From positions 2,232,001 through 2,296,000 of the forward strand of contig NZ_CP129235.1 in assembly GCF_030413635.1 (NCBI RefSeq): a DNA stretch of 64,000 nucleotides. Direction: 5' to 3'. The stretch comes from Planococcus shenhongbingii. GTDB lineage: Bacteria > Bacillota > Bacilli > Bacillales_A > Planococcaceae. The number at the start of each line of letters is the position of its first letter. Positions within the stretch are counted from its first letter, which is position 1. The position numbers were made by a program, and so were the translations under genes. A model generated the notes under the pieces. It was given only the letters and a program-made list of their open reading frames with translations, had not been told where the DNA came from and did not search any database. This document shows, piece by piece, positions 1 to 64,000 of the stretch.

Positions 1-217
1 AGCGGTCCACCTCCTTGTTTTCGTAGATAAACCCTGCCCGTCCTTCTTCACCAATCATAGAGAAATTGTTTGATTCAAAAAGAGGGCTTTCCTTCCAGTT
101 TTCAACCTTAATCATTTCTTCTGCCTCAATTTCGCTGTTTTTATCAGAGGAACCGGCACAGCCTGTCAGAACGATAAGACCTATTATTGAAAAGAAGAGT
201 ACTAGATACCGTTTCAC
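1..217 (-). CDS. Lipoprotein N-terminus (cut by window edge)
   Basis: The minus strand reads a GTG start at 217 preceded by an AGGAGGG ribosome site about 7 bases upstream. The first 20 residues are a signal peptide with a hydrophobic core and the lipobox LTGC, so the mature protein should be lipid-anchored outside the membrane. The following residues (WKESPLFESN, then MIGEEGRAGFI) resemble the start of the DUF4871 family of small Bacillus lipoproteins, from memory only. About 72 codons are visible and the gene runs off the left end. Function unknown. The signal peptide and start are clear; the family name is a guess. Confidence 0.65.
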   Translation of the reverse strand, partial: MKRYLVLFFSIIGLIVLTGCAGSSDKNSEIEAEEMIKVENWKESPLFESNNFSMIGEEGRAGFIYENKEVDR

Positions 218-440
218 TTTAAATCCCTCCTGTAACCATACTTTTTGGAGCGCTCTTTCACTTCAAATATACCAGATATATACAGTTGCGAAAACAGGAG
301 TTCGAATATTCTTTTAATGGAAATCGTACATTTTTCATTTACATTTGCGAGGTAAAAAGTGAATATGGTCAATGAAAAAGGAGGAAAAAGTGGGAGATTT
401 ATTAGACAGGATTCTTTAGTTTTAATGCATCAAAATAAAG

Positions 441-476
441 AAAGTCCGTAAAAGAGAGAGCCTCCCTTTACGGACG
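441..476 (-). terminator. Terminator of the sigma/ABC operon
   Basis: Inverted repeat GTCCGTAAA / TTTACGGAC with a short purine-rich loop, lying about 60 bases beyond the permease stop codon. On the minus strand it is followed by a T-rich tract (TTTCTTTATTTT). It fits an intrinsic terminator for the operon that ends at 533. Confidence 0.6.
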
Positions 477-532
477 AATAAAACGCCAACTTCCATAAAC
501 TTTTTAAGCTAATAGCTTGAATATCAGTTGTT

Positions 533-1405
533 TCAGACATCTCGTTTATTAAAACTGTAAATCGAAAAAAGAACTGCCACTACTCCGTACAACAGCGCAT
601 ACCAAATCATCACATTGCCTGGGACCGAGATACTGGTGAACATCCCGCCTTGAGCCATTGATAATGGGTTATCCGTTGTATCAAACAACAAAATGGTCAT
701 TTTGCGATACATGGAATCTATCGGAAAAACAAGGCTCATGATAATCCCGATGTTTACGAGGCTCGCTTTCTCAATTACTGCTCCAAATTGTTCGATAAAG
801 CCTCCGATAAAGGCTGCTCCGTACAAGATAATGGCAACAATACCTGCATTTAAGGTCGTCATGCGTGTGCTCAACAATAACCCAAACGCGATTAAAACAA
901 ACGGCTGAATCGCAAACACACTTACGGCTTTGATCATCTGGGCCAGGCTGATGTCCAACGCCATCCAGTCTGCTCCAATCCCTTGATGCAGCAAGATGAT
1001 ACTGAAAAATAAGGAGACCGCATAAGCAATCATCAGAAGAGCTAATCCGATAAACTTCCCCAACACAAATTGGGACCGGGAAATCGGCCGCATCAGCCAC
1101 GTATCAATTTGATGGCTTGCCACTTCTCCTGAAATTGAACTGACACTGGCCATGATTGCCAGCAACGCTGTAATAAAAGACGAAAAATAAAGGCCGACTC
1201 CTAAAAGCTGCGAAGCGATGAACTGCTGCATTAACACCACTTCGGTTCCTTGGCCAGCATTCCCGACTTCTTCTGCTCCTTCTTTTCCGGCAAAATAAAT
1301 GGCTGTTCCATAAAGCGCCAGAAAAATGAGCGTCATTATGATGGTAATCAAAAAAATCCGTTTCGAAACCATTTCTTTAATAGTTAATTTACCGATTGTC
1401 CACAT
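533..1405 (-). CDS. ABC-2 type transporter permease
   Basis: A 290-residue membrane protein with about six hydrophobic segments (around residues 17-37, 70-92, 112-140, 160-185, 190-215 and 262-283), the usual plan of the ABC-2 permeases that export drugs, peptides or lipids. An SGEVASHQIDTWLMRPISR segment after the second helix is typical of this group. Its start overlaps the end of the ATPase gene by 17 bases, so the two are translationally coupled and form one transporter. It is last in the sigma / anti-sigma / ATPase / permease operon. The substrate cannot be read from sequence; the sigma-factor link suggests a cell-envelope stress role. Confidence 0.85.
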   Translation of the reverse strand: MWTIGKLTIKEMVSKRIFLITIIMTLIFLALYGTAIYFAGKEGAEEVGNAGQGTEVVLMQQFIASQLLGVGLYFSSFITALLAIMASVSSISGEVASHQIDTWLMRPISRSQFVLGKFIGLALLMIAYAVSLFFSIILLHQGIGADWMALDISLAQMIKAVSVFAIQPFVLIAFGLLLSTRMTTLNAGIVAIILYGAAFIGGFIEQFGAVIEKASLVNIGIIMSLVFPIDSMYRKMTILLFDTTDNPLSMAQGGMFTSISVPGNVMIWYALLYGVVAVLFSIYSFNKRDV

Positions 1406-2324
1406 AAGCGCTCTCCTTTTTCTGGTTCACCCAATGCATGAAAACATCTTCTAAATGCGGGATGATCGGCTTTACTTCAAACACATCAATTTTTTGGGAA
1501 GATAAGTAATGAAGAATTTTGGGTATATCCCTTTCACTTTCAAGCTGAATCAGCCAACGCATACGCCCTTCTTCTGCTTTGACTGTATGATAACTTGTCA
1601 CAAAGGAAGGAAAAGGCGCTCCGATAGACCCTGCTGTGACGACTTCTACTTGTGCTTCCGTCATCATCAATTCTCGCCACGGTCCTTGAACAATCATTTC
1701 TCCTTCGTGGATAATTGACACTTGATCACATAAGGACTCAACTTCATGCAGCAAATGGCTATTTAAGAAAACCGTCTTTCCTTGATCTCGCAAATAGCCC
1801 ATGAGATTCCGGACATCTTTGCGCCCGATCGGATCGAGTGCAGAAGTGGGCTCATCCAAAAAGATCACCTTTGGATCATTTAATATGGCACATGCCAGTC
1901 CAATCCGTTGACTCATTCCTTTTGAAAATCCGCTGATCCGGCCCCTTTCTTTTCCGGTCATTCCAACTAACTCGATAACTTCTTCAATCCGTTTGTTTCG
2001 CTGCCGGACGGGTATTTTACACAATTCCGCATGGCTGTCCAGCAGCTGCTTTCCAGTCAGCCAGTCAGGATAGCGGAACAACTCAGGCAGGTAGCCCACC
2101 TGTTCCCGTGATTTTGTCGTTCCAATCGGTTCTCCGAGAATAAACCCTTCTCCGCTTGTCGGCTGCAGCAAGCCAAGAAGCGTCCGGACAAAAGTGCTTT
2201 TTCCAGAGCCATTCGGACCTAAGAAACCATAGACAATTCCCTCTCCTATGGACAAGGTCACATCTGATATGCCACCTTTTCCATCGTATGTTTTCGTTAA
2301 CGAATTCGTCTGAATTACATTCAT
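1389..2324 (-). CDS. ABC transporter ATP-binding protein
   Basis: A 311-residue ATPase of the CcmA/NatA type. Walker A GPNGSGKST is at residues 36-44, the signature region reads SGFSKGMSQR, and Walker B is VIFLDEPTSAL. A C-terminal extension of about 90 residues after the nucleotide-binding domain is common in the exporters that pair with ABC-2 permeases. A GGAGGAAGAGG site sits directly before the ATG. It powers the permease encoded immediately downstream. A hairpin separates it from the anti-sigma gene upstream, so its expression may be lower than, or uncoupled from, the regulator genes. Confidence 0.9.
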   Translation of the reverse strand: MNVIQTNSLTKTYDGKGGISDVTLSIGEGIVYGFLGPNGSGKSTFVRTLLGLLQPTSGEGFILGEPIGTTKSREQVGYLPELFRYPDWLTGKQLLDSHAELCKIPVRQRNKRIEEVIELVGMTGKERGRISGFSKGMSQRIGLACAILNDPKVIFLDEPTSALDPIGRKDVRNLMGYLRDQGKTVFLNSHLLHEVESLCDQVSIIHEGEMIVQGPWRELMMTEAQVEVVTAGSIGAPFPSFVTSYHTVKAEEGRMRWLIQLESERDIPKILHYLSSQKIDVFEVKPIIPHLEDVFMHWVNQKKESAYVDNR

Positions 2325-2346
2325 CCTCTTCCTCCCTCATGTTCAG

Positions 2347-2385
2347 AAAAAAGTTCAGAGCGGAACGTGGCCACTCTGAACTTTT
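2347..2385 (-). terminator. Internal terminator or attenuator in the sigma operon
   Basis: An inverted repeat AAGTTCAGAG / CTCTGAACTT with a 13-base loop lies between the anti-sigma stop and the ATPase start. Read on the minus strand, the second arm runs into TTTTTT, the form of an intrinsic terminator. It sits inside an apparent operon, so it probably reduces read-through from the regulator pair into the transporter pair. Confidence 0.65.
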
Positions 2386-2394
2386 AATGTCACA

Positions 2395-3528
2395 TTAATT
2401 TACTTGTTCGCTTAAACCAACCAATTCATCTGTACCCAATTTGCCTTCAGCAAAAATTGTATGAATATCACCGTTGGCCTGCCAAACAATATAGGAATGC
2501 TCTTCACTTTCAACGGCAAAACCTTGAGCATCGCCTACACGGACTTCAGTCATGCTGGATCCTTCTGTTGCAGCATAAGGAATCGGCAATGTCGTTTCAA
2601 TATTGTCAATACCGGCCAGCTGCGTCTTCACATTTTCAGGCAAGAACGGGAGAGAAAGCAGCGTAGCTCTCAACTGCTCAATCGACACGCCTTCAGGAAC
2701 ATCGATTTCCGGAGATTTCGTGCGCATATAAGAGATGTATTGGCCATCCATCACGTAATCTGCGTGAACAGCTTCATATGTTGATACGGAAAAAGGCTTT
2801 CCATCTAATTGGGCTTCAAACTGCTGGTCTGAACCTAACTGAGCCAATAACTGATTCGCTTTTTCTACATCCAAAGTAAATGTGATCGTGGATGCCGGCA
2901 TCACACTCACGCCCTCGACTTCAACTTCCCGTAACGCAGGTACTGAATGGCCGGCTGCTTCAGCTGCTTGTTGGGTTTCAAAATAAGTTGTCTCTCCAGC
3001 AGCCTCTGACATTTCCAACTGCCCGATGCCTTTCAAGTCGAGAGATCCTTCCTTATTCTCACTGACCCAGTTCTCGATTTCACTTATATCATTCTGTGTC
3101 AATGTCACCACCTCAAACTGATTCACACGGAATAAGGATAGAAATTGATTGGCTTCTACCCGGACTTGAGGGTGGGCAAATGAACTGAATAATGCTGCTG
3201 CAACGACTCCTGATACGAGTAAACGTTTCGTTTTTGTCTTCAATGTACTCCATCCCTTTCTTTTTTTCATAACTTTCTCTTGTTCCGGGTTTTGATTTCC
3301 GGCGAATTGCAGATTTTCCTCGAACTTTGCCCAGGCTTGAGTTATATCGATATGAATATCTTGTGCCTCTAAAGCTTTCTCACAAAATGACTGCAGTTTC
3401 TGTAATTCATCGATTTTTTCACGGCAAGTATGGCAGCTCTCTAAATGCTTCATAATTTGTTTTTTCTGCTCGCGGCTAACTTCTCCATCTAAATAAGCCT
3501 GCAGCACGCCTAAATCATGACACGTCAT
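2395..3528 (-). CDS. Anti-sigma factor with zinc-finger (zf-HC2)
   Basis: 377 residues. The N-terminus carries the anti-sigma zinc-binding motif (H28 then CHTC at about 32-35 in KHLESCHTCREK), followed by a cytoplasmic linker. A single membrane segment is near residues 104-122 and an extracellular domain of about 250 residues follows. This is the plan of RsiX/RsiW-like membrane anti-sigma factors, which hold an ECF sigma factor until an envelope signal. Its ATG overlaps the sigma stop codon (ATGA), so the pair is coupled. The outer domain resembles DUF4367-like domains only loosely, and the signal it senses is unknown. Confidence 0.85.
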   Translation of the reverse strand: MTCHDLGVLQAYLDGEVSREQKKQIMKHLESCHTCREKIDELQKLQSFCEKALEAQDIHIDITQAWAKFEENLQFAGNQNPEQEKVMKKRKGWSTLKTKTKRLLVSGVVAAALFSSFAHPQVRVEANQFLSLFRVNQFEVVTLTQNDISEIENWVSENKEGSLDLKGIGQLEMSEAAGETTYFETQQAAEAAGHSVPALREVEVEGVSVMPASTITFTLDVEKANQLLAQLGSDQQFEAQLDGKPFSVSTYEAVHADYVMDGQYISYMRTKSPEIDVPEGVSIEQLRATLLSLPFLPENVKTQLAGIDNIETTLPIPYAATEGSSMTEVRVGDAQGFAVESEEHSYIVWQANGDIHTIFAEGKLGTDELVGLSEQVN

Positions 3529-4073
3529 TTATCTTCTCCCCTTTCTTCCATATAAGAATCTTTAAACCGTTTTTTAGCGCGAGCCAACAAAGTGCCAATG
3601 GATATTTTTTCTACGCCTTTATCTTTTGCAATTTCCTCGTAACTGTATCCTGAAAATTTCATAATCAAGATATCGCGGTCCCGCTCAGATAATTTCATTA
3701 ATATTTTTTGAACTTCATTGATGTCTTCAAGTTCCATATACCGCTCTTCAACAGAGCCAGATGCACTGTTTTCATAGATTTTTTGTTTGTCGTTACGGGC
3801 ATGATGGCGTTTTTCAGTTCGAATATGATTATAGGCTGTATTTACAGTAACTTTTGTCAGCCAGCCATGTATATTTTCAATTGTTTTTCGATCGGCATTA
3901 TACAACTTAACAAATACTTCTTGGGCGATATCTTCTGCAATGGCTTGTTCTTTAACAATAACGAGAGCTTTCCGGACGACAAGAGAGTAATGTTGTTTGA
4001 ATAAATTCTGAAATATATCTTCTTTTGACGAATTGTTTTTGTCATTGGACAAATTCGCCTTCACCTCCATCAT
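3525..4073 (-). CDS. ECF-type RNA polymerase sigma factor
   Basis: 182 residues. Region 2 is recognisable at about residues 21-95 (FQNLFKQHYSLVVRKALVIV, then AEDIAQEVFVKLY) and region 4 at about 125-172 (LSERDRDILIMKFSGYSYEE, then a helix-turn-helix ending LLARAKKRFK). No region 1.1 or region 3 is present, as expected for group 4 (ECF) sigma factors. A GGGAGG site precedes tandem ATGs; the first has the better spacing. It is the first gene of the operon and probably controls itself and the ABC exporter. I saw no convincing ECF -35/-10 pair upstream. Confidence 0.88.
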   Translation of the reverse strand: MMEVKANLSNDKNNSSKEDIFQNLFKQHYSLVVRKALVIVKEQAIAEDIAQEVFVKLYNADRKTIENIHGWLTKVTVNTAYNHIRTEKRHHARNDKQKIYENSASGSVEERYMELEDINEVQKILMKLSERDRDILIMKFSGYSYEEIAKDKGVEKISIGTLLARAKKRFKDSYMEERGEDK

Positions 4074-4337
4074 TATTTCCTCCCTTCAAAAAGCCCTTAT
4101 ACTAAAGACACCGGAATTCATAATTTTATGACATTTTAAGAGACTTTTTTTTTCAATAGGATTAGAAATGAGGACTAACTGTGGCAGCTTTTTATGTAAT
4201 TATTTTCATTATGAATTTAACACATTATTTATCGAATAACAATAAATATTTATTCATTTATAACTTTCTTTTAAAGAATATGCAAAAAATTACTGAAGTA
4301 AAAGCAACAATTAAATAGGCACCCATTGTTTTGGCGA

Positions 4338-4442
4338 GTTGGGCATATATGGCCTGAAGTTGGGCATAACCATCAGAGACTTGGGCATAAATGATTGAAA
4401 GTTGGGCACAACCCTTTTGAACTTGGGCATAACGAATAAAAG
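4338..4442. repeat. Five tandem 21-bp repeats, core TTGGGCATAA
   Basis: Five consecutive 21-base units begin at 4338, 4359, 4380, 4401 and 4422. Each starts (G/C)TTGGGCA(T/C)A and then diverges. The period is a multiple of three but no open frame runs through. Two further units of the same 21-base period with core TTGCTC.TAAA follow at 4480-4521. This looks like decayed repetitive DNA rather than a gene. Confidence 0.85.
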
Positions 4443-4479
4443 CAGCGAAGTTTTATACTTTCTTCGGGCAAAAAGGCTA

Positions 4480-4521
4480 GTTGCTCGTAAACACTACTAA
4501 GTTGCTCCTAAAAGAAATAAA
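4480..4521. repeat. Two 21-bp repeats, core TTGCTC
   Basis: Two adjacent 21-base units, GTTGCTCGTAAA and GTTGCTCCTAAA plus AT-rich remainder, with the same period as the TTGGGCATAA array about 40 bases upstream. The second unit abuts the hairpin at 4525. Confidence 0.7.
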
Positions 4522-4563
4522 GAAAGCTTGTCTGGCCGCTCGAACGGCCTGACAAGCTCTCTT
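4522..4563. terminator. Bidirectional terminator-like hairpin
   Basis: Arms AGCTTGTCTGGCC / GGCCTGACAAGCT around an 8-base loop, with A-rich sequence on one side and CTCTTTATT on the other. The stem is strong. It could end the decayed gene on the minus strand. Confidence 0.6.
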
Positions 4564-4800
4564 TATTATCTCCCGACTCCACGCGGCCCAGTTCCACTTT
4601 CATCAAAGTGCCGTCTTCTTCATGTTCCGTTTCGAGTATGGCGGCGGAATCATTTAAATAGGGGGACTGCATCTCCGCGTTCGAAAGGAATAATAATCCG
4701 GCAGGTAACATAATCCGCTTATATGAAAAGATCTTGACGTTTCCAATCTTTCGGTTTGATATTTTGAAGCACCCATTCTTCACCTGCTGAAGCCGATCTT
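4560..4800 (-). pseudogene. Remnant of a GTPase HflX-like C-terminus
   Basis: No intact gene is present. On the minus strand two frames each carry protein-like segments that join into one tail: RIIIPFERGDAVPLF in one frame and NDSAAILETEHEEDGTLMKV in the next, shifted at about 4660. The pattern 'IPFERGDAV..F....A.ILETE.EEDGT' resembles the end of the ribosome-associated GTPase HflX, which has EEDGS in a similar place. In-frame stops and the shift show it is dead. The family assignment is from memory. Decay is directly visible. Confidence 0.35.
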
Positions 4801-4918
4801 GCGGAAAGCCAAGTGGCCGGCCCGGCTGGTTCTAGTCCCCCCTATTCATCCATCTTTGCCTTTGTCTACCGTATGAAAGTGCTTTTTAAGAAGTTTGAAT
4901 TTTTTCACGTCATTCTGT

Positions 4919-5311
4919 TTAAATAGAAAATGTTTCTGAGTTCTCAGTCTCTCCTGGCTCCTCATGCAGTTGGCGCAATTCAATCTGGCCTTCCCCATTG
5001 CCCATTGGATCGGGCATCCGCATGGCCCATTCAACGGCTTCTTCCCTTGACTTCACATCAATCAGAATGAACCCGGCTATTAATTCTTTCGTTTCCGAAA
5101 AAGGACCATTTGTAACCACAGGCTTTTCTCCTGGCTTCGAGTATGAAATGCGCATCCCATTTGAACTTGGATGAAGCCCCTTCGCCATGACCCGTACTCC
5201 TGCCTTCAATAATTCCTCATTGTACTTTGACATGGCTTCAATAAGCTCAGGGCTTTGGGAGTTTCCGACTTCCGTATTAGTCGAGGCTTTGACAATCAGC
5301 ATAAACTGCAT
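4919..5311 (-). CDS. YCII-related (DGPF-type) protein
   Basis: 130 residues forming one ferredoxin-like YCII domain. The start MQFMLIVKA, the central NGPFSETKELIAGF and the ending EVRPL-like block (here GQIELRQLHE) are the family pattern; DGPFxETKE is here NGPFSETKE. An AAGGAGG site lies 8 bases before the ATG. Members are often encoded near ECF sigma factors in other bacteria, but their biochemical role is not settled. It stands alone between two long spacers. Confidence 0.85.
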   Translation of the reverse strand: MQFMLIVKASTNTEVGNSQSPELIEAMSKYNEELLKAGVRVMAKGLHPSSNGMRISYSKPGEKPVVTNGPFSETKELIAGFILIDVKSREEAVEWAMRMPDPMGNGEGQIELRQLHEEPGETENSETFSI

Positions 5312-5608
5312 AATAATTCCTCCTTTTTAGAAGCAAATTCCCTTTTGTTTATTCAACTAACCACTTTTTGCTGAATAATAAAAAACTCATCATGCAGCAG
5401 CTCAATTTCCTTTATTCTTCAAATTTGAAGAGCGTTTTTAAATAACCTATTTCTTTAGTTTTTCACCTTATTCCTTTCGCTTGTTAACAACAAAAAGCCT
5501 TATTATTAGGGATTGGCATTCTTTCATGTTACGCTTAATATCTGAAATATATGGATTCTTTCAGACTTTTCTTAGTCGTTTTCCATGGTTGGAAAGGAGA
5601 TTCCTCGT
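5312..5608. other. Intergenic spacer between divergent genes
   Basis: About 300 AT-rich bases between the divergent YCII gene and the small gene at 5609. I see no open frame, hairpin with T-run or known RNA motif. It must hold both promoters. Confidence 0.5.
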
Positions 5609-5851
5609 ATGAAATATAACAGCATCAAGGTTTTTCTTGAGACAATGAGTGAATACAATACCGTTAACATCAATCAGGTATTCACTACGGAAGACGGCCA
5701 AAGCTTATCCGTTCGTTGTCTGCCAGGCACCACTACTTTTGAAATTTCCAATGCACAGACGCAGGTGGTTATTCAAAGCGATACACTTGAAAAAACAGCT
5801 GAGTACATCGTTGCGTTTTTAGCTTCTTATGATTTGAGCATTAACTCCTGA
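5609..5851 (+). CDS. Small hypothetical protein, paralogue 1
   Basis: 80 residues. I chose the ATG at 5609 because GGAAAGGAG lies 8 bases upstream; a longer reading from 5585 would swallow that site. It has no signal peptide and no membrane segment. The sequence alternates short strands and one helix and aligns along its length with the next gene: M-K-x(6)-F/L-L, then a VRCL / VKCL block, then a final helix EKTAEYIVAFL / DQAAEALYEKI. Family not recognised. A weak hairpin ending in eight T residues follows the stop, so it is probably a single-gene transcript. Confidence 0.65.
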   Translation: MKYNSIKVFLETMSEYNTVNINQVFTTEDGQSLSVRCLPGTTTFEISNAQTQVVIQSDTLEKTAEYIVAFLASYDLSINS

Positions 5852-5872
5852 TGTTTAAGGGGTTTTTTTTTC
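5846..5872 (+). terminator. Terminator after small paralogue 1
   Basis: Short stem ACTCCT / AGGGGT (one G-T pair) followed by a long T tract, overlapping the stop codon. Confidence 0.5.
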
Positions 5873-5972
5873 GATTAAAAACTGGAAAATAGGGTAAAAT
5901 CTATATAGCTGAACTCTGGAATTCTTATAAACATGTATCAACTAAGTCACAGAAAGAAAGAGCGCGATATTT

Positions 5973-6206
5973 ATGAAGCTGGAACACATTAAGAATCTCT
6001 TGCAGATTTCGTGCACTTTTAATACTTCTTCCATCAGCCATTCCTTCTCGATTGGCGTGAATGACACGCTCATAGTGAAGTGTTTAAAAGACACATTCAT
6101 ACTTGAAGTAACATCAAGTGAGAATCCGCAAGTTGAATATTATACGTCGATTGACCAAGCAGCCGAAGCTCTCTATGAAAAAATCCATGCCAATAAAACA
6201 AACTGA
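5973..6206 (+). CDS. Small hypothetical protein, paralogue 2
   Basis: 77 residues, related to the gene 120 bases upstream over its whole length (same start pattern, LIVKCL core, C-terminal helix). A weak ribosome site (GAAAGAAAGAG) precedes the ATG. It is soluble with no known motif. Tandem duplicated small genes of this sort have no assigned role that I know of. A clear intrinsic terminator overlaps the stop codon, so each copy seems to be its own transcript. Confidence 0.6.
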   Translation: MKLEHIKNLLQISCTFNTSSISHSFSIGVNDTLIVKCLKDTFILEVTSSENPQVEYYTSIDQAAEALYEKIHANKTN

Positions 6207-6231
6207 CTTCCTTGGAAAAAAGGAAGTTTTT
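6204..6231 (+). terminator. Terminator after small paralogue 2
   Basis: Stem ACTTCCTT / AAGGAAGT with a 6-base loop followed by TTTTTG. Confidence 0.7.
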
Positions 6232-6466
6232 GTTTGTTCACTGCAATTGAACAAGACCCATGAGGGTTCCTCCTACAAGTTCACGCCGTTCCCATAACCA
6301 ACTCCGCAATAAGTCTGGATAAAACTTTGCTGAACTCGCAAATTTTGAAGTCTTGAGCATTTTTAAACCCTGAAAACAGACAAATTATTCTGTTTACTTG
6401 CAGGATATCATTTTGATTTAGAGAAATAATACATACTAACATTAATTATGACAGGAGGAGGTACTG

Positions 6467-6952
6467 ATGACATTTGAATATAAGAACATTCTTGCAGCTG
6501 TTGACGGATCAAATGAAGCTAAACGTGCGTTTGAGACATCAGTTGGAATCGCCAAGCGAAACAATGCCATTCTTAATCTGATTTATGTAGTTGATACCCG
6601 TTCCTACACGGCCATGACAAAGCGGGTGCCAAGTATTGATGACCGGGTCTTTGCGCATGGAAGAGAACTTCTCGATAATTACAAAAAAGAAGCCCAAGCA
6701 GCTGGCCTTCCTGAGGTAAATATAATTGTCGCTCCTGGTTCCCCGCATAAGGTCATTTCGCGTGAGTATGCAAAACGGGTAAACGCCGATCTGATTGTAT
6801 GCGGAGCCCAAGGCATGAATGCGGTTGAGCATTTTTTGATGGGAAGCGTCTCTGAGCATATTGTACGTTCCAGTCCCTGTGATGTTTTAGTTGTCCGCAG
6901 AAGTGAATCCGAGAAGGCAGAAGATCAACAGAGAGCTGATCTTAAAAAATAA
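6467..6952 (+). CDS. Universal stress protein, UspA family (copy 1)
   Basis: 161 residues, single Usp domain. The N-terminal strand ILAAVDGSNEA carries the ATP-contacting Asp. The nucleotide loop is present near residues 110-125 as G-A-Q-G followed nine residues later by MGSVSEHIV, matching the G-2X-G-9X-G(S/T) pattern of ATP-binding Usp proteins. An AGGAGGAGG site precedes the ATG. A second, closely related copy lies 4.1 kb downstream with the same ribosome-site block, and kimA lies between them. Family role: stress survival; the precise function is not known. Confidence 0.9.
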   Translation: MTFEYKNILAAVDGSNEAKRAFETSVGIAKRNNAILNLIYVVDTRSYTAMTKRVPSIDDRVFAHGRELLDNYKKEAQAAGLPEVNIIVAPGSPHKVISREYAKRVNADLIVCGAQGMNAVEHFLMGSVSEHIVRSSPCDVLVVRRSESEKAEDQQRADLKK

Positions 6953-7044
6953 CGTAGCGGATTCGACCATTGTTCCTGAATTCCAAAGGAGCCCAGTGAA
7001 CTTGAATTCTAACTTATTGGGTTTATCGGATTATGCAGTGATAT

Positions 7045-7093
7045 AAAAAGAATGAAGCAGGCGGATAAATGCACCGTCAGCTTCATTCTTTTT
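7045..7093. terminator. Bidirectional terminator between usp and the acyltransferase
   Basis: Perfect 14-base arms AAAAAGAATGAAGC / GCTTCATTCTTTTT around a 21-base loop. It ends in T on both strands and so can serve the convergent genes on either side. Confidence 0.85.
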
Positions 7094-7210
7094 ATTTGTA
7101 AGCGCGTTAACCGATAAAGCTGGATCTGATGATTTTCAATTTCCACAATCCGAATTTCATCCGATTTATGATAAGGGATTTGTTCCCCTTTTCCGCATAT
7201 CCATTTTTAT

Positions 7211-8218
7211 TCACAACGATTTGGATAGGGCAATTGATTTTGACCGATAGGCCGGGAAGAATTCCGTTTCCTCTTTTACATCGAGGCAAGCGCACAATTC
7301 TTGATAAATTTTTTCATCCCAGATTTTTCGCCCGGTATAAAATTTGAAAGCGGTCTGTCTGCCAAATTGCTTTTTAAAAATATAAAGATTATCTTCCGGA
7401 CTATTTGTCCTTCCCCCGCCGCCGTGTATCAAATCTATTCCATGCTGTTTCCCCCAAAGCGCCAAGGCATAATTAAGAATCGAAGCGGGCGAAAAACAAT
7501 GGAATTCCGATAAGGTCCCCGACAAATGGGTGTGTACAAAATTTTCATAGACAAAGTTCAATCCAGCACCGATTACCCGCCCTTCATACAGCACTTCAAC
7601 GAGCAGTACATTCTTCCCTAAAAGCAAGATCAAGTTTTTAAAATACTCATCTCCGAAGAAATAATACATATCGGCATGATTGCGCTCCATCGTTGCATAA
7701 TAGATTTTCTTGAATTCGGTCAAATCTTTTGGGTTCATTGTCACCCGGTATTCCACGCCTGCTTTTAAAGCCTGCCGGATGTTTTTGCGGGCTGACTTTG
7801 AAAACTCCATCTCAACCGGCTGTTCGTAATCCTTCAAATTGGTCCCGACCGTGCAGCGCAGTTGAGTGACATCGTAACACGTATGAAAATCCTCCGCGTT
7901 ATTGAGTACAGGATGGAAACGGATAAATTCACTGACGATCCGCTGTTCAGTGCAATACTGCTGGAAAGCGGCCTCAAACGCATTAATTAAGTCAGAAATG
8001 CGCCCCTTTTCGCATTTCAGAATTTGTGGCCCCCCATAGCCATAAGGCGTTACGAGATCGTAATATACTTTCCTTTCTATCCGCACAGGAATCTCCCGTT
8101 TAATGAACGAATGCTTCACTGTTCCAAATTTATGCTGGAAATTGAAAACCTGAAAAATCCCATTTTCGATTTCTTCAAACAAACGGCCATAATTTTCCTC
8201 AAAATAGATATCTTTCAT
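7211..8218 (-). CDS. FemAB/GNAT-like acyltransferase
   Basis: 335 residues. The ATG at 8218 was preferred because AAAGGGGTG lies just upstream; the frame is open 25 codons further. The second half has the fold signals of the FemAB/BioF2-like acetyltransferase group: KSARKNIRQALKAGVEYRV, then ERNHADMYYFF, then a strand pair LVEVLYEGRVIGAGLNFVY and GGGGRTNSPEDNLYIFKKQF. Proteins of this type move an amino acid or acyl group to a sugar or peptide in cell-wall or capsule synthesis. No polysaccharide locus is nearby, so the substrate is unknown. It stands alone. Confidence 0.7.
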   Translation of the reverse strand: MKDIYFEENYGRLFEEIENGIFQVFNFQHKFGTVKHSFIKREIPVRIERKVYYDLVTPYGYGGPQILKCEKGRISDLINAFEAAFQQYCTEQRIVSEFIRFHPVLNNAEDFHTCYDVTQLRCTVGTNLKDYEQPVEMEFSKSARKNIRQALKAGVEYRVTMNPKDLTEFKKIYYATMERNHADMYYFFGDEYFKNLILLLGKNVLLVEVLYEGRVIGAGLNFVYENFVHTHLSGTLSEFHCFSPASILNYALALWGKQHGIDLIHGGGGRTNSPEDNLYIFKKQFGRQTAFKFYTGRKIWDEKIYQELCACLDVKEETEFFPAYRSKSIALSKSL

Positions 8219-8389
8219 CTCATTACACCCCTTTTCTCTGCAAATGAACGGCTCGTGCGTTTTGTAACCTCGACCTTTTTGCTGTGTCAGCATTGTTTAG
8301 AAGGATGAATCGAACAAAGCTCAATCCATTTCTTCTTTGCCTATTTATATTCATCCAATTTTTCATCGTGTTCGTTTGATACGTTTCCA

Positions 8390-8650
8390 TTAAAAGATTG
8401 AAAGGCTGATTTCAGTATTGGTAAAGGCCGGGACTTCCAGCTGCTTTTTTACTGCCACATACAGCGTCAATGAATCTGAAAGATCATACTTGAAGAATTC
8501 GCCATGTGGCACTGACCCCTTAAGCAACAGGGAAAGGAGCATCGTCAGCAGCAATCGTGCCGATTCCGTCTTTTGAAATCACTCCAGCATCTGCCACGAA
8601 TCGCTGATGGCATCCCCTGATTGCGCTATTTGTATGTATTTCCATATTAC
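8390..8650 (-). pseudogene. Remnant of an unidentified gene (3' part)
   Basis: One minus-strand frame reads protein-like sequence for about 85 codons to a TAA at 8390: IQIAQSGDAISDSWQMLE, an in-frame TGA, FQKTESARLLLTMLL, then YDLSDSLTLYVAVKKQLEVP to the end. The TGA sits where a Trp is plausible. The 5' part is lost in AT-rich DNA. The family is not recognised. Confidence 0.4.
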
Positions 8651-8907
8651 AAAAGTATAGTGAAAATTGAATGAAATTTTTATGTCTTTAAAATAAATTA
8701 TATTTGTTCTATAAACTTTACTTACTAACTCAAGTCACTCACACAGTGAATCTAGAAAAACTATTATGTGAGGTTTGTTCTAACCTAATGACTTTTATAC
8801 TTAATTCAAGATTTCCTTCTTTTTCCCGATTAACTTAAACTTGTATTTTAAGGTAATTTGGCTATGCTAGATTTAACTAAAGCAGTATATTAAAGGCGGT
8901 GAAATTT
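8651..8907 (+). promoter_or_regulatory. Leader region upstream of kimA
   Basis: About 250 AT-rich bases. The kimA ribosome site AAAGGCGGTG is at 8893-8902. I looked for the conserved blocks of the ydaO (c-di-AMP) riboswitch that precedes kimA in Bacillus subtilis and did not find them. Confidence 0.4.
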
Positions 8908-10734
8908 ATGTTTTCTTTAATAAAACAGCTTTTAATTGGCAAGCCACTAAAATCAGATATGTTGGGAGAGCAAAAGCTCAACAAAAAGAAGGCATTGGCG
9001 ATTCTTTCATCCGATGCCCTCTCTTCCGTTGCCTATGGACCGGAACAGATGCTCATTGTGTTGATTACCGTCAGTGCCGCTGCGTTTTGGTATTCGATTC
9101 CGATTGCTTGTGCTGTATTGTTTCTCTTAACGGCCCTTATCCTCTCCTACCGCCAAATCATTTTCGCCTATCCACACGGTGGAGGCGCTTACATTGTGTC
9201 CAAGGAAAATCTCGGCATCAATCCCGGATTGCTGGCCGGGGGATCGTTATTGGTGGATTACATTTTGACGGTTGCCGTCAGCGTTTCTGCCGGCACCGAT
9301 GCCATCACTTCCGCTTTTCCCGCCTTGCATGACCATAATGTGTCCATTGCGGTGACATTCATTATATTTCTAACGATACTGAATCTGCGGGGAGTAACCG
9401 AGTCTGCTTCTGTTTTGGCCTATCCCGTTTATTTGTTCGTTTTCGCTTTGTTTCTCTTGATTGGCGTCGGAATTTTCAACATCCTGACAGGCGCGGCTCC
9501 TACTGATCTGCACACGCCGGTCGGCATACCGGTTGCCGGCATCAGTTTGTTTCTGCTGTTGCGGGCCTTTGCGTCCGGGAGTTCGGCTCTTACCGGCATC
9601 GAAGCGATTTCCAATGCCATTCCGAACTTCAAGGATCCGGCCCCTTCCAATGCGGCGAAAACACTGACCGCCATGGGGATTCTATTAGGGTTACTGTTTT
9701 CGGGCATCGTCTTTCTGGCCTATTATTACGGCATTGTGCCCCAGGCAGAAGCGACGGTGGTTTCATTGATTGCAGAAGAAACGTTTGGCCGAAATTTTTT
9801 GTACTACTTTGTGCAAGGCACCACTGCTTTGATCTTAATACTAGCAGCGAATACGGGATATTCCGCTTTCCCATTGCTTGCCGTGAATTTGGCCCGGGAT
9901 AAATTCATTCCGCGCATGTTCACAGTTCGGGGAGATCGGTTGGGCTATTCGAACGGCATCGTTATTTTGGGAGTGGCTTCCATTTTATTGATTGTGGCAT
10001 TCAATGGGCATACCGAACAACTGATTCCGTTATACGCAGTGGGCGTTTTCATTCCCTTTACCTTGTCACAGAGCGGCATGATCGTAAAATGGCTCCGTGA
10101 AAAGCCGAAAGGCTGGCAAACGAAGCTGTTCATCAACGCGATGGGAGCCTTGATCAGCTTGACGGTGACCTTGGTGTTCTTTTTGACGAAATTCACGCAG
10201 GTCTGGCCCGTTCTGGTTTTCCTGCCAGCCATCATTTTCCTGTTCTACCGGATCAAGAAGCATTACGAGGCCGTTGCGGACCAATTACGGGTTCGCGACA
10301 AAGCGGCTGCGATCCCCATCAAAGGCCATGTCTTCATCATCCCGGTGGCCAGCATCACCCAGGTCGTCGAACAATCGATCAACTATGCCCGTTCCCTTTC
10401 AGCCGATCAGATCATCGCCGTCTATATCCCTTTTGAACGGGAGGACGAACGGAAATTAGAAGAAAAATGGCGGCAATGGCATCCGGATATCCGATTGGTC
10501 ACGCTCTTCTCACCCTACCGAAGCATCACACAACCCTTAAACCGGTTTGTGGATTCGGTGGAACGCAAAGCCAAAGAAGAAAATTACCAGGTGACGGTCA
10601 TCATTCCGCAATTTATCCCGAAGAAAGGGTGGCATAACTTTCTGCACAACCAATCCGGTTTGCTAATCCGCACCACTTTGCTTTTCCGGAAAGATGTGAT
10701 TGTCACTACAGTTCCTTATCACTTGAAAAAATGA
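8908..10734 (+). CDS. kimA: KimA-type potassium importer
   Basis: 608 residues, almost exactly the length of Bacillus subtilis KimA (YdaO). The ATG at 8908 fits the ribosome site; a GTG three codons earlier lies inside it. About twelve membrane helices precede a cytosolic C-terminal domain of roughly 150 residues (from about 455). Residues reported as important in KimA fall at identical numbers: D36 and Y43 in SSDALSSVAYGPEQM, and D117-Y118 in LLVDYILT. The family is a high-affinity K+/H+ symporter of the APC superfamily, inhibited by cyclic di-AMP. It is encoded alone, between two usp genes. Confidence 0.92.
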   Translation: MFSLIKQLLIGKPLKSDMLGEQKLNKKKALAILSSDALSSVAYGPEQMLIVLITVSAAAFWYSIPIACAVLFLLTALILSYRQIIFAYPHGGGAYIVSKENLGINPGLLAGGSLLVDYILTVAVSVSAGTDAITSAFPALHDHNVSIAVTFIIFLTILNLRGVTESASVLAYPVYLFVFALFLLIGVGIFNILTGAAPTDLHTPVGIPVAGISLFLLLRAFASGSSALTGIEAISNAIPNFKDPAPSNAAKTLTAMGILLGLLFSGIVFLAYYYGIVPQAEATVVSLIAEETFGRNFLYYFVQGTTALILILAANTGYSAFPLLAVNLARDKFIPRMFTVRGDRLGYSNGIVILGVASILLIVAFNGHTEQLIPLYAVGVFIPFTLSQSGMIVKWLREKPKGWQTKLFINAMGALISLTVTLVFFLTKFTQVWPVLVFLPAIIFLFYRIKKHYEAVADQLRVRDKAAAIPIKGHVFIIPVASITQVVEQSINYARSLSADQIIAVYIPFEREDERKLEEKWRQWHPDIRLVTLFSPYRSITQPLNRFVDSVERKAKEENYQVTVIIPQFIPKKGWHNFLHNQSGLLIRTTLLFRKDVIVTTVPYHLKK

Positions 10735-11091
10735 AGAGGCTTTCCAATGAAAAAATATATGGCTGACCGTTTTCCAACCGAATGTGCCAAGCTTGCGAAA
10801 AATGGAATCTGATTTGGCTAATCTTGAATATTTTCAGACCTATATTCCTGTAGGCTGCCGAATGTTTTGCCACAGCGACCATCAGTATTAGAAGGTTAAA
10901 CAAGTTGTAAAAAAAGAGATTGATAAATTGAATCTTAATCACTTTTTAAATAGAATGGTTCAATTTTTTTGATTTTGGCTGCTTATAAGCTTATTCACCT
11001 TTAAAAGTTAGAAGAAAAAACTCATTCTTTTAATTAGCAGGATTTTAATCTTAAAATGAAGAACATATTCTTATGATAGGAGGAGGTACTG
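10735..11091. other. Spacer between kimA and usp copy 2
   Basis: About 360 AT-rich bases without a convincing gene. A 78-codon minus-strand frame runs into kimA and has no ribosome site. No clear terminator follows kimA. The 30 bases before usp copy 2 resemble those before copy 1. Confidence 0.4.
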
Positions 11092-11553
11092 ATGACATTC
11101 GTGTATAACCATATCCTTGTAGCAGTCGATGGATCAAATGAAGCTGAATGGGCATTTAAAAAATCTATTGAAATAGCCAAACGAAATCATGCCGAACTTA
11201 ATCTTATTCATGTGGTGGATCTCCGTTCCTACACAGCTATAACAAGAAATGTACCGAATATTGATGATCGGGCGTTTGAGCATGGAAGAAAGCTTCTCGA
11301 TCGTTATAAGGAGGAAGCTCTAGGAGCTGGCATCCCTGTGGTAAATGTGTTTGTTGCACCCGGTTCTCCTAACACAGTCATTACACGTGATTATGCTAAA
11401 CGGGTAAAGGCCGACCTTATTGTCTGCGGAGCCCAAGGCTTGAATGCCTTTGAGCATTTTATAATGGGAAGTGTGTCTGAGCATATTGTAGGCAGCAGTC
11501 CTTGTGATGTTTTGGTCGTCCGAAGGGACGAACCTCTGAAAGCAAGAGAATAA
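11092..11553 (+). CDS. Universal stress protein, UspA family (copy 2)
   Basis: 153 residues, highly similar to the copy at 6467 from start to finish: VAVDGSNEAEWAFKKSIEIA, LDRYKEEA, and the nucleotide loop CGAQG...HFIMGSVSEHIV. The leader AGGAGGAGGTACTGATGACATT is shared almost base for base with copy 1, indicating a recent duplication that included the translation start. The C-terminus is shorter. As with copy 1, an ATP-binding stress protein is inferred. No terminator is obvious directly after it. Confidence 0.9.
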   Translation: MTFVYNHILVAVDGSNEAEWAFKKSIEIAKRNHAELNLIHVVDLRSYTAITRNVPNIDDRAFEHGRKLLDRYKEEALGAGIPVVNVFVAPGSPNTVITRDYAKRVKADLIVCGAQGLNAFEHFIMGSVSEHIVGSSPCDVLVVRRDEPLKARE

Positions 11554-11793
11554 AAAAGAATGGATCTTAAATAATGAAAAGGTGATGGATAAGAGATCGA
11601 CAATCCAAAATTCACAGCTCATTCATAGAAAATGTTTACTATATCGGCCGGGATTGTTTTATTGTATTTGTATGTTGAAAATATTTACTTGCACTTCCAT
11701 AACTGAAAACTCTACTGCTGTATTTGAATTACTTCTTAAGGATCTTGACTTGGAAAACAAAGGTTCTACATTATTTCAGAGTGTAAAACTTTT

Positions 11794-11900
11794 CGTAAAA
11801 TTATACTTTCACAAACATAAGGGAGAGAAGAGGTGCTTTGATCAGCCTCTTCTCTCCCTTCATATTTAAGCAGCTTCTGATAAGTGGGGATACATAAACT
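11794..11900. repeat. Dispersed hairpin element, copy R1
   Basis: A central hairpin GGGAGAGAAGAGG / CCTCTTCTCTCCC is flanked on the left by CGTAAAATTATACTTTCACA and on the right by AGCAGCTTCTGATAA...GATACATAAACT. The same arrangement recurs at least seven more times in the window (see 16575, 35711, 39312, 40374, 50819, 55413, 63791). The hairpin could act as a terminator, but the conserved flanks mark a repeat family. Confidence 0.75.
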
Positions 11901-12162
11901 ATTCAGCTGTGCAACTCATCGTTCAAAGCTCTAAAAGCAGCAATTTTAGCCACTTATTCATCTAGCGTGGTGTAACATTTTCTACTTCAACCAAGTGGTA
12001 AAATGTGGCCCCTGCTTCCATATTGTCAATTGCCTTAGCTTCTGAATAAAGAAATGTTTTTTTCTATCTCCTAGTGCAATACCCATTCAAGAAATGCCTT
12101 AGTTTCGAGATATTCTAACAATTGGTTTGTCATAAAACATTAAAATTTTTAAGAGATCCATC
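11901..12162. other. Spacer before the broken deoD
   Basis: No gene or clear signal seen. It may hold the lost promoter and 5' end of deoD. Confidence 0.35.
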
Positions 12163-12811
12163 ATGGCGGATGATCCAGATAACGTCTGTGTACTATTGCG
12201 TGCAAAGTATATTGCAGAAAACTTTCTAGATAATGCTGTCTACCACAACACCGTGCGGAGCATGTTAGGTTAACAGGTACGTATAAAGGCAGTCAAGTAT
12301 CCGTTCACGGCACAGGTTTGGGTATGCCCTCGGCATCAATTTATATTTATGAATTACTTAACGATTATAAAGTAAAGAATCTTGTTAGGGTCGGAACCTG
12401 TGGTGCCATTCAGCATCGAGTGAAAATTCGTGATGTGATCATTGCGCAAACAGCGGCAACCGATTCAGCAATAATACGCAACAATTTTCCTGTCATATAT
12501 TTTCCGCAGATTGGCAATTTGATTCAATCAAGACGGCTTATGACATTGGGACAGATAAAGGCCTTAATCTTCATGTAGGAAATGTGCTTTCTTCTGACTT
12601 TTTCTACTCAGATAATCCAGATATGACCATCAAACTTGGACAACATGGCATATGGGTTGTTGAAATGGAAACTGCTGCACTTAATTACCTTACTGCTAAA
12701 TACGGAGTAATGGGACTTTCCTCGTTGACCGTTAGTGACCATATACTCACGGGTGAACAAACTACTTTTAACGATATCATTGAGGTCACGCTAGAAACGG
12801 TAACAAAATAA
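12163..12811 (+). pseudogene. deoD: Broken purine nucleoside phosphorylase (DeoD)
   Basis: Pieces of DeoD follow each other in order but in different frames: [20 protein letters not shown] near 12205, then a shift and a stop, [20 protein letters not shown] near 12300, [18 protein letters not shown], a shift near 12520, then [31 protein letters not shown] and [15 protein letters not shown] to the stop. The active enzyme splits purine nucleosides with phosphate. At least three frame breaks plus a damaged N-terminus make it non-functional. A good terminator still follows. Confidence 0.9.
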
Positions 12812-12821
12812 ATCTTCATCA

Positions 12822-12866
12822 CAAAAATAAAGCAGGTGGCTGAAAAAGCCACCTACTTTATTTTTG
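12822..12866 (+). terminator. Terminator after the deoD remnant
   Basis: Long arms CAAAAATAAAGCAGGTGGCT / AGCCACCTACTTTATTTTTG with a short A-rich loop and a T tail. It is symmetrical enough to act in both directions. Confidence 0.8.
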
Positions 12867-13006
12867 TGTAAAAACCTTAATAGATTCTTTTCTTATAAAT
12901 ACATTACCAGCAGAACTGGCTTCTGATAAGCGGTCATATGGCACTTGATCATCTTAACTTTGAACAAATACCTGCAATGTTGTAGAAATTTATATTTTTC
13001 ACTGAA

Positions 13007-13204
13007 TTAAAAAGCAGGACATAATAAACTCCGTAGATTTTTAATTTCCTGGGTTGATAAGTCAATATCCCTTTCTAAAAGGCACGTATTAGTTTTGCCT
13101 TTTACCGTTTCAAGAAACAATTTGCTTTTTATAAGAGAAGTTGTTTGAAAGGCAAGCAATTCATTGATTTTAAGAACTTCATAAAAGGTCAGTTGGTGCG
13201 TCAT
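13007..13204 (-). CDS. Small coat-F-like hypothetical protein
   Basis: 65 residues. The ATG at 13204 follows GGAGGA at good spacing. It is a helical protein: LTFYEVLKINELLAFQTTSL then DIDLSTQEIKNLRSLL. This is similar in pattern to the small spore-coat-like (coat F type) proteins of Bacillus (E-L-L-x-F-K-T then D-x-Q-x-S-x-x-x-I-x-x-L). The resemblance is from memory and does not prove a coat role. No membrane segment. It stands alone. Confidence 0.5.
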   Translation of the reverse strand: MTHQLTFYEVLKINELLAFQTTSLIKSKLFLETVKGKTNTCLLERDIDLSTQEIKNLRSLLCPAF

Positions 13205-13593
13205 AGAAGTTCCTCCATTCATTAGTTAACGTTGATCATTCTTTATGTTTACCCTTTTCAAATAAATATAACCTTATTCTGTAAATACACTTTATTTACT
13301 GTCTTTGTTCAATGCATATGCAGTTAGCTTCGCACCTAATTATATATAATGATACCTTTTGTCGGCTTGATTTGAATACTTGTATTCTGTATAGAGCTCA
13401 TGGGTTACGGCTGTGTATCATGTAATCCAAAAAGCTGTGAATTCGGTAGCGAACAGCGTATAGACCGCCTCCTTCAAGCGGCAGCGGTATTTGTTGATCT
13501 CTTCTATTTTTCAAACCTCTTTCTTCTTTATGAATATTCTATTAAGATTAATAGGAAAAAAATACTCTTTCTTGCAAGGAGGAGATGAAGAAT
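13205..13593. other. Spacer without clear genes
   Basis: About 390 bases. The 62-codon plus-strand frame from 13400 lacks a ribosome site and has no recognisable content. The ribosome site for the next small gene (AAGGAGGAG) is at 13577-13585. Confidence 0.35.
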
Positions 13594-13788
13594 TTGAAAT
13601 ATTTGATTGATCATGTAACAAAAACCATCCACCAGCGAGACTATGCAGGAGACCGTTACGGTTTTTTGAATACACCAATAGATAAACGAGAATTTATTGG
13701 AGATGGAGCCTATATTGAACTGCTCAAAACGGAAAAAGGGTATAAAGTTTGTAACTCTTGCCAGACCTTTCAACTCTTGACCCGTTAA
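13594..13788 (+). CDS. Small hypothetical protein, possibly split
   Basis: 64 residues from a TTG start placed 8 bases after AAGGAGGAG; an ATG at 13585 is too close to that site. The sequence MKYLIDHVTKTIHQRDYAGD...GDGAYIELLKTEKGYKVCNS has no known motif. After the TAA, the same frame stays open for a further 65 codons (13792-13986) and ends with WWLAPDERWF...YRSNDDW. The gene may therefore be a longer reading frame cut by one nonsense codon. Unrecognised family. Confidence 0.45.
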   Translation: MKYLIDHVTKTIHQRDYAGDRYGFLNTPIDKREFIGDGAYIELLKTEKGYKVCNSCQTFQLLTR

Positions 13789-14059
13789 TACATGGTTACA
13801 GTAAGTGGAAACGAAGTAGTGTATATAGCAAAATGGCATCTAAAGCTTCCATATAAAACTTACTGCATACTGAGTCGTCGTCGCCCATCTATCTTTAGTT
13901 TTAAATGGTGGTTAGCGCCGGATGAACGATGGTTCTTCAATTATATACTCCGCTTATGCATCTACCGATCAAATGATGATTGGTAAACTTATCACCTGTT
14001 AAAATTTCTTTTTAAAGCCTTCAAAAAAAACATATGTAGATGCCCTTCCAGCTGCAACA

Positions 14060-14995
14060 CTAGCTGACGCGGAGCGGTACTTCTTGTTTAGTCGAATGGC
14101 TGGAGGATTCTTTACTTAAAGCCAGGAAGATGATCATTCCCATGATGCAGGCAGTCCCGATCCATTGGAAATTCCCAAAAGAATCGTTCAGCCAGAAGAC
14201 CGTAGTCAAAACGGCAGCAAGCGGCTCGATGCTCCCAAGCAGACTGGATTCCTGAGGCGGCAGGGCTTGCAGGCTTTCAATGTAGAACCAAAACGCGATC
14301 ATCGTCCCGAAAACAATGACGAAAATCAAATACCCGTATGCTTCGAGCGGCAAGCTCTTGAAATCCATTTGCCAAGGAGGGTGGACAAAGCTCAAGGCAA
14401 CACCCCCGATGATCATCGCCCATCCCACGATGACCAGTGCATCATATGTTTTCAGCAGCGGAATGGCATATAAGGTATAAAAAGCTAACGCGGCACCCGA
14501 TAAGATGCCCCAGACAATCGCCGGTGCCGGTACAGACAATCGGGCGACCGACTTATTGGTCAATAAGAAAAAGCAGCCGATTAAGGAAAGGGAGACCGTC
14601 ACGAGATCTTTGCGTGTCAATCGATTCTGTTTTCGTATCACTAAGTAGAAGATAATCATCACAGGCGCCAAATACTGCAGCAAAGTGGCAACTGCCGCAT
14701 TGCCTTGCTCAATCGAGGCCATATAAGTGTATTGAACCGCCAGCATGCCGAGCAGCCCGAAAATAATTAAACGCATCGCTGCCTGCTTCGACTTCCAGAC
14801 ATCGAGGATCTGAGCGGGACCTTTTCGAAGGAACTGAATGGACAAAAGCAATAAGCCAGCAATCAGCAGACGGGTCGTAACCAGCCAATCGACGTCAATA
14901 GTGAAATCCTGAAACAATTTTTTCGAGACGGTCCCTCCGATCCCCCAAAACAAGGCACCTGTCATGACAAGGAATATTCCCTTTGATCTCTTCAT
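14060..14995 (-). CDS. EamA/DMT-family transporter
   Basis: 311 residues with ten predicted membrane helices in two EamA repeats (about 7-140 and 155-290). The first helix [18 protein letters not shown] and the closing block [20 protein letters not shown] are characteristic of this drug/metabolite exporter family (YicL/RhaT-like). Such proteins move small metabolites out of the cell. The substrate cannot be inferred. A GGCGGG ribosome site precedes the ATG. It is monocistronic. Confidence 0.88.
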
Positions 14996-15401
14996 CTTTT
15001 CCCGCCTTTCACCAATCTGGCAATTTTATTAGAATAAATCCTATAATAAGCGATAAATGAAATTAATAATACTAAAGAAAGATTAAAAGTATATGGATAT
15101 TGAGCTGTGAAGATGCAGATTAAGGAATTCATTGTGCAGCAAATCTATAATTTAATTCACTGTAAATTTATAGCAGCCGTGCAGATTCATTACCTGCACG
15201 GCTGCTTTTCATATCTATCTCACACTGAATAGAACCAATCTTAAAGTGCCTAATGACGCTAACGGTCAAGCTATCGTGCCCATTCCCCGTGATATACTAA
15301 AGAAAATAGTATTTGGCTGACCTGTCTTCTAAAAAATTTTTGCTTTAGAAAATTATTCTTTCATAAAGCCAACAAAAATTAGATAGAAAGCGGTGAATTT
15401 C
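14996..15401. other. Divergent intergenic region
   Basis: About 400 bases between two divergent genes. It contains one strong hairpin (15172-15209) and otherwise AT-rich DNA in which I see no gene. Confidence 0.4.
15172..15209 (+). terminator. Orphan terminator-like hairpin
   Basis: Arms AGCAGCCGTGCAG / CTGCACGGCTGCT, then TTTT. No gene ends before it on the plus strand, so it may end a lost gene or an untranslated RNA. Confidence 0.65.
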
Positions 15402-16247
15402 ATGACTGTTTTGGTGACCGGTTTTACGGGAAAGGTCGGCCATGAAGTCGCGAAGAATTTGAAGAGAAAAGGGATTCACATTAAATGCGCTGCACGGAAC
15501 GTAACAAAAGCCAGTAATCGCTACGGTGATGCTTACAACTTTGTTCAGTTAGACTTTGCGGATACAGCGACTTTTGCTCCTGCGCTGCAAGGAATCGATC
15601 AGATCTTTCTCATGTATCCTCCCGGCGGAAACCTTCGTTTCGAAAAGTTTCTGGAGGAAGCGAAAAACAGAGAAATTCAGCATATTACTTACCTTTCTGT
15701 AAAGGACGTCCAGTTCTTGCCGTTTATCCACCATTTTAAAAACGAAACGTTGATTAAAAAGCAAGGCATCCCTTACACTTTTATTCGGGCGGGCTATTTC
15801 ATGCAAAACCTGAACGATTTTTTATGTATGGAACTAAAAGAGCGGCAGCGTATTTTTGTTCCTGCCGGCAAAGGAAAAACCAGTTTCGTCGATGTGCGTG
15901 ATTTGGCGGAAATAACTTCTTTGTCCCTTCAAGATTCCCAGCAGCACCGCAACAAAGCTTATACCGTAACTGGCAGCGAAGCATTGGATTTCTTTGAAGT
16001 GGCAACCAAGATGACCAAAATATTGGGTAAACCCATCTCTTACACAAACCCGTCCACAAAGGAATTCAAAGAGCATATGCTCAGCTGTGGATTAGATAAA
16101 GCATTTATCAACGTGGTCATCGGCATCCACTTTCCTACAAAATTAGGACTCGCTAAAGGCATAAGCGCTGATTATGAAAAATTGACTGGCATGAAACCAA
16201 CTAAAATAGAGACGTACATTAAAGATTATCAAAATGCTTGGATCTAA
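15402..16247 (+). CDS. NmrA-like NAD(P)-binding reductase
   Basis: 281 residues, an atypical short-chain dehydrogenase fold. The dinucleotide loop is at the N-terminus (VLVTGFTGKVGHEVAKNLK, a TGxxGxxG pattern) and the second strand is IKCAARN. The mid-part ITYLSVKDVQFLPFIHHFKN and the block TFIRAGYFMQN match the NmrA/YbjT group (NAD(P)H-quinone reductase-like or redox-sensing proteins). The Tyr/Lys pair of classical SDR enzymes is not conserved. The ATG at 15402 follows AAAGCGGTG; a GTG at 15393 lies inside that site. Confidence 0.82.
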   Translation: MTVLVTGFTGKVGHEVAKNLKRKGIHIKCAARNVTKASNRYGDAYNFVQLDFADTATFAPALQGIDQIFLMYPPGGNLRFEKFLEEAKNREIQHITYLSVKDVQFLPFIHHFKNETLIKKQGIPYTFIRAGYFMQNLNDFLCMELKERQRIFVPAGKGKTSFVDVRDLAEITSLSLQDSQQHRNKAYTVTGSEALDFFEVATKMTKILGKPISYTNPSTKEFKEHMLSCGLDKAFINVVIGIHFPTKLGLAKGISADYEKLTGMKPTKIETYIKDYQNAWI

Positions 16248-16353
16248 AAAGAGACTACTATTATTAAAGTGCTCAGACACAGCAAATTGAGTAGCACCAG
16301 AAAGTCTATAGAACGAAGTATAACTTTTGTGAAATTATATGTACCTAAAGAAG

Positions 16354-16389
16354 AAGTAAGAGGCTAATGATTAGGCCTCTTACTTTTTT
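16354..16389 (+). terminator. Terminator after the NmrA-like gene
   Basis: AAGTAAGAGGC / GCCTCTTACTT with a 10-base loop and TTTTT after it, about 100 bases past the stop codon. Confidence 0.85.
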
Positions 16390-16574
16390 AAATGTATTCT
16401 TTTTAGTTTAGTCACTTTGGTAAGGGATGAAATGCAAATCTCCAAATAAAAGCTGTTCAACAAGTACATTTAGGCATGCAGTATAAAGATTTTCAGACTT
16501 TACTTCATAAACGAAAGAAGATTTGCTTTCCTATTTTTTGCATATGAAGTCTCTTCAAGGGGTTTTTTGTCTTG

Positions 16575-16676
16575 GAAAAGTATACTTTTACAGACAAAAG
16601 GGAGAGCAGCCGCCGATTAAAGCAAATCTCCTCTCCTTTTGTATTCAAGCAGTTTCTGATTAGAGCCTTATATTAT
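16575..16676. repeat. Dispersed hairpin element, copy R2
   Basis: AAAGTATACTTTTACAGACA on the left, AAAAGGGAGAG / CTCTCCTTTT arms, and TTCAAGCAGTTTCTGATTAG on the right. Same family as R1. Confidence 0.65.
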
Positions 16677-16810
16677 CATTTTAGGAATTTATCGGATGCC
16701 ACTCCAGAACAGACGAATCTATGGAAAATACGGCTTATAATCGTCCTTCGAGTTCCTCAGTCTTATGAGATTTAGGTGGAGAAAGTAAATGGCATAAAAG
16801 AGCATAATAT

Positions 16811-16853
16811 ATAAAGAAGAACCCGAGGCCTAACAGCTTCTTCTCTTTCAACA
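16811..16853 (-). terminator. Terminator of the RibD-C reductase gene
   Basis: AAAGAAGAA / TTCTTCTCTTT arms directly after the stop codon at 16854. A T-rich tract follows on the minus strand. Confidence 0.5.
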
Positions 16854-17396
16854 TCAGCGCAGCACCTTATACCAAATTTCCACTTGCTGGCTGGTTTCAA
16901 TAACCTGGAGTTTCTCCAAACTGATTTCGAAATCATCCAACTGCTCAAACAGCCGAAGCCCTTTTCCGAGAAGAATCGGGGCAATCGCGATCTGCAGTTC
17001 TTCCACCATGCCTACTTTGAGCGCTTGCCGGAAAACATCTACTCCGAGAATCAGGACATCCTTTTCCACCGCTGCATCTCTGGCCTGCCGGATTGCACTT
17101 TCAACGCCGTCGGTGACAAAGGTGAACGTCAACTGTTCATTTTCCTTCGGATGCTTAGCCGGCGGATGGTGGGTCATAACAAAGATTGGCACTTGAAACT
17201 CATAGTCCACCGCATAGGAATCCGCTTCCGCCAAATCAAAAGTACGGCGTCCCAATATGACCGCTCCGGTCCTTGCCATGACGGCATTGATTTCTTTGTT
17301 CGGCTCAAAACTGGCATAGAGCTTGCCCATCTCCCCGTCCCGGTCGTTGACAAACCCATCGAGCGACATGATCATTCCAAAACAAACTTTTGCCAC
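16854..17396 (-). CDS. Dihydrofolate reductase-like (RibD C-terminal) protein
   Basis: 180 residues. I prefer the GTG at 17396, 7 bases after AGGAG; a GTG at 17405 would abut the site. It has the RibD_C/DHFR-like fold: SLDGFVNDRDGEM near the start, then AVILGRRTFDLAEAD, VPIFVMTHHPP, and the end block QIAIAPILLGKGLRLFEQL. These proteins are stand-alone relatives of the riboflavin reductase and often bind NADPH, but the substrate is usually unknown. It is monocistronic and divergent from rtcB. Confidence 0.85.
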   Translation of the reverse strand: MAKVCFGMIMSLDGFVNDRDGEMGKLYASFEPNKEINAVMARTGAVILGRRTFDLAEADSYAVDYEFQVPIFVMTHHPPAKHPKENEQLTFTFVTDGVESAIRQARDAAVEKDVLILGVDVFRQALKVGMVEELQIAIAPILLGKGLRLFEQLDDFEISLEKLQVIETSQQVEIWYKVLR

Positions 17397-17650
17397 ATTG
17401 CCCACTCCTTTTCTTCCAGTTATTTATTGGATGCTTTTTCATAATTCTTTTTCTGTACACGAACAGGATTTCAGTTCTTGCTAGTAGATTCCTTCTTGCA
17501 GCTGTTTTCTCCTTCCCACTCATTTCTTCCAATAAAATTTGTACAAATTTTCTTTCTTTTTTTATTTATTCCGTTACAATAGAAGGTTTAAAGACGTTCA
17601 AAAGGAAATAACAGATAGATTTGGAAATGAGATGTAAGGGGATGAATGAA

Positions 17651-18862
17651 ATGAAAATCATTAAAGGCAAATACAGCGACGCAAAAGTCTTTACGAATAA
17701 TATCGATGACGTGACCGTATCTCAAATAGAAGGGTTTTTGAATGAAGAACTGACGAAGGAAGCAAATGTACGGATCATGCCGGACTGCCACGCTGGAAAA
17801 GGTGCGGTCATCGGGACAACGATGAAAGTGACGGATCGCGTGGTTCCGAATTTGGTCGGAGTGGATATCGGCTGCGGAATGCTGTGTGTGGAAATCAAAA
17901 AGAAAGATATTGATTTTGCCGAACTGGATGCGGCGGTCCGGGCTTTAGTCCCTTCCGGCCAGTCGATTCGTACAACTGCGCATGATTATATTGGCAATGT
18001 TCAACTGGACAAGGTACTGGCGAATTTTTCAGAAGACGCCGCCGCACTTTCACTTGGCACCCTTGGCGGCGGCAATCATTTTATCGAAATGAATGAAACA
18101 GAAGATGGCCGCCTGTTCTTGGTCATCCATAGCGGGAGCCGCCATCTCGGCGTAAAAGTCGCAAACTTCCACCAAAAGAAAGCCATTGAAAGTTTGGCAA
18201 GCGATAAAGAAGGATTGAATGAGCTGATTGCCCAGCTGAAAACTGAAGGCAGGCATCAGGAAATCTATGCAGCCATGAAGTCCTTTAAATCTGCAAAGCC
18301 TGTAATTCCGAATGATCTCGCTTATCTGCAGGGATCTCTCATGGAAGATTATTTTAATGATTTGAAAATCGCCCAAGATTATGCCAAATGGAACCGCGCA
18401 GCGATGATGCAGGTTTTAATGGAAGCGATGAACTTTGAAGAAGCCGGGCGAATCGATACTGTCCATAACTACATTGATTTCGAGCATATGATTTTGCGAA
18501 AAGGCGCCATCTCAGCAAGAAAAGATGAACTGGTCTTGATTCCGATCAATATGCGGGACGGCTCGCTTCTCGCAAAAGGAAAAGGCAATGACGACTGGAA
18601 CCAATCCGGACCACATGGCGCTGGACGCATCCTTTCCAGAACGAAAGCCAAAGAACTTCTTCAGCTGGATGATTTCACAGACACGATGAAGAATGTCTAT
18701 ACGACGAGTGTGAATCAGGACACCATCGACGAGTCGCCATTTGCCTATAAGACGATGGAAGAAATCATCAACAATACAATAGAGACCATTGAAATCCAAT
18801 CCGTCCTGAAACCTGTCTATAATTTTAAGGCAGCTGAATTCCAGGGCTGGAGACGAAAATGA
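17651..18862 (+). CDS. rtcB: RtcB-family RNA ligase
   Basis: 403 residues. RtcB joins 2',3'-cyclic phosphate RNA ends to 5'-OH ends using GTP and Mn2+. Metal ligands and guanylation site are in place: DIGCGM (Cys75), GGGNHF (Asn142, His143), HSGSR (His160), and GPHGAGR with His322 as the likely guanylated residue. The ATG at 17651 is 9 bases after AAGGGG; two earlier ATGs are too close. The size is that of the shorter bacterial RtcB branch. No archease or RtcA gene is next to it. Confidence 0.92.
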   Translation: MKIIKGKYSDAKVFTNNIDDVTVSQIEGFLNEELTKEANVRIMPDCHAGKGAVIGTTMKVTDRVVPNLVGVDIGCGMLCVEIKKKDIDFAELDAAVRALVPSGQSIRTTAHDYIGNVQLDKVLANFSEDAAALSLGTLGGGNHFIEMNETEDGRLFLVIHSGSRHLGVKVANFHQKKAIESLASDKEGLNELIAQLKTEGRHQEIYAAMKSFKSAKPVIPNDLAYLQGSLMEDYFNDLKIAQDYAKWNRAAMMQVLMEAMNFEEAGRIDTVHNYIDFEHMILRKGAISARKDELVLIPINMRDGSLLAKGKGNDDWNQSGPHGAGRILSRTKAKELLQLDDFTDTMKNVYTTSVNQDTIDESPFAYKTMEEIINNTIETIEIQSVLKPVYNFKAAEFQGWRRK

Positions 18863-18868
18863 AGGATG

Positions 18869-18895
18869 AGAGCAGCTTAAGAGCTGCTCTTTTTA
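18869..18895 (+). terminator. Terminator after rtcB
   Basis: AGAGCAGCT / AGCTGCTCT with a 4-base loop, then TTTTT. Confidence 0.85.
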
Positions 18896-19061
18896 TTACT
18901 CTTAAAATTTGGAAGAAGAAACAGCGATAATAAGAACGAGGCAAAAGAATATACTTACACTCTTCTTACTTTTGAAAATGATTGAATAAAATTGAGCATA
19001 ACTTTGCAAATACTGTTAATCAAAAACAAAAGCCTTTCTGCATACTTTCAAATGGATATAA

Positions 19062-19100
19062 AAATACCCTTTCTCCAACTAGAGGGAAAGGGCGTTATTT
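19062..19100 (-). terminator. Terminator of the small gene at 19124
   Basis: CCCTTTCTCC / GAGGGAAAGGG arms, with ATTTTTAT following on the minus strand. Confidence 0.6.
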
Positions 19101-19123
19101 TGCGGCATATTATTTGTAAACAG

Positions 19124-19369
19124 TTAAGAGTCTATGGATTTTTGCTGCAGTCTATTATAATACTGGACACTTGTCATGGCGCCTTCATCTACCATTTCGG
19201 CATCAGGGATATCCGAAGGTTTGCCTAAATTCCGCACGTATTTTGTGTTTAATTTTTCCACGGCCTTGTTCAGCTGTCCTTTTACTTTTTTCCGGTTCTC
19301 GCTTTTTGAAAGATATGCCGTACCTGCAACGGCTCCCGCTACTCCAACAAACTTTGTGATTTTACCCAC
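19124..19369 (-). CDS. Small hypothetical protein with a hydrophobic N-terminus
   Basis: 81 residues from a GTG start with GGGAGGAAG 8 bases before it. The first 20 residues (GKITKFVGVAGAVAGTAYLS) could insert in the membrane; the rest is basic and helical (NRKKVKGQLNKAVEKL) with an acidic tail. It resembles YtxH-type small membrane-associated proteins in composition, but I do not recognise a family. It has its own terminator. Confidence 0.55.
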   Translation of the reverse strand: MGKITKFVGVAGAVAGTAYLSKSENRKKVKGQLNKAVEKLNTKYVRNLGKPSDIPDAEMVDEGAMTSVQYYNRLQQKSIDS

Positions 19370-19473
19370 TGCTATCTTCCTCCCTTCATTAAATGAAGTG
19401 GCATTATTGCTGTTCCTTCTTCTTGTCCGCTCATGCCTTTGTCTACGCTTTTTTGCTCTTCGTGTACAATCTA

Positions 19474-19670
19474 TTAAGGTAGGATATTTAAAATGAATCT
19501 TGCTTCATGCGTCAATTCACTTCGCAGACTACAGCCGTCCGTATTATTATAGTTTATCCATAAATCAGCTCTATCAAACTTATCCACATATCTTCTGACT
19601 GTATTTAACGACACATCCGACTTCTTCGAGATGCTCCCTCACTGCTTTTCTGTCTCAAATTTTTACTTCA
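19474..19670 (-). pseudogene. Remnant of a helix-turn-helix protein
   Basis: A minus-strand frame open from 19638 to a TAA at 19474 reads ISKKSDVSLNTVRRYVDKFD, a good helix-turn-helix, then ADLWINYNNTDGCSLRSEL. Upstream in the same frame is KFETEKQ, a TGA, then GS. There is no usable start. It looks like the tail of a small DNA-binding protein, perhaps the kind found with mobile elements. A TTATCCACA matching a DnaA box lies in it by chance. Confidence 0.4.
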
Positions 19671-19712
19671 GTAAGTATATTTCAATAGAGACTTTTATAA
19701 AGCGTCACTTAC

Positions 19713-20165
19713 TTAATTGTTACCGAGTTGTTCCGCCAAACCGATTAGAAGTTCTTCGGGTCCACGAATGTAGCAGAGCCGATACGAGTCCTCATACTGG
19801 ACCACTTCGCCAACGAGCTGAGCACCATGCTTAGTAAGTCTGGATACCATTTCATCAATGTCTTTAACGGTGAACATGACGCGTAGATAACCGAGAGCAT
19901 TTACAGGCGCCATCCGGTGATCGGATATAACAGGCGGGGTGAGAAATCGTGAAAGTTCAAGTCGGCTGTGGCCGTCTGGGGTAACCATCATAGCAATTTC
20001 TACACGCTGAGAACCCAGTCCGGTTACACGGCCTGCCCATTCACCTTCGACAGTAGCTCGCCCTTCGAAGTTCAAGCCAATCTCCTCGAAAAAGGAAATG
20101 GCGCCATCAAGGGATTCTACAACGATGCCGACATTATCCATTCTTAGTAATTTGTTTTTCTCCAT
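19713..20165 (-). CDS. VOC-family (glyoxalase-like) protein
   Basis: 150 residues forming the two beta-alpha-beta-beta-beta modules of the vicinal oxygen chelate fold: MDNVGIVVESLDGAISFFEE at the start and VMFTVKDIDEMVSRLTKHGA near residue 95. Metal-ligand candidates include an early position in MDNVGIVV and Glu in the closing YIRGPEELLIGLAEQL. The family covers glyoxalases, dioxygenases and resistance proteins; the activity here is unknown. ATG start with a GGAGATGAAAC site upstream. Confidence 0.8.
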   Translation of the reverse strand: MEKNKLLRMDNVGIVVESLDGAISFFEEIGLNFEGRATVEGEWAGRVTGLGSQRVEIAMMVTPDGHSRLELSRFLTPPVISDHRMAPVNALGYLRVMFTVKDIDEMVSRLTKHGAQLVGEVVQYEDSYRLCYIRGPEELLIGLAEQLGNN

Positions 20166-20372
20166 AGTTTCATCTCCTTATATGAAATTTTTTTGTCTTA
20201 CCACCTTCATAAGTATTCAATTAAAAAGTTACAAATTCCTTTCTAACAAAATACACCTTGTCGCAGTTCAGAAATACAAAGAAAATATGGAGTTTCGGAA
20301 TTCCTGTTTAACGGTGAAGGCAAAGGGAAGAAGTAGAAATGAGACAATAAATACAAAGTGGAGGTTTTAAAC

Positions 20373-20705
20373 ATGGCTCATGAACAACATCAGGAACTTA
20401 TTCAGATTTTGCATGACTGCGTAGCGGAGTGCAACCACTGTTTTGACGCTTGCCTGCAGGAAGAAGACGTGAAGATGATGGCTCAGTGCATCCGATTGGA
20501 CCGGGAATGTGCGGATATCTGCGCGCTTTTAGAACAGGCCATCTCCCGCAATTCACCGTTTGTTTCGGAATTGGCGGCAGTTTGCGCGAAAATCTGTGAT
20601 GCCTGCGGCGACGAATGCGAAAAGCACGCCGATCACCACGACCATTGCAGACGCTGTGCGGAAGCTTGCCGCAGATGCGCGGAAGCCTGCCGAAGCATTG
20701 CGTAA
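20373..20705 (+). CDS. Four-helix-bundle copper-binding protein (DUF326/Csp-like)
   Basis: 110 residues. The ATG at 20373 is preceded by GGAGG. The protein is almost all helix with Cys at regular spacings: CVAECNHCFDAC, CIRLDRECADIC, VCAKICDACGDEC, and a final CRRCAEACRRCAEAC with HADHHDHC before it. This is the pattern of the small four-helix proteins (DUF326) related to copper storage proteins that line a bundle with Cys thiols. There is no signal peptide, so it is cytosolic. The stop codon lies in an 11-bp tandem repeat. The copB gene is 3 kb away. Confidence 0.85.
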   Translation: MAHEQHQELIQILHDCVAECNHCFDACLQEEDVKMMAQCIRLDRECADICALLEQAISRNSPFVSELAAVCAKICDACGDECEKHADHHDHCRRCAEACRRCAEACRSIA

Positions 20706-20738
20706 GCATTGCGTAAGCATTGCGTAAGCATTGCGTAA
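20695..20738 (+). repeat. Four tandem copies of an 11-bp unit over a stop codon
   Basis: GCATTGCGTAA is repeated four times without change. The first copy contains the last codons and the TAA of the copper-protein gene. Because 11 is not a multiple of three, the extra units are a slippage product beyond the stop and do not extend the protein. Confidence 0.9.
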
Positions 20739-20745
20739 GCAGCCG

Positions 20746-20785
20746 AAAAGGCCCGAAGGAATGATTATTCCTTCGGGCCTTTTTC
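20746..20785 (+). terminator. Terminator after the copper-protein gene
   Basis: AAAAGGCCCGAAGGAAT / ATTCCTTCGGGCCTTTTT arms with a 4-base loop. Confidence 0.9.
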
Positions 20786-20792
20786 TTTTTAA

Positions 20793-20940
20793 TCAACATT
20801 CCGGTTCATTGATCCATTTGTAGCCGATGCCCCAGACGGTGATGAAATGGTCGTCGATGGGGAACCCAGCTTGCCGGATCTTTTCGCGGATATTTCGCAC
20901 ATGCGAATCGATGTTCCGCCCTTCCGTCTCGGGATCGAAT
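20793..20940 (-). pseudogene. Tail of an OmpR-type response regulator
   Basis: The minus strand reads FDPETEGRNIDSHVRNIREK, then IRQAGFPIDDHFITVWGIGY, then KWINEPEC and a stop. This is the second half of a winged-helix Trans_reg_C domain (recognition helix and the W-G-x-G-Y-K wing). The frame ends abruptly at about 20941, and the receiver domain and the rest are gone. Confidence 0.75.
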
Positions 20941-21036
20941 TACCCAATTATATCAATCTGCTAATCGAATCGGGCATATGAAAAAAAAGAAAATGCAGTT
21001 TTATGTGCTAGATTTTGAAAAAATGCAAAATGGATG

Positions 21037-21213
21037 ATGCGTGCTGCCTTTCTCCTTGTCCAGATTCTGGACGGCTTTGAAACCACTTTGCCTCATATGG
21101 AAGGCATCATTCCAGAACGGTTAAAGGAAATCGGGTTTATGGGAATCGAAGAAACAGCTCGATTTTCGACGGGTGTCGGGACATTGCAGGCAGATAAAGC
21201 TTTCAAGCTCTGA
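21037..21213 (+). pseudogene. Tail of a SAM-dependent methyltransferase
   Basis: 58 codons: RAAFLLVQILDGFETTLPHM, EGIIPERLKEIGFMGIEETA, RFSTGVGTLQADKA, stop. This is the typical end of a UbiE-like class I methyltransferase (the LxxAGF...E...T..G pattern). No upstream SAM-binding part is present. It is probably a deletion remnant. Confidence 0.6.
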
Positions 21214-21277
21214 ACTGCTCGATTTTTCCAGGCATTTTCGTTTGAAATCGTGTTATAACAGTCTACTCGTGAATAAC

Positions 21278-21320
21278 AAGGGAGAGGAAATGCTTTTTTC
21301 AGCATTTCCTCTCCCTTTCT
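21278..21320. repeat. Hairpin related to the dispersed element
   Basis: AAGGGAGAGGAAATGC / GCATTTCCTCTCCCTT arms around TTTTTTCA. It has the same arm style as R1 but lacks the conserved flanks. It may simply be a terminator. Confidence 0.55.
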
Positions 21321-21380
21321 TCTTTCTTTCATCTAGATTTCATTTTTCACCTTTATAGTTAGGTTACGTTAAAGCCTAGG

Positions 21381-21563
21381 CACTTCTTCGGACCCGACTG
21401 GCCTGAACATCCTTTTCTAAATGAAGTAAAGAGAGTGCACATACTAGAAAAAGACATATATTTTATGAGTTTCCTGTTAGTGGATAAAGGAGAAGCGATT
21501 CTGTTTTTCTTTGAAAACAAGAACGGCAAGATTACTTACCCGATGGTGAAAAGAAAAATATAA
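21381..21563 (+). pseudogene. Tail of an unidentified gene
   Basis: An open run of 60 codons reads HFFGPDWPEHPFLNEVKRVH, ILEKDIYFMSFLLVDKGEAI, LFFFENKNGKITYPMV, ending at a TAA. The composition is protein-like but no start codon or ribosome site exists upstream. Family not recognised. Confidence 0.4.
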
Positions 21564-21710
21564 ACGGAAACGAACCTAAAACTATATAACATTACGACTT
21601 GTACGGTGACGCAAGAGTGTTAAGAACGAACGGGGAGAAGATTTTAATAGATACTTTTTAGAAATCGAAAAAAGGCGTTGATATATAAAGCGAGAAGGAA
21701 GGTTTTTATT

Positions 21711-22109
21711 ATGAACACAAGAAAATGGCTTGTCATAGCAGTTCCATTCTTATTGCTTTTGGCTTTTGCATGGACGTATATCCCCCAAAAAGTTGTAAGC
21801 ATAGAACCAGCAAATGTTTCCAAAATAGCTGTTTTTGATGAAAACTCTATGAAATTAATGGAGATAACCAAAAAAAAGGACATCAATCATCTGGTCGATA
21901 ATTTGAACAAGGTCACTCTTCAAAAAGGGACACCCTCAATCGGATATATCAAATTTAGTTATAGAACGGTCTTTTTTGATGATGAAGGAAAAGAAATTAA
22001 AGACCTAACAATCAATTCAAGGGATACGATAAAATATAAAGGGTTTTTCTATAGGTCAGAAGATCACTTAATTGATTACGATTATATCGAGGAGTTAGTG
22101 AGTAAATAA
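21711..22109 (+). CDS. Membrane-anchored hypothetical protein
   Basis: 132 residues. The ATG at 21711 has AAGGAAGG upstream. There is one N-terminal membrane segment (WLVIAVPFLLLLAFAWTYIP, residues 5-25), then an extracytoplasmic domain with alternating strands: VSKIAVFDENSMKLMEIT, DINHLVDNLNKVTL, KGFFYRSEDHLIDYDYIEEL. This pattern is common in small Bacillus proteins of unknown function. It is monocistronic and the IS element lies 80 bases downstream. Confidence 0.6.
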   Translation: MNTRKWLVIAVPFLLLLAFAWTYIPQKVVSIEPANVSKIAVFDENSMKLMEITKKKDINHLVDNLNKVTLQKGTPSIGYIKFSYRTVFFDDEGKEIKDLTINSRDTIKYKGFFYRSEDHLIDYDYIEELVSK

Positions 22110-22144
22110 ACGAATCAAACGAACGGAAGACAATAGTCGAATAA

Positions 22145-22191
22145 ATGTAACAAACAAAAAAGAAGAGAAGATGCTTCCGATAAGCTTGGTA
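22145..22191. repeat. Left half of a dispersed hairpin element split by the IS
   Basis: ACAAACAAAAAAGAAGAGAAG then ATGCTTCCGATAAGC matches the left half of copy R1 (ACAAACATAAGGGAGAGAAG then GTGCTTTGATCAGC). The other half (CTTCTTCTCTTTT) resumes at 23655 after the IS. Confidence 0.55.
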
Positions 22192-22217
22192 GTGACCCCT
22201 TAAAGTTAGAGTTTCAG

Positions 22218-23039
22218 TTATGCAGCTAATTGGCTGGCATGAATTCGGTAGTTCACCGGGCTCATGCCGGCCAATTTTTGCTTGATGCGTTCATGGTTGT
22301 AGTAATGGACGTACCGTTCAATTTTCAGTTTCAGTTCTTCGAAGGGGACCAATTCTTCTCCGTAATACATCTCTTGTTTAAGCAGGCCGAAGAAGTTCTC
22401 CATGGCCGCGTTGTCGGCACACGTCGCCTTTCGGGACATGCTTTGGAAAATCCGGTTCTCTTTCAATGTCTTCGCCCAGTATCGGTGCTGGTAATGCCAA
22501 CCTTGATCGGAATGGATGGTGGTCCGATACCTGGCTTGTTCTCCGATGACTGGCAGGGCATTCCGTAACGATTCCATGACGAAGTCGAGGGTTGGGCGTT
22601 TCGCCATACTCACGCCAATGATTTCCCCGTTGTAGAGATCCATCAGCGGACTCAAATACAGCTTTTCTTCTCCTGCACATTTGAATTCCGTCACGTCCGT
22701 CACGATTTTTTGCAAGGCATGCGTGGTGTGGAACCGGCGGTTCAACCGGTTTTTGGCGATGGTGCCTACTTGCCCCTTATAGGAACGATAGCGCGATTTC
22801 CGAATGAACTTTACGCAAGTGAGGTTCAATTCGCCCATGATGCGCTGGACTTTCTTGTGGTTGATGACGTACCCTTGCGCCTTTAATTCCAGAGAGATCC
22901 TGCGATACCCGTAACGGCCGTCGTGTTTTTCGAAGAGCGCCAGAATCAACGTTTTCCATTCCAGATCCGGATCTTCCAACCCAAATCGCTGGCGGTGGTA
23001 ATGATACGTCGCTTCTGGCAGATCGACGATCTCCAGCAC
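22218..23039 (-). CDS. IS3-family transposase OrfB
   Basis: 273 residues from the first ATG; the natural product is probably the OrfAB fusion, because protein-like sequence (ELQKEGFRLTDV) continues upstream in this frame inside orfA. The integrase core has the catalytic triad: Asp in VTDVTEF, Asp in IHSDQGWHYQ, and Glu in NAAMENFFGLLKQE. An HTH_21-type segment (HHRQRFGLE... RYGYRRISLELKAQG) precedes it. It cuts and joins the IS ends. Confidence 0.93.
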   Translation of the reverse strand: MLEIVDLPEATYHYHRQRFGLEDPDLEWKTLILALFEKHDGRYGYRRISLELKAQGYVINHKKVQRIMGELNLTCVKFIRKSRYRSYKGQVGTIAKNRLNRRFHTTHALQKIVTDVTEFKCAGEEKLYLSPLMDLYNGEIIGVSMAKRPTLDFVMESLRNALPVIGEQARYRTTIHSDQGWHYQHRYWAKTLKENRIFQSMSRKATCADNAAMENFFGLLKQEMYYGEELVPFEELKLKIERYVHYYNHERIKQKLAGMSPVNYRIHASQLAA

Positions 23040-23044
23040 ATCCG

Positions 23045-23602
23045 TTAATCGGAATCCTTCTTTTTGGAGTTCGAATGCCAGCGCTGCTTGTGCTTTTCGA
23101 GGTAGGCATCCGGATTCTCCTGGAAAGCGTTCAACTTTTTTAAATAAGCGACTTCCAAACGGAGAAGCTCATTCTCGCGTTCAAGTTGTTCTTCACGGGA
23201 CATCGTCCCAGCCGGTTTTGCCGGTTTCTTTTTCGAATTTTTCGCCATGGGTGGCCGTCCTTTCTTTCTCAGGCCTCCTGCCCCTTCCGCCAAAAATGTC
23301 TGTTTCCATTTCACAATAAGCGTCGGGTTGTGCATCTTGAATTCAATCGCTGCGTCCTGGTAGGAAGCGCCTGTTTGTTTCATAAAGTGTAATACATCCA
23401 ATTTGAATTGAACAGAATACACCTTGTTTTTTTGCCTGTTCCGCAATCCTTCTTTTCCGAATGCCTGGAAAGCCCGCACCCAGCGTGCTATTTGCCCGTG
23501 GCTGGATATCCCGTATTTTCGGGCTAAGCGTGGATAACCCAACGGGCCAGCCAAATACTCGTTGACCAGCTTCAGTTTAAATTCTTCGCTATATTTCATC
23601 AT
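23045..23602 (-). CDS. IS3-family transposase OrfA
   Basis: 185 residues from the ATGATG at 23602 after GGGGTG. It contains two helix-turn-helix units: YSEEFKLKLVNEYLAGPLGYP...ISSHGQIARWVRAFQ and VQFKLDVLHFMKQTGASYQDAA...NPTLIVKWKQTFL. A C-terminal coiled coil (EEQLERENELLRLEVAYLKK) serves for dimerisation. A slippery run AAAAAG near the end (about 23065) would let ribosomes slip back one base into orfB, as in other IS3 members. It binds the terminal repeats. Confidence 0.9.
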   Translation of the reverse strand: MMKYSEEFKLKLVNEYLAGPLGYPRLARKYGISSHGQIARWVRAFQAFGKEGLRNRQKNKVYSVQFKLDVLHFMKQTGASYQDAAIEFKMHNPTLIVKWKQTFLAEGAGGLRKKGRPPMAKNSKKKPAKPAGTMSREEQLERENELLRLEVAYLKKLNAFQENPDAYLEKHKQRWHSNSKKKDSD

Positions 23603-23849
23603 AGAAAAACACCCCAAAAGTTAGATTTTTAACTCTAACTTTTGGGGTGCAGTACCCTTCTTCTCTTTTAACTGTTGCATACTTTAAGTTATGTTATTGC
23701 TTCCAATAATCCGGCGAAATAAACTATATTTTTATACAAAGTCTTCAAACCTCTGTTTGACTTTAGCCTCTTACAAGACCGTGCCCCCACGGTTAAAGAA
23801 AGTTCAACTTCTGGAAGACCCGCTTCTCATATACGACTATTAAACAGAT

Positions 23850-25949
23850 TTAATTGTTTAGTTTTAATGCCATAGCATTGATAGCCACGATAACAGTGGA
23901 CACGGACATCAGGACCGCTCCTGCTGCAGGAGCTAACGTAATCCCAATGGAAGCTAAAACACCCGCAGCTATGGGAATGGCAATAAAGTTATAACCCGCT
24001 CCCCAAACGAGGTTTTGTTTCATTTTACTAGTTGTTTTGCTTGCCAATTCGATAAAGGATTTTATATCGCCTGGATCCGATTGAGTCAAAATCACATCAG
24101 CAGAATCGATAGCGACTTGAGTTCCGGCTCCGACTGCGACACCAACGTCTGCTATCGCAAGGGACGGTGCATCGTTTACGCCATCGCCGACCATGATAAC
24201 GGTTTGCCCTTTATTTTTCAGTGATTCGACCAAATCGTATTTATCTTGCGGGGATTGATTGGCTCTGTATTCAATGCCCAGTTCCTCAGCCACTCCTTGG
24301 GCGGCCGTTTCATTGTCACCCGTAGCCATAATCGGTTGTATATCGCTTTGTTTCAATGCTTGTATCAAAGTTTTACTCGTTTCTTTTAATTCATCGCCTA
24401 ATGCGACCGTACCGATCGGTTTCCCGTCTTCAACCAGTATACTTAATGTGGCCCCTTTCGGAACATCCACCGCCACATCTTTTCCAAATGCCTTTTGACT
24501 GATCAATTCGTATTTGCGGCCATTGGCGTTTCCTTCCACGCCGGCTCCCGGCACGACATCAATCGAATCAAAGCGGGCAGGCTGAATCCCCTGTTTCTCC
24601 GCATAATGAATAATCGATTGGGCGATCGGGTGGCTCGATCCGCCTTCAATCCCTGCCATAAGGGCCGCAATTTCAGCTTCGGTATGTTGGTCATCCCGTG
24701 TTTCCATGTTCAATACTTTAAATTCCCCAGTAGTCAATGTGCCTGTTTTATCCAGGATCATCACATTGGCCTTATTTGCCAGTTCCAATGCTTCCCGGTC
24801 TTTCACCAACAGCCCGCGACTTGCACCCAAACTGGTGCTCCGTGCAATCACTAAAGGAATAGCAAGGCCGAGAGCGTGCGGACATGCGATCACCAGCGTC
24901 GTGACCGTAAAGAGAATCGCGGTTTGGATATCCGCGAGATACAGCCAAACGCCAAACGCGATAATGGCTGCCGCAATGGCGATATAAAATAGCCAGCCCG
25001 CTACTTTTTGGGCTAAATTTTCAGCTCTCGAAGGCTGATTTTGAGCTTGGGCAATCAAGGTTTGAACTTGAGAAAGAAACGATTGGTCGCCCGTTTCCTG
25101 CACTTCAAGATACAAGATGCCTTCACCGTTCGTGGAACCGCCGATTACTTTGTCTCCAATTCCTTTTTCAACGGGTTTCGATTCTCCTGTCAGCAAGGCT
25201 TCATTGATCCGGGAAACTCCTCGCTTGATGATGCCATCAGCAGGAACATTTTCGCCGGCCTGAACACGCACAATATCCCCGACTTTCAACTCGGTTACTG
25301 GACGCGTCTCAATCGAATCGTCTCCCAATACCACATGTGCATCTTTCGGCATTAATTCAGCGAGTGATTTTTGCGCGTCTCCTGCTTCTCCGACCGCTTT
25401 CATTTCAATCCAGTGGCCAAGGAGCATGATCAAGAGCAAGGAAGCGAATTCAAAGAAGAAATCCATGATGTGTTCGCCGGTCGCATAGCGGGCCAACACT
25501 GCGTAAATACTATACAAATATGAAACGGATATCCCTAAAGAAATAAGGGCCATCATGCCCGGAGCTTTTTGCTTGAATTCGGCTATGGCACCTTGATAGA
25601 AGGGTTTCCCCCCATAAACCAATAATATGGTTGCCAATATAGCGACTACAATGTCCGAGTATAGAAAAGTAAATTGAAACGGAAGGTTAACGCCCATCAT
25701 TGGGGACAATAACAAAATGATGATTCCCAGCGGCAGGGACTTCAGAAAAATTTCTTTGAAGTTCCCATGATGCTGATGGTGGTCATGTTCCGTATGATTT
25801 TGGTGATGATGGTTCTGGGAAGGACTGCTGTTGTCATGAATGCCCTCTTTTACTTGGGCTTCATGATAGCCATGCCCAATATGTCTGGAATGATCCATCT
25901 TGCTGTGATCTGCCTGTTCATGATTATAATCTTTCTGATTCTTTGCCAT
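23850..25949 (-). CDS. copB: CopB-type copper-translocating P-type ATPase
   Basis: 699 residues. The ATG at 25949 lies 7 bases after AAGGAGGCGG; a TTG six codons earlier is inside that site. The N-terminal 60 residues are rich in His and Met and replace the usual CxxC domain. Membrane helices follow, then TGES, the transmembrane metal motif CPH (356-358, the CopB class rather than CPC), the phosphorylated Asp400 in DKTGTLT, HP in SSHPIAQ, and GDGVNDAP. It exports copper ions from the cytosol. No csoR, copZ or copA is adjacent, but CsoR-like sites lie upstream. Confidence 0.93.
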   Translation of the reverse strand: MAKNQKDYNHEQADHSKMDHSRHIGHGYHEAQVKEGIHDNSSPSQNHHHQNHTEHDHHQHHGNFKEIFLKSLPLGIIILLLSPMMGVNLPFQFTFLYSDIVVAILATILLVYGGKPFYQGAIAEFKQKAPGMMALISLGISVSYLYSIYAVLARYATGEHIMDFFFEFASLLLIMLLGHWIEMKAVGEAGDAQKSLAELMPKDAHVVLGDDSIETRPVTELKVGDIVRVQAGENVPADGIIKRGVSRINEALLTGESKPVEKGIGDKVIGGSTNGEGILYLEVQETGDQSFLSQVQTLIAQAQNQPSRAENLAQKVAGWLFYIAIAAAIIAFGVWLYLADIQTAILFTVTTLVIACPHALGLAIPLVIARSTSLGASRGLLVKDREALELANKANVMILDKTGTLTTGEFKVLNMETRDDQHTEAEIAALMAGIEGGSSHPIAQSIIHYAEKQGIQPARFDSIDVVPGAGVEGNANGRKYELISQKAFGKDVAVDVPKGATLSILVEDGKPIGTVALGDELKETSKTLIQALKQSDIQPIMATGDNETAAQGVAEELGIEYRANQSPQDKYDLVESLKNKGQTVIMVGDGVNDAPSLAIADVGVAVGAGTQVAIDSADVILTQSDPGDIKSFIELASKTTSKMKQNLVWGAGYNFIAIPIAAGVLASIGITLAPAAGAVLMSVSTVIVAINAMALKLNN

Positions 25950-26065
25950 AAAGTCCGCCTCCTTCAATATAGTTACTTCCTTATGCCATTTATATCCTAC
26001 TTTCGTGCCCTCTTAACGACGACAATAACCAATAGGTTCATTGACCTGTCGCCGTTCTGCCAATC

Positions 26066-26227
26066 TTATGTTTGAACCTCCTCGCGTCCAACGGAGACTC
26101 CGATTACAATAAGCATAAAATCAACGAAATTCTCTTCTTGTTTATCAACGGGCATTTTAATGCAGAGCCGTTGAAAAGTGGTCAATTCCAGTCCCTCAAC
26201 TTCATTCATGTATTTTGAAATGGGCAT
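26066..26227 (-). CDS. Short ORF upstream of copB, unknown
   Basis: 53 codons, MPISKYMNEVEGLELTTFQR then LCIKMPVDKQEENFVDFMLI to a TAA. No good ribosome site and no recognised family. The sequence is protein-like and may be the tail of a decayed gene. Low confidence that it is expressed. Confidence 0.25.
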   Translation of the reverse strand: MPISKYMNEVEGLELTTFQRLCIKMPVDKQEENFVDFMLIVIGVSVGREEVQT

Positions 26228-26288
26228 TAGTTGTCTGGCAATGAGTTAGCTCCGAATCCGATGCCTCCATTAATGGTTATTTATATAC

Positions 26289-26303
26289 ATATAGGGGGTA
26301 TGA
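26289..26303. promoter_or_regulatory. CsoR-like operator motif 1
   Basis: ATATAGGGGGTAT, the reverse of ATACCCCCTATAT, matches one half of the G/C-tract operator bound by copper-sensing CsoR repressors. It lies about 340 bases upstream of copB. Confidence 0.4.
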
Positions 26304-26601
26304 AGCGTTAAAAAAACTTACCGAACCATACCCCTGTTCGATTATTCAACAGATTCTCCTGGATTTCCGCAGCTTTTATTGCAAAATATCCACAAAGCGT
26401 ACCGACAGAATCACAAGTTTTTATTCTCTTAGTCCGTGCTCCTTAAGATGGTTCTCTCTATAAATAATGATGGTTCAAAAGCCGAACCACAGGCAGCAAG
26501 CTCTTCTTCAGAACGTTTTTCTACTAATGACCTGGAAGGTTTGTTGAGGAAAAGACAATCTTGATTTCATTTCTTTACCAACTTCACAAGCCCAATATAC
26601 A

Positions 26602-26618
26602 ATACCCCCCATAGGTAT
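26602..26618. promoter_or_regulatory. CsoR-like operator motif 2
   Basis: ATACCCCCCATAGGTAT is close to the CsoR consensus with flanking AT and central C/G runs. No copA/copZ gene follows on either strand, so the site appears orphaned. Confidence 0.5.
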
Positions 26619-27074
26619 GTAAAGAGATATGTTTACCTTTTCTAACAAAAAGAAAAATCTTCTGCAAACACGACAATTTGCTGAAATCTCTTTCTCCGTG
26701 TCTCGTAGGAAATAGCTTTCCCAATTCCTTAACAAAGTCCTCCTGGACATTCTCAATCACTTCGTTCTTTCAGTTCAGCCCTAACTGAAACTCATGTTCC
26801 AAGGTCTGAATCCCACTTTCTCTTTGTTCCGTCGGGAAATGGATACGGCAATGTTGTTACAGGCCATACAACTAATCTAGATTTAGATTAGTTCGATCTC
26901 TTCCCTGGAGAATGGAATAAAAAAAGAAAGGCAATGTCAAATTGCTGGGCACCCTGTCTTTTCTTTCATTTCCTGCTAGATCAAATACTTTATTTTCGCA
27001 GCTAGTGATTTCTATAAATTTCTGAGATATTTCAAATCCTTTCTGATTTCAAGTCAAGGTTACAATCAGATAAC

Positions 27075-27125
27075 TAAAAAAGCACCTTTCGAACAGCTTG
27101 AAACTGCTCGAAAAGGTACTTTTCA
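27075..27125 (-). terminator. Terminator of the alcohol dehydrogenase gene
   Basis: Arms AAAAGCACCTTTCGAACAG and CTGCTCGAAAAGGTACTTTT (some mismatches) with a 7-base loop. On the minus strand it ends in TTTTTT. Confidence 0.75.
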
Positions 27126-27143
27126 ATTTCGTACATTTGGAAT

Positions 27144-28217
27144 TTAGTGATTCATTTTTAGAACCGGTTTAATAACGGACCCGTTCTCTGATTCTTCAAA
27201 TGCCTTATTGATTTCATCAAACTCAAAGAATTTTACCATCCGGTCATATGGAAATTGCCCATTCTTATAGTAAGAAATCATTTCTGGAATGAATTTTTGT
27301 GGAGTTGCATCGCCTTGACTGGTTCCTGTAATACTGCCGCCTTTTAAGGCTAAAGCTTCCAACGGGATAGAAAGATTAAAATCAGTAACGACCGTAACTA
27401 TTTTCCCAAAAGTATCTAATGATAGGATGGCTTGTTCGATTACCACATCTACGCCAGTCGTATCAAGTACACTCTGCACGCCTGTCCCAGTGATTTCTTT
27501 TATCTTTTCGGCAACATCTACCCCTTTGCCACTTTTTATCGTAGCTGTGGCACCCAGCTCTTCAGCCAGTTCCAAGCGGTTCTCATGGAGATCAATTGCA
27601 ATAATATGTTTGCAGCCTGCAATTTTAGCAGCCATAATCCCACTTAATCCAACCGCTCCGACGCCAAATACCGCAATCGAACTGCCGGCTTCAGGCTTCA
27701 GCACATTTAACACAGAGCTGGCTCCTGTTTGCAAGCCGCAACCTAGCGGAGCCGCTAAAGCCAAGTCCATGTCCTTATCAATTTTGACGACATTTCGTTG
27801 GTTAACGAGTGAGTAGGTCGCAAATGAAGATTGCCCAAAGAATCTGGCAACCAATTGATTGGTATCTTGATCGATATGGCTATTTAAATTAAGGTCGCCA
27901 TAATATCGGCAATGTGCAGGGTGATTGGCTAAACAATTATCGCATTCTCCGCAACTGGCAAATGACACAACCACATGGTCTCCTTTTTGAAGCTCCGTAA
28001 CTTCAGACCCGATTTCTTCAACAATTCCAGCGCCTTCATGGCCAAGAACTGCGGGTGGATTAACCATGCCTGTGTCTCTCCCTGAAACATCCGTATGGCA
28101 AATCCCGGATGCTGTTACTTTTATTAAAACATCTTTCGAACCAAGTTCAGGTAATTCAACGTCCTTGATTTCAAAAGCTTGTCCCGTTTCGGGTGTGACT
28201 GCAGCTTTAATTTTCAT
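27144..28217 (-). CDS. Zinc-dependent alcohol dehydrogenase
   Basis: 357 residues, medium-chain dehydrogenase. Catalytic zinc ligands: Cys40 (SGICHTDV), His60-Glu61 (LGHEGAG), and Cys in the PLGCGLQTG block. The structural zinc site is CGECDNC...C (89, 92, 95, 103). The NAD fold has GVGAVGLSGIMAA with an Asp (AIDLHENR) favouring NAD. The overall pattern, with LGCGLQTGASSVLN, fits the aryl/benzyl-alcohol dehydrogenase branch. It interconverts alcohols and aldehydes. It is monocistronic with its own terminator. The exact substrate is unknown. Confidence 0.88.
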   Translation of the reverse strand: MKIKAAVTPETGQAFEIKDVELPELGSKDVLIKVTASGICHTDVSGRDTGMVNPPAVLGHEGAGIVEEIGSEVTELQKGDHVVVSFASCGECDNCLANHPAHCRYYGDLNLNSHIDQDTNQLVARFFGQSSFATYSLVNQRNVVKIDKDMDLALAAPLGCGLQTGASSVLNVLKPEAGSSIAVFGVGAVGLSGIMAAKIAGCKHIIAIDLHENRLELAEELGATATIKSGKGVDVAEKIKEITGTGVQSVLDTTGVDVVIEQAILSLDTFGKIVTVVTDFNLSIPLEALALKGGSITGTSQGDATPQKFIPEMISYYKNGQFPYDRMVKFFEFDEINKAFEESENGSVIKPVLKMNH

Positions 28218-28735
28218 AAGTATATTCTCTCCTTTGAAAAATTTTGTATCTGTTTTCTTATAATAATTCTTAAAAAAATGGATTGATGCTTAGTTCTTAC
28301 ATAAGCCTGAAGCTTGCTGATATACAGTTCTTTTGATTTACGCTTACCTGTTCTCTGACCAAAAGGTGGTTTGGGTACAAAGCGGAATTTCTGTTTTATT
28401 TACAGTATTCACAGAAACACGAGAATCAAGTAAAAAAAGAAAAGAAGCAGCTTCAGCTTCTTCTCTTCCCGTAAACCACGATATTCAAACTTTTATAAAG
28501 TAGATGCCGCGTCGGTTTATCCTTAAAATAGTCCAAGGATTATTAACTTCACAGTAGTTATAGCGTCTAATTTATCTTCTTTTACTTACTGACTGAGTGC
28601 ATTTCTTATTTATGGATTATACTTTTTGTTAATGAGATAACGTTGATTTTATTTATTAATTACTAAGCCAGTTACAACTCCATTTCGGTTCACAGGTTTT
28701 ATCATCGGCAAGCAAGCCGGACTTTACTTCCTCCT
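28218..28735. other. Spacer with one hairpin
   Basis: About 520 bases with no gene. A GAAGAAGC / GCTGCTTCTT hairpin at 28434-28476 has a T tract on the minus strand and could terminate the LLM/MBL transcript 260 bases downstream of its end. Its style resembles the dispersed hairpins. Confidence 0.4.
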
Positions 28736-28737
28736 TA

Positions 28738-29736
28738 TTAAAATAAGGCATCGCTCACCTGTTTGAAAATTTCATAGGAACGAATTTCCTTTTTGGGGTC
28801 ATAGATATTGGACAAAGCAATGATTTCATCCACTTGATAGACCTGTTGGAAGTTAACCACTTCACGGCGAATCGTTTCGGCATCTCCCATGATGGTATAC
28901 CCCAATCGATGATGAAGAATTTCCAATTCACCTTGTGATAACGATTCAAGAAAGTCCTGGGTCGGCGGGATCAATTGGCTTAAATTATTTGTGTAGATAT
29001 CGATGTACACTTGCAAATGGCTGGAGGAAATAAAAGCTGCCTCTTCCATGGAATCGGCTGCAATCACATTAATGGCAGCGATCACATAGGGTTCTTGTAA
29101 ATAAGCAGACGGCTGGAAGTTTTCCCGGTAAATCGCGAGCGCTTCCTCCATTGCCTCAGGTGAAAATTGAGCGCCAAATGCATAAGGCAGACCCAGATTT
29201 GCAGCGATTTTAGCTGAGCCCGTTGAAGAACCTAACACAAAAACAGGTACATTCGTCCCGATCCCTGGATAGGCTCGCACCTCTCCTTGCGCTTCTTCTT
29301 CCCCTAAATAACGCAAAATATCCCGGACTTCCCGTTCAAAGAAAAACACACCATTATGATTGGAACGGCGGATCACATCGGCCGTTTTTTGATCCGTTCC
29401 CGGTGCCCGGCCCATGGCTAAATCCACACGGTTTGGGTACAAGGTTTCAAGCGTTCCGAATTGCTCTGCAACGACTAACGGAGAATGGTTCGGCAGCATA
29501 ATCCCGCCGGAACCTACCCGGATGTTTTCTGTATTTGCCAATATATGTTGTATGATTGATACGGTAGCAGCACTTGCATATGCATCGTGGTTATGGTGTT
29601 CCGCAAACCAAATTCGTTTATAGCCCATCTTATCGACTGCTTTCGCTAACGATACCGCAGAATCAATCCCTTGTTTCATGGTTTCACCTTGCCTTAATGG
29701 AGCAACAGATAAAACAGATACATCAAATTTTTTCAT
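28738..29736 (-). CDS. LLM-class flavin-dependent oxidoreductase
   Basis: 332 residues. I placed the start at the second of two adjacent ATGs, after AGAGGTGA. It is a luciferase-like TIM-barrel: SVLSVAPLRQGETMKQ, then YKRIWFAEHHNHDAYASAA, VGSGGIMLPNHSPLVVAEQF, LYPNRVDLAMGRAPGTD. This matches the YvbT/YceB-type LLM enzymes that use FMNH2. The physiological substrate is not known. It follows the MBL lipoprotein gene by about 100 bases on the same strand, and a divergent HxlR regulator lies beyond. Confidence 0.9.
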   Translation of the reverse strand: MKKFDVSVLSVAPLRQGETMKQGIDSAVSLAKAVDKMGYKRIWFAEHHNHDAYASAATVSIIQHILANTENIRVGSGGIMLPNHSPLVVAEQFGTLETLYPNRVDLAMGRAPGTDQKTADVIRRSNHNGVFFFEREVRDILRYLGEEEAQGEVRAYPGIGTNVPVFVLGSSTGSAKIAANLGLPYAFGAQFSPEAMEEALAIYRENFQPSAYLQEPYVIAAINVIAADSMEEAAFISSSHLQVYIDIYTNNLSQLIPPTQDFLESLSQGELEILHHRLGYTIMGDAETIRREVVNFQQVYQVDEIIALSNIYDPKKEIRSYEIFKQVSDALF

Positions 29737-29834
29737 CATTTCACCTCTAAAATTATTTTTGTTCGCTTCGGTGCTATGCCGATCGAATGCCTTCTCCTTA
29801 CAGCCGAAAAGGTTCCACCCCTTCACTCTTCCCC

Positions 29835-30731
29835 TTAATAGGAGTAAGCTTCTCCGTCATCCGGCACCACTACATTAGACTCCATTTCTTTTTCGTTGAT
29901 AAAGTTCTTCAATTCTTCTCTGGACAATCCCCAATGGTTCACTGCTTCCATATGGCTCACAACGATGTCAGCTTCCGGTGCAGCCTTAAATACTTCGTAT
30001 ATGTCTTCTTTGCCCATAATCAGAGGGCCCCCTTCAAGAAATTGGTTTTGGCCACCGTTTAGAATAATAACTTCCGGTTTATAGACATCGATGTTCTCTT
30101 GCACTTCTTCATACCAGACAGTATCACCAGCTAGATACAAAGTTTTTTCTTCCGGATGTTGGAAGACAAGCCCCATCACATTTCCCATGGCCTTTGCCAT
30201 TTCTCCATATCCATGACGGCCATCCACTTCAGTCAGTTCAATATCGTTAAAGCCTATGCCCACTCCTTCTTCCATGACTTCGACATTCGTGAACCCTGAT
30301 TCCTTGGCCATCTCAGCATCCGCTTCATCCTGCATAAACAGCTTCATGTCTTTAGGCAGCTGTTCTTTTGCTGCGTCATCAAAATGATCCTCGTGTGTAT
30401 GAGTTACAATAACAGCGTCTACACCTTCAAGAATTTCTTCAACCGCCATCGGCAATTCAACTATTGGATTCCGGTCATCACGCTCGGCAGGACCGAAAGA
30501 TTCAAACGCACCCTTTTTGGAAAACATAGGATCGATCAAGAACTTTTGACCACCATATTCTACCGTTACTGTAGCATTTCGTATTTGCTGGATCGTCATA
30601 TCTTGTTGTTGAGAAACGTTTTTTTTCTTATCTACTGGCTCAGTATTCTGAGGGCTGCCACAAGCAGCTAATATGCTACTCGCCAAAAGCATTGTCATTG
30701 TCAGCATAGATGTTTTTTTGAATTTCTTCAT
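29835..30731 (-). CDS. Metallo-beta-lactamase fold lipoprotein
   Basis: 298 residues. The signal peptide has lipobox LAAC (Cys24), so it is anchored outside the membrane. The metallo-hydrolase motif is HTHEDHFD, followed by the further ligands in DGRHGYGE, an Asp in LYLAGDTVWY, and a final His in SHMEAVNHWG. It resembles the UlaG/YtkL-like branch of L-ascorbate lactonase-type hydrolases; substrate unknown. An AGAGGA site is upstream. It probably forms an operon with the LLM oxidoreductase downstream. Confidence 0.85.
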   Translation of the reverse strand: MKKFKKTSMLTMTMLLASSILAACGSPQNTEPVDKKKNVSQQQDMTIQQIRNATVTVEYGGQKFLIDPMFSKKGAFESFGPAERDDRNPIVELPMAVEEILEGVDAVIVTHTHEDHFDDAAKEQLPKDMKLFMQDEADAEMAKESGFTNVEVMEEGVGIGFNDIELTEVDGRHGYGEMAKAMGNVMGLVFQHPEEKTLYLAGDTVWYEEVQENIDVYKPEVIILNGGQNQFLEGGPLIMGKEDIYEVFKAAPEADIVVSHMEAVNHWGLSREELKNFINEKEMESNVVVPDDGEAYSY

Positions 30732-30841
30732 AATTGATAAATCCTCTTTTCTAAAATTTAATAGCCTTTTTTCATTAAGATTGACAACAGAATGATACGA
30801 GTTGACTCTTCTGTTGTCATGGCACCACTTTTCCAGTTTCT

Positions 30842-31000
30842 TTAGCGGTCTAACCTTGTATACGGCGAATATTTGTGAACGTATGCCAACTGTTCTTCAG
30901 CTATTGAAGAAGCAGTCATAATTTAAAGCCAGTCAGCTGGAGCAGCATTAGCTTTTTCAATTTCCCAGTAATATGTCCATAAAAGCTTTGCAGTGTTGCA
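30842..31000 (-). pseudogene. Remnant of an unidentified gene
   Basis: The minus strand reads YYWEIEKANAAPADWL, a TAA, then IMTASSIAEEQLAYVHKYSP, YTRLDR and a stop. It is protein-like and continuous except for the nonsense codon and a shift near the 5' side. Family not recognised. The rest of the spacer to 31194 shows nothing clear. Confidence 0.35.
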
Positions 31001-31194
31001 TCAACTCATTTTTCCTATCCTCCTTGTCTGGCTCCTCAATCTCCATAGAACTTCGATTTAATCCCTTTTTCGACGCCGTTGAATGTTAAAAAGAAATCGC
31101 AAGATGCAGACTGCCTGAAATTTCATGTCTAAAAATGCTGCAACGCTTTACTCGAAGTTAAATGTATTATATAGTGAGTACAAATCTATAAACA

Positions 31195-31219
31195 AGTATG
31201 CACTTTTTTCGCATATACT
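31195..31219 (+). promoter_or_regulatory. Inverted repeat before the HxlR gene
   Basis: AGTATGC and GCATATACT face each other across 9 bases, 22 bases before the hxlR start. Winged-helix HxlR regulators bind such dyads. It is likely an operator for itself and possibly for the divergent MBL/LLM pair. Confidence 0.45.
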
Positions 31220-31240
31220 ATCAGAAAGGATAGTGTAAAC

Positions 31241-31576
31241 ATGAAAACATCCAAAATCAATGTGGCTGATAACCAGGAAACCTTCTTTGGCTATACACTT
31301 TCCATCATCAATGGAAAATGGAAACTGCTGGTTATTTATTACTTGTCGCAAAACAATGCAGTGCGTTATAACGAACTGCAGCGTATGATCGGCAAGATCA
31401 CTTACAGGACGCTTAGTTCGACATTGAAGGAAATGGAAAGTGATGGTTTAGTACATCGAGAGGAATATCCGCAAATTCCTCCAAAGGTTGAATACAGCCT
31501 TACGGAGAAAGGGAAAACGCTCTGGCCGATCATTCAAGAGATGTGCCGATGGGGAGAGTTCAATAAAGAGAAATAA
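31241..31576 (+). CDS. HxlR-family transcriptional regulator
   Basis: 111 residues, one winged-helix domain: LSIINGKWKLLVIYYLSQ, VRYNELQRMIGKITYRTLSS, TLKEMESDGLVHREEYPQIP, VEYSLTEKGKTLWPII. This is the HxlR signature (GGKW..LIL and ..P..VEY.LT..G). It lacks the near-N-terminal Cys used by the redox/aldehyde-sensing HypR/YodB members. GAAAGGA is upstream. It is divergent from the MBL/LLM genes 500 bases away, which it may regulate. Confidence 0.9.
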   Translation: MKTSKINVADNQETFFGYTLSIINGKWKLLVIYYLSQNNAVRYNELQRMIGKITYRTLSSTLKEMESDGLVHREEYPQIPPKVEYSLTEKGKTLWPIIQEMCRWGEFNKEK

Positions 31577-31661
31577 AAAAATTAATATTGACTCACTAAG
31601 CGTTCGAACAACATCTGCAAGCATTGAAACTGCATGAATTTTGGGGAGCTACTGAAAATAG

Positions 31662-31706
31662 AAAAGGCTGAAATTCTTGTGTGATCAAGAATCTCAGCCT
31701 TTTTTG
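31662..31706 (+). terminator. Terminator after the HxlR gene
   Basis: AAAAGGCTGAAATTCTTG / CAAGAATCTCAGCCTTTTTT arms with a 6-base loop. Confidence 0.85.
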
Positions 31707-31923
31707 ATAGTGCCAGTCAGTAATTTTTATTCGGAAATGGCTAACTTTAAAAAGACAGCCGAACAGGTTTGTTCAGCTGCCTTGGTGCACATCGCAAGGT
31801 TATGCAAAAAATGCTCAATTTGGAATTTGTATTTACTAAAAAATGCCCCTATAAGAAAATCGTGTAAAGAAGAAATCGAAGTGAGGGTTTCCAAGCCCAA
31901 TCCTCTGAATAAAACACATGGAG

Positions 31924-32367
31924 TTAAATGCTGTCAATCAATGAGCTGCGTTGTTTGATTTCTTTTATGGAGAGGTACAAGGCATAATTCCCGTAATCAA
32001 GAATGGCATTCAAAAAAAGATTTAATTGTTCTTGGGAAGCCACCTTGATCTTCAAATGGTAACAGCCTTCTCCCGACACCCGATGCGCTTCAATCACTTC
32101 TTGTCGTCCATTAAGGAAATCGATGAACTGCTCGTGATTGGCAGTTTTCATGTATATAATGACAAATGCGGTATAAGAAAGCCCCAACTTCATGTCGTCC
32201 ACAATCAAGGAATAAGCTTTGATGACGCCGCTGTCCTCCAGTTTTTTGATGCGATTGCCAACGGCCTGTCCAGTCATATGGATTTGTTCCCCCAAGTCTT
32301 TCCATTGAATACGCGAGTTTTCCGACAGCAAGTGAAGGATTTGAAAATCAATATTGTTAAGTTCCAT
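31924..32367 (-). CDS. Lrp/AsnC-family transcriptional regulator
   Basis: 147 residues. The N-terminal helix-turn-helix is IDFQILHLLSENSRIQWKDL, GEQIHMTGQAVGNRIKKLED, SGVIKAYSLIVD. The C-terminal RAM domain (residues 65-140) has the HRVSGEGCYHLKIKV block that makes the effector-binding dimer. Such proteins sense amino acids or related small molecules. It is divergent from the isochorismatase-like gene, with about 120 bases between, which it probably controls. Confidence 0.88.
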   Translation of the reverse strand: MELNNIDFQILHLLSENSRIQWKDLGEQIHMTGQAVGNRIKKLEDSGVIKAYSLIVDDMKLGLSYTAFVIIYMKTANHEQFIDFLNGRQEVIEAHRVSGEGCYHLKIKVASQEQLNLFLNAILDYGNYALYLSIKEIKQRSSLIDSI

Positions 32368-32486
32368 AATGCATTCCTTTCATGGTGAAATGATTTAACG
32401 CAAAAATGCTTCATCAGCCTATCGATAAAAACCGGGAACTTGTATATCATTACTTTGTACGAAAAATTTATGAATGAGGTGGAAAA

Positions 32487-33050
32487 ATGAGCACAGCTTT
32501 GATCATTGTCGATATTCAAAAAGACTATTTTCCAAACGGAAAGATGGAGTTAAGCAATCCTGAAAGCGCATCTGCCAATGCAGCTAAAGTTCTTGAATGG
32601 TTCAGACAAAATCACAAAGAAAATATTTTTCATGTACAGCATATTGCAAGCAACCCCGCAATGGGATTCTTTCTTCCAAACACGGAAGGTGCTGAAATAC
32701 ATGAAGCGGTTCTGCCATTAGAAAACGAAAGCCTCATCATTAAACATTTCGCGAACAGCTTTTTACAAACGGAATTAGAAAGCCAATTAAAAGAAAAAGG
32801 AATAACCAAGTTAGTAGTGGTAGGTATGATGACACATATGTGCATTGATGCCACTGTGCGAGCGGCTGTTGATCTGGGATACGAAACGACATTGATCGAA
32901 GATGCTTGTGCGACTAGAGAATTGGCTTATCAAGATAAAGTCGTTCCAGCAGAACAGGTTCATTATGCGTTTGTCGGCGCACTTCAAGGTATGTATGCTG
33001 AAGTAACATCGACCGAGGATTTCTTGCAACAGAAAACCGCCGTCCTATAA
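32487..33050 (+). CDS. Isochorismatase-family cysteine hydrolase
   Basis: 187 residues, one Rossmann-like hydrolase domain with the triad Asp9 (IIVDIQKDYF), Lys86 (IIKHFANSF) and Cys119 (GMMTHMCIDAT). GAGGTGG lies before the ATG. Members hydrolyse amides (nicotinamide, N-carbamoyl compounds) or vinyl ethers. The MxTHMCxDxTxRAA block is the form seen in many uncharacterised amidases. It is transcribed away from the Lrp gene and ends in its own terminator. Confidence 0.88.
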   Translation: MSTALIIVDIQKDYFPNGKMELSNPESASANAAKVLEWFRQNHKENIFHVQHIASNPAMGFFLPNTEGAEIHEAVLPLENESLIIKHFANSFLQTELESQLKEKGITKLVVVGMMTHMCIDATVRAAVDLGYETTLIEDACATRELAYQDKVVPAEQVHYAFVGALQGMYAEVTSTEDFLQQKTAVL

Positions 33051-33070
33051 ACACGCTGATTTCAATATAA

Positions 33071-33106
33071 ATGGAAACTTGTTTTTCTACAAGTTTCCAT
33101 TTTTCT
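33071..33106 (+). terminator. Terminator after the isochorismatase-like gene
   Basis: ATGGAAACTTG / CAAGTTTCCAT with an 8-base loop and TTTTTC. Confidence 0.85.
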
Positions 33107-33251
33107 TTTTCCCTTTTCTATTCTAATCAAAGAGAGGGCGCAATAAAAAATTAATAAGAGTCCGTAAAATAAACGTTTAAAGACAAAAAGAGAATTGTCC
33201 GGTATGAATTAGATGATTACAGATCCTTTATAACACGAAAGCTGTGAAACT

Positions 33252-33302
33252 AAAAAACGATGACACTGGCACAGTGATAAAATCACCGTGTCGATGCCAT
33301 CG
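33252..33302 (-). terminator. Terminator of the tartrate dehydratase-like gene
   Basis: A long stem with an internal bulge: outer arms ACGATG / CATCGT and inner arms CACAGTGAT / ATCACCGTG. On the minus strand it ends in CGTTTTTTAG, the form of an intrinsic terminator. It lies about 90 bases past the stop at 33389. Confidence 0.65.
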
Positions 33303-33388
33303 TATTGGAACAAAAGCTTCAGTGTCCTTTTTTCTTAAAATTGCCCGAAAATTAGGGCTCATTTTAAAAACCATTGTTTTTTAATGTA

Positions 33389-34552
33389 TTATTCAGCCAC
33401 CGAACGAAGCAATTTAATTAACGGTGCTTTTGTTTCAAAACCGATTCCTGGAACGTCAGGCAAACCAACATACCCATTTTCAACCGGAATATCATCGGCA
33501 AATCCACCGAATGGTTCAAAAATTCCGGGATAAGATTCATTCCCTCCTAAACCCAATCCCGCTGCAATATTCAGCGACAATTGATGCCCGCCATGCGGAA
33601 TGCAGCGGCGTGAAGACCACCCATGTTCCTTTAACATGTCCAATATTCTCATATACTCCACAAGTCCATAACTCAATGCACAGTCAAATTGCAGATAATC
33701 CCGATCCGGCCTCATTCCTCCATAGCGAATGAGATTGCGAGCATCCTGCATGGAAAACAAATTTTCCCCAGTTGCCATCGGGTTTTTATAATGCTTGGAA
33801 AGCTCCGCTTGAAGCTCATAATCCAACGGATCTCCTACTTCCTCATACCAAAACAAATTATAGGGCTCCAGCTTTTCTGCATATCTAATCGCTGTCTCCA
33901 AATCAAATCGGCCGTTTACGTCCACCGCCAGAGATTGGCCAGATGGCACTACTTCCAGAACGGCTTCGATTCTTCGAAGATCTTCTTCTAAACCGTTCCC
34001 GATTTTCATTTTCACAACTGAATACCCTAGGTTCAGATAGCCTCTCATTTCTTCTTGAAGCATTTTATCGTCTTTTCCTGGCTGATAATAGCCGCCTGCC
34101 GCGTATACAAATACTTTATCGTCCGGCTTTCCATCCCCGTAGCGTTCGGCCAGCAGTTGATAAAGAGGCTTCTCTTCTATTTTTGCAACAGCATCCCAAA
34201 CGGCCATATCAAGAGTTCCTACCGCAACCGACCTTTCCCCGTGGCCGCCTGGTTTTTCACCCGTCATTAAAATATCCCAAATCTTATGCGGATCAAAATT
34301 TGATCCCTCATCATTTAGAATATCATTTGTTTCCGCTTCTAATAAACGAGGGATAAATCGTTCGTGAAGCAGCCCACTTGGAGCATACCGCCCATTTGAA
34401 TTGAACCCATATCCTACCACCCGTTTGCCGTTTTTAAACACATCCGTGACGATTGCTACGACAGAAACATTCATTTTTGAGAAATCAATATAAGCATTGC
34501 TGATACTCGATTTAATAGGTACTGCTTTTTCTTTGATATCAATTATTTTCAT
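33389..34552 (-). CDS. D-tartrate dehydratase-like enolase-superfamily enzyme
   Basis: 387 residues. The ATG at 34552 has GGGAGG before it. The mandelate racemase/muconate lactonising fold shows Lys181 and Lys183 in VKMKIG, metal ligands Asp211 (AVDVNGRFD), Glu237 or Glu238 (WYEE) and Glu263 (TGEN), and His320 in CIPHGGHQ. The end block GGNESYPGIFEPFGGFADD and GYVGLPDVPGIGFE is the pattern of D(-)-tartrate dehydratase (TarD). It would dehydrate a sugar acid or D-tartrate to a keto acid. A GntR regulator is encoded just upstream on the same strand. Confidence 0.82.
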   Translation of the reverse strand: MKIIDIKEKAVPIKSSISNAYIDFSKMNVSVVAIVTDVFKNGKRVVGYGFNSNGRYAPSGLLHERFIPRLLEAETNDILNDEGSNFDPHKIWDILMTGEKPGGHGERSVAVGTLDMAVWDAVAKIEEKPLYQLLAERYGDGKPDDKVFVYAAGGYYQPGKDDKMLQEEMRGYLNLGYSVVKMKIGNGLEEDLRRIEAVLEVVPSGQSLAVDVNGRFDLETAIRYAEKLEPYNLFWYEEVGDPLDYELQAELSKHYKNPMATGENLFSMQDARNLIRYGGMRPDRDYLQFDCALSYGLVEYMRILDMLKEHGWSSRRCIPHGGHQLSLNIAAGLGLGGNESYPGIFEPFGGFADDIPVENGYVGLPDVPGIGFETKAPLIKLLRSVAE

Positions 34553-34688
34553 CTTAAAACCTCCCATTTCGTATATTTCATTTGTCTACAGCATAATTAA
34601 TAAATTTATTAATGTCAATATAAAGCTTTTAATTAATTAAAATAACATAAATAGCTCAATAATAAATTTTTTAAATTTCTCTGCATAT

Positions 34689-34719
34689 AAAAAAGACGCT
34701 TCTTGTTAAGAAACGTCTT
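34689..34719 (-). terminator. Terminator of the GntR gene
   Basis: AAGACGCTTCTT / AAGAAACGTCTT around GTT, with a T6 tract on the minus strand, directly after the GntR stop codon. Confidence 0.8.
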
Positions 34720-34722
34720 ACA

Positions 34723-35460
34723 CTATTTTTTCATCTTATTCGTTGGCTTGCTTTCGATAATCCCTAAGATTTCTTGTCCTCCTCGATGCCTGTGGGAATG
34801 CATCAGGAGTTGGGCTGCTTTGCTATCTTGGGCTCGCATGGCAGCTACTATTGCCCGATGTTCCTTAATGGACCGAACAGGAAGCTTTCGCTCATTAATG
34901 GTAAACAACCTAGCCCGATACAATTGATCAGAATGACTATCCATTATATTTTTCAGCCGTTCATTCTGGGAGTACTCAACGATTAAATTATGAAATTGAT
35001 TATCGACATCCAAATAAGCCTTTAAATTATTTTCATTCAGATGATTTTCTTGACTCGCAATAAGGGCATCCAGAATTTCGAGATGCTCTTCGTCAATATT
35101 TAATGTGGCTAACTCAGCTGCGACTCCATCAAGCGCTTCAGCAATTTGACAAATTTGCTCAATATTTTCTTTTATGATGGGTTCAACACTAAACCCTTTT
35201 CGAGGAATTAACCTAATCCAGCGATCCATCTCCAATCGAATTAAGGCTTCGCGAACAGGGGTACGGCTCATTTCCAACATTTCGATAATTTCACGTTCTA
35301 AAAAAGACTCATTAGGTTGAAGCTGTAGATTCAGGATCGCTTTTTGAATAATTATATAAGCCTGTTGCGGCAAACGATCCTCATTTGCTTCTTCTTTATA
35401 TCGCAATAAGGTTTTCTTTAAAACAGTGTTATCGCTGCTTCGTTTATCTTTTTCTTTCAT
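34723..35460 (-). CDS. GntR-family (FadR type) regulator
   Basis: 245 residues. I used the ATG at 35460 because GGTGA lies before it; a GTG at 35472 is within that block. The N-terminal winged helix is AYIIIQKAILNLQLQPNESF, LEREIIEMLEMSRTPVREAL, RLEMDRWIRLIPRKGFSVEP. The C-terminal FCD domain (about 105-235) has metal-ligand candidates in DVDNQFHNLIVEYS, HSDQLYRARL and HRAIVAAM. The typical role is repressing a sugar-acid catabolic gene, most likely the enolase-superfamily enzyme next to it. Confidence 0.9.
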   Translation of the reverse strand: MKEKDKRSSDNTVLKKTLLRYKEEANEDRLPQQAYIIIQKAILNLQLQPNESFLEREIIEMLEMSRTPVREALIRLEMDRWIRLIPRKGFSVEPIIKENIEQICQIAEALDGVAAELATLNIDEEHLEILDALIASQENHLNENNLKAYLDVDNQFHNLIVEYSQNERLKNIMDSHSDQLYRARLFTINERKLPVRSIKEHRAIVAAMRAQDSKAAQLLMHSHRHRGGQEILGIIESKPTNKMKK

Positions 35461-36014
35461 GGGATTCACCAAATTTCAATTTATTAAAGTCGCCGATATT
35501 AAATGAATTATATCAGATTTCAACCTAAATGAGCGCGGTTTTACATGTAACTCCTATACTGTAATATAACGCTTTATTAAAAAAAATTTTGGAGGTGAAA
35601 TCTTCTCTAGCATCAAAGAGTGAACTTCCACTGCAACTATTTCTGCAAGTTCTCCGACGGCATTTCTTCGTTGGATTGAACGTTACAGACTTCTAGAACT
35701 GCAAAACCATTCGTAACATACGCTATTGCACACAAAAAGAGAGAAGATAAGCTTTGATCAGCCTCTTCCCTCCCTTCTATTTGTGCAGCTTCTGATAAAT
35801 CCTTATATGTAAACTTGTCTCCGCTTGAAATACCGATTTTTTAATTTTACGGAACAGCTTCTTGAATGTACTATTTTTTCTAGCAAACTTACTTTCTCTT
35901 ATTACGCTTCAAACTCCATTTCATGTCCTTAATTTTTCCCAAGGACTGGATCGGTTGCACGTCTTTGATTTCATCCTGCTTATTTCGCATGGTTTGCACC
36001 TCTTTCAAGACTTC
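35461..36014. other. Spacer upstream of the GntR gene
   Basis: About 550 bases. Apart from element R3 I see only AT-rich DNA. GAATGTACTATTTTTTCTAG at 35864 is similar to GAATGCATCATTTTTTCTAA at 36565, a short two-copy repeat. Confidence 0.4.
35711..35817. repeat. Dispersed hairpin element, copy R3
   Basis: TCGTAACATACGCTATTGCA, hairpin AGAGAGAAGA / TCTTCCCTCCCTTCT region, then GTGCAGCTTCTGATAAATCC and TTATATGTAAACTT. Same order and flanks as R1 and R8. Confidence 0.75.
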
Positions 36015-36389
36015 TTATTGATCAAAGGGCAGGCGTGGGTCTTCGTCTTGGTAAATGGAATACATGGTTCCAGCGCTTTCCATGGCCGAACATGCCGTAT
36101 CTGTACAAGCGAAAATATGGGTTTGTTTATCCGTATAAACATTTACGCCGAAGTAGTAGGGGAACGCGCCTCCTTTTGATTTCTCTATCCATGGGTCGAT
36201 CGCAATAACAGTTTCCCGAGCTGCAATCCCTTGGTAATCGGCACTTCCCACTGTTTTTTGCACCATTTCGCTTAATGCGATTTCTTCTTCCTCTGTAGGT
36301 TGAAATAACAGCCAATCCCCCAACAGAAATAAATTAATGGCTAAACTGACAATTAATAATCCGATCAAAAGCTTCTTTTTCATCGTCAT
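36015..36389 (-). CDS. Membrane-anchored hypothetical protein
   Basis: 124 residues. One N-terminal membrane segment (LLIGLLIVSLAINLFLLGDW, residues 6-26), then an extracytoplasmic domain with two Cys close together (FACTDTACSAM), which could form a disulphide. GGGAGCATGACG precedes the ATG; a second ATG two codons later is possible. No family recognised. It lies just beyond the left end of the palindrome-punctuated gene array. Confidence 0.6.
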   Translation of the reverse strand: MTMKKKLLIGLLIVSLAINLFLLGDWLLFQPTEEEEIALSEMVQKTVGSADYQGIAARETVIAIDPWIEKSKGGAFPYYFGVNVYTDKQTHIFACTDTACSAMESAGTMYSIYQDEDPRLPFDQ

Positions 36390-36630
36390 GCTCCCTTTTT
36401 GACCTTAAATGGCGACAAGTATTTTTCTTGAGCATACATTTTTTTGAGGTGATTTGTCTTTATAAATTTATATTCCTTGTGTAAGAAATTATCAAAAGGA
36501 ATGCAATAAAAAGAAAAAGTCATCGACAAGAAAAATCGAGCCCAGTAAAATCAACCTTTTGAATGCATCATTTTTTCTAATAAATTCATTTCTTTTAATT
36601 TTTGATAGAAGTCAATGGTGCCGGGCTCTT

Positions 36631-36662
36631 GAATGTAACTTACTTGCTAATAAGTTACATTC
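36631..36662. repeat. 32-bp palindrome HP1
   Basis: Arms GAATGTAACTTA and TAAGTTACATTC pair over all 12 bases around the 8-base loop CTTGCTAA. It lies 38 bases after the stop of the gene at 36701. There is no T tract, so it is not a standard terminator. Confidence 0.95.
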
Positions 36663-36700
36663 GTTGAAGTAGAAAATTTCTTGGAAGCCAGCTGGCAACC

Positions 36701-37006
36701 TTAGAAACGTTCCCCTTTTTTTCCGAGTAAAACAGCTAATACTACAAAGATATAAGGGTAGGTCAGAAGCGTCAATTCGAGAAATCCATACCCAAATAAC
36801 ATCGCTGTCGATTCTTCATCCGAATAATAACCAGCGCCAACCATATAAGTTCCAAGTAAAAAATAACTGCCGATTGATAAAATAATGAAAATAAGTCCAA
36901 TTATATTTAATTTGAATTTGAAGAGCGTATAAAGCAAAACAGGTATATAGATTAGCCCTAATATAAGCAAAAATCCGAAAATATATAACGGTTCAAAGAC
37001 ATCCAT
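36701..37006 (-). CDS. Small integral membrane protein (array gene A)
   Basis: 101 residues with three hydrophobic helices (about 8-28, 34-58 and 72-95) and a basic C-terminus (GKKGERF). GGAAAAG is upstream of the ATG. No signature is recognised. It is the last gene of the minus-strand array; palindrome HP1 follows its stop and HP2 precedes it. A membrane immunity protein is possible by context only. Confidence 0.6.
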   Translation of the reverse strand: MDVFEPLYIFGFLLILGLIYIPVLLYTLFKFKLNIIGLIFIILSIGSYFLLGTYMVGAGYYSDEESTAMLFGYGFLELTLLTYPYIFVVLAVLLGKKGERF

Positions 37007-37163
37007 TTTCTTTTCCTCCTTTCCAGCAAACTAGGTTTCTCAGTGGTTTCTAGCAGCCACAAAAACCCCTGCCATTGATATTAATAACAACGACTGGGGC
37101 TTACAAAAGTTTCCATTCAAAGAGAATTGATTAATAAAATGATTCTACTTTACTGGCAGTTTT

Positions 37164-37195
37164 GAATGTAACTTAATTCACATTATGTTACATTC
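37164..37195. repeat. 32-bp palindrome HP2
   Basis: Left arm GAATGTAACTTA, loop ATTCACAT, right arm TATGTTACATTC (one mismatch). It is 67 bases after the stop of the acetyltransferase gene at 37263. Confidence 0.9.
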
Positions 37196-37262
37196 AAATC
37201 CATTAATAGAGCCTTAAAAATCTCTGTTCTTAAAAAACCTTTTAATCTTTAAGGTTAATCTT

Positions 37263-37748
37263 TTATATTTTTAAAACCATTTCTATTGTTTTCAGTATGT
37301 GTCCATCGAAATTATCATCAAACTCTCTAACAGCTTCAAATGCTTTTGCTTCGTAAAATTTTACCCCTGACAGATTTTCCTTTTCAACCTCCACAAAAAT
37401 TTCTTTCACTCCATCTAATTCTTTGATGCCTTGCTCTAACAATGCTGAACCTATTCCTAGCCCTTGATATTCAGGATAAATATAGATAGCAGCTAACCCG
37501 ACTATTCCATCGTCATTTACTCGAGAAAAATTAGCGAAACCAACAACTTTTTCAGAAATATTGGCTACAAGAACAATCGATTTCTCCATACGTTGCTGCA
37601 TTCTATTGTCATTGTATGCAGAACTTAAAAAGTTCTCTTGAACATCTAAAGGAATTATCCCTTCGTAAGTAGAATTCCAAGTTTTTTTTGCAATATCTTG
37701 TACTTGTTTAATATCTCCTTCTTGCATTCTTCGAACTAAAAATTCCAC
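37263..37748 (-). CDS. GNAT-family N-acetyltransferase (array gene B)
   Basis: 161 residues. The GTG at 37748 follows AAGAGGGA; longer readings would begin inside palindrome HP3. The GNAT fold is clear: FLVRRMQEGDIKQVQDIAKK, then VLVANISEKVVGFANFSRVN, motif A VGLAAIYIYPEYQGLGIGSA with the Q-G-L-G-I-G acetyl-CoA loop, and motif B NLSGVKFYEAKAFEAVREF. It transfers acetyl from acetyl-CoA to an unknown amine. As a single gene between two palindromes it behaves as one unit of the array. Confidence 0.85.
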   Translation of the reverse strand: MEFLVRRMQEGDIKQVQDIAKKTWNSTYEGIIPLDVQENFLSSAYNDNRMQQRMEKSIVLVANISEKVVGFANFSRVNDDGIVGLAAIYIYPEYQGLGIGSALLEQGIKELDGVKEIFVEVEKENLSGVKFYEAKAFEAVREFDDNFDGHILKTIEMVLKI

Positions 37749-37807
37749 AAATATCCCTCTTTTCAATTCCTTTTTGTGAATCCTATGTTCTTTATGTCCA
37801 TATTTCT

Positions 37808-37839
37808 GAATGTAACTTAACTGCACTTTTGTTACATTC
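37808..37839. repeat. 32-bp palindrome HP3
   Basis: Left arm GAATGTAACTTA, loop ACTGCACT, right arm TTTGTTACATTC (two mismatches). It lies 43 bases after the stop of the gene at 37883. Confidence 0.88.
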
Positions 37840-37882
37840 GATCCTTCAAAGCATCGGCTGTCTTTGCATTGATACTTCTACT

Positions 37883-38374
37883 TCATTGATCGAGATAAGG
37901 AGATTGAAAACTTTCCACATACAAACCTTCGATTCTTTTTAGTTCTTCTATAATCTCATCTGTCAGGCTTTCTCCCACAAAATACATATAGTAATCGTAG
38001 CCAAAATGGACCTCAAACTGATTTTTGGCAACCAGTCTCCCCCAGACCACTCCTCTGAGAATCATCTTAATTAACTCCCTAACCAAACTGATGGGAATGG
38101 TCTTGCCTTCGGACAAGTTTAATGCGGTTTCATGTGAATAGTTTTCCAGGTCCACCAGCTTCAGATGATTGACCCCAGTTTTTTTTATGAGCACTTCCAC
38201 AGCTTGGATGTATTTTTCTTCGGTCACCAGGTATTGCTCCATCGTGAAAATCTGGCCTTGGTACAACTTTCCGACATCGGACATGCCAATCCATTCCTCC
38301 ACTAAGGTGTAGTGGCCATTCGCATCCCGTTTTTGCGGATTGTACTTGGTGACACGCACAGAGTTCATCCTCAA
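37883..38374 (-). CDS. Hypothetical protein (array gene C)
   Basis: 163 residues from a TTG start with GGGAGGG upstream; an ATG two codons later (38368) is equally possible. It is soluble and acidic, with the segments YTLVEEWIGMSDVGKLYQGQ, EKYIQAVEVLIKKTGVNHLK and VHFGYDYYMYFVGESLTDEI. I do not recognise the family. It follows gene D by about 35 bases and precedes HP3, so C and D form the one two-gene unit in the array. An immunity role is suggested by neighbours only. Confidence 0.55.
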   Translation of the reverse strand: MRMNSVRVTKYNPQKRDANGHYTLVEEWIGMSDVGKLYQGQIFTMEQYLVTEEKYIQAVEVLIKKTGVNHLKLVDLENYSHETALNLSEGKTIPISLVRELIKMILRGVVWGRLVAKNQFEVHFGYDYYMYFVGESLTDEIIEELKRIEGLYVESFQSPYLDQ

Positions 38375-38411
38375 TCTTCCCTCCCATTCTTGTTAAGTGC
38401 AGCCGCAGCCT

Positions 38412-39107
38412 TTACCTGGAATAGCTGAATATCGCCCAAGGCAGCCAAAAGTATTCCTCCGATTCGTCGTTGCTGTATTTTGCGTAGCGCATCGCTTCTT
38501 CCAACGAAGGGATGAGCCCATGCTCATTCAGCTTGAAATCAAAGTGCTCGTCATACTCCCTTTCCTGTCCATTAAACAGATAGGTAATAAATGCGCCATA
38601 CTCGAACGCTAATAGTTCATACCCCAGCAATGTGGCACCTGTTTTTTCCACTTCGATGCCGTTGAGCAGCAGCTTCTCGAAGCCGTACCGCTCTTTGTCC
38701 GGCTTCACCAGCGTCCCTTCATAGGTGAGAAAGTATTGGACCAGCTCTTCCGGCAACCCGATGCCGACCAGCAGAGGCTCCGGCACATGCGTGAGAAATC
38801 GTGCGCAGAAATCCCGGGCGGTGGCCAGCGTCATAAACACTTGGGAATAGGTGAACAGCCCTTCGGCAAACCTATCCTCGACCCATTTTTCGATCGCCGC
38901 ATAGTCCGTTTCCGGCAATCCCAATTGCCGCGCATACCTTCGTTTTCCGGCAACGGAAACATTATAGGTCACAAACACCGTATCCGGATGGAACTTGCAG
39001 AAGTACTCACTTAACGACAGGATAATTGGCGGGACGAGGGTCTCATCCATACCTTCAGGCCGTGGGCAGGGGTCAATGATGTAATAGCCGCCCGATACAT
39101 GCTTCAT
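38412..39107 (-). CDS. Hypothetical protein (array gene D)
   Basis: 231 residues. The ATG at 39107 is placed after AAAGGAGGAAGG; the frame is open 19 codons further without a site. It is soluble, with PPIILSLSEYFCKFHPDTVF, EKWVEDRFAEGLFTYSQVFM and a tail EEAMRYAKYSNDESEEYFWL. No known domain was recognised. GC content is visibly higher than that of the neighbouring array genes, hinting at a different origin. It is probably co-transcribed with gene C. Confidence 0.55.
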   Translation of the reverse strand: MKHVSGGYYIIDPCPRPEGMDETLVPPIILSLSEYFCKFHPDTVFVTYNVSVAGKRRYARQLGLPETDYAAIEKWVEDRFAEGLFTYSQVFMTLATARDFCARFLTHVPEPLLVGIGLPEELVQYFLTYEGTLVKPDKERYGFEKLLLNGIEVEKTGATLLGYELLAFEYGAFITYLFNGQEREYDEHFDFKLNEHGLIPSLEEAMRYAKYSNDESEEYFWLPWAIFSYSR

Positions 39108-39311
39108 ATCCTTCCTCCTTTCCAATCGGTTCCATTGCTTAGGACCAGGTCGCTCCATCCTCACGGTTCTTCGAAACCGGTAAGTGGGTGGAAGTCCGGG
39201 GCGTCCAGGTTTTATTATTGCATGAAAAGGCCATTCGCCTTCTTTTCCTAAATATACCAGGGAACAAACTCAAGAACCAGAACATTCGACTAATGAACTT
39301 TCCGCAACCAG

Positions 39312-39427
39312 CAGAGACCAGAGAAAAGGAAGAGCTGCGCTGATCGTACTGCACAGCTCTTCCTTTTTCGACTTCACCCCATGTCCAAATGGTGGGGCTT
39401 CTGATAAGTCGGGATATGTAAACTTAG
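39312..39427. repeat. Dispersed hairpin element, copy R4
   Basis: Hairpin AAAAGGAAGAGCTG / CAGCTCTTCCTTTTT followed by GGGGCTTCTGATAAGTCGGG and ATATGTAAACTTAG. The right flank is the same as in the other copies. Confidence 0.65.
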
Positions 39428-39521
39428 TGATCAACTAAAAAGAACCGATATATGACATAATTAAAAAAAGAATAAAAGGAGCAGGTTAAATCTGCACCTT
39501 TTACTGTCTTAAACTATATAT

Positions 39522-39773
39522 TTAGATTATGCCTTCTGAAATTTGATAAAAAAGTACGTAAGTTAAATAGCCTCCTAAAAAAATTCCTCCAAGAAGCAAA
39601 AAAAGTTTAATTATCCAATAATTCACAAGTGGAGGGAGGAATAAGGTATTTTTAAAAACCCTGTACTTCTCCGTTTCTACGAACTCTTTCTTTTTCAAGA
39701 CAAAGATTGCGAATAAAGCACAAGAAAAGCACATAAGTATAACAGCGATAAAGCCAATTATTTCTCCTGCCAT
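39522..39773 (-). CDS. Small two-helix membrane protein
   Basis: 83 residues. Two hydrophobic helices (about 5-25 and 50-75) surround a basic loop (KKKEFVETEKYRVFKN). AGGAG precedes the ATG. No motif recognised. It sits in the 3-kb interval between palindromes HP3 and HP4, together with other array-type genes. Confidence 0.55.
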   Translation of the reverse strand: MAGEIIGFIAVILMCFSCALFAIFVLKKKEFVETEKYRVFKNTLFLPPLVNYWIIKLFLLLGGIFLGGYLTYVLFYQISEGII

Positions 39774-39850
39774 ATTTTTTCTCCTTTCTATTACCTATAG
39801 TTAGTCTCACAATGCAGTCTTAATCTGAGCTAATCTGAGCTTTAATAACT

Positions 39851-40116
39851 TTATACATCATTTCCATTCCACCTTCGGTAGGGATTCAAGTAGTCATGCT
39901 GCTTTCTGGCTTCCTGTTCACCAAAGGCATTAGCCAGATCATATAGAAGGGGCCTTAATGAGAAGGATGCTTTCCTCAAACATTTTATGGTCATCGGTGG
40001 AATTTTCATTCCTCATTTCTGGATCTGGCTCTTCTGAAATGAGGCATTCATACAAGGTCTTGACGGCATACCAGTCCCAGTCCTTGGTCGTTTTTTTCCA
40101 AAGCCTTTTTTTTCAT
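39851..40116 (-). pseudogene. DUF4288-like gene broken at an A8 tract
   Basis: A start with ribosome site GAGGAGGGG reads ATG then a run of eight A. In frame, only MKKKALEKNDQG follows before a stop. One base shorter, it would read KRLWKKTTKDWDWYAVKTLY, ECLISEEPDPEMRNENSTDD, HKMFEESILLIKAPS. The W-Y-A-V-K...E-S-I-L-L-I-K-A core is DUF4288-like (from memory). A second shift near 39945 leads to YDLANAFGEQEARKQHDYLN. It is either a phase-variable or, more likely, a dead gene. Confidence 0.6.
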
Positions 40117-40373
40117 CGTCCCCCTCCTCGAAAACTAGGTTGTCTTATAAAAGTTATATAAATAGTTGCAAGGGTCTAACCGTGAAGATAATTTCATTGC
40201 GGATGTCCATAACTTAACTTAAGGATCTTTTCTAAAGGAAGTTTAGAAGTAGATTCGATAGAAGCACTGGAATATCCTTCCTAACTGGATTAGTTAACGG
40301 GTTCTTGAACTGGTGGCTTCTGGTTATTGTGAGATTTCATTTTGTATGAATAAGCTTAGTCTACTAATGAAGC
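40117..40373. other. Spacer upstream of the DUF4288-like remnant
   Basis: No gene seen. AT-rich DNA leads into element R5. Confidence 0.3.
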
Positions 40374-40460
40374 GTTCGTAAAAGTACACTTATCCAATCC
40401 AAAAGAAGAGAAAAGCTCATCTGGCTTCTTCCCTTCTGGTAAATCGTAATATGTAAACTA
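40374..40460. repeat. Dispersed hairpin element, copy R5
   Basis: GTTCGTAAAAGTACACTTAT, then AGAAGAG / CTTCTTCCCTTCT hairpin, then TAATATGTAAACTAG. It is shorter than the other copies because the GCTTCTGATAA block is reduced. Confidence 0.6.
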
Positions 40461-40556
40461 GTTTAAAATTATAGACTAGCATATTGACTACACTCTTAAA
40501 GTATAATTAGTTAAAAATAAAACCCCAATTAGAATGTTTTTGGAGGGATAGTCAAA

Positions 40557-40808
40557 TTGAATGAAACATATGATTTTAAAGTTGATTGGTGCAAGATTTG
40601 TGGTCAAGGTTGGGTAACCATCGTAAAAGATAAAGTTACAAATCAATTTACTGTAATGTGTGCAGAGTGCGAAAACGAGTGGGACCATCCGCTGCATGCT
40701 CAATCTAATATAAAGACTAAAGAGGTCAGTGAAGAGCATTTGGTAGTGAATCCTTCAAAAGAAGAGATTCAGGAAAATGGATGGGATGTATATATTATTA
40801 GAGAATGA
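40557..40808 (+). CDS. Zinc-ribbon protein (array gene E, opposite strand)
   Basis: 83 residues from a TTG start 8 bases after GGAGGGA. Two CxxC knuckles (CKIC at 12-15 and CAEC at 35-38) form a zinc ribbon, followed by an acidic helical tail ending EEIQENGWDVYIIRE. Similar short proteins occur among immunity-type genes in Bacillales, from memory. It is the only plus-strand gene in the 36-43 kb array. The function is unknown. Confidence 0.6.
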   Translation: MNETYDFKVDWCKICGQGWVTIVKDKVTNQFTVMCAECENEWDHPLHAQSNIKTKEVSEEHLVVNPSKEEIQENGWDVYIIRE

Positions 40809-40877
40809 TAGCGCTGAACTTCCTTTGATAGTTTACTTTCTCTAGTTCCTGTTCAAAGTCTTTAAAACAAAGCTATT

Positions 40878-40909
40878 GAACGTAACATAGTTAGCAATAA
40901 GTTACAGTC
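40878..40909. repeat. 32-bp palindrome HP4
   Basis: Left arm GAACGTAACATA, loop GTTAGCAA, right arm TAAGTTACAGTC. It is the most diverged copy and overlaps the stop codon of the SUKH gene by two bases. Confidence 0.85.
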
Positions 40910-41339
40910 AATCTTCGTCAAAATCTTCTAGTTCTTCCTGAGCGATGATAATAAAATCTTTTAAAGTAGGAGCTAGCTGTTCCGTTTCATCTGTTTCATG
41001 AAGCCATAAAAAAATTGGATCATCTGCTTTTCCACCTTCTACTTTCAGGCACAAGTAATCGCCAGTCCCATTCCCAGCGATCGCAATAAGATCTTCAGAA
41101 ATTACATCAGTTAAAACTTCCTTGTTTTGTCTGACTACATCGTCCCATGTCTTTTTTAGATTCTTAGAATCTTTGATGGGGAATAAACTCCATTCCCCTA
41201 CCTCGGGACCGTTAGCCAATTTAAACAATTGAACATACTGATCCGGGAAACATACGTTTAACTTTTGTTCCGTTTCTCTTATTGCTGCCTCCTCTACACC
41301 CTTTTTATTTGTCTCCAACAGCTTGATAATCTCTTGCAT
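40908..41339 (-). CDS. SMI1/KNR4 (SUKH) family immunity-like protein (array gene F)
   Basis: 143 residues, one SUKH domain: IRETEQKLNVCFPDQYVQLF, KLANGPEVGEWSLFPIKDSK, AIAGNGTGDYLCLKVEGG, DDPIFLWLHETDE, and an acidic end LEDFDED. The pattern 'E..L....P..Y......NG......' then 'G.GD......' defines the family. SUKH proteins are known as immunity proteins of polymorphic toxin systems and as general interaction domains. No toxin gene is next to it. It is a single-gene unit between HP5 and HP4. Confidence 0.85.
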   Translation of the reverse strand: MQEIIKLLETNKKGVEEAAIRETEQKLNVCFPDQYVQLFKLANGPEVGEWSLFPIKDSKNLKKTWDDVVRQNKEVLTDVISEDLIAIAGNGTGDYLCLKVEGGKADDPIFLWLHETDETEQLAPTLKDFIIIAQEELEDFDED

Positions 41340-41374
41340 AATTTAACCCCCGTTTTTAATCTAGCTGCCAATCT

Positions 41375-41406
41375 GAATGTAACTTACTTGCTAATAAGTT
41401 ACATTC
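41375..41406. repeat. 32-bp palindrome HP5
   Basis: Perfect arms GAATGTAACTTA / TAAGTTACATTC, loop CTTGCTAA, identical to HP1 although 4.7 kb away. It is 42 bases after the stop of gene G. Confidence 0.95.
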
Positions 41407-41448
41407 AAACTGGAATAAAACCAAGTGCTGCTAATACCGTAAATATTT

Positions 41449-42015
41449 TCAGGATTCAAGGTCACTACTCATTAGATCAAGCGCATAATCTTCCGATATG
41501 CAGTGCGTGACTTTTCGAGGTGTATTGTATTTTTCATTCTTCGTGAATACAGTAAGACCGACCTCCTGTACATCAATAAATGTTTCGACCTTTCCAAAAT
41601 CGAGGTTTCTAAATTCCGTAGGTCCCCCCCATTTCTTGGTTGGAACTAAATCCGCTTCAGAAAGGCCTTCCCCAAAGAAAATAAAGATTCTCATTCCATT
41701 TGAAGCCAATTCAACCGTGCTTTCGCAAATTACTGCTAAGATGTCAACTGAATCAATTTTGACAATAAAACCATCAGAATCAAATCTATAGAAAGGCATA
41801 TTCCTTTCCATAATAATCTTTTCTACGTGCTCAAGCATCACAAAGTCCAACGCAAAAAAAACAGGAAAGGCGAACATATTCTGGGCCAACGTAAAAAGGA
41901 AATCAGGTTCCATGTCCCTAATTCCTACTTCAACTGATTGAAATATATCTTTTGGAAGGGAAAAATCATTTAATATACTAGGGTCGGGATGTTGGACAAA
42001 ATATTGTTTTTTCAA
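41449..42015 (-). CDS. Hypothetical protein (array gene G)
   Basis: 188 residues, soluble. Segments include YFVQHPDPSILNDFSLPKDI, PFYRFDSDGFIVKIDSVDIL and KVETFIDVQEVGLTVFTKNE. A GGAGGTAAG site lies before the ATG. I know no family for it. The size, solubility and position between two palindromes in a series with a SUKH gene suggest an immunity-type protein; that is context, not sequence evidence. Confidence 0.55.
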   Translation of the reverse strand: MKKQYFVQHPDPSILNDFSLPKDIFQSVEVGIRDMEPDFLFTLAQNMFAFPVFFALDFVMLEHVEKIIMERNMPFYRFDSDGFIVKIDSVDILAVICESTVELASNGMRIFIFFGEGLSEADLVPTKKWGGPTEFRNLDFGKVETFIDVQEVGLTVFTKNEKYNTPRKVTHCISEDYALDLMSSDLES

Positions 42016-42044
42016 TTCCTTACCTCCTACTTAGACTTATAAGT

Positions 42045-42076
42045 GAATGTAACTTAATTAGTAATAAGTTACATTC
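42045..42076. repeat. 32-bp palindrome HP6
   Basis: Perfect arms GAATGTAACTTA / TAAGTTACATTC, loop ATTAGTAA. It lies only 5 bases after the stop of gene H. Confidence 0.95.
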
Positions 42077-42081
42077 GTTTT

Positions 42082-42546
42082 TCATATTCCCAAATGGTAA
42101 AGATAGAGGTTCTCTTCTTCCAATCTCTCAATCATAGACAGCAGCCTTTTCAATAATTCGAGCACATCATTTCTAGAAAATACTAGACGTTCACGTCCGC
42201 CTAACATTTTTTTGTTGGAAGAATGCACGAATTCCCCAGTCAGTTCCAGCTTTTCAGGGGAATTCGTAAATAAAGAGTGCCATGCCTTAATGATGTTTTT
42301 CATAGTTGCTGCTGACGTTTGATCAAAAAGGGTCACCCCATAATAATTTATTCCTATGCCTTCTTTCGTCATCGATATCGCTGGATTTTTACACGGAATC
42401 CAGTTCAAAGAATCGGCTATGTATTGAATCAAATCGTCTGGTATATCTATAGAGTCAATAATGTCTATATTTTGTTCATTGCGCTTCATCAACTCTGAAT
42501 AAGCCACTGTATTGGGCACTAAGAAAAATTCATGTTCTAGGCTCAT
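42082..42546 (-). CDS. Hypothetical protein (array gene H)
   Basis: 154 residues, soluble: IPDDLIQYIADSLNWIPCKN, GIGINYYGVTLFDQTSAATM, KNIIKAWHSLFTNSPEKLEL, and the ending LLKRLLSMIERLEEENLYLY then HLGI. The YYG...W..LF..(A/S)P..L.L...(F/Y) and terminal Y-x-H-L-G-I pattern recalls a recurring immunity-type family of Bacillales that I cannot name with certainty. Ribosome site AAGGGACGAAAG. Single-gene unit. Confidence 0.6.
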   Translation of the reverse strand: MSLEHEFFLVPNTVAYSELMKRNEQNIDIIDSIDIPDDLIQYIADSLNWIPCKNPAISMTKEGIGINYYGVTLFDQTSAATMKNIIKAWHSLFTNSPEKLELTGEFVHSSNKKMLGGRERLVFSRNDVLELLKRLLSMIERLEEENLYLYHLGI

Positions 42547-42583
42547 CTTTCGTCCCTTCTAAGCTTTCAGTTTCTCGGTTTTT

Positions 42584-42615
42584 GAATGTAACTTAATTCA
42601 CAATAAGTTACATTC
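42584..42615. repeat. 32-bp palindrome HP7
   Basis: Perfect arms GAATGTAACTTA / TAAGTTACATTC, loop ATTCACAA, one base different from HP2's loop. It is 31 bases after the stop of gene I. Confidence 0.95.
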
Positions 42616-42646
42616 ATATTAAGGTAAAAAAGCAGAACATAAATTT

Positions 42647-42904
42647 TTAACGATTTCCCCATATTTCTAAAGCAAATGGGTAGCATTTCTCAACTGCAAA
42701 ATATTCTTCGAATTCCTGACCAAAAAAGTATATAAATATTTGTCGGATTCCCAATGTAAGTTCTTCGGTAGATTGCATATAATTTAAAGTTTTTAAAACT
42801 TCTTTTATTTCAAGGGAATATGCATCATGTGGCTCTCCCATATCCAGTAAACCCATAGGATCCCATTCGTTAATTACTCTTTTAATTAAATGATACTCGT
42901 CCAC
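42647..42904 (-). CDS. DUF1871-like protein (array gene I)
   Basis: 85 residues, all-helical. IKRVINEWDPMGLLDMGEPH, DAYSLEIKEVLKTLNYMQST, LTLGIRQIFIYFFGQEFEEY follows the DUF1871 pattern (I..WDP...........Y..E......L... then I..IF...FG), as in YugE. AAAGGAGGGA is upstream of the ATG. DUF1871 proteins have no proven function, though they recur among immunity-type genes. Single-gene unit between HP8 and HP7. Confidence 0.75.
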   Translation of the reverse strand: MDEYHLIKRVINEWDPMGLLDMGEPHDAYSLEIKEVLKTLNYMQSTEELTLGIRQIFIYFFGQEFEEYFAVEKCYPFALEIWGNR

Positions 42905-42945
42905 ACCTATCCCTCCTTTATATTTGAGTATTTACAATGTCGTCC

Positions 42946-42977
42946 GAATGTAACTTAACTGCACATAAGTTACATTC
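42946..42977. repeat. 32-bp palindrome HP8
   Basis: Perfect arms GAATGTAACTTA / TAAGTTACATTC, loop ACTGCACA, one base different from HP3's loop. It is 19 bases after the stop of gene J. Confidence 0.95.
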
Positions 42978-42996
42978 AAAACCTAGTCTTTGTTGG

Positions 42997-43329
42997 TTAT
43001 TTTCCGTCTAACTCAGCTACCCATCCTTTAAACCAATCGGGAGGTAATTCTAACTTGGAGAGGTCCATCTTCATTAGCTTTTCATGAGAATAAAACTCAT
43101 ACCAATGCAATTCCCATTGACACTCAATATCTCTTGCAATAACAAAAGCTAATTCGTCTTGCTCATCTAAATCTTCATCTTCCCAAGCCAGCGTTAAATT
43201 ATCGCACCACATGCAAAAATCAACTTGAGGAAATAAATTTTCTCTCTTGCAAACTGCATTTAAAAGAGTCTTAAGATTTTCATAGGAATAGGGAAGATTA
43301 ATGCTGGTCTTATTCCAATTCCATTCCAT
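42997..43329 (-). CDS. Hypothetical protein (array gene J)
   Basis: 110 residues. I took the ATG at 43329, with CAGGGGTG before it; an upstream ATG at 43347 overlaps that site. It is acidic and soluble, with many Trp: MEWNWNKTSINLPYSYENLK, VDFCMWCDNLTLAWEDEDLD, ECQWELHWYEFYSHEKLMKM. No family known. It is the first gene of the minus-strand array and begins 19 bases after the end of the MerR-type remnant, with which it may once have been co-transcribed. Confidence 0.55.
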   Translation of the reverse strand: MEWNWNKTSINLPYSYENLKTLLNAVCKRENLFPQVDFCMWCDNLTLAWEDEDLDEQDELAFVIARDIECQWELHWYEFYSHEKLMKMDLSKLELPPDWFKGWVAELDGK

Positions 43330-43347
43330 ACTGAACACCCCTGCCAT

Positions 43348-43793
43348 TTATTTGTTCCAGGTCCTGACCCATAGGTTTCGTGTATCTTTTTTAGGCGTTA
43401 CCGTTTTAGGTTCGCTTTCTTCCGGCTGTGAGGGCGATTCTGGCGCCTCTAACTCGGGTTCGTTCGGTACTGGTGCAAGTAATTGCTTCTGTTGCGCTTC
43501 CATCCGATCGATTTTCTGCTGCATTTCCTCCAAAACTTCCACAAACATGATATCCCGTTCTTTTTGACGCTCTTCTTGTTACTGTAGCTGAATTCTCAGC
43601 TGTTTGACTTCTTCTAGCGTAGCAACTGCTATGTCGTCGCTACCGCGCTTGCGTGGCGCTACAGAGACATTCTTTTTCAAAGCCACAGATGCCTCTACAA
43701 CAGCCTCTTCAAGCGATTTTTTACCACTATGTACTGCGGCTATGATGCCTTTAATCGCTATGTATTCGCTATCCGTATAAAGTCGGGCGTTTT
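43348..43793 (-). pseudogene. Truncated MerR/DUF3967-type regulator
   Basis: The minus strand reads LYTDSEYIAIKGIIAAVHSG, KKSLEEAVVEASVALKK, then LEEVKQLRIQLQ, a TAA, QEERQKERDIMFVEVLEEMQ and a Pro/Glu-rich tail ending in NLWVRTWNK. The KERDxMxxxxLxEMQ block is typical of the DUF3967 C-terminus of MerR-like regulators found on Bacillus plasmids and phages. The DNA-binding N-terminus is missing at the border with the IS remnant. One nonsense codon lies within. Confidence 0.7.
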
Positions 43794-44335
43794 ATCACAC
43801 TGAATCTTTGAGCGCGCAATTTCACCGATTATGCGCCGAACCAGAAATGGGTGACGGATATCTCACCTATATCCAATACGGGAGCTCGTCGATGTACCTG
43901 TCGACGATCATGGACTTGTTCAACAACGAAATTGTCGCGTACAAGATGTACAATCACCAGCAGACGCCGCTGGTCACCGATACGTTGAAAGAAGCGCTGG
44001 CGTTGCGGGAGAACCCTGAAGGGGTCATCGTCCATTCTGACCAAGGGGGTGTGTATACCGCGTACCAGGAATTGGTCAAGAAGAGCCACTTGGTCAGCAG
44101 CATGTCGCGGCGCGACAACTGCTGGGACAATGCGGTCATCTAATCGTTCCATTCCAATATCAAATCGGAGGAATTCCAGTACGTCAAATTCAATTCGATG
44201 CACAATATCCAAGTCGTGGAGAAAGTGAATGTATACATACGTTACTACAACGAAGACCGGATCCTAGAAAAATTAGGCTACCTGACGCCCCAAGAATTTG
44301 GGGCGCAAGCAGCCTAAAGAGGTGTTTTATATGTG
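43794..44335 (+). pseudogene. Dead IS3-family transposase fragment
   Basis: The OrfB core starts abruptly (NFTDYAPNQKWVTDI), shifts frame by two extra bases near 43862, then continues LTYIQYGSSSMYLSTIMDLF, VIVHSDQGGVYTAYQELVKK, MSRRDNCWDNAVI. The next codon is TAA exactly where the catalytic Glu (NAVIESF) belongs. The frame then resumes SFHSNIKSEEFQYVKF to the natural stop at 44317. OrfA and the left end are gone. It differs in sequence from the intact IS at 22193. Confidence 0.9.
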
Positions 44336-44400
44336 TCTCAAATCGCTATGTCAGTCTATATGCCAAGCTTTCTTTTTTTAAAACTTTAACTTTAAACACC

Positions 44401-45687
44401 TTACTGGTTTTCACTTTGAAGGTCTAGCCCTGTCGCTTGTCGTGATTCTTCATAGTTGCCTTCCACCCGCTTAATATCCTTGCGGATCAATAAGGAAATC
44501 ACGAAAGCGATGGAGATTAACACGGTGAACACATAGAAAACCGGAATGTAGCTGTCGGTCCGTTCGCGAATTTGGGACACAATGGCAGGTCCGATAATGC
44601 CCCCCATTGACCATGTTGTCAATAGCAGGCCATGGATGGCACCGAGCTGTTTCGTGCCGAATAAGTCTCCGACAAAAGCCGGCAAATTCGAAAATCCGCC
44701 GCCGTAACAGCTGACAATGATTAAAATAAAGGCCTGAAACACCAAGATGTTGGTGATATTCGGCAGCAAGATGAACGCGATCAGTTGCAGGACGAAAAAC
44801 GTCGTGAATACAGCAGGACGGCCGATGTAATCGGAAATAGCTGCCCAACCGAGGCGGCCTCCGCCATTGAAAATCCCCATGATGCCCACTAAAGTTGCAG
44901 CACCTGCCGCTGTTAAGCCGGCCAGTTCTTGGGACATTGGAGAAGCGACTGAAATGATCATGATGCCGGCACTGACATTGATCAGCATCATCGACCAAAC
45001 CATCCAGAAACGGCGTGTCTTAACGGCTTCTTTTGCCGTCAATTGCGCCAAATCTTTTTTCATGACTTTTTTGCCGGAATCGATAGCTTGCTGCATCCCT
45101 TTTGGCATCCAGCCTTCAGGCGGCGGTGCAATATAGGCGGCGCCGAGAATAATCAGGATAAAGTAACTGACTCCTAAAATATAGAACGTGTTGCTGACGC
45201 CGACTGAATTCATCAAGCTGGCTGCCACAGGTGCAGTAATTAATGCGCCTGCGCCAAAGCCCATGACGGCCATGCCTGTTGCCATTCCTCGGCGGTCAGG
45301 GAACCACTTGATTAGCGTAGAAATGGGTGCAATGTAACCGACACCCAGACCCATGCCGCTCAACAAACCATATGTTAGAAGAAAAAGGACAAGCGAGTCG
45401 ATTTGAACTGCGAATCCGGCTCCCGCCTGTCCAAAGCCAAACAGAAGCGCCGCCAGAATCGCGGATTTTCTTGGGCCTTTCTTTTCGACAAATCCACCAA
45501 AAAATGCAGCTGACAGACCGCCAAGCGCCATCATGATAGTAAATGCATATGTAATTTCTTTTGGAGACCAGCCCATTTCTTCGCTGATTGGCGTTGTATA
45601 AACGCTATAAGCATAAGCAGCTCCGATTGATAATTGAATGGCAATGGCTGCCAGCGCGATCAGCCACCTGTTTTTCGAACCTTTCAT
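44401..45687 (-). CDS. MFS transporter of the oxalate/formate antiporter type
   Basis: 428 residues with twelve membrane helices. RWLIALAAIAIQLSIGAAYA, YSVYTTPISEEMGWSPKEIT and GLGVGYIAPISTLIKWFPDR are the pattern of the OFA family (OxlT, YhjX and lactate/pyruvate-type relatives). The second half has FNGGGRLGWAAISDYIGR, the MFS loop motif. An insertion near residues 195-225 (EGWMPKG) is typical of the family. AAGGAGG is upstream. It moves small carboxylates by exchange or symport; the substrate is not determined. It is monocistronic. Confidence 0.88.
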   Translation of the reverse strand: MKGSKNRWLIALAAIAIQLSIGAAYAYSVYTTPISEEMGWSPKEITYAFTIMMALGGLSAAFFGGFVEKKGPRKSAILAALLFGFGQAGAGFAVQIDSLVLFLLTYGLLSGMGLGVGYIAPISTLIKWFPDRRGMATGMAVMGFGAGALITAPVAASLMNSVGVSNTFYILGVSYFILIILGAAYIAPPPEGWMPKGMQQAIDSGKKVMKKDLAQLTAKEAVKTRRFWMVWSMMLINVSAGIMIISVASPMSQELAGLTAAGAATLVGIMGIFNGGGRLGWAAISDYIGRPAVFTTFFVLQLIAFILLPNITNILVFQAFILIIVSCYGGGFSNLPAFVGDLFGTKQLGAIHGLLLTTWSMGGIIGPAIVSQIRERTDSYIPVFYVFTVLISIAFVISLLIRKDIKRVEGNYEESRQATGLDLQSENQ

Positions 45688-46181
45688 ATATAGACCTCCT
45701 TCTTATATAGTGAATCTGCCTCGCTAAATTTGAAGCGATTCTAAGATAATACACATAATTTAGAGAAAATACAATCTATTATTCCGAATCAATAGTATTA
45801 CACAATAATTTTAACTTCTCAATCCCTTGCCGCCCTAAGGCTAGTAAGTCAACAAACAAAATTTTATAATTTTATTTTATTTAGTGTCCGAAACAGTTAT
45901 TTTCTCTTTCATCCTCTTATATTCTGCTTCGCATGCCGAAAATACGGACTCAGTCATTTAATTGATTGTTGACTGTAATTATTATTTTGAAATAAGACCT
46001 TAAAGATTTGTCTGAGTAATTTATACAGTTGACTCCTGGTGTCAAAAAATCTTTTTTTATGGTTGCATGGCGTTATGAGGCCGTTATTTAAATTTCGAAT
46101 CTTTCCTTTACTGCCCTCTTGGCTTCTTTTACACTGAACTCATCGGGACAACCCGAACACAAAAACCGCATACCGTTTTCT
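45688..46181. other. Spacer between the MFS gene and the TPP riboswitch
   Basis: About 490 AT-rich bases holding the divergent promoters. No credible gene; a 36-codon minus-strand frame with a CSGC motif (46088-46198) overlaps the riboswitch and has no ribosome site. Confidence 0.4.
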
Positions 46182-46270
46182 GCACTAGGGGTGCCCATTA
46201 TAGCTGAGATGCAAGCGCAAGCTTCGATCCCTTATAACTCGATCCAGATAATACTAGCGTGAGGAAGTGC
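46182..46270 (+). promoter_or_regulatory. TPP (THI-element) riboswitch
   Basis: Conserved blocks of the thiamine-pyrophosphate aptamer are present in order: GGGGTGCCC, GCTGAGATG, a variable stem-loop (CAAGCGCAAGCTTCG), then TATAACTCGATCCAGATAA and TACTAGCGTGAGGAAGT. Ends GCACT / AGTGC pair as P1. It lies about 100 bases before ykoF, with a terminator between, so thiamine pyrophosphate should stop transcription of the operon. Confidence 0.93.
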
Positions 46271-46316
46271 GGCGCATTTCTGAAATGATTCTATCCTGAA
46301 TTTATTTATAGAACTG

Positions 46317-46345
46317 GCTGCATCTTCGCGGATGCGGCTTTTTTT
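46317..46345 (+). terminator. Expression-platform terminator of the TPP riboswitch
   Basis: GCTGCATC / GATGCGGC stem with a 6-base loop and TTTTTTT. Confidence 0.85.
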
Positions 46346-46373
46346 GTGCAAATTTTCGAGGAGGAATTGGAAT

Positions 46374-46963
46374 ATGGAACCATTGCAATGCGGTATCAGC
46401 CCGATTGTCGGATTACGCTTTTCGCTGCACCCGATGACCGGAGAATTTATTCAAGTAATTAAAGGGGCGTTGAACGACACGGATACATCGAATGTCTGGA
46501 TGCACACCGATGACGTGTCGACGGTCATCCGCGGCAAGCAAATCCACGTTTTCAATGTGGCCAAAGCGATGACGCTGCATGCCGCCAAAACCGGCGAACA
46601 TGTCGCGTTGAACGGCACATTTCCCATCGGCTGCTCCGGAGATTCGTCAGGCGACGTCTTTTTGGAAAGGGACGATGAGCTGCTGAACACGGATAAGACG
46701 AAGCAATACGTCTCTTCGCAGTTTGCGCTGTATCCGATGAACAACCCGGATTACATGGCGGTCATTTACCGCGAAGTCGACCGCGCCAAACAGGAAGGCG
46801 TCTTTAATGATTCCATGCATACGCGAGCGGCATCCACGGCGATATCCACGATGTATTTGCTTTTTACGACGAAGCGTTCACAAATGCCCGCTCCGAACAG
46901 CACCGCCATCTGGTGATGACGGCGTCGATGAGCATCAACAGTCCTTCCCACGGAGGCGAATAA
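46374..46963 (+). pseudogene. ykoF: YkoF (thiamine/HMP-binding) with a frameshift
   Basis: ATG after GAGGAGGAATTGG. The sequence follows YkoF closely: GISPIVGLRFSLHPMTGEFI, TDTSNVWMHTDDVSTVIRG, HAAKTGEHVALNGTFPIGC, FALYPMNNPDYMAVIYREVD. YkoF is the thiamine- or HMP-binding partner of the YkoEDC transporter. After DSMH at about 46819 the frame is lost; the true continuation (YASGIHGDIHDVFAFYDEAF ... SMSINSPSHGGE) is in the next frame and ends at 46963. One missing base explains it. Most of the protein would still be made. Confidence 0.85.
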
Positions 46964-46964
46964 G

Positions 46965-48264
<1,300 letters not shown>

Positions 48265-48354
48265 GACACCACCAGCTGATTGCTGATTGCTGATTACCTG
48301 TTATCTTTGAAGTATTCAACAATATATCGTATAATTCGGGTTAAGTACATATCG

Positions 48355-48455
48355 TAAATGTCCTCTAGGGTTCCGCAGCTTTGATGCTGGTCCGGACCGA
48401 GAGAGGACTCACAGCTTGCTGTGTCACGGTTGGAAGCCATTCCCGTGCTTAACCA
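48355..48455 (+). promoter_or_regulatory. ykkC-type riboswitch, apparently orphan
   Basis: CTAGGGTTCCG at 48365-48375 and TGGTCCG...GAGAGAGGAC at 48388-48408 are the paired signature blocks of ykkC-class aptamers. GTCCTCT / AGAGGAC form the closing stem, a CACAGC / GCTGTG hairpin follows, then ACGG...CCCGTG. The second block carries about five extra bases between TGGTCCG and GAGAG. Only a terminator follows on this strand, with no gene. Which ligand class (guanidine, PRPP or ppGpp) it belongs to cannot be told. Confidence 0.7.
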
Positions 48456-48520
48456 CCAGCATGCTAAAACTTGTCCTTGATAGATTCCAACAGACATTCC
48501 GGCAGTTAATCCATTAATCT

Positions 48521-48565
48521 AAAAAGGTGTAGTCTTCTCATTAGAAGAAGACTACACCTTTTTAG
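48521..48565. terminator. Bidirectional terminator
   Basis: AAAAAGGTGTAGTCTTCT / AGAAGACTACACCTTTTT arms. It can stop transcription from the riboswitch on the plus strand and from the DUF1846 gene on the minus strand. Confidence 0.85.
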
Positions 48566-48638
48566 CAAACTCTATAAACGAAAAAACATCTGCCTTAGGC
48601 TTCTATGTAAGAAGAAAAAAGCAGGCGTTTTCCAAAAC

Positions 48639-50147
48639 CTAATTGTAATACAGGTTCTCAGTTGGATATACCGGATCATTGGTAATGTCGATTCCAAGCT
48701 TCTTAAAAGTCTGTTCGTTTTCCCTATTCAATATAACCGTGGAATGCGCTTGTGTATCTCTTAAATTTGGAAGTTGCTTATAAGCCAGCTCAGAAGTAGG
48801 GTTGGTGACCGCACTGATTGCCAGTGCAATCAGCACTTCATTGGCGCTTAATGTCGGAACTCGGCTGTTCAAATCATCGGTTTTCAACCGTTGAATCGTC
48901 TGCAGAATCATCGGTGACAACAAATTAATTTCATCGGCAATATTGGTCAATTTCTTCAACCCATTCAGAATCGCTGCTGCCGAAGCATCCATCAAAGTTG
49001 TCGTTCGACCGGTAATCATCTCACCATTTGGCAGTTCTATCGCAATTACGGCTTGTAAATTCGTGCTGCCAATTTGCTCTTGGATCGCTTTCGCATAATT
49101 ACGGGCTGGCAATACAGGTGGCCGATCCTCTTTCTTTAAGTCAGTCTCTTCCAGAATCACTTGCATGTGGCGTATACTATCTTCATCAGCAAGCCCTTTT
49201 TTATAGTCGTTCTCTACGACGAAACTGCGCCGAATGATTTCCTGTTTGGCAGCTTCCTGCACGACCATATCGTCGGTGATGCCCGATTTCAGACGATTAA
49301 CACCCATATCAGTCGGTGAGCTGTAAACAGACTCTTTGCCGGTAATCCGTTCAATAATCCGTTTGATGACAGGAAACGTCTCAATATCACGATTGTAATT
49401 GATCGCTACTTTCCCGTATGCTTCATAGTGATAATTGTCAATCATATTTACATCTTTCAAATCAACGGTAGCCGCTTCATAAGCGATGTTTACCGGGTGC
49501 TTTAACGGCAAGTTCCAAACCGGAAAAGTCTCAAACTTGGCATAGCCGACTTTATTCCCCAGTTTATTCTCATGGTACATTTGGTTAAGGCAGGTGGCAA
49601 GCTTTCCGCTGGCCGGGCCAGGTGCCGTAACTACCACGATTGGCTTTGTCGTTTTGATATAGGGATTCGTCGCAAATCCCTCTTCCCCAAGGACCGCGTC
49701 CACGTTTGTCGGATAACCTTCGATTTCGCGGTGAATACAGACGCTAATTCCACTTCTCTCAAGCTTTGTCATAAATACTTTGACTGTTGGTTGTCCCTGA
49801 TAACGAGTGATCAAGACACTGTTGACAGAAATGCCATATGCCCGATATTCATCGATTAAGCGCAAAACATCTTGATCATAAGTGATGCCGTAATCTTCAC
49901 GGACTTTGTTTCGTTCGATGTCTCCAGCATACACACAAATGATGATTTCCGCATTTTCTTTCAGCGTATGCAATAGTTTGATTTTGGCATCTTCATCAAA
50001 TCCAGGCAATACACGCTTGGCGTGTTTGTCGCCTATTAATTTTCCACCAAATTCCAAGTAAAGTTTATCATACTGCTGCACCCGTTCTAAGATGTAGGCA
50101 GATTGTTCTTGCAAATATTTCTCCGAATCAAATCCAATTTTTTTCAT
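48639..50147 (-). CDS. DUF1846 domain protein
   Basis: 502 residues, the usual length for the DUF1846 family. Signature parts: [80 protein letters not shown] (a P-loop-like GPASGK turn), and [20 protein letters not shown]. The family is conserved in Firmicutes, adopts a hydrolase-like fold with an unknown substrate, and is cytosolic. GGGACGGAAA precedes the ATG. It is monocistronic with a terminator 75 bases downstream. Confidence 0.9.
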
Positions 50148-50352
50148 TTATTTTCCGTCCCGCCTTCTATAACTTTAAGCTTTCTCTTAAACCGATAGAT
50201 AAAAACGCTTTAAGAGAAACTACCAACTAAAATGTATCTTTTATCATTATAAAGCTTTGAAAAAAAAAGGAAACTCGGTCCAATCGTTTCATTCATCCGA
50301 ATCCGCCCTGTTTAACTTTATAATCCGGATTCATTGAAGATAATTTCAATTC

Positions 50353-50705
50353 TCAATGCTTCAACCTATCAATCAATTCTTCCATTCTTGCCTTCAAATC
50401 TTCTTTACTATCCAAATTGTTAGGAGGAGCATCCATTTCATCTGGAAGCCTAATTTTAATTGGCGGGAATCCACCGTCTTTGAATAACTGCTCACCAGCT
50501 GGAGTTTTACCTAAAGACTACCCTTTAGTTGATACAGCACAAATTTCCACACTACCGAGCTACTCTTGCGCTACTAAAATAATATAATATGGTTATACAT
50601 CTGCCCAATGGACCACACATCTTCTCGAGAGTTGTGCCGCAACTGTTCCGGAGAGTATTTGCTAAGCTCATTCTTGAAAATGAAAAGCACTTCTATTCCA
50701 CTCAT
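50353..50705 (-). pseudogene. DinB-family protein, broken
   Basis: An ATG with AGGAAGTG upstream opens MSGIEVLFIFKNELSKYSPE, QLRHNSREDVWSIGQMYNHI, then a TAG and a shift near 50587. The next frame reads ILVAQE, TAG, LGSVEICAVSTKG, TAG, SLGKTPAGEQLFKDGGFPPI, KIRLPDEMDAPPNN to a TGA. The WSIGQMYNHI helix with its metal-binding His and the overall order match DinB/YfiT-like four-helix metal proteins. Two nonsense codons and one shift make it dead. Confidence 0.75.
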
Positions 50706-50818
50706 TTTTCACTTCCTAATAGAATTTATAAAATTCAAGTATTCAGACTTACATCATTTTTTGATTGTATCATAGATAATTAGGAGACTTCATGAAATCT
50801 AATTCTATTATAAGAATA

Positions 50819-50941
50819 CGTTCTTAAAAGCACACCTATATAGACAATAAGAAAAAGCAGTGCCGACAGCACTGCTCTTCCCCTTTTGTATTTTGCTATT
50901 AGAATTACTGCTACTTCTGATAATCCTTCATATGTTAACTA
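50819..50941. repeat. Dispersed hairpin element, copy R6
   Basis: GTTCTTAAAAGCACACCTAT, AGACAATAAG, hairpin GCAGTGC / GCACTGC, CTTCCCCTTTTGTATTTTGC, then TACTTCTGATAATCCTTCAT and ATGTTAACT. The left and right flanks match copy R7 especially well. Confidence 0.75.
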
Positions 50942-51069
50942 ACCATTCCTCTAATTACTCGATATTAGGATGTTTTCTCTAACATTTATTTGCATATTAC
51001 TATGAAATTCAAAGCTCTTACTGGCCATAAATTAATCGTCCCTACCATTCAAATAATCATTGTTGTTCT

Positions 51070-52452
51070 TTACTTTCCGACTCTTAAAAGCTTATTGTTA
51101 TACATGTTTTTATCTGCTGTTTTGAAAACTTCTTCAATTTCCAATCCCACATCGTACTTAGTTTCATAACCAAAAGAAACAGAAATACTAATTGAGCCGA
51201 CTTTTTCTAGTAATGAAATTTCATTGATACGTTTGGTGATATTTTTTGCTTCAGAAGAATCTGTTTTAGGTAATAAAATAACAAACTCATCCCCCCCGAT
51301 TCTGCAGATAATATCATCGATGCGGCAGCCTCTTTTAATTACTTCTGCCGATTTTTTCAGTAACACATCACCCATGGAATGTCCAAAAGAATCATTGATC
51401 AGCTTTAAGCCATTTACATCTCCAATTAGTATAGTCAGAGGCAAATTATTGATTGTATCAAGTCTTATTAACTCTTCTTCATAAAATCTTCTATTATATA
51501 AACCTGTTAATTGGTCATGGTAGCTAAGATATAGGATCTCTTCGTTTTGAAAGACAAGTTCTTTATTTGCAATAGTTAACTCTATCGCACGCTTGTCCTT
51601 CTCTTCATTCTGAAAGACAAGCTCTTTATTCGCTATAATTAATTCTGCTGCACGATCAGCTTTTTCTTCACTTTGAAAGATAAGTTTTTTATTCGCAATG
51701 ATTAATTCTGCTGCACGGTCAGCTTTTTCTTCCGTTTGGTAGGCAAGCTCTTTATTTGCAATGATTAATTCCGCTGCACGGTCAGCTTTTTCTTCCGTTT
51801 GAAAGATAAGCTCTTTATTTGCAATGATTAACTCTGCTGCACGACTTACTTTTTCTCTAGTTTGAAAGACGAGTTCTTTATTTGCAATGACCAATTCTGC
51901 TGCACGCTTATCTTTTTCTTCATTTTGAAAAACAAGCTCTTTGTTTGCGATAACTAATTCTGCTGCGCGCTTATCTTTCTCTTCATTTTGAAAAACAAGC
52001 TCCTTGTTTGCGATAACTAACTCTGCTGCACGGTCAGCTTTTTCTTTGGTTTGATAGGCAAGTTCTTTGTTCGCAATGTCTAATTCTGCTGCGCGCTTAT
52101 CTTTTTCTTCATTTTGAAAAACAAGCTCCTTGTTTGCGATAACTAACTCTGCTGCGCGCTCAGCTTTTTCTTTGGTTTGATAGGCAAGTTCTTTGTTCGC
52201 AATGACCAATTCTGCTGCGCGCTTATCTTTCTCTTCATTTTGAAAAACAAGCTCCTTGTTTGCGATAACTAACTCTGCTGCGCGTTTGTCTTTTTCTTCA
52301 TTTTGAAAGATAAGCTCTTTATTCGCGATGATTAACTCTGCTGCAAGTTCTGCTTTTTCTTCGGTTTGAAAGGCAAGCTCTTTTGTTGCAGTAGTTAATT
52401 CTGCTATGCGGTCAGCTTTTTCTTTTTTTTGAAAGTAAAAATCATTTCCCAT
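51070..52452 (-). CDS. Diguanylate cyclase with a 14-repeat coiled coil
   Basis: 460 residues. Residues 10-303 are fourteen tandem copies of a 21-residue unit of the form EEKDKRAAELVIANKELVFQ plus N/T/S, three heptads each. They are predicted to make one long coiled coil. The GGDEF domain follows (304-460): YHDQLTGLYNRR, then RIGGDEF at 384-390 with an RxxD inhibitory site (RIDD) five residues before GGDEF. It should make cyclic di-GMP. No membrane segment or sensor domain is present. The DNA repeats (63 bases) are close enough to recombine. Confidence 0.9.
   Translation of the reverse strand: MGNDFYFQKKEKADRIAELTTATKELAFQTEEKAELAAELIIANKELIFQNEEKDKRAAELVIANKELVFQNEEKDKRAAELVIANKELAYQTKEKAERAAELVIANKELVFQNEEKDKRAAELDIANKELAYQTKEKADRAAELVIANKELVFQNEEKDKRAAELVIANKELVFQNEEKDKRAAELVIANKELVFQTREKVSRAAELIIANKELIFQTEEKADRAAELIIANKELAYQTEEKADRAAELIIANKKLIFQSEEKADRAAELIIANKELVFQNEEKDKRAIELTIANKELVFQNEEILYLSYHDQLTGLYNRRFYEEELIRLDTINNLPLTILIGDVNGLKLINDSFGHSMGDVLLKKSAEVIKRGCRIDDIICRIGGDEFVILLPKTDSSEAKNITKRINEISLLEKVGSISISVSFGYETKYDVGLEIEEVFKTADKNMYNNKLLRVGK
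51545..52430 (-). repeat. Fourteen 63-bp tandem repeats inside the GGDEF gene
   Basis: The 63-base units encode the 21-residue coiled-coil repeats. Neighbouring units differ at few positions, for example AAAACAAGCTCCTTGTTTGC recurs several times. Copy number should vary between strains without breaking the frame. Confidence 0.88.
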
Positions 52453-52573
52453 CTAGTATTCCACTCCATTTTTTACAGTAGTCAAACTTTTCTTCTTTTT
52501 AAATGCATTAGTGGAATAATTCACTCAATATAGTGATGTTCTTAACCATCCACAGATCACTTATCTCTTTTTC

Positions 52574-54670
52574 TCAGAGGATCTTCATCTTTTTTTGTTT
52601 AGTTATATCGCTTGCAACAATGATTAAATGTTCAACTTCACCATTTTCTCCGATGACGGGAATAACTTTTGCCTCTAAGTAAATCAATGCTTTATTTTTG
52701 TGAATGTAACGATACTGAACAAAATCCGATTTTTTAGTCCCTATGATGTCGTAAAAAGCGCTTTTGACCAACCGTAAATCATCCGGGTATATGAATGAAA
52801 ATAGTGAAGAACCAATTAATTGTTCTGATAGATTTCCCTTTAAAGTTTTACTAGACGGAGATGCATAAAGAAATACACCATTTTTATCTACCACATTAAT
52901 GACATCGCTAATATTTTCAGCTATTAACCTGTAATTGTTTTCACTATGCCGCAGGGCTATCTCTGCATGCTTCCGTTGTGTTATGTCGATGCAGGATGCA
53001 ATGACCTCCACAACCTTCCCCTTTCTAATTATCGAGCGTAAAATTACAAGGTAGTGAATTCCATTTTCCTCACCTTCGTAAGAAATATTTTGCTCTCCTT
53101 TCCATGCCAGTCTATAGTTCCGCTCTATATCGATTGCTTTTTCATAAGGGAAAATCTGCGCAAGTTCTTTGCCTATCACCAGTTCTGGAGTTAATCCTAA
53201 TCGATACAGTAGTTCTCCATCGCATAGGGTATGAATGAAATTCCCATCTTTGTATTTAAATTTAAATATTAGGCCGTCCTGTTGTCGAAAGGTTTCTTGC
53301 AATTCTTGCTTAGTCAATATTAGTTCTCTTTCTAACCATAACCGTTGACTTATCTCACTTGTAAGTCCATGACTTCTAATGCTCTTGTGTAAATCAGGAA
53401 ATTTCAGTTCTAAACTTTTCGCCGGCAAAGGTTTACTTAACAAATAACCTTGAACTTCATCACACAAGTTCTCTTGAAGGAAGTCTAGATGCTCTTTCGT
53501 CTCGACACCTTCTGCAATCACTTGAATGCTCAAGTGATTGGCCATTGAAATAATTGTTTTCACAATGGTCGCATTGCTCGGATCAAGGTGGCAGTCACGA
53601 ATGAAGGACTGATCTATTTTCAGGCGGTCTATGGGAAATTCTTTCAAATAATAAAGGGAACTGTAACCTGTGCCAAAATCATCGATGCTAATTTTTATCC
53701 CTATTTTCTTTAATGCATGTAATTTTTTAATGGAACTTTCGACGTCCATTGTCATACTCTCTGTAATTTCGAGGTCAAGATATTTGGCCTCTAAGTTTGT
53801 TTCAGATAGTATCCTCTCCACAACTTCAACGATATTTGTTTGTGAAAATTGCCGTGAGGAAAGATTGACTGAGATAACCATTGGAGGAAATCCAGCTAAC
53901 TGCCACTTTTTATTTTGTGCACACGCCGTTTTCAATACCCATTCCCCAATCGGAATAATGAGCCCCGTTTCTTCAGCAATTGGAATGAATTGCATAGGGG
54001 AAACCATTCCTCTTTTTGGATGATTCCATCGAATCAGTGCTTCATTTCCAATATATTCTCCTGTACTTAAATGAAGTTGGGGTTGGTAATGAAGCGTCAG
54101 TTGGTCAAGTTCAATTGCTCTGTAGAGTTCCATTTCAAGCTCTAAACCTTCTCGCGTTTTCTCATCCAAGTCAGAAGTATAAAAGTGATAACTGTTATTT
54201 CCATGCTTTTTTGCATAATGTAGAGCAGAATTAGCCATTTCCAATAATATTTCAGTAGTATTACTGGTTTTAGAATACATGCTTATGCCTATACTCGGAT
54301 TGACATACATGTCATGGTGAATATTTTTTAAAGGTTGAGCTATGACTTCTAAAATTATTTTTGCGATTTTTGCGGCTCGTTTAACATTTGTATTTGTTAA
54401 GAGAATAACGAATTTATCTTCTTGCCATCGTGTTAAAATACTATCTGCACCTAAAACCATCTTTATTCGTTCGCTAGCAAGAAGAATAATTGAATTGCTC
54501 GATTCTTGTCCCATCGAGTCTCTGATATTGTTCATTCGTTCTAATTCTAACAATAAAATAGCAGTTTCATTTTTGTCATGTACCAATTCTTTTAAACGTT
54601 TATTTAGAAAATTGCTATTCGGTAATCCAGTTAAGTAGTCTGTATAATTCAAAGGTTGTATGGGTTTCAA
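52574..54670 (-). CDS. GGDEF-EAL-PAS protein with a degenerate GGDEF
   Basis: 698 residues from a TTG that overlaps the stop of a small upstream ORF. A GGDEF-like domain (8-165) has WQEDKF (82-87) in place of GGDEF, so it is probably catalytically dead. The EAL domain (185-430) keeps NEALIRW (EAL at 210-212), DDFGTGYSSL and EGVET, as active c-di-GMP phosphodiesterases do. PAS domains follow, the last at about 570-690 (AENISDVINVVDKNGVFLYA). The PAS-last order is unusual. It likely degrades cyclic di-GMP in response to a cytosolic signal. Confidence 0.88.
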   Translation of the reverse strand: MKPIQPLNYTDYLTGLPNSNFLNKRLKELVHDKNETAILLLELERMNNIRDSMGQESSNSIILLASERIKMVLGADSILTRWQEDKFVILLTNTNVKRAAKIAKIILEVIAQPLKNIHHDMYVNPSIGISMYSKTSNTTEILLEMANSALHYAKKHGNNSYHFYTSDLDEKTREGLELEMELYRAIELDQLTLHYQPQLHLSTGEYIGNEALIRWNHPKRGMVSPMQFIPIAEETGLIIPIGEWVLKTACAQNKKWQLAGFPPMVISVNLSSRQFSQTNIVEVVERILSETNLEAKYLDLEITESMTMDVESSIKKLHALKKIGIKISIDDFGTGYSSLYYLKEFPIDRLKIDQSFIRDCHLDPSNATIVKTIISMANHLSIQVIAEGVETKEHLDFLQENLCDEVQGYLLSKPLPAKSLELKFPDLHKSIRSHGLTSEISQRLWLERELILTKQELQETFRQQDGLIFKFKYKDGNFIHTLCDGELLYRLGLTPELVIGKELAQIFPYEKAIDIERNYRLAWKGEQNISYEGEENGIHYLVILRSIIRKGKVVEVIASCIDITQRKHAEIALRHSENNYRLIAENISDVINVVDKNGVFLYASPSSKTLKGNLSEQLIGSSLFSFIYPDDLRLVKSAFYDIIGTKKSDFVQYRYIHKNKALIYLEAKVIPVIGENGEVEHLIIVASDITKQKKMKIL

Positions 54671-54843
54671 TTTTTTTCATCCATTAGTAATTCTCCAAGA
54701 GTAAGTGCCGATACTTTTTTTAACTTATTTGTAAGAAATAATTTTGCATCAATGTTAAACGCCGTAAATGAAGTAAGTAAGAGAATGATGAGTGAGAATA
54801 AAACAAGTAAAACCTGCCAATGTATAACTAATATGTGTTCCAT
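54667..54843 (-). CDS. 58-residue membrane protein coupled to the GGDEF-EAL gene
   Basis: ATG at 54843 with AAAGGAG upstream. One membrane helix (VLLVLFSLIILLLTSFTAFN, residues 11-30), then a basic helix. Its TGA overlaps the TTG start of the downstream gene (TTGA), a classic coupling arrangement. The SFTAFNIDAKLF end recalls the last helix of an MHYT sensor domain, so this may be what is left of the sensor of the downstream protein. Speculative but the ORF and its signals are clear. Confidence 0.55.
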   Translation of the reverse strand: MEHILVIHWQVLLVLFSLIILLLTSFTAFNIDAKLFLTNKLKKVSALTLGELLMDEKN

Positions 54844-55412
54844 CGTATTTATTTAACTCCTTTAGTAAAGTTATTTACACAGTAAACTTTTTATAAAATT
54901 AACACTATTTAACAATTTTATAAATAAAATAGAATGCAGAATTAACAATACCACTAATAAAGTCCTAATAAGTTATATATTGAAAAAATGTTTTTAAAAG
55001 CCCCAGTTTTCTATTTATCTAAGTGACATCACATAAGGAAAAGCGTTATCTGAAAGTAACGGACTCATCGAGATCAAATCACCGTATTACCATCTTCTAT
55101 AACATTCCAAAGTTTATTCGGTAAGCATCTATTCCATTAATTTACTTGAGTTCTCCAACAAGATCGAAAAAAAGTGTTACAAGCGCAAGAATAGAATTTA
55201 TCTATTACACATAAATATTGACGGTCTCAGACAGATACTCACACTCCAAAAGTGTGACTACTTTGAGGGGAGTTTTTCCAATCTCTTTTCCTAGAAGTGA
55301 TGTACTAACTTGAGCAAACAAAAACCCCAATAATAGGGACTATTTAGCTGTCCTATTATTGGGGTTTTTTCTGTGTTAATGTTTTTTCGGCTCAAATCCT
55401 TAAGTATAAACT
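54844..55412. other. Spacer with an orphan terminator and decayed DNA
   Basis: No intact gene. On the minus strand 55020-55180 reads protein-like words (INGIDAYRINFGML, DLDESVTFR) broken by several stops. A strong hairpin AAAAACCCCAATAATAGG / CCTATTATTGGGGTTTTTT at 55321-55371 has T runs on both strands. Confidence 0.4.
55321..55371. terminator. Orphan bidirectional terminator
   Basis: 18-base arms AAAAACCCCAATAATAGG / CCTATTATTGGGGTTTTT with no gene ending nearby on either strand. Confidence 0.8.
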
Positions 55413-55536
55413 GTTCGTAAAAGTACACTTATACAGACAGAAGAGGAAGAGCAATGCTAAATCGGCATCGCCCTTCCCCTTTGTATTTTGCTATTTAAAT
55501 TCCTGCTACTTCTGATAACCCCGTATATGTTAACTC
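55413..55536. repeat. Dispersed hairpin element, copy R7
   Basis: TGTTCGTAAAAGTACACTTA, TACAGACAGAAGAGGAAGAG, hairpin around ATGCTAAATCGGCAT, CCTTTGTATTTTGCTATT, then CTACTTCTGATAACCCCGTA and TATGTTAACT. It is the fullest copy of the family. Confidence 0.8.
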
Positions 55537-55643
55537 ATAACTGCCGCTATTATAATTGAGTAGTTCATTATTTCCTTGTGAAGCATCTGAAAAAAATTAA
55601 GTCATTTTTCTTCCCCGATTATTCCCCCCTAGCTTCAATTAGT

Positions 55644-56639
55644 TCAATTTTTCTTCTTTCTTCTATTTCCCAGCAAGAACATGATCATCCCAAAGGCGAC
55701 TGCGATGCTAATCCAGATCCACATTGGGATTCCGGCATCTTCTTCTACAACGGCTGTTGGATTAACGACTTCGGCATATTCCGCAACTTCCTCGCTAGAA
55801 ATCTCAAAAGGTTCTTCCACTTCAATCACCTGGTCTCCGGCATGGCCGTTTGCCACTAAAGTGTAATTGCCGTCTTTAAGTTCTTCATGGTTCCAGGCAA
55901 ACGGAAAACGGATCTTCGATTTCGGAGCCATATTGAACGTCGTGACAGTACCGCCGAAAAGCTCAGCTCCGGTATTGTCCAAAACCGAATAGGTCCACTC
56001 GACATCACCTTGGATCAAATGCGCATCGTTGATCGTTTCCAAATACACTTGCGCAGTAGGCGCAGTAAATCCGGCTTTTCCTGTTGAAAAATCCGGTTCC
56101 GCGTTGGTCGGCAGGTTCAATTGGATGGCGAGGGCATAAGTGGTCTCTATTTTCATCACAAAGTTCGCTTCGTCTTTCCCAAGTTCTTTGCCTTCCTCTT
56201 CAACGGCTTCTTCCACTTGTGTCACTTGGATGCCGCCAAGGATCGTTTGGGCATCGGTTTCCGGCACCGTCACTTGGATCGGCAAATCCATCGAGTCGTT
56301 TGCCGGGATGGTCACCGTTTCTTCTGTTTTCATAGCATCTGCTAGCAGAATGGCATCCTCCAGCAGTATCGTATCTTCCGAATCGACACTTTCATCGTAA
56401 AAGATGCCGCCGGCCGGATTCGTATAGGCATTGGCTTTTTCCACCCGGACCGTAATCGGCGTGTCTTCGTTATTTTGGAGCTTCAACTGGGAATTCAGTA
56501 CTCGCCTGCAGTGACATACACGATTGAAATACGGGCATGGCAGCCATAATAAAAAAACCTTGCCCGAATCTGCGTAGGTCGCACAGAATACGGAACAAGA
56601 CCTTAATAAAAGCATAAAATTTTTTATATAACCTTTCAT
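55644..56639 (-). CDS. WxL-interacting (DUF916/DUF3324) surface protein, damaged N-terminus
   Basis: 331 residues. From about residue 52 it is a good DUF916-DUF3324 protein: QLKLQNNEDTPITVRVEKAN, NPAGGIFYDE, IPANDSMDLPIQVTVPETDA, QTILGGIQVTQVE, SKIRFPFAWNHEELKDGNYT. It ends in a membrane anchor (IPMWIWISIAVAFGMIMFLL, then NRRKKKN). These proteins hold WxL proteins at the Gram-positive surface. The first 50 residues are not a clean signal peptide: expected words (signal, YFN.., VTAGEY) lie in alternating frames, so small indels have scrambled this part. Export is doubtful. Confidence 0.75.
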   Translation of the reverse strand: MKGYIKNFMLLLRSCSVFCATYADSGKVFLLWLPCPYFNRVCHCRRVLNSQLKLQNNEDTPITVRVEKANAYTNPAGGIFYDESVDSEDTILLEDAILLADAMKTEETVTIPANDSMDLPIQVTVPETDAQTILGGIQVTQVEEAVEEEGKELGKDEANFVMKIETTYALAIQLNLPTNAEPDFSTGKAGFTAPTAQVYLETINDAHLIQGDVEWTYSVLDNTGAELFGGTVTTFNMAPKSKIRFPFAWNHEELKDGNYTLVANGHAGDQVIEVEEPFEISSEEVAEYAEVVNPTAVVEEDAGIPMWIWISIAVAFGMIMFLLGNRRKKKN

Positions 56640-56666
56640 TCACAAGCAAGCTTCTCCTGCTTTTGA

Positions 56667-58253
56667 TTAAGAGGAAATTGTAATCCGGTTTCTTCCTCCT
56701 GACTTTGATTCGTATAATGCTTGATCCGCTAATCGAAAAAGTTCGTCCCCCGAACTGGCATGAGTCGGAAATTCTGAAAGTCCGAGTGACACGGTGACCG
56801 TTTTTCCTGGAATAATCTGAATACCTTCTATTCTTTCGCGGATCTTTTCCGCTAAGTGAGAAGCTCCTAAAGCATCGGTATCCGACAGAAGAAGGACAAA
56901 TTCTTCTCCTCCATAGCGAAAACAGTAGTCTTGTTTCCGGATGATGGTTTGAATCATCGCTGCCATCGTTTTTAAGGCTTCGTCACCCATTTGATGTCCA
57001 TATGTGTCATTAATGGATTTAAAGTGATCGATATCCAACACCAGCAGCGAAAAAAGCTGCCTTTCGCTTGCCCAGCGGTTTAACACTTCGTCCAATTTCC
57101 GTCGGTTCGGCAACCCGGTCAATGAATCAGTGAGCGCGGACTGAGTAAGCTCCTGGTTGTTTTTTTCCAGTAGGTCAAGGGCGATGGCTACACTTTTTGT
57201 CAGGAGGTCGGCTTCCCGGTTCCAATGCGGCTCCATTAGCTTATCCCGGAGGGGCTGAGAAACCTCCTTTCCCTCAGCCAATCGGTTGACCAGGTCAGCC
57301 AACCGGATAAAGGGAGCTGCCAACTTGCGAGCGATAAAGATCGACAAAAGAAGCAGCAGCAGAAATGGCAACAACCCATTCAGCAGCAATTGTTGAAGCT
57401 GATCCATCAACAAATCGTGCACAGACGAATAAGGGGTTTGCTGCACAATCCCCCATCCTGCTCCCGGTACATAACTGTAAGCGGCCAGCATCGGAATCCC
57501 TTTCGTATTGGTAACCAATTCCATTCCGCTTTTTCCATGGGTTAATTTTTGAACGATCGGATTCTGATAGACGCTTTCTCCGATCAATTTACGTTCCGGA
57601 TGGAACAAGAGGGTCCCTTTCGGACCAACAACAAAATAGTAGGAGCCATATTTTTCAACCGCATCATTTCCAAGGATGTGATTCAAGACGTTTTCCTCTT
57701 GAAGATAAATCGTTCCGCCAATCATCCCTCGATAAGTTCCATCTTTTGAGTAAAAAGGTTGGTTCATCAAGATGAGCAAGCGTCTAGTCGGCCCAAAATA
57801 CGGCGTTGTCACTCCTGGCTTTTTCGAGTCCAGCACATCTTTTGTTACTCCAGACGTTATTTTTGTCCCTTCCAATCCGACGCTCACAGGACTGATTGTT
57901 CGAACAAGTCCGGTTTCATCCACCCATGACAGAGAGTTGAAATACCCGCTGCTTGTTCGCAGAAGTTCTAATTGCTCGTGGATTTCCTGATCCGTCATGT
58001 CCTCGTGAGTTTCAAGGAATTCGACCGTGGATTCCAAATTGGTTCTCATCGAACCGAATAATGATTCAACGGAATGGCTCATCTTATCCGCTTTGGAGTA
58101 ATTGAGGGATAAATAAGTGGCCATCAACGATTCCTTATTGGACTGATGAAACGAGACGGTAAGGATGAGCAAAGTGAGAATGACAGAAGCAGCTACAAGT
58201 ACAGTCAGCAAGGTCGCCAAGTTCATTTTGCGGGTATTGATTAATTTCTTCAT
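56667..58253 (-). CDS. Membrane diguanylate cyclase with dCache sensor
   Basis: 528 residues. AAAGGAG lies before the ATG. Helix 1 (about 13-35), an extracellular double Cache-like sensor (about 40-285; SWVDETGLVRTISPVSVGLE, GMIGGTIYLQEENVLNHILG), helix 2 (about 290-312), a HAMP-like linker (RKLAAPFIRLADLVNRLAEG), then GGDEF from about 370. The active site is GGEEF (448-452), and RKQD five residues before it is an RxxD inhibitory site. It makes cyclic di-GMP in response to an external ligand. It is next to, and on the same strand as, the WxL-type surface protein. Confidence 0.92.
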   Translation of the reverse strand: MKKLINTRKMNLATLLTVLVAASVILTLLILTVSFHQSNKESLMATYLSLNYSKADKMSHSVESLFGSMRTNLESTVEFLETHEDMTDQEIHEQLELLRTSSGYFNSLSWVDETGLVRTISPVSVGLEGTKITSGVTKDVLDSKKPGVTTPYFGPTRRLLILMNQPFYSKDGTYRGMIGGTIYLQEENVLNHILGNDAVEKYGSYYFVVGPKGTLLFHPERKLIGESVYQNPIVQKLTHGKSGMELVTNTKGIPMLAAYSYVPGAGWGIVQQTPYSSVHDLLMDQLQQLLLNGLLPFLLLLLLSIFIARKLAAPFIRLADLVNRLAEGKEVSQPLRDKLMEPHWNREADLLTKSVAIALDLLEKNNQELTQSALTDSLTGLPNRRKLDEVLNRWASERQLFSLLVLDIDHFKSINDTYGHQMGDEALKTMAAMIQTIIRKQDYCFRYGGEEFVLLLSDTDALGASHLAEKIRERIEGIQIIPGKTVTVSLGLSEFPTHASSGDELFRLADQALYESKSGGRNRITISS

Positions 58254-59188
58254 TTAAATATCTCCTTTATTCATTCAAAAATATTGCATATAATTGTAAC
58301 TTTTGAAATATGAATATATAGAAATCTATAGTTCAATGTACTTGTTTTCGATTATAATATCTTCAGTATATAGATTTCACAATTTAAATTATATAGGTAG
58401 AAAACAATGTGCAAGGAAATATTTGGATTGTTCAAATTTAAAAATTAGATGAAATGGCGTAAAAAAATCAGAAATTTAGTCAATTTCGATAAATATTTAA
58501 TTGGTAAATTACTTAAAAATAAACTAAGTTGTTTTTTATGCCCCAGTTTATTAATAGATAGTTGAATGAACGTGTACTTGTATTTGAGTAAATTACTTTC
58601 GTTGGATATACCGACGAAAGTTAAAGACAAAGCTAGTTGTAGAACCCCTTATAAATTGGAAAAATCAATATTCCACTAGTTCAAATTTTATGCCGTGAAG
58701 AAACATTTGCTAGGGCAGGTTTAGCACTAATCTTTACAGAAAGTACATGAATAAAATGAAAAAGGAAGAGAAAATGCTCATGGTTAGCATCTTCTCTTCC
58801 TTTGCATATTAACTCTTAAATCCGAAAAAATAAAGAAATCTATAAATTACAACATTTTATATTTGGTTATTTAGACCTATTTTATGTTCTACACTATAGC
58901 CATATGATACTCGTTAATGTGATATCAATTAATTATAAAGTATAGGTTTTTTATTATGACTGGAATAAAAAAGATATGTTAGTTTCGGCAAGGAAATCAA
59001 TCCATGGTCATATTTTATGGGAACCTTCGCTATCCGATTCTAATATAAAAGAATAAAAAAATTCATTGGAAAAACTATTGAAGTTATACCATTGACAAAA
59101 GCAGAAACGATGGGTGCCTCGGAAAAATTTCACTGGACTTCTCAATGACCGGTTAAATTTGCAAAAATGAAGTCAGGAGTGGAAAACA
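58254..59188. other. Divergent intergenic region, about 930 bases
   Basis: AT-rich, no gene seen. A dyad ACTTTCGT / ACGAAAGT at 58598-58621 could be an operator. A hairpin GGAAGAGAAAATGC / GCATCTTCTCTTCC at 58758-58803 resembles the dispersed elements but lacks their flanks. Confidence 0.4.
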
Positions 59189-61243
59189 GTGAAAGAAGAG
59201 AAGGGCCAAATTCAAGCTAAGATGAATACGATGGACGAATTCTTGGTTGCCATTGATGAAAACGGAACGATTCTGAGTGTAAATCAGGTGTGGATTGATT
59301 TTTGTATGGCTAATGAGATAGAAGAATCCCTCTGGAAAACAGGGGCTAATTATTTTGAACAGCTGATAACTTGTGGAAAAGAAAGTGAACTTCAAGCCAT
59401 CAAACAAGTAATATCGCAGGAGATAGGCGAGTATACCGAGATGTATCCTTTTCTATTGAAAGATAATGTCGTTCAATGGCTGGAAGTGAAGGTGCGCGCC
59501 GTTGCATTAGCCCCTGGCCATAAACGCGGAGCCCTTTTATACCATAAACCCATCGGCCTCCACTCCGATCAGCTGATCACTGCTGAAATTGTTTTGGAAA
59601 GCATGTCTGAAGGATTTGTGTTGTTGAACGAACAGCGGAAGTTCACATTTCTTAATGAGATGGCAGAGAAGCTGCTTCAGTGCGAACGGGAAAAGGTGGT
59701 TGGCCGTGGAGTGCTGGAACTATTTCCGGAAGCACTCGAATCGTCATTCCGTTACCAGTATGAGCGAGCTTTGAGAGAGCAGGATGTGCTGGAATTTATC
59801 GACTACTACCAACCGCTTGATACCTGGCTTCAAATTAAAATATATCCGTTGAAGAAGGGCGGTTTGGCCATTTATTTACAGGATGTCAGTGAACGGAAGA
59901 AAATAGAAGGAAAATTGGCGGAATCTGCTTACTATGATTATTTGACCGGATTGCCCAACCGCCGGTTGCTTTTTCAAACAGCCCGTTCGCTGATTGAACA
60001 GCAGAAACAGTTTTTTGTCTTTCATTTGAACATCGATAATTTATATTTTGTTAACGCTGTTCATCACTACAAGGCGGGCGATACCATCATGAAGAAATTC
60101 GCGGAAGAACTCAAAAGGTTTTCAAGCGAAACGTGTCAGGTGGGCCGGCTGGACGGCAATGAGTTTATTGTTTTACGGGAAGTCAGCCAAAAAGAAGATG
60201 TAGTGGATGTCGCTAAACAGATGGAAGCAATTTTCCAACAGCCTGTTGTCTTGGAAAATTCACAAAAAATCCATGTCAGTGTGAGTATTGGAATTGCCTG
60301 CTTTCCCTTTGATGCCCAAACATTGGATGAATTGTTTTCTTGTGCCGAAATTGCGATGTATGAAGCTAAACATGTTCCCGGCTCTTTTCACTCTTTTTTC
60401 CATCCCATGATGAGGGCTTCCTATAATCGGAAATTAGCTATTGAAGAAGGGTTGACCGGGGATTTAAAGGCAAATGGCTTTTATTACACTTTGCAGCCGC
60501 AAATTGATGGGAATTCGGGTGAACTCATTGGCGCGGAAGTCCTTTCCCGTTGGGCCCATCCGGAATTCGGCGAAATTTCACCGCTGGAATTTATTCAAGC
60601 AGCTGAGGAGTCAAGCCACATCGTTCCGCTGACTTCTCATCTGCTTGCTGAAGTGTTTACGCAAATTAAGGAATGGGAAGTAAAATTTGGCTGGAACCTG
60701 CGCACCGCCATCAATATGACGCCTTCCCTGCTCGGCAATCCCGTATTTTTCGATGACTTTTTTAAATTGATGGAACAACATGAAATCCATCCGAAGCTTA
60801 TGGAAATTGAAATTACCGAACAGGCCGAACTGACCTATTCACCCCAAACACTCAAAAATTTGCTTCTCTGCAAATCCAAAGGCATTTCCATCGCCATCGA
60901 CGATTTCGGTACAGGATTTTCCATGATTTCCTACTTGACTCACTTTCCCATTAATAAAATTAAAATCGACAAGTCTTTCGTTGAAAAAATTGGGCAGGAT
61001 CGGAAATCGGAAGCGGTCCTGAAATCGCTGATTCACTTGGCCAAAAGCATCGAATGCGATTTAGTGGCTGAAGGGGTGGAACGGATCGAGGAAGCGGAAT
61101 TTCTTCAAGCAAATGACTGCAGTATCTTTCAAGGTTACCTGTATGACAAGCCTTTAACCGTCAAAGACTTTGAAGCGAAGTACTTGCCGACTCGTTCTGA
61201 CTTTACTGCCCTGCAAACTGTCGAAAATCCCTCTTCAAGATGA
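59189..61243 (+). CDS. PAS-PAS-GGDEF-EAL protein, both catalytic motifs changed
   Basis: 684 residues from a GTG with CAGGAG before it. Two PAS domains (about 13-120 and 125-235; FLVAIDENGTILSVNQVWID, SMSEGFVLLNEQRKFTFLNE), GGDEF-like (about 245-405) with LDGNEF instead of GGDEF, and EAL-like (about 425-670) with AEVLSRW instead of EAL. DDFGTGFSMI and EGVER are kept. The changed active-site words suggest weak or no synthesis; the EVL form can still occur in active phosphodiesterases. No membrane helix. It may act as a c-di-GMP-responsive regulator. Confidence 0.88.
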   Translation: MKEEKGQIQAKMNTMDEFLVAIDENGTILSVNQVWIDFCMANEIEESLWKTGANYFEQLITCGKESELQAIKQVISQEIGEYTEMYPFLLKDNVVQWLEVKVRAVALAPGHKRGALLYHKPIGLHSDQLITAEIVLESMSEGFVLLNEQRKFTFLNEMAEKLLQCEREKVVGRGVLELFPEALESSFRYQYERALREQDVLEFIDYYQPLDTWLQIKIYPLKKGGLAIYLQDVSERKKIEGKLAESAYYDYLTGLPNRRLLFQTARSLIEQQKQFFVFHLNIDNLYFVNAVHHYKAGDTIMKKFAEELKRFSSETCQVGRLDGNEFIVLREVSQKEDVVDVAKQMEAIFQQPVVLENSQKIHVSVSIGIACFPFDAQTLDELFSCAEIAMYEAKHVPGSFHSFFHPMMRASYNRKLAIEEGLTGDLKANGFYYTLQPQIDGNSGELIGAEVLSRWAHPEFGEISPLEFIQAAEESSHIVPLTSHLLAEVFTQIKEWEVKFGWNLRTAINMTPSLLGNPVFFDDFFKLMEQHEIHPKLMEIEITEQAELTYSPQTLKNLLLCKSKGISIAIDDFGTGFSMISYLTHFPINKIKIDKSFVEKIGQDRKSEAVLKSLIHLAKSIECDLVAEGVERIEEAEFLQANDCSIFQGYLYDKPLTVKDFEAKYLPTRSDFTALQTVENPSSR

Positions 61244-61733
61244 AAGCAATCAAAATTATTGATTAAGAGATCAAATCTGTTTGATCGATGAAAATGGAAT
61301 GATCTGTTTTGCCAATAAAGAATGGAATCGGTTTGCACTAAACAATGGCGGAACGTTATCCAGCTGCGGCATCGGCGCCAATTACCTTCAACAGTGCGAA
61401 AAAGAACCGGCGGTATTTCAAGGGCTGCAGACTATCCTAGCCGGAGACGCCGACTGTTTCAACTTTGAATATCCTTGCCACTCCCCTTCGGTCAGAAGAT
61501 GGTTTTTGATGCAAGCTACCCCTCTTCAAACAAATGAGGAGGGCATTGCAGGAGTGGTCATTCGCCACGTGGATATTACTAAACAAAAGCTCCTGGAACT
61601 CCAGCTAAAAGAATTTGCAGAAAAGGATCCCTTGACTTCGCTGTTTAATCGACGCTATTTTGAAGCGCAACTAACAAAAGAAGTGAGTCGCGCCGTTCAA
61701 CACGGCACAAAGAATCATGAACTTAAAATATAA
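61244..61733 (+). pseudogene. Truncated PAS-GGDEF protein
   Basis: From a TTG at 61281 (no good ribosome site; in-frame protein-like LRDQIC precedes it) it reads LIDENGMICFANKEWNRFAL, a PAS domain ending GVVIRHVDITKQKLLELQLK, then the start of a GGDEF domain (FAEKDPLTSLFNRRYFEAQL, TKEVSRAVQHGT). It stops after NHELKI, before any catalytic residue. It resembles the PAS of the preceding gene (ENG, CG.GANY), so it may be a partial duplicate. Confidence 0.7.
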
Positions 61734-61864
61734 CAATCGGATAAAATTTACTTCCTGAAATGTGGCAAGATAAGCATATGGTAATAAAAGTATAAATAAG
61801 ACATTAAGAATCCATGTAAAATGATCGATCTAATGAAAAGGGAAAGAAATATGGGGTGAAATGA

Positions 61865-62683
61865 ATGGTTGATATAATAAAAAGAAACAATGTCCTAATG
61901 ACAGGGAACGGAGAAAAACAAATCATTTTTGGCCATGGATTCGGTTGTGACCAAACGGTATGGAAAGAGGTAATAAAAGAGCTTAAACAGGAGTACCGGG
62001 TAATCACATTCGATTATGTGGGTTCTGGCCGAAGCGATAAGGGAGCATACTCACAAGAGCGGTATAGTACGCTCCACGGGTATAAGCAGGATCTTCTCGA
62101 TGTATGCGATTCAATCGGCGAGGGCCCTTTTTTCTTTGTCGGACATTCAGTCAGTAGTATGATCGGGATGCTTGCAGCGATTGAACGCCCGGAATTATTC
62201 AGCAACCTTGTTATGGTCGCGCCGTCACCCTATTACATGAACGAGCCTGGTTATCAAGGTGGTTTAGATAAAACGGACATTGATGAATTACTTGAGTTAA
62301 TGGGAGTGAATTATAAACAATGGGCAAAATATTTGGCTCCACTAATCATGTTAAACGAAGATCAGCCCGAACTGGTAGATAGCTTTGAAGAGCTGCTTTG
62401 TTCGAATGATCCAAAAATCGCACGAGAATTTGCGGAAGTGACTTTTAGATCGGATGTACGGGCAGAACTCAAGAAGCTGTTGGTGCCGACCTTGATCATG
62501 CAAACTCGATATGATGCCATTGTTCCGAGTGAAATCGGCCATTATATTCATGCACAAATCCCAAAAAGCCGGTTTGTTGTGATGAAGGCTACGGGACATA
62601 ACCCTCATATAAGTGATGCTGAAGAAACCGTCGCTTTCATAAAAGAGTATTTAAGCCCGTCGGGGGATGGTAAAAATGGATAG
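61865..62683 (+). CDS. rsbQ: RsbQ-like alpha/beta hydrolase
   Basis: 272 residues, the size and layout of RsbQ. Oxyanion strand IIFGHGFGCDQTVWKEVIKE, nucleophile elbow VGHSVSSMIG with Ser95, acid Asp in MQTRYDAIVPSEIGHYI, and His in KATGHNPHISDAEET. RsbQ in Bacillus works with the PAS domain of RsbP to sense energy stress, probably by making or handling a small ligand. Here it overlaps the start of a PAS-GGDEF gene by a few bases, so it likely serves that protein instead. GGGTGAAATG precedes the ATG. Confidence 0.88.
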   Translation: MVDIIKRNNVLMTGNGEKQIIFGHGFGCDQTVWKEVIKELKQEYRVITFDYVGSGRSDKGAYSQERYSTLHGYKQDLLDVCDSIGEGPFFFVGHSVSSMIGMLAAIERPELFSNLVMVAPSPYYMNEPGYQGGLDKTDIDELLELMGVNYKQWAKYLAPLIMLNEDQPELVDSFEELLCSNDPKIAREFAEVTFRSDVRAELKKLLVPTLIMQTRYDAIVPSEIGHYIHAQIPKSRFVVMKATGHNPHISDAEETVAFIKEYLSPSGDGKNG

Positions 62684-63608
62684 ACAACTGGATTTGGCAC
62701 CGGTCGGATATTTGGTAATGGACCAATATTTGAGCATTACGGAAATCAATAAGATGATGATGAACCTAGTGGGGATTGAAAATGTCCCCCTCCATATACA
62801 TGAGTTATTGACCGTTTCTTCCCGAATTTATTTTCAGACATATTTCATTCCGACGATTATCACTCATGGAGCCGTCAGTGAAATGGTATTAAAGTTAAAG
62901 AATCCTTCGGGGTCTGTTCCAGTGTTGATGAACGCCAAAAAAAGCAAAGGTTTTTTCGAATGTGCATTTATGCAGATGCCGATCCGCAGTGAATACGAAA
63001 ATGAATTATTGAATGCCAAAAGAGATGCGGAAAGGATCAGCCAAGCGACAGAAGAAGCGAACCAAAAGCTTATACTATTGCTCAATGAAGTGGAGTCCAA
63101 ACAAGCTGAATTAAGTGTGTTAAACAGCCGTCTGAAGAAGTTGGCGGTCACCGATGTTCTCACTAACCTGAAAAACCGCCGTTATCTTGAAGAGTTTCTT
63201 CCACCGCTGATGAAAAATGGAACACTGTCAATCATGTTGATTGACATAGACTTTTTTAAAAAAATCAATGATACCTTCGGCCATTATGCAGGCGATGTCA
63301 TTCTACAAGAGCTGGCTCATGTGCTTGAAAGTTTAATTGACGATCCCGGATTTGCGATTCGCATTGGCGGCGAGGAATTTGTAGTGGTGTTGCCTGGAAT
63401 TGGTCAGTATGTAGTTGAAGTGATTGCTGAGAAAATCCGCAGAGCTGTCGAGGTTACCGATTGGTCATACGGTCAGATTACAGTCAGTATCGGAGTGGCT
63501 GAAAGTACACCAGGCATGACACTTTCAAGCTTATTGAAAATGGCAGATGGCGCTCTATACAATTCGAAAACCGAGGGTCGTAATCGAATAACTATAGCTA
63601 TACCCTAA
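62676..63608 (+). CDS. PAS-coiled coil-GGDEF diguanylate cyclase partnered with RsbQ
   Basis: 310 residues. The ATG at 62676 is 9 bases after CGGGGG; an ATG at 62667 abuts it. An N-terminal PAS-like domain (about 1-110: APVGYLVMDQYLSITEINKM, then ECAFMQMPIRSEYENELLNA) resembles the sensor of RsbP-type proteins. A coiled coil follows (about 115-165), then GGDEF with IGGEEF at 230-235 and no RxxD inhibitory site at the usual place. It overlaps rsbQ, so the two are coupled. The product should make cyclic di-GMP. In Bacillus the partner of RsbQ carries a PP2C phosphatase in this position. Confidence 0.88.
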   Translation: MDRQLDLAPVGYLVMDQYLSITEINKMMMNLVGIENVPLHIHELLTVSSRIYFQTYFIPTIITHGAVSEMVLKLKNPSGSVPVLMNAKKSKGFFECAFMQMPIRSEYENELLNAKRDAERISQATEEANQKLILLLNEVESKQAELSVLNSRLKKLAVTDVLTNLKNRRYLEEFLPPLMKNGTLSIMLIDIDFFKKINDTFGHYAGDVILQELAHVLESLIDDPGFAIRIGGEEFVVVLPGIGQYVVEVIAEKIRRAVEVTDWSYGQITVSIGVAESTPGMTLSSLLKMADGALYNSKTEGRNRITIAIP

Positions 63609-63638
63609 CTTTCTGTTTAACGGACAGAAAGTTTTTTT
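63607..63638 (+). terminator. Terminator after the rsbQ-GGDEF operon
   Basis: ACTTTCTGT / ACAGAAAGT with a 7-base loop and TTTTTTT, starting at the stop codon. Confidence 0.88.
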
Positions 63639-63790
63639 GTGTCCCCTGCATGAACATGCTCTATAGGTTGGGAAAAAAGTAATCTAATTAGTACACGCGA
63701 TAGGTGTATTCCATCATTCTACTGTAAATCTACTTTTCTATTTGACGTAGACAATTTTAGAACAGAATAAATTTCACTACTATTAAAGAG

Positions 63791-63899
63791 CTCATGAAAG
63801 TATAATTGTACACACAAAAAGAGAGGAAATAAGCTTTAATCGACCTCTTTTTTACCTTCTCTTTTTGAACAGCTTCTGATAATGTTTGATATGTAAACC
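63791..63899. repeat. Dispersed hairpin element, copy R8
   Basis: ATGAAAGTATAATTGTACAC, ACAAAAAGAGAGGAAATAAG, loop region CTTTAATCG, ACCTCTTTTTTACCTTCTCT, then GAACAGCTTCTGATAATGTT and GATATGTAAACC. Very close to R3. Confidence 0.75.
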
Positions 63900-64000
63900 G
63901 AATTCATGCCAGAGTTTCTCTTTCGAATTCTGTAGCATCAGTACTTTGAATGCAACTTATTTTTTCAAGAAAATTAAAAGATTTCTTTTTCTAGAAATAC

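Follow-up and report, generated by a model that had tools for sequence, protein, structure and literature searches.

To our knowledge, integrons (IntI, attI, attC) are the main known platforms in which gene cassettes are served by a recombinase of their own: cassettes, mostly of a single gene, form a directional array that has a tyrosine recombinase at one end, and a palindromic site follows each cassette; attC itself is a long imperfect hairpin with extrahelical bases. Tyrosine recombinases are marked by a Phage_integrase domain with an R-K-H-R-H/W-Y set, and the sites of two of them, Cre (loxP) and Flp (FRT), have inverted arms of 12–13 bp on either side of an asymmetric 8-bp spacer. Polyimmunity loci carry SUKH and similar immunity genes; we know of no description in which palindromic sites of the kind reported here are a feature of them. 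In an account of Acinetobacter plasmid pdif (pXerC-D) modules, the sites are used by host XerC/D and have a 6-bp central region; the active pairs reported have GGTGTA in common at this region, on which reversibility is said to depend (PMC9947245).

We analysed a 64,000-nucleotide stretch of Planococcus shenhongbingii DNA (the window), which contains eight 32-bp palindromes at the positions listed in a preliminary description of the sequence; 0.00 are expected by chance (100 shuffles). All eight have the same length, as had been reported, and follow the pattern GAATGTAACTTA-N8-TAAGTTACATTC, with 0, 1, 2, 3, 0, 0, 0 and 0 mismatches for HP1 to HP8 in coordinate order. All are oriented on the minus strand. 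Read in gene sense, the 8-bp spacers place HP3 (37808..37839, AGTGCAGT) and HP8 (42946..42977, TGTGCAGT) in class A, HP2 (37164..37195, ATGTGAAT) and HP7 (42584..42615, TTGTGAAT) in class B, and HP1 (36631..36662) and HP5 (41375..41406), both with TTAGCAAG, in class C; HP6 (42045..42076, TTACTAAT) and the degenerate HP4 (40878..40909, TTGCTAAC, 3 mismatches) are D-type. The order is thus A B D C D, then A B C. HP1 and HP5 are identical, as described, and the HP2/HP7 and HP3/HP8 pairs each differ at one base within the 8-base loop; over the whole 32-mer the differences number two and three, respectively, rather than the one given earlier. Placement at gene 3′ ends was borne out: seven of the eight palindromes follow a minus-strand ORF, at 5–67 bp from its stop, and the copy at 40878 shares 2 bp with the stop of the SUKH gene.

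The window array begins with a remnant of a MerR-like gene (43351..43791, borders approximate, minus strand; 33% identity to residues 42–197 of the MerR-like protein of plasmid record L053) that has an in-frame stop and a tail similar to ..PKKDTR.LW.R.WNK; the full gene opens plasmid arrays. The genes that follow, all on the minus strand, include a first cassette ORF of 116 aa (42997..43347), an A-B cassette with an 85-aa DUF1871 gene (PF08958; 42647..42904), ORFs of 154 aa (42082..42546) and 188 aa (41449..42015) without a Pfam match, a 143-aa SMI1/KNR4 (SUKH) family ORF (40908..41339), an A-B cassette with a GNAT acetyltransferase gene (37263..37757), and a B-C cassette with a 101-aa ORF (36701..37006), whose counterpart in a cassette of plasmid contig L105 is 93% identical. 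Beyond HP1 lie a 124-aa ORF (36015..36389, minus strand; 76% identical to L053 240–611), whose L053 homolog is located just before the recombinase, and the first 35 codons only of a recombinase gene (35904..36008, minus strand; 77% identical to that of L053). Both end genes are truncated. A search of the genome of the window for the recombinase gave one homolog only, at 1870949, with 37% identity. We interpret the window array as a probable chromosomal remnant, no longer mobile, made of two concatenated array pieces. Separate dif/Xer-like repeats, distinct from the palindromes, adjoin Planococcus arrays; in the window they lie on the plus strand beside the array (35789..35815) and inside the composite array (39398..39424 and 40433..40459), and among the 36 records with a MerR-like match such a repeat was found on the MerR strand in 0 and on the opposite strand in 15.

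Across the whole genome of the window we found 25 palindrome copies (≤3 mismatches) and 0 copies of the reversed pattern. All 25 fall into six clusters; some lone copies occur in other genomes. Random scatter, which the preliminary description had named as the outcome that would speak against its proposal, was looked for and not seen, and chance or random dispersal is ruled out for this genome by the shuffles and the clustering. The six clusters and the cassette boundaries also distinguish the palindromes from REP or MITE elements, which are dispersed intergenic copies that bound no cassettes. Of 46 genomes from the genus, 45 have copies, as does 1 of the 215 other family genomes searched; genome G062, which lies outside the genus, carries two copies on a plasmid, and a 1.2-kb stretch of its chromosome contains another three. 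A phage origin was rejected, with no exact palindrome in viral_contigs and 0 of 17 matched phage records covering 80% of the 32-base query. Twenty loci from other genera had single sites only, in a scan with three arm motifs that arrays with other arms could escape. Exceptions elsewhere are G062, described above, and Bacillus velezensis plasmid stretch L312, with four palindromes that have related arms, two of which pass a stricter test, besides one near its recombinase.

On small Planococcus plasmids, arrays of palindromes lie between a MerR-like gene and a gene for a 187-aa tyrosine recombinase. A linked recombinase, for which the preliminary description had advised looking, is thus found on plasmids of relatives and, in the window, as a remnant only. 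All 36 records with a MerR-like match, out of 42 records chosen for the recombinase, have the MerR-like gene, the sites and the recombinase on the same strand, and in 17 of 42 arrays ~220–245 bp separate the last site from the recombinase match that follows it. Arrays were read 7.5 kb upstream and split at gaps >4.7 kb, by which the first L098 sites were lost. The recombinase matches PF00589 (E 1.9e-21), and R48, K72, H136, R139, H162 and Y171, which we take to be its catalytic residues, are invariant in 22 homologs, as expected of a tyrosine recombinase; its fold is nearest to XerA and XerH-difH. Along-array ORFs stop −12 to 60 bp from the next site in 112 of 144 cases, and the 144 ORFs comprise 93 families. 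Among homologs outside the core group, a similar palindrome, often with drifted arms, is present upstream of the gene at 14 of 26 loci, and Bacillus badius record L308 likewise has a palindrome upstream of its recombinase homolog.

The sites have a 12-8-12 architecture; of 299 sites (redundant loci kept), 294 have a spacer of exactly 8 bp, which agrees with a loxP-type core site of inverted 11–13 bp arms around a constant, asymmetric 6–8 bp spacer. Beyond what the preliminary description had recognised, the spacers are oriented and form four classes in a nearly fixed order, A-B-C-D: among 130 ordered pairs, 125 were concordant and 5 discordant (permutation mean 65, minimum 43 of 2000), the classes having been assigned by eye from these very data. 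These counts leave out 4 of 46 arrays as redundant or truncated (L088 at 968 and 16395, L102 at 12445, and L167), drop one doubled L107 site and include the L105 array, added by hand; 15 of 124 spacers fall outside all classes. No exact spacer repeat occurs in any of 35 multi-site arrays, whereas shuffling gave a mean of 6.8 arrays with one and in 10000 rounds never 0. From these sequence comparisons we consider it likely that the palindromes are core sites of a family of ~187-aa, single-domain plasmid tyrosine recombinases, with the spacers as addresses for slot-wise exchange. The linked recombinase would act on the palindromes by recognising the 12-bp arms, and the asymmetric 8-bp spacer would set direction and would largely have to match between partner sites. 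The sites would close mostly single-gene cassettes, head to tail, from the MerR-like gene to the recombinase gene. Because spacers within an array differ, a cassette would not easily be cut out of the array to which it belongs; arrays that meet in the same cell would be able to swap a cassette between like-spaced sites. Genes would change and the slots A-B-C-D would mostly stay in order, an order that spacer matching may cause.

Comparisons between plasmids show that homology ends at the sites, with 45 of 794 inter-plasmid alignment ends located ≤3 bp from a site on each of the two plasmids (control mean 0.16, maximum 3 of 1000); gene borders that never coincide with palindromes, the other outcome named beforehand as adverse, were therefore not seen. 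The two sites at a breakpoint are of the same class in 34 of 45 pairs (shuffled mean 12.7, maximum 23 of 5000), although plasmid pairs are not independent, many same-class breakpoints are an A site beside the shared MerR-like backbone, and 2 of the 34 are unclassed pairs with one spacer; the spacer is identical in 19 of the 45. Of 30 cassette pairs with at least 90% identity, 19 occupy a common slot (shuffled mean 5.9, maximum 18). Slots are not absolute: the near-identical cassettes differ in slot in 11 of 30 pairs, and one gene occupies the A-B slot in L106 and the B-C slot in L120 and ends at C in L093. On one plasmid contig, the same B-to-D cassette (380/380 bp) is present in two arrays, with unrelated left flanks and right flanks 86% identical. 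It is unlikely, in our judgement, that cassettes move by homologous recombination through short repeats or conserved ends, with the recombinase only resolving plasmid dimers at the last site. The frequent single upstream site of small recombinase homologs fits dimer resolution, and the site of the L088/L091 cointegrate adjoins 295 bp of identical sequence, in which the crossover may equally have taken place; this contig could be an assembly chimera. However, one 496-bp A-B cassette occurs with 98.4–100% identity in five arrays, each from a different genome, and for 6 of the 10 pairwise comparisons similarity is at random level in the 200-bp flanks beyond the 32-bp sites on both sides. RecA exchange would also leave the ordered, non-repeated spacers unexplained.

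The preliminary description had offered, as its second option, a 3′-end RNA element or binding site; the almost constant spacer length and the ordering of the spacer classes speak against both. We regard a transcript hairpin that ends accessory genes, as a bidirectional terminator or stabiliser, as improbable. It would fit the position of the sites relative to ORF stops given above and the RNA folding of four sites among the eight in the window, with z-scores between −3.5 and −7.3. Of 12 positions at which both arms have changed, 11 still pair, as in a hairpin and counter to the core-site reading; arm changes are, however, mostly one-sided (123 one-arm versus 12 two-arm). The stem is AT-rich, with no U tract after the hairpin in four window-site folds, unlike a Rho-independent terminator with its G+C-rich stem and U tract, and the near-invariant 8-bp loop, the ordered loop classes and the breakpoints at sites are unexpected of a terminator. 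An Rfam search of the window gave no element at the palindromes and one match elsewhere, a TPP riboswitch; the library may hold no attC model, and the search is no test of attC identity. It is very improbable that the palindromes are operator or anchoring sites of the MerR-like protein, with borders following because insertions elsewhere are selected against: the gene is on the array strand wherever matched and dimeric binders suit palindromes, but the MerR-like matches are diverged (30–100% identity to two queries) with arms unchanged, and several recombinase homologs keep the upstream palindrome with no MerR-like gene found in stretches of ≤20 kb.

The linked recombinase, the clustering and the breakpoints at palindromes favour the first option of the preliminary description, recombination sites that would punctuate exchangeable single-gene units, formally like attC and unrelated to it in sequence. 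Against core sites count the 11 of 45 breakpoint pairs of unlike class, the four arrays in which one class (among A–C) is present twice, the 12 of 26 outside homolog loci at which no matching upstream palindrome was found, and the 43 of 187 inter-site segments whose longest ORF runs opposite to the array (1.3-fold rule). A recombinase of ≥87% identity was found in only 18 of 46 genus genomes, versus sites in 45, and its presence goes with no more than a modestly higher number of sites (median 15 versus 11, p = 0.038). The recombinase is also a catalytic domain only, which offers no obvious means of reading 12-bp arms. On balance, we lean towards a natural multi-slot platform for recombinase-mediated cassette exchange, in which A, B, C and D are addresses and genes are traded slot by slot across the genus with slot order conserved.

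These arrays share the integron layout, and the last site before the recombinase recalls attI. Unlike IntI, the recombinase has just the catalytic domain, and it scores 31.1 bits against the integron integrase model TIGR02249 (cut-off 265); unlike attC, the sites are 32-bp palindromes with 12-bp arms, an almost constant 8-bp spacer and ordered spacer classes. They resemble Cre/loxP and Flp/FRT cassette exchange in arm and spacer design, where unlike spacers would block intra-array excision and permit exchange, and differ in the natural use of multiple slots on many Planococcus plasmids and in a fold nearer to XerA/XerH than to Cre. Like polyimmunity loci, the window cassettes carry SUKH, DUF1871 and GNAT genes; the cargo across arrays is far broader. 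With pdif modules, as presented in PMC9947245, they have in common plasmid gene modules bounded by short tyrosine-recombinase sites, and cointegrates; in place of XerC and XerD half-sites around a 6-bp centre, the Planococcus arrays have symmetric arms, an 8-bp position-coded spacer and a linked, plasmid-encoded recombinase. Literature searches found no description of such a system.

If correct, this reading would add a second bacterial way to store and trade single genes, unrelated to integrons and located on Bacillota plasmids, in which slot exchange with conserved order would differ from the free insertion and shuffling of the integron. The compact recombinase and its naturally distinct set of spacers would be of use for genome engineering. 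It would also account for the presence, on chromosomes of the genus, of arrays composed of immunity-like, acetyltransferase and orphan genes.

The eight 32-bp palindromes of the window (HP1–HP8, numbered by rising coordinate) are present as claimed in the preliminary description, each matching GAATGTAACTTA-N8-TAAGTTACATTC with 0–3 mismatches where chance predicts none. Their placement at gene 3' ends was also borne out: 7 of 8 lie 5–67 bp past the stop of a minus-strand ORF, and the remaining one overlaps a stop. We found 25 copies with ≤3 mismatches in the whole genome (3.98 Mb, one contig), and 0 copies of a reversed pattern at the same threshold. Confinement to clusters holds for this genome, where all 25 copies fall into six clusters, but not for other genomes, some of which contain solitary copies. 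With spacers of 0–20 bp and ≤3 arm mismatches admitted, the spacer was exactly 8 bp in 294 of 299 sites, a count that retains redundant loci; records L090 and L101 account for two of the five exceptions, each with a collapsed site behind the MerR-like gene. Read along the array, the spacers of 274 class-assigned sites belong to class A (nGTGCAGn, 78 sites), B (nTGTGAAn, 68), C (nTAGCAAn, 67) or D (nnnCTAAn, 61). Across 115 distinct sites, changes affected a single arm at 123 positions and both arms at 12. This pattern fits recognition of duplex half-sites better than a conserved hairpin; pairing was kept at 11 of the 12 two-sided changes, which speaks for some advantage of symmetry.

On plasmid contigs with the recombinase mapped, the order is a MerR-like gene, sites with interposed cassettes, and a 187-aa tyrosine recombinase. 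A MerR-like match was found in 36 of 42 recombinase records, on the recombinase strand in 36/36, these records having been selected for recombinase presence and being uninformative on the frequency of sites without one. The first site lies ≤60 bp from the end of the MerR-like match in 20 of 36 records, and is of class A in 19 of those 20. Irrespective of class, the last site lies 220–245 bp ahead of the recombinase match in 17 of 42 arrays, a position resembling that of integron attI. The recombinase consists of a catalytic domain (Pfam match to residues 32–176 of 188) and is too short to include the N-terminal binding domain usual in such enzymes; R48, K72, H136, R139, H162 and Y171 are invariant across 22 homologs. 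Its predicted model (mean pLDDT 80.5) is nearest to XerA and difH-bound XerH, with TM about 0.7 of the query. In the chromosomal loci mapped, none of the arrays had an intact recombinase next to it.

The spacer classes follow a nearly fixed order. In 42 arrays (124 sites), oriented by the recombinase only, 125 pairs of classed sites were concordant with A<B<C<D vs 5 discordant, as compared with a mean of 65 and a minimum of 43 in 2000 permutations. Unclassified spacers made up 15 of the 124, and one of classes A–C was doubled in four arrays. Classes were set by eye on the same data, which is a weakness; a test independent of classes showed that no exact spacer occurs twice in any of 35 multi-site arrays (shuffled mean 6.8; zero reached by 0 of 10000 shuffles). 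Chromosomal arrays read ABCD, variants thereof, or concatenations such as ABCDAB.

The window array has the class order A B D C D A B C. In order of falling coordinate, it comprises a MerR-like remnant, a 116-aa ORF and HP8 (A); a DUF1871 gene and HP7 (B); a 154-aa ORF and HP6 (D-type); a 188-aa ORF and HP5 (C); a SUKH gene and HP4 (degenerate); a three-kilobase stretch containing further ORFs and two dif-like repeats; HP3 (A), a GNAT gene and HP2 (B); a 101-aa ORF, 93% identical to an ORF of plasmid contig L105, and HP1 (C); and a 124-aa ORF and the first 35 codons of a recombinase. A 37% match was the sole recombinase homolog found in the P. shenhongbingii genome, so that the array, if no plasmid provides the recombinase, is probably a fossil. 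An ORF abutting the MerR-like remnant (43808–44143) gives the impression of a transposase fragment, and a TPP riboswitch lies at 46177–46282 (59.4 bits). The dif-like repeat, CTTCCGATAA-N6-ATATGTAAACT, occurs at 35789, 39398 and 40433, and more weakly at 50914 and 55509; it resembles a Bacillus dif/XerCD site. It also lies near several chromosomal arrays. Among 36 plasmid records, 15 have it ~144–158 bp ahead of the MerR-like gene, on the other strand, against 0 of 36 for a control stretch. These repeats are possibly pdif-like sites in Bacillota.

Alignments between plasmids end at the palindromes more often than in a random-offset control. With contig ends excluded, 45 of 794 alignment ends lay ≤3 bp from a site in both partners, whereas the control gave a mean of 0.16 and never more than 3 in 1000 runs. 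The two sites were of the same class in 34 of these 45 pairs and had identical spacers in 19; the pairs are not independent, since many represent an A site next to shared backbone. The clearest case of putative exchange is a 496-bp A–B cassette, 98.4–100% identical in L102, L104, L109, L095 and L153; a sixth copy, in L151, is 73–75% identical. Identity of the 200-bp flanks (left/right) was 9.5/5.5 for L102/L104, 2.0/18.5 for L102/L109, 8.5/10.0 for L102/L153, 10.5/1.5 for L104/L153, 5.0/3.0 for L109/L153 and 3.5/3.0 for L095/L153, whereas 30 random control pairs averaged 11 and reached 45.5 at most. Among the remaining four, the left flank is related in three pairs (52.0, 79.0, 73.5) and both flanks in L109/L095 (70.5 left, 99.5 right). 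Contig L102 contains one B-to-D cassette twice, in two arrays; the copies and their sites match at 380/380 positions, with one side unrelated and the other 86% identical. Contig L088 resembles a cointegrate: it is joined at site D to plasmid L091, of which the genome also has a free copy. Because 295 identical bp extend beyond the site, this junction may stem from homologous recombination or misassembly. Cassettes shared a slot, defined by the bounding spacer classes, in 19 of 30 pairs at ≥90% identity (shuffled mean 5.9), 16 of 35 at 60–90% (6.9) and 2 of 13 at 35–60% (2.6), indicating that slots are preferred, not absolute.

The palindrome was present in 45 of 46 genus genomes (1–59 copies apiece, ≤3 mismatches). 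At ≤2 mismatches it was present in 46 of 261 family genomes, and outside the genus in only 1 of 215 (G062), which also encodes a recombinase at 74% identity. A scan of named genomes gave at least 118 stretches, and the 80 matches listed were Planococcus/Planomicrobium, bar one Gracilibacillus contig; a plasmid search (≥80% of the 32-base query) gave 22 Planococcus records and one Lysinibacillus among 38 matched records. The host genus is therefore Planococcus in the wide sense. Contig L199, filed as Gracilibacillus boraciitolerans, has an A-B-x array, and its first 660–725 bp, including the MerR-like gene, are 90–96% identical to several Planococcus plasmid contigs, reflecting either cross-family transfer or draft-genome contamination. 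The Lysinibacillus capsici plasmid pFN9D (L056) encodes the recombinase and has a single site in each repeated unit; it also bears annotated drug-resistance genes cfr and lsa(B). We found no description of the cassette system in searches of the open-access literature.

The recombinase family is large, with 2734 proteins at E ≤1e-20 and 501 plasmid records at E ≤1e-30, 481 of them <60% identical. An upstream palindrome of this kind was found at 14 of 26 loci of more distant homologs (L169, L170, L175, L177–L182, L184, L187, L117, L165 and L113) and none at the other 12; arms are like GAATGTAAC at some and ATGTATGCT or AACGTATGA at others. L308 likewise has a palindrome upstream of its homolog, and in L117 (recombinase 68% identical) the arms are altered symmetrically. 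In the Carnobacterium plasmid L311, genes for a MerR-family protein, an acetyltransferase and a homologous recombinase adjoin at 2787–4578, on mixed strands; a comparable palindrome family was not seen there. In the Bacillus velezensis plasmid L312 (recombinase 61% identical), palindromes with related arms (ACATATGCTTT, AATGTATGCTT) occur at several places (326–876 and 7432–7461), one of them ~550 bp before the recombinase. L312 is possibly a second multi-site system, and multiple sites may thus occur outside Planococcus. We infer descent from a plasmid maintenance or integration system with one site, the multi-site arrays having evolved chiefly in Planococcus.
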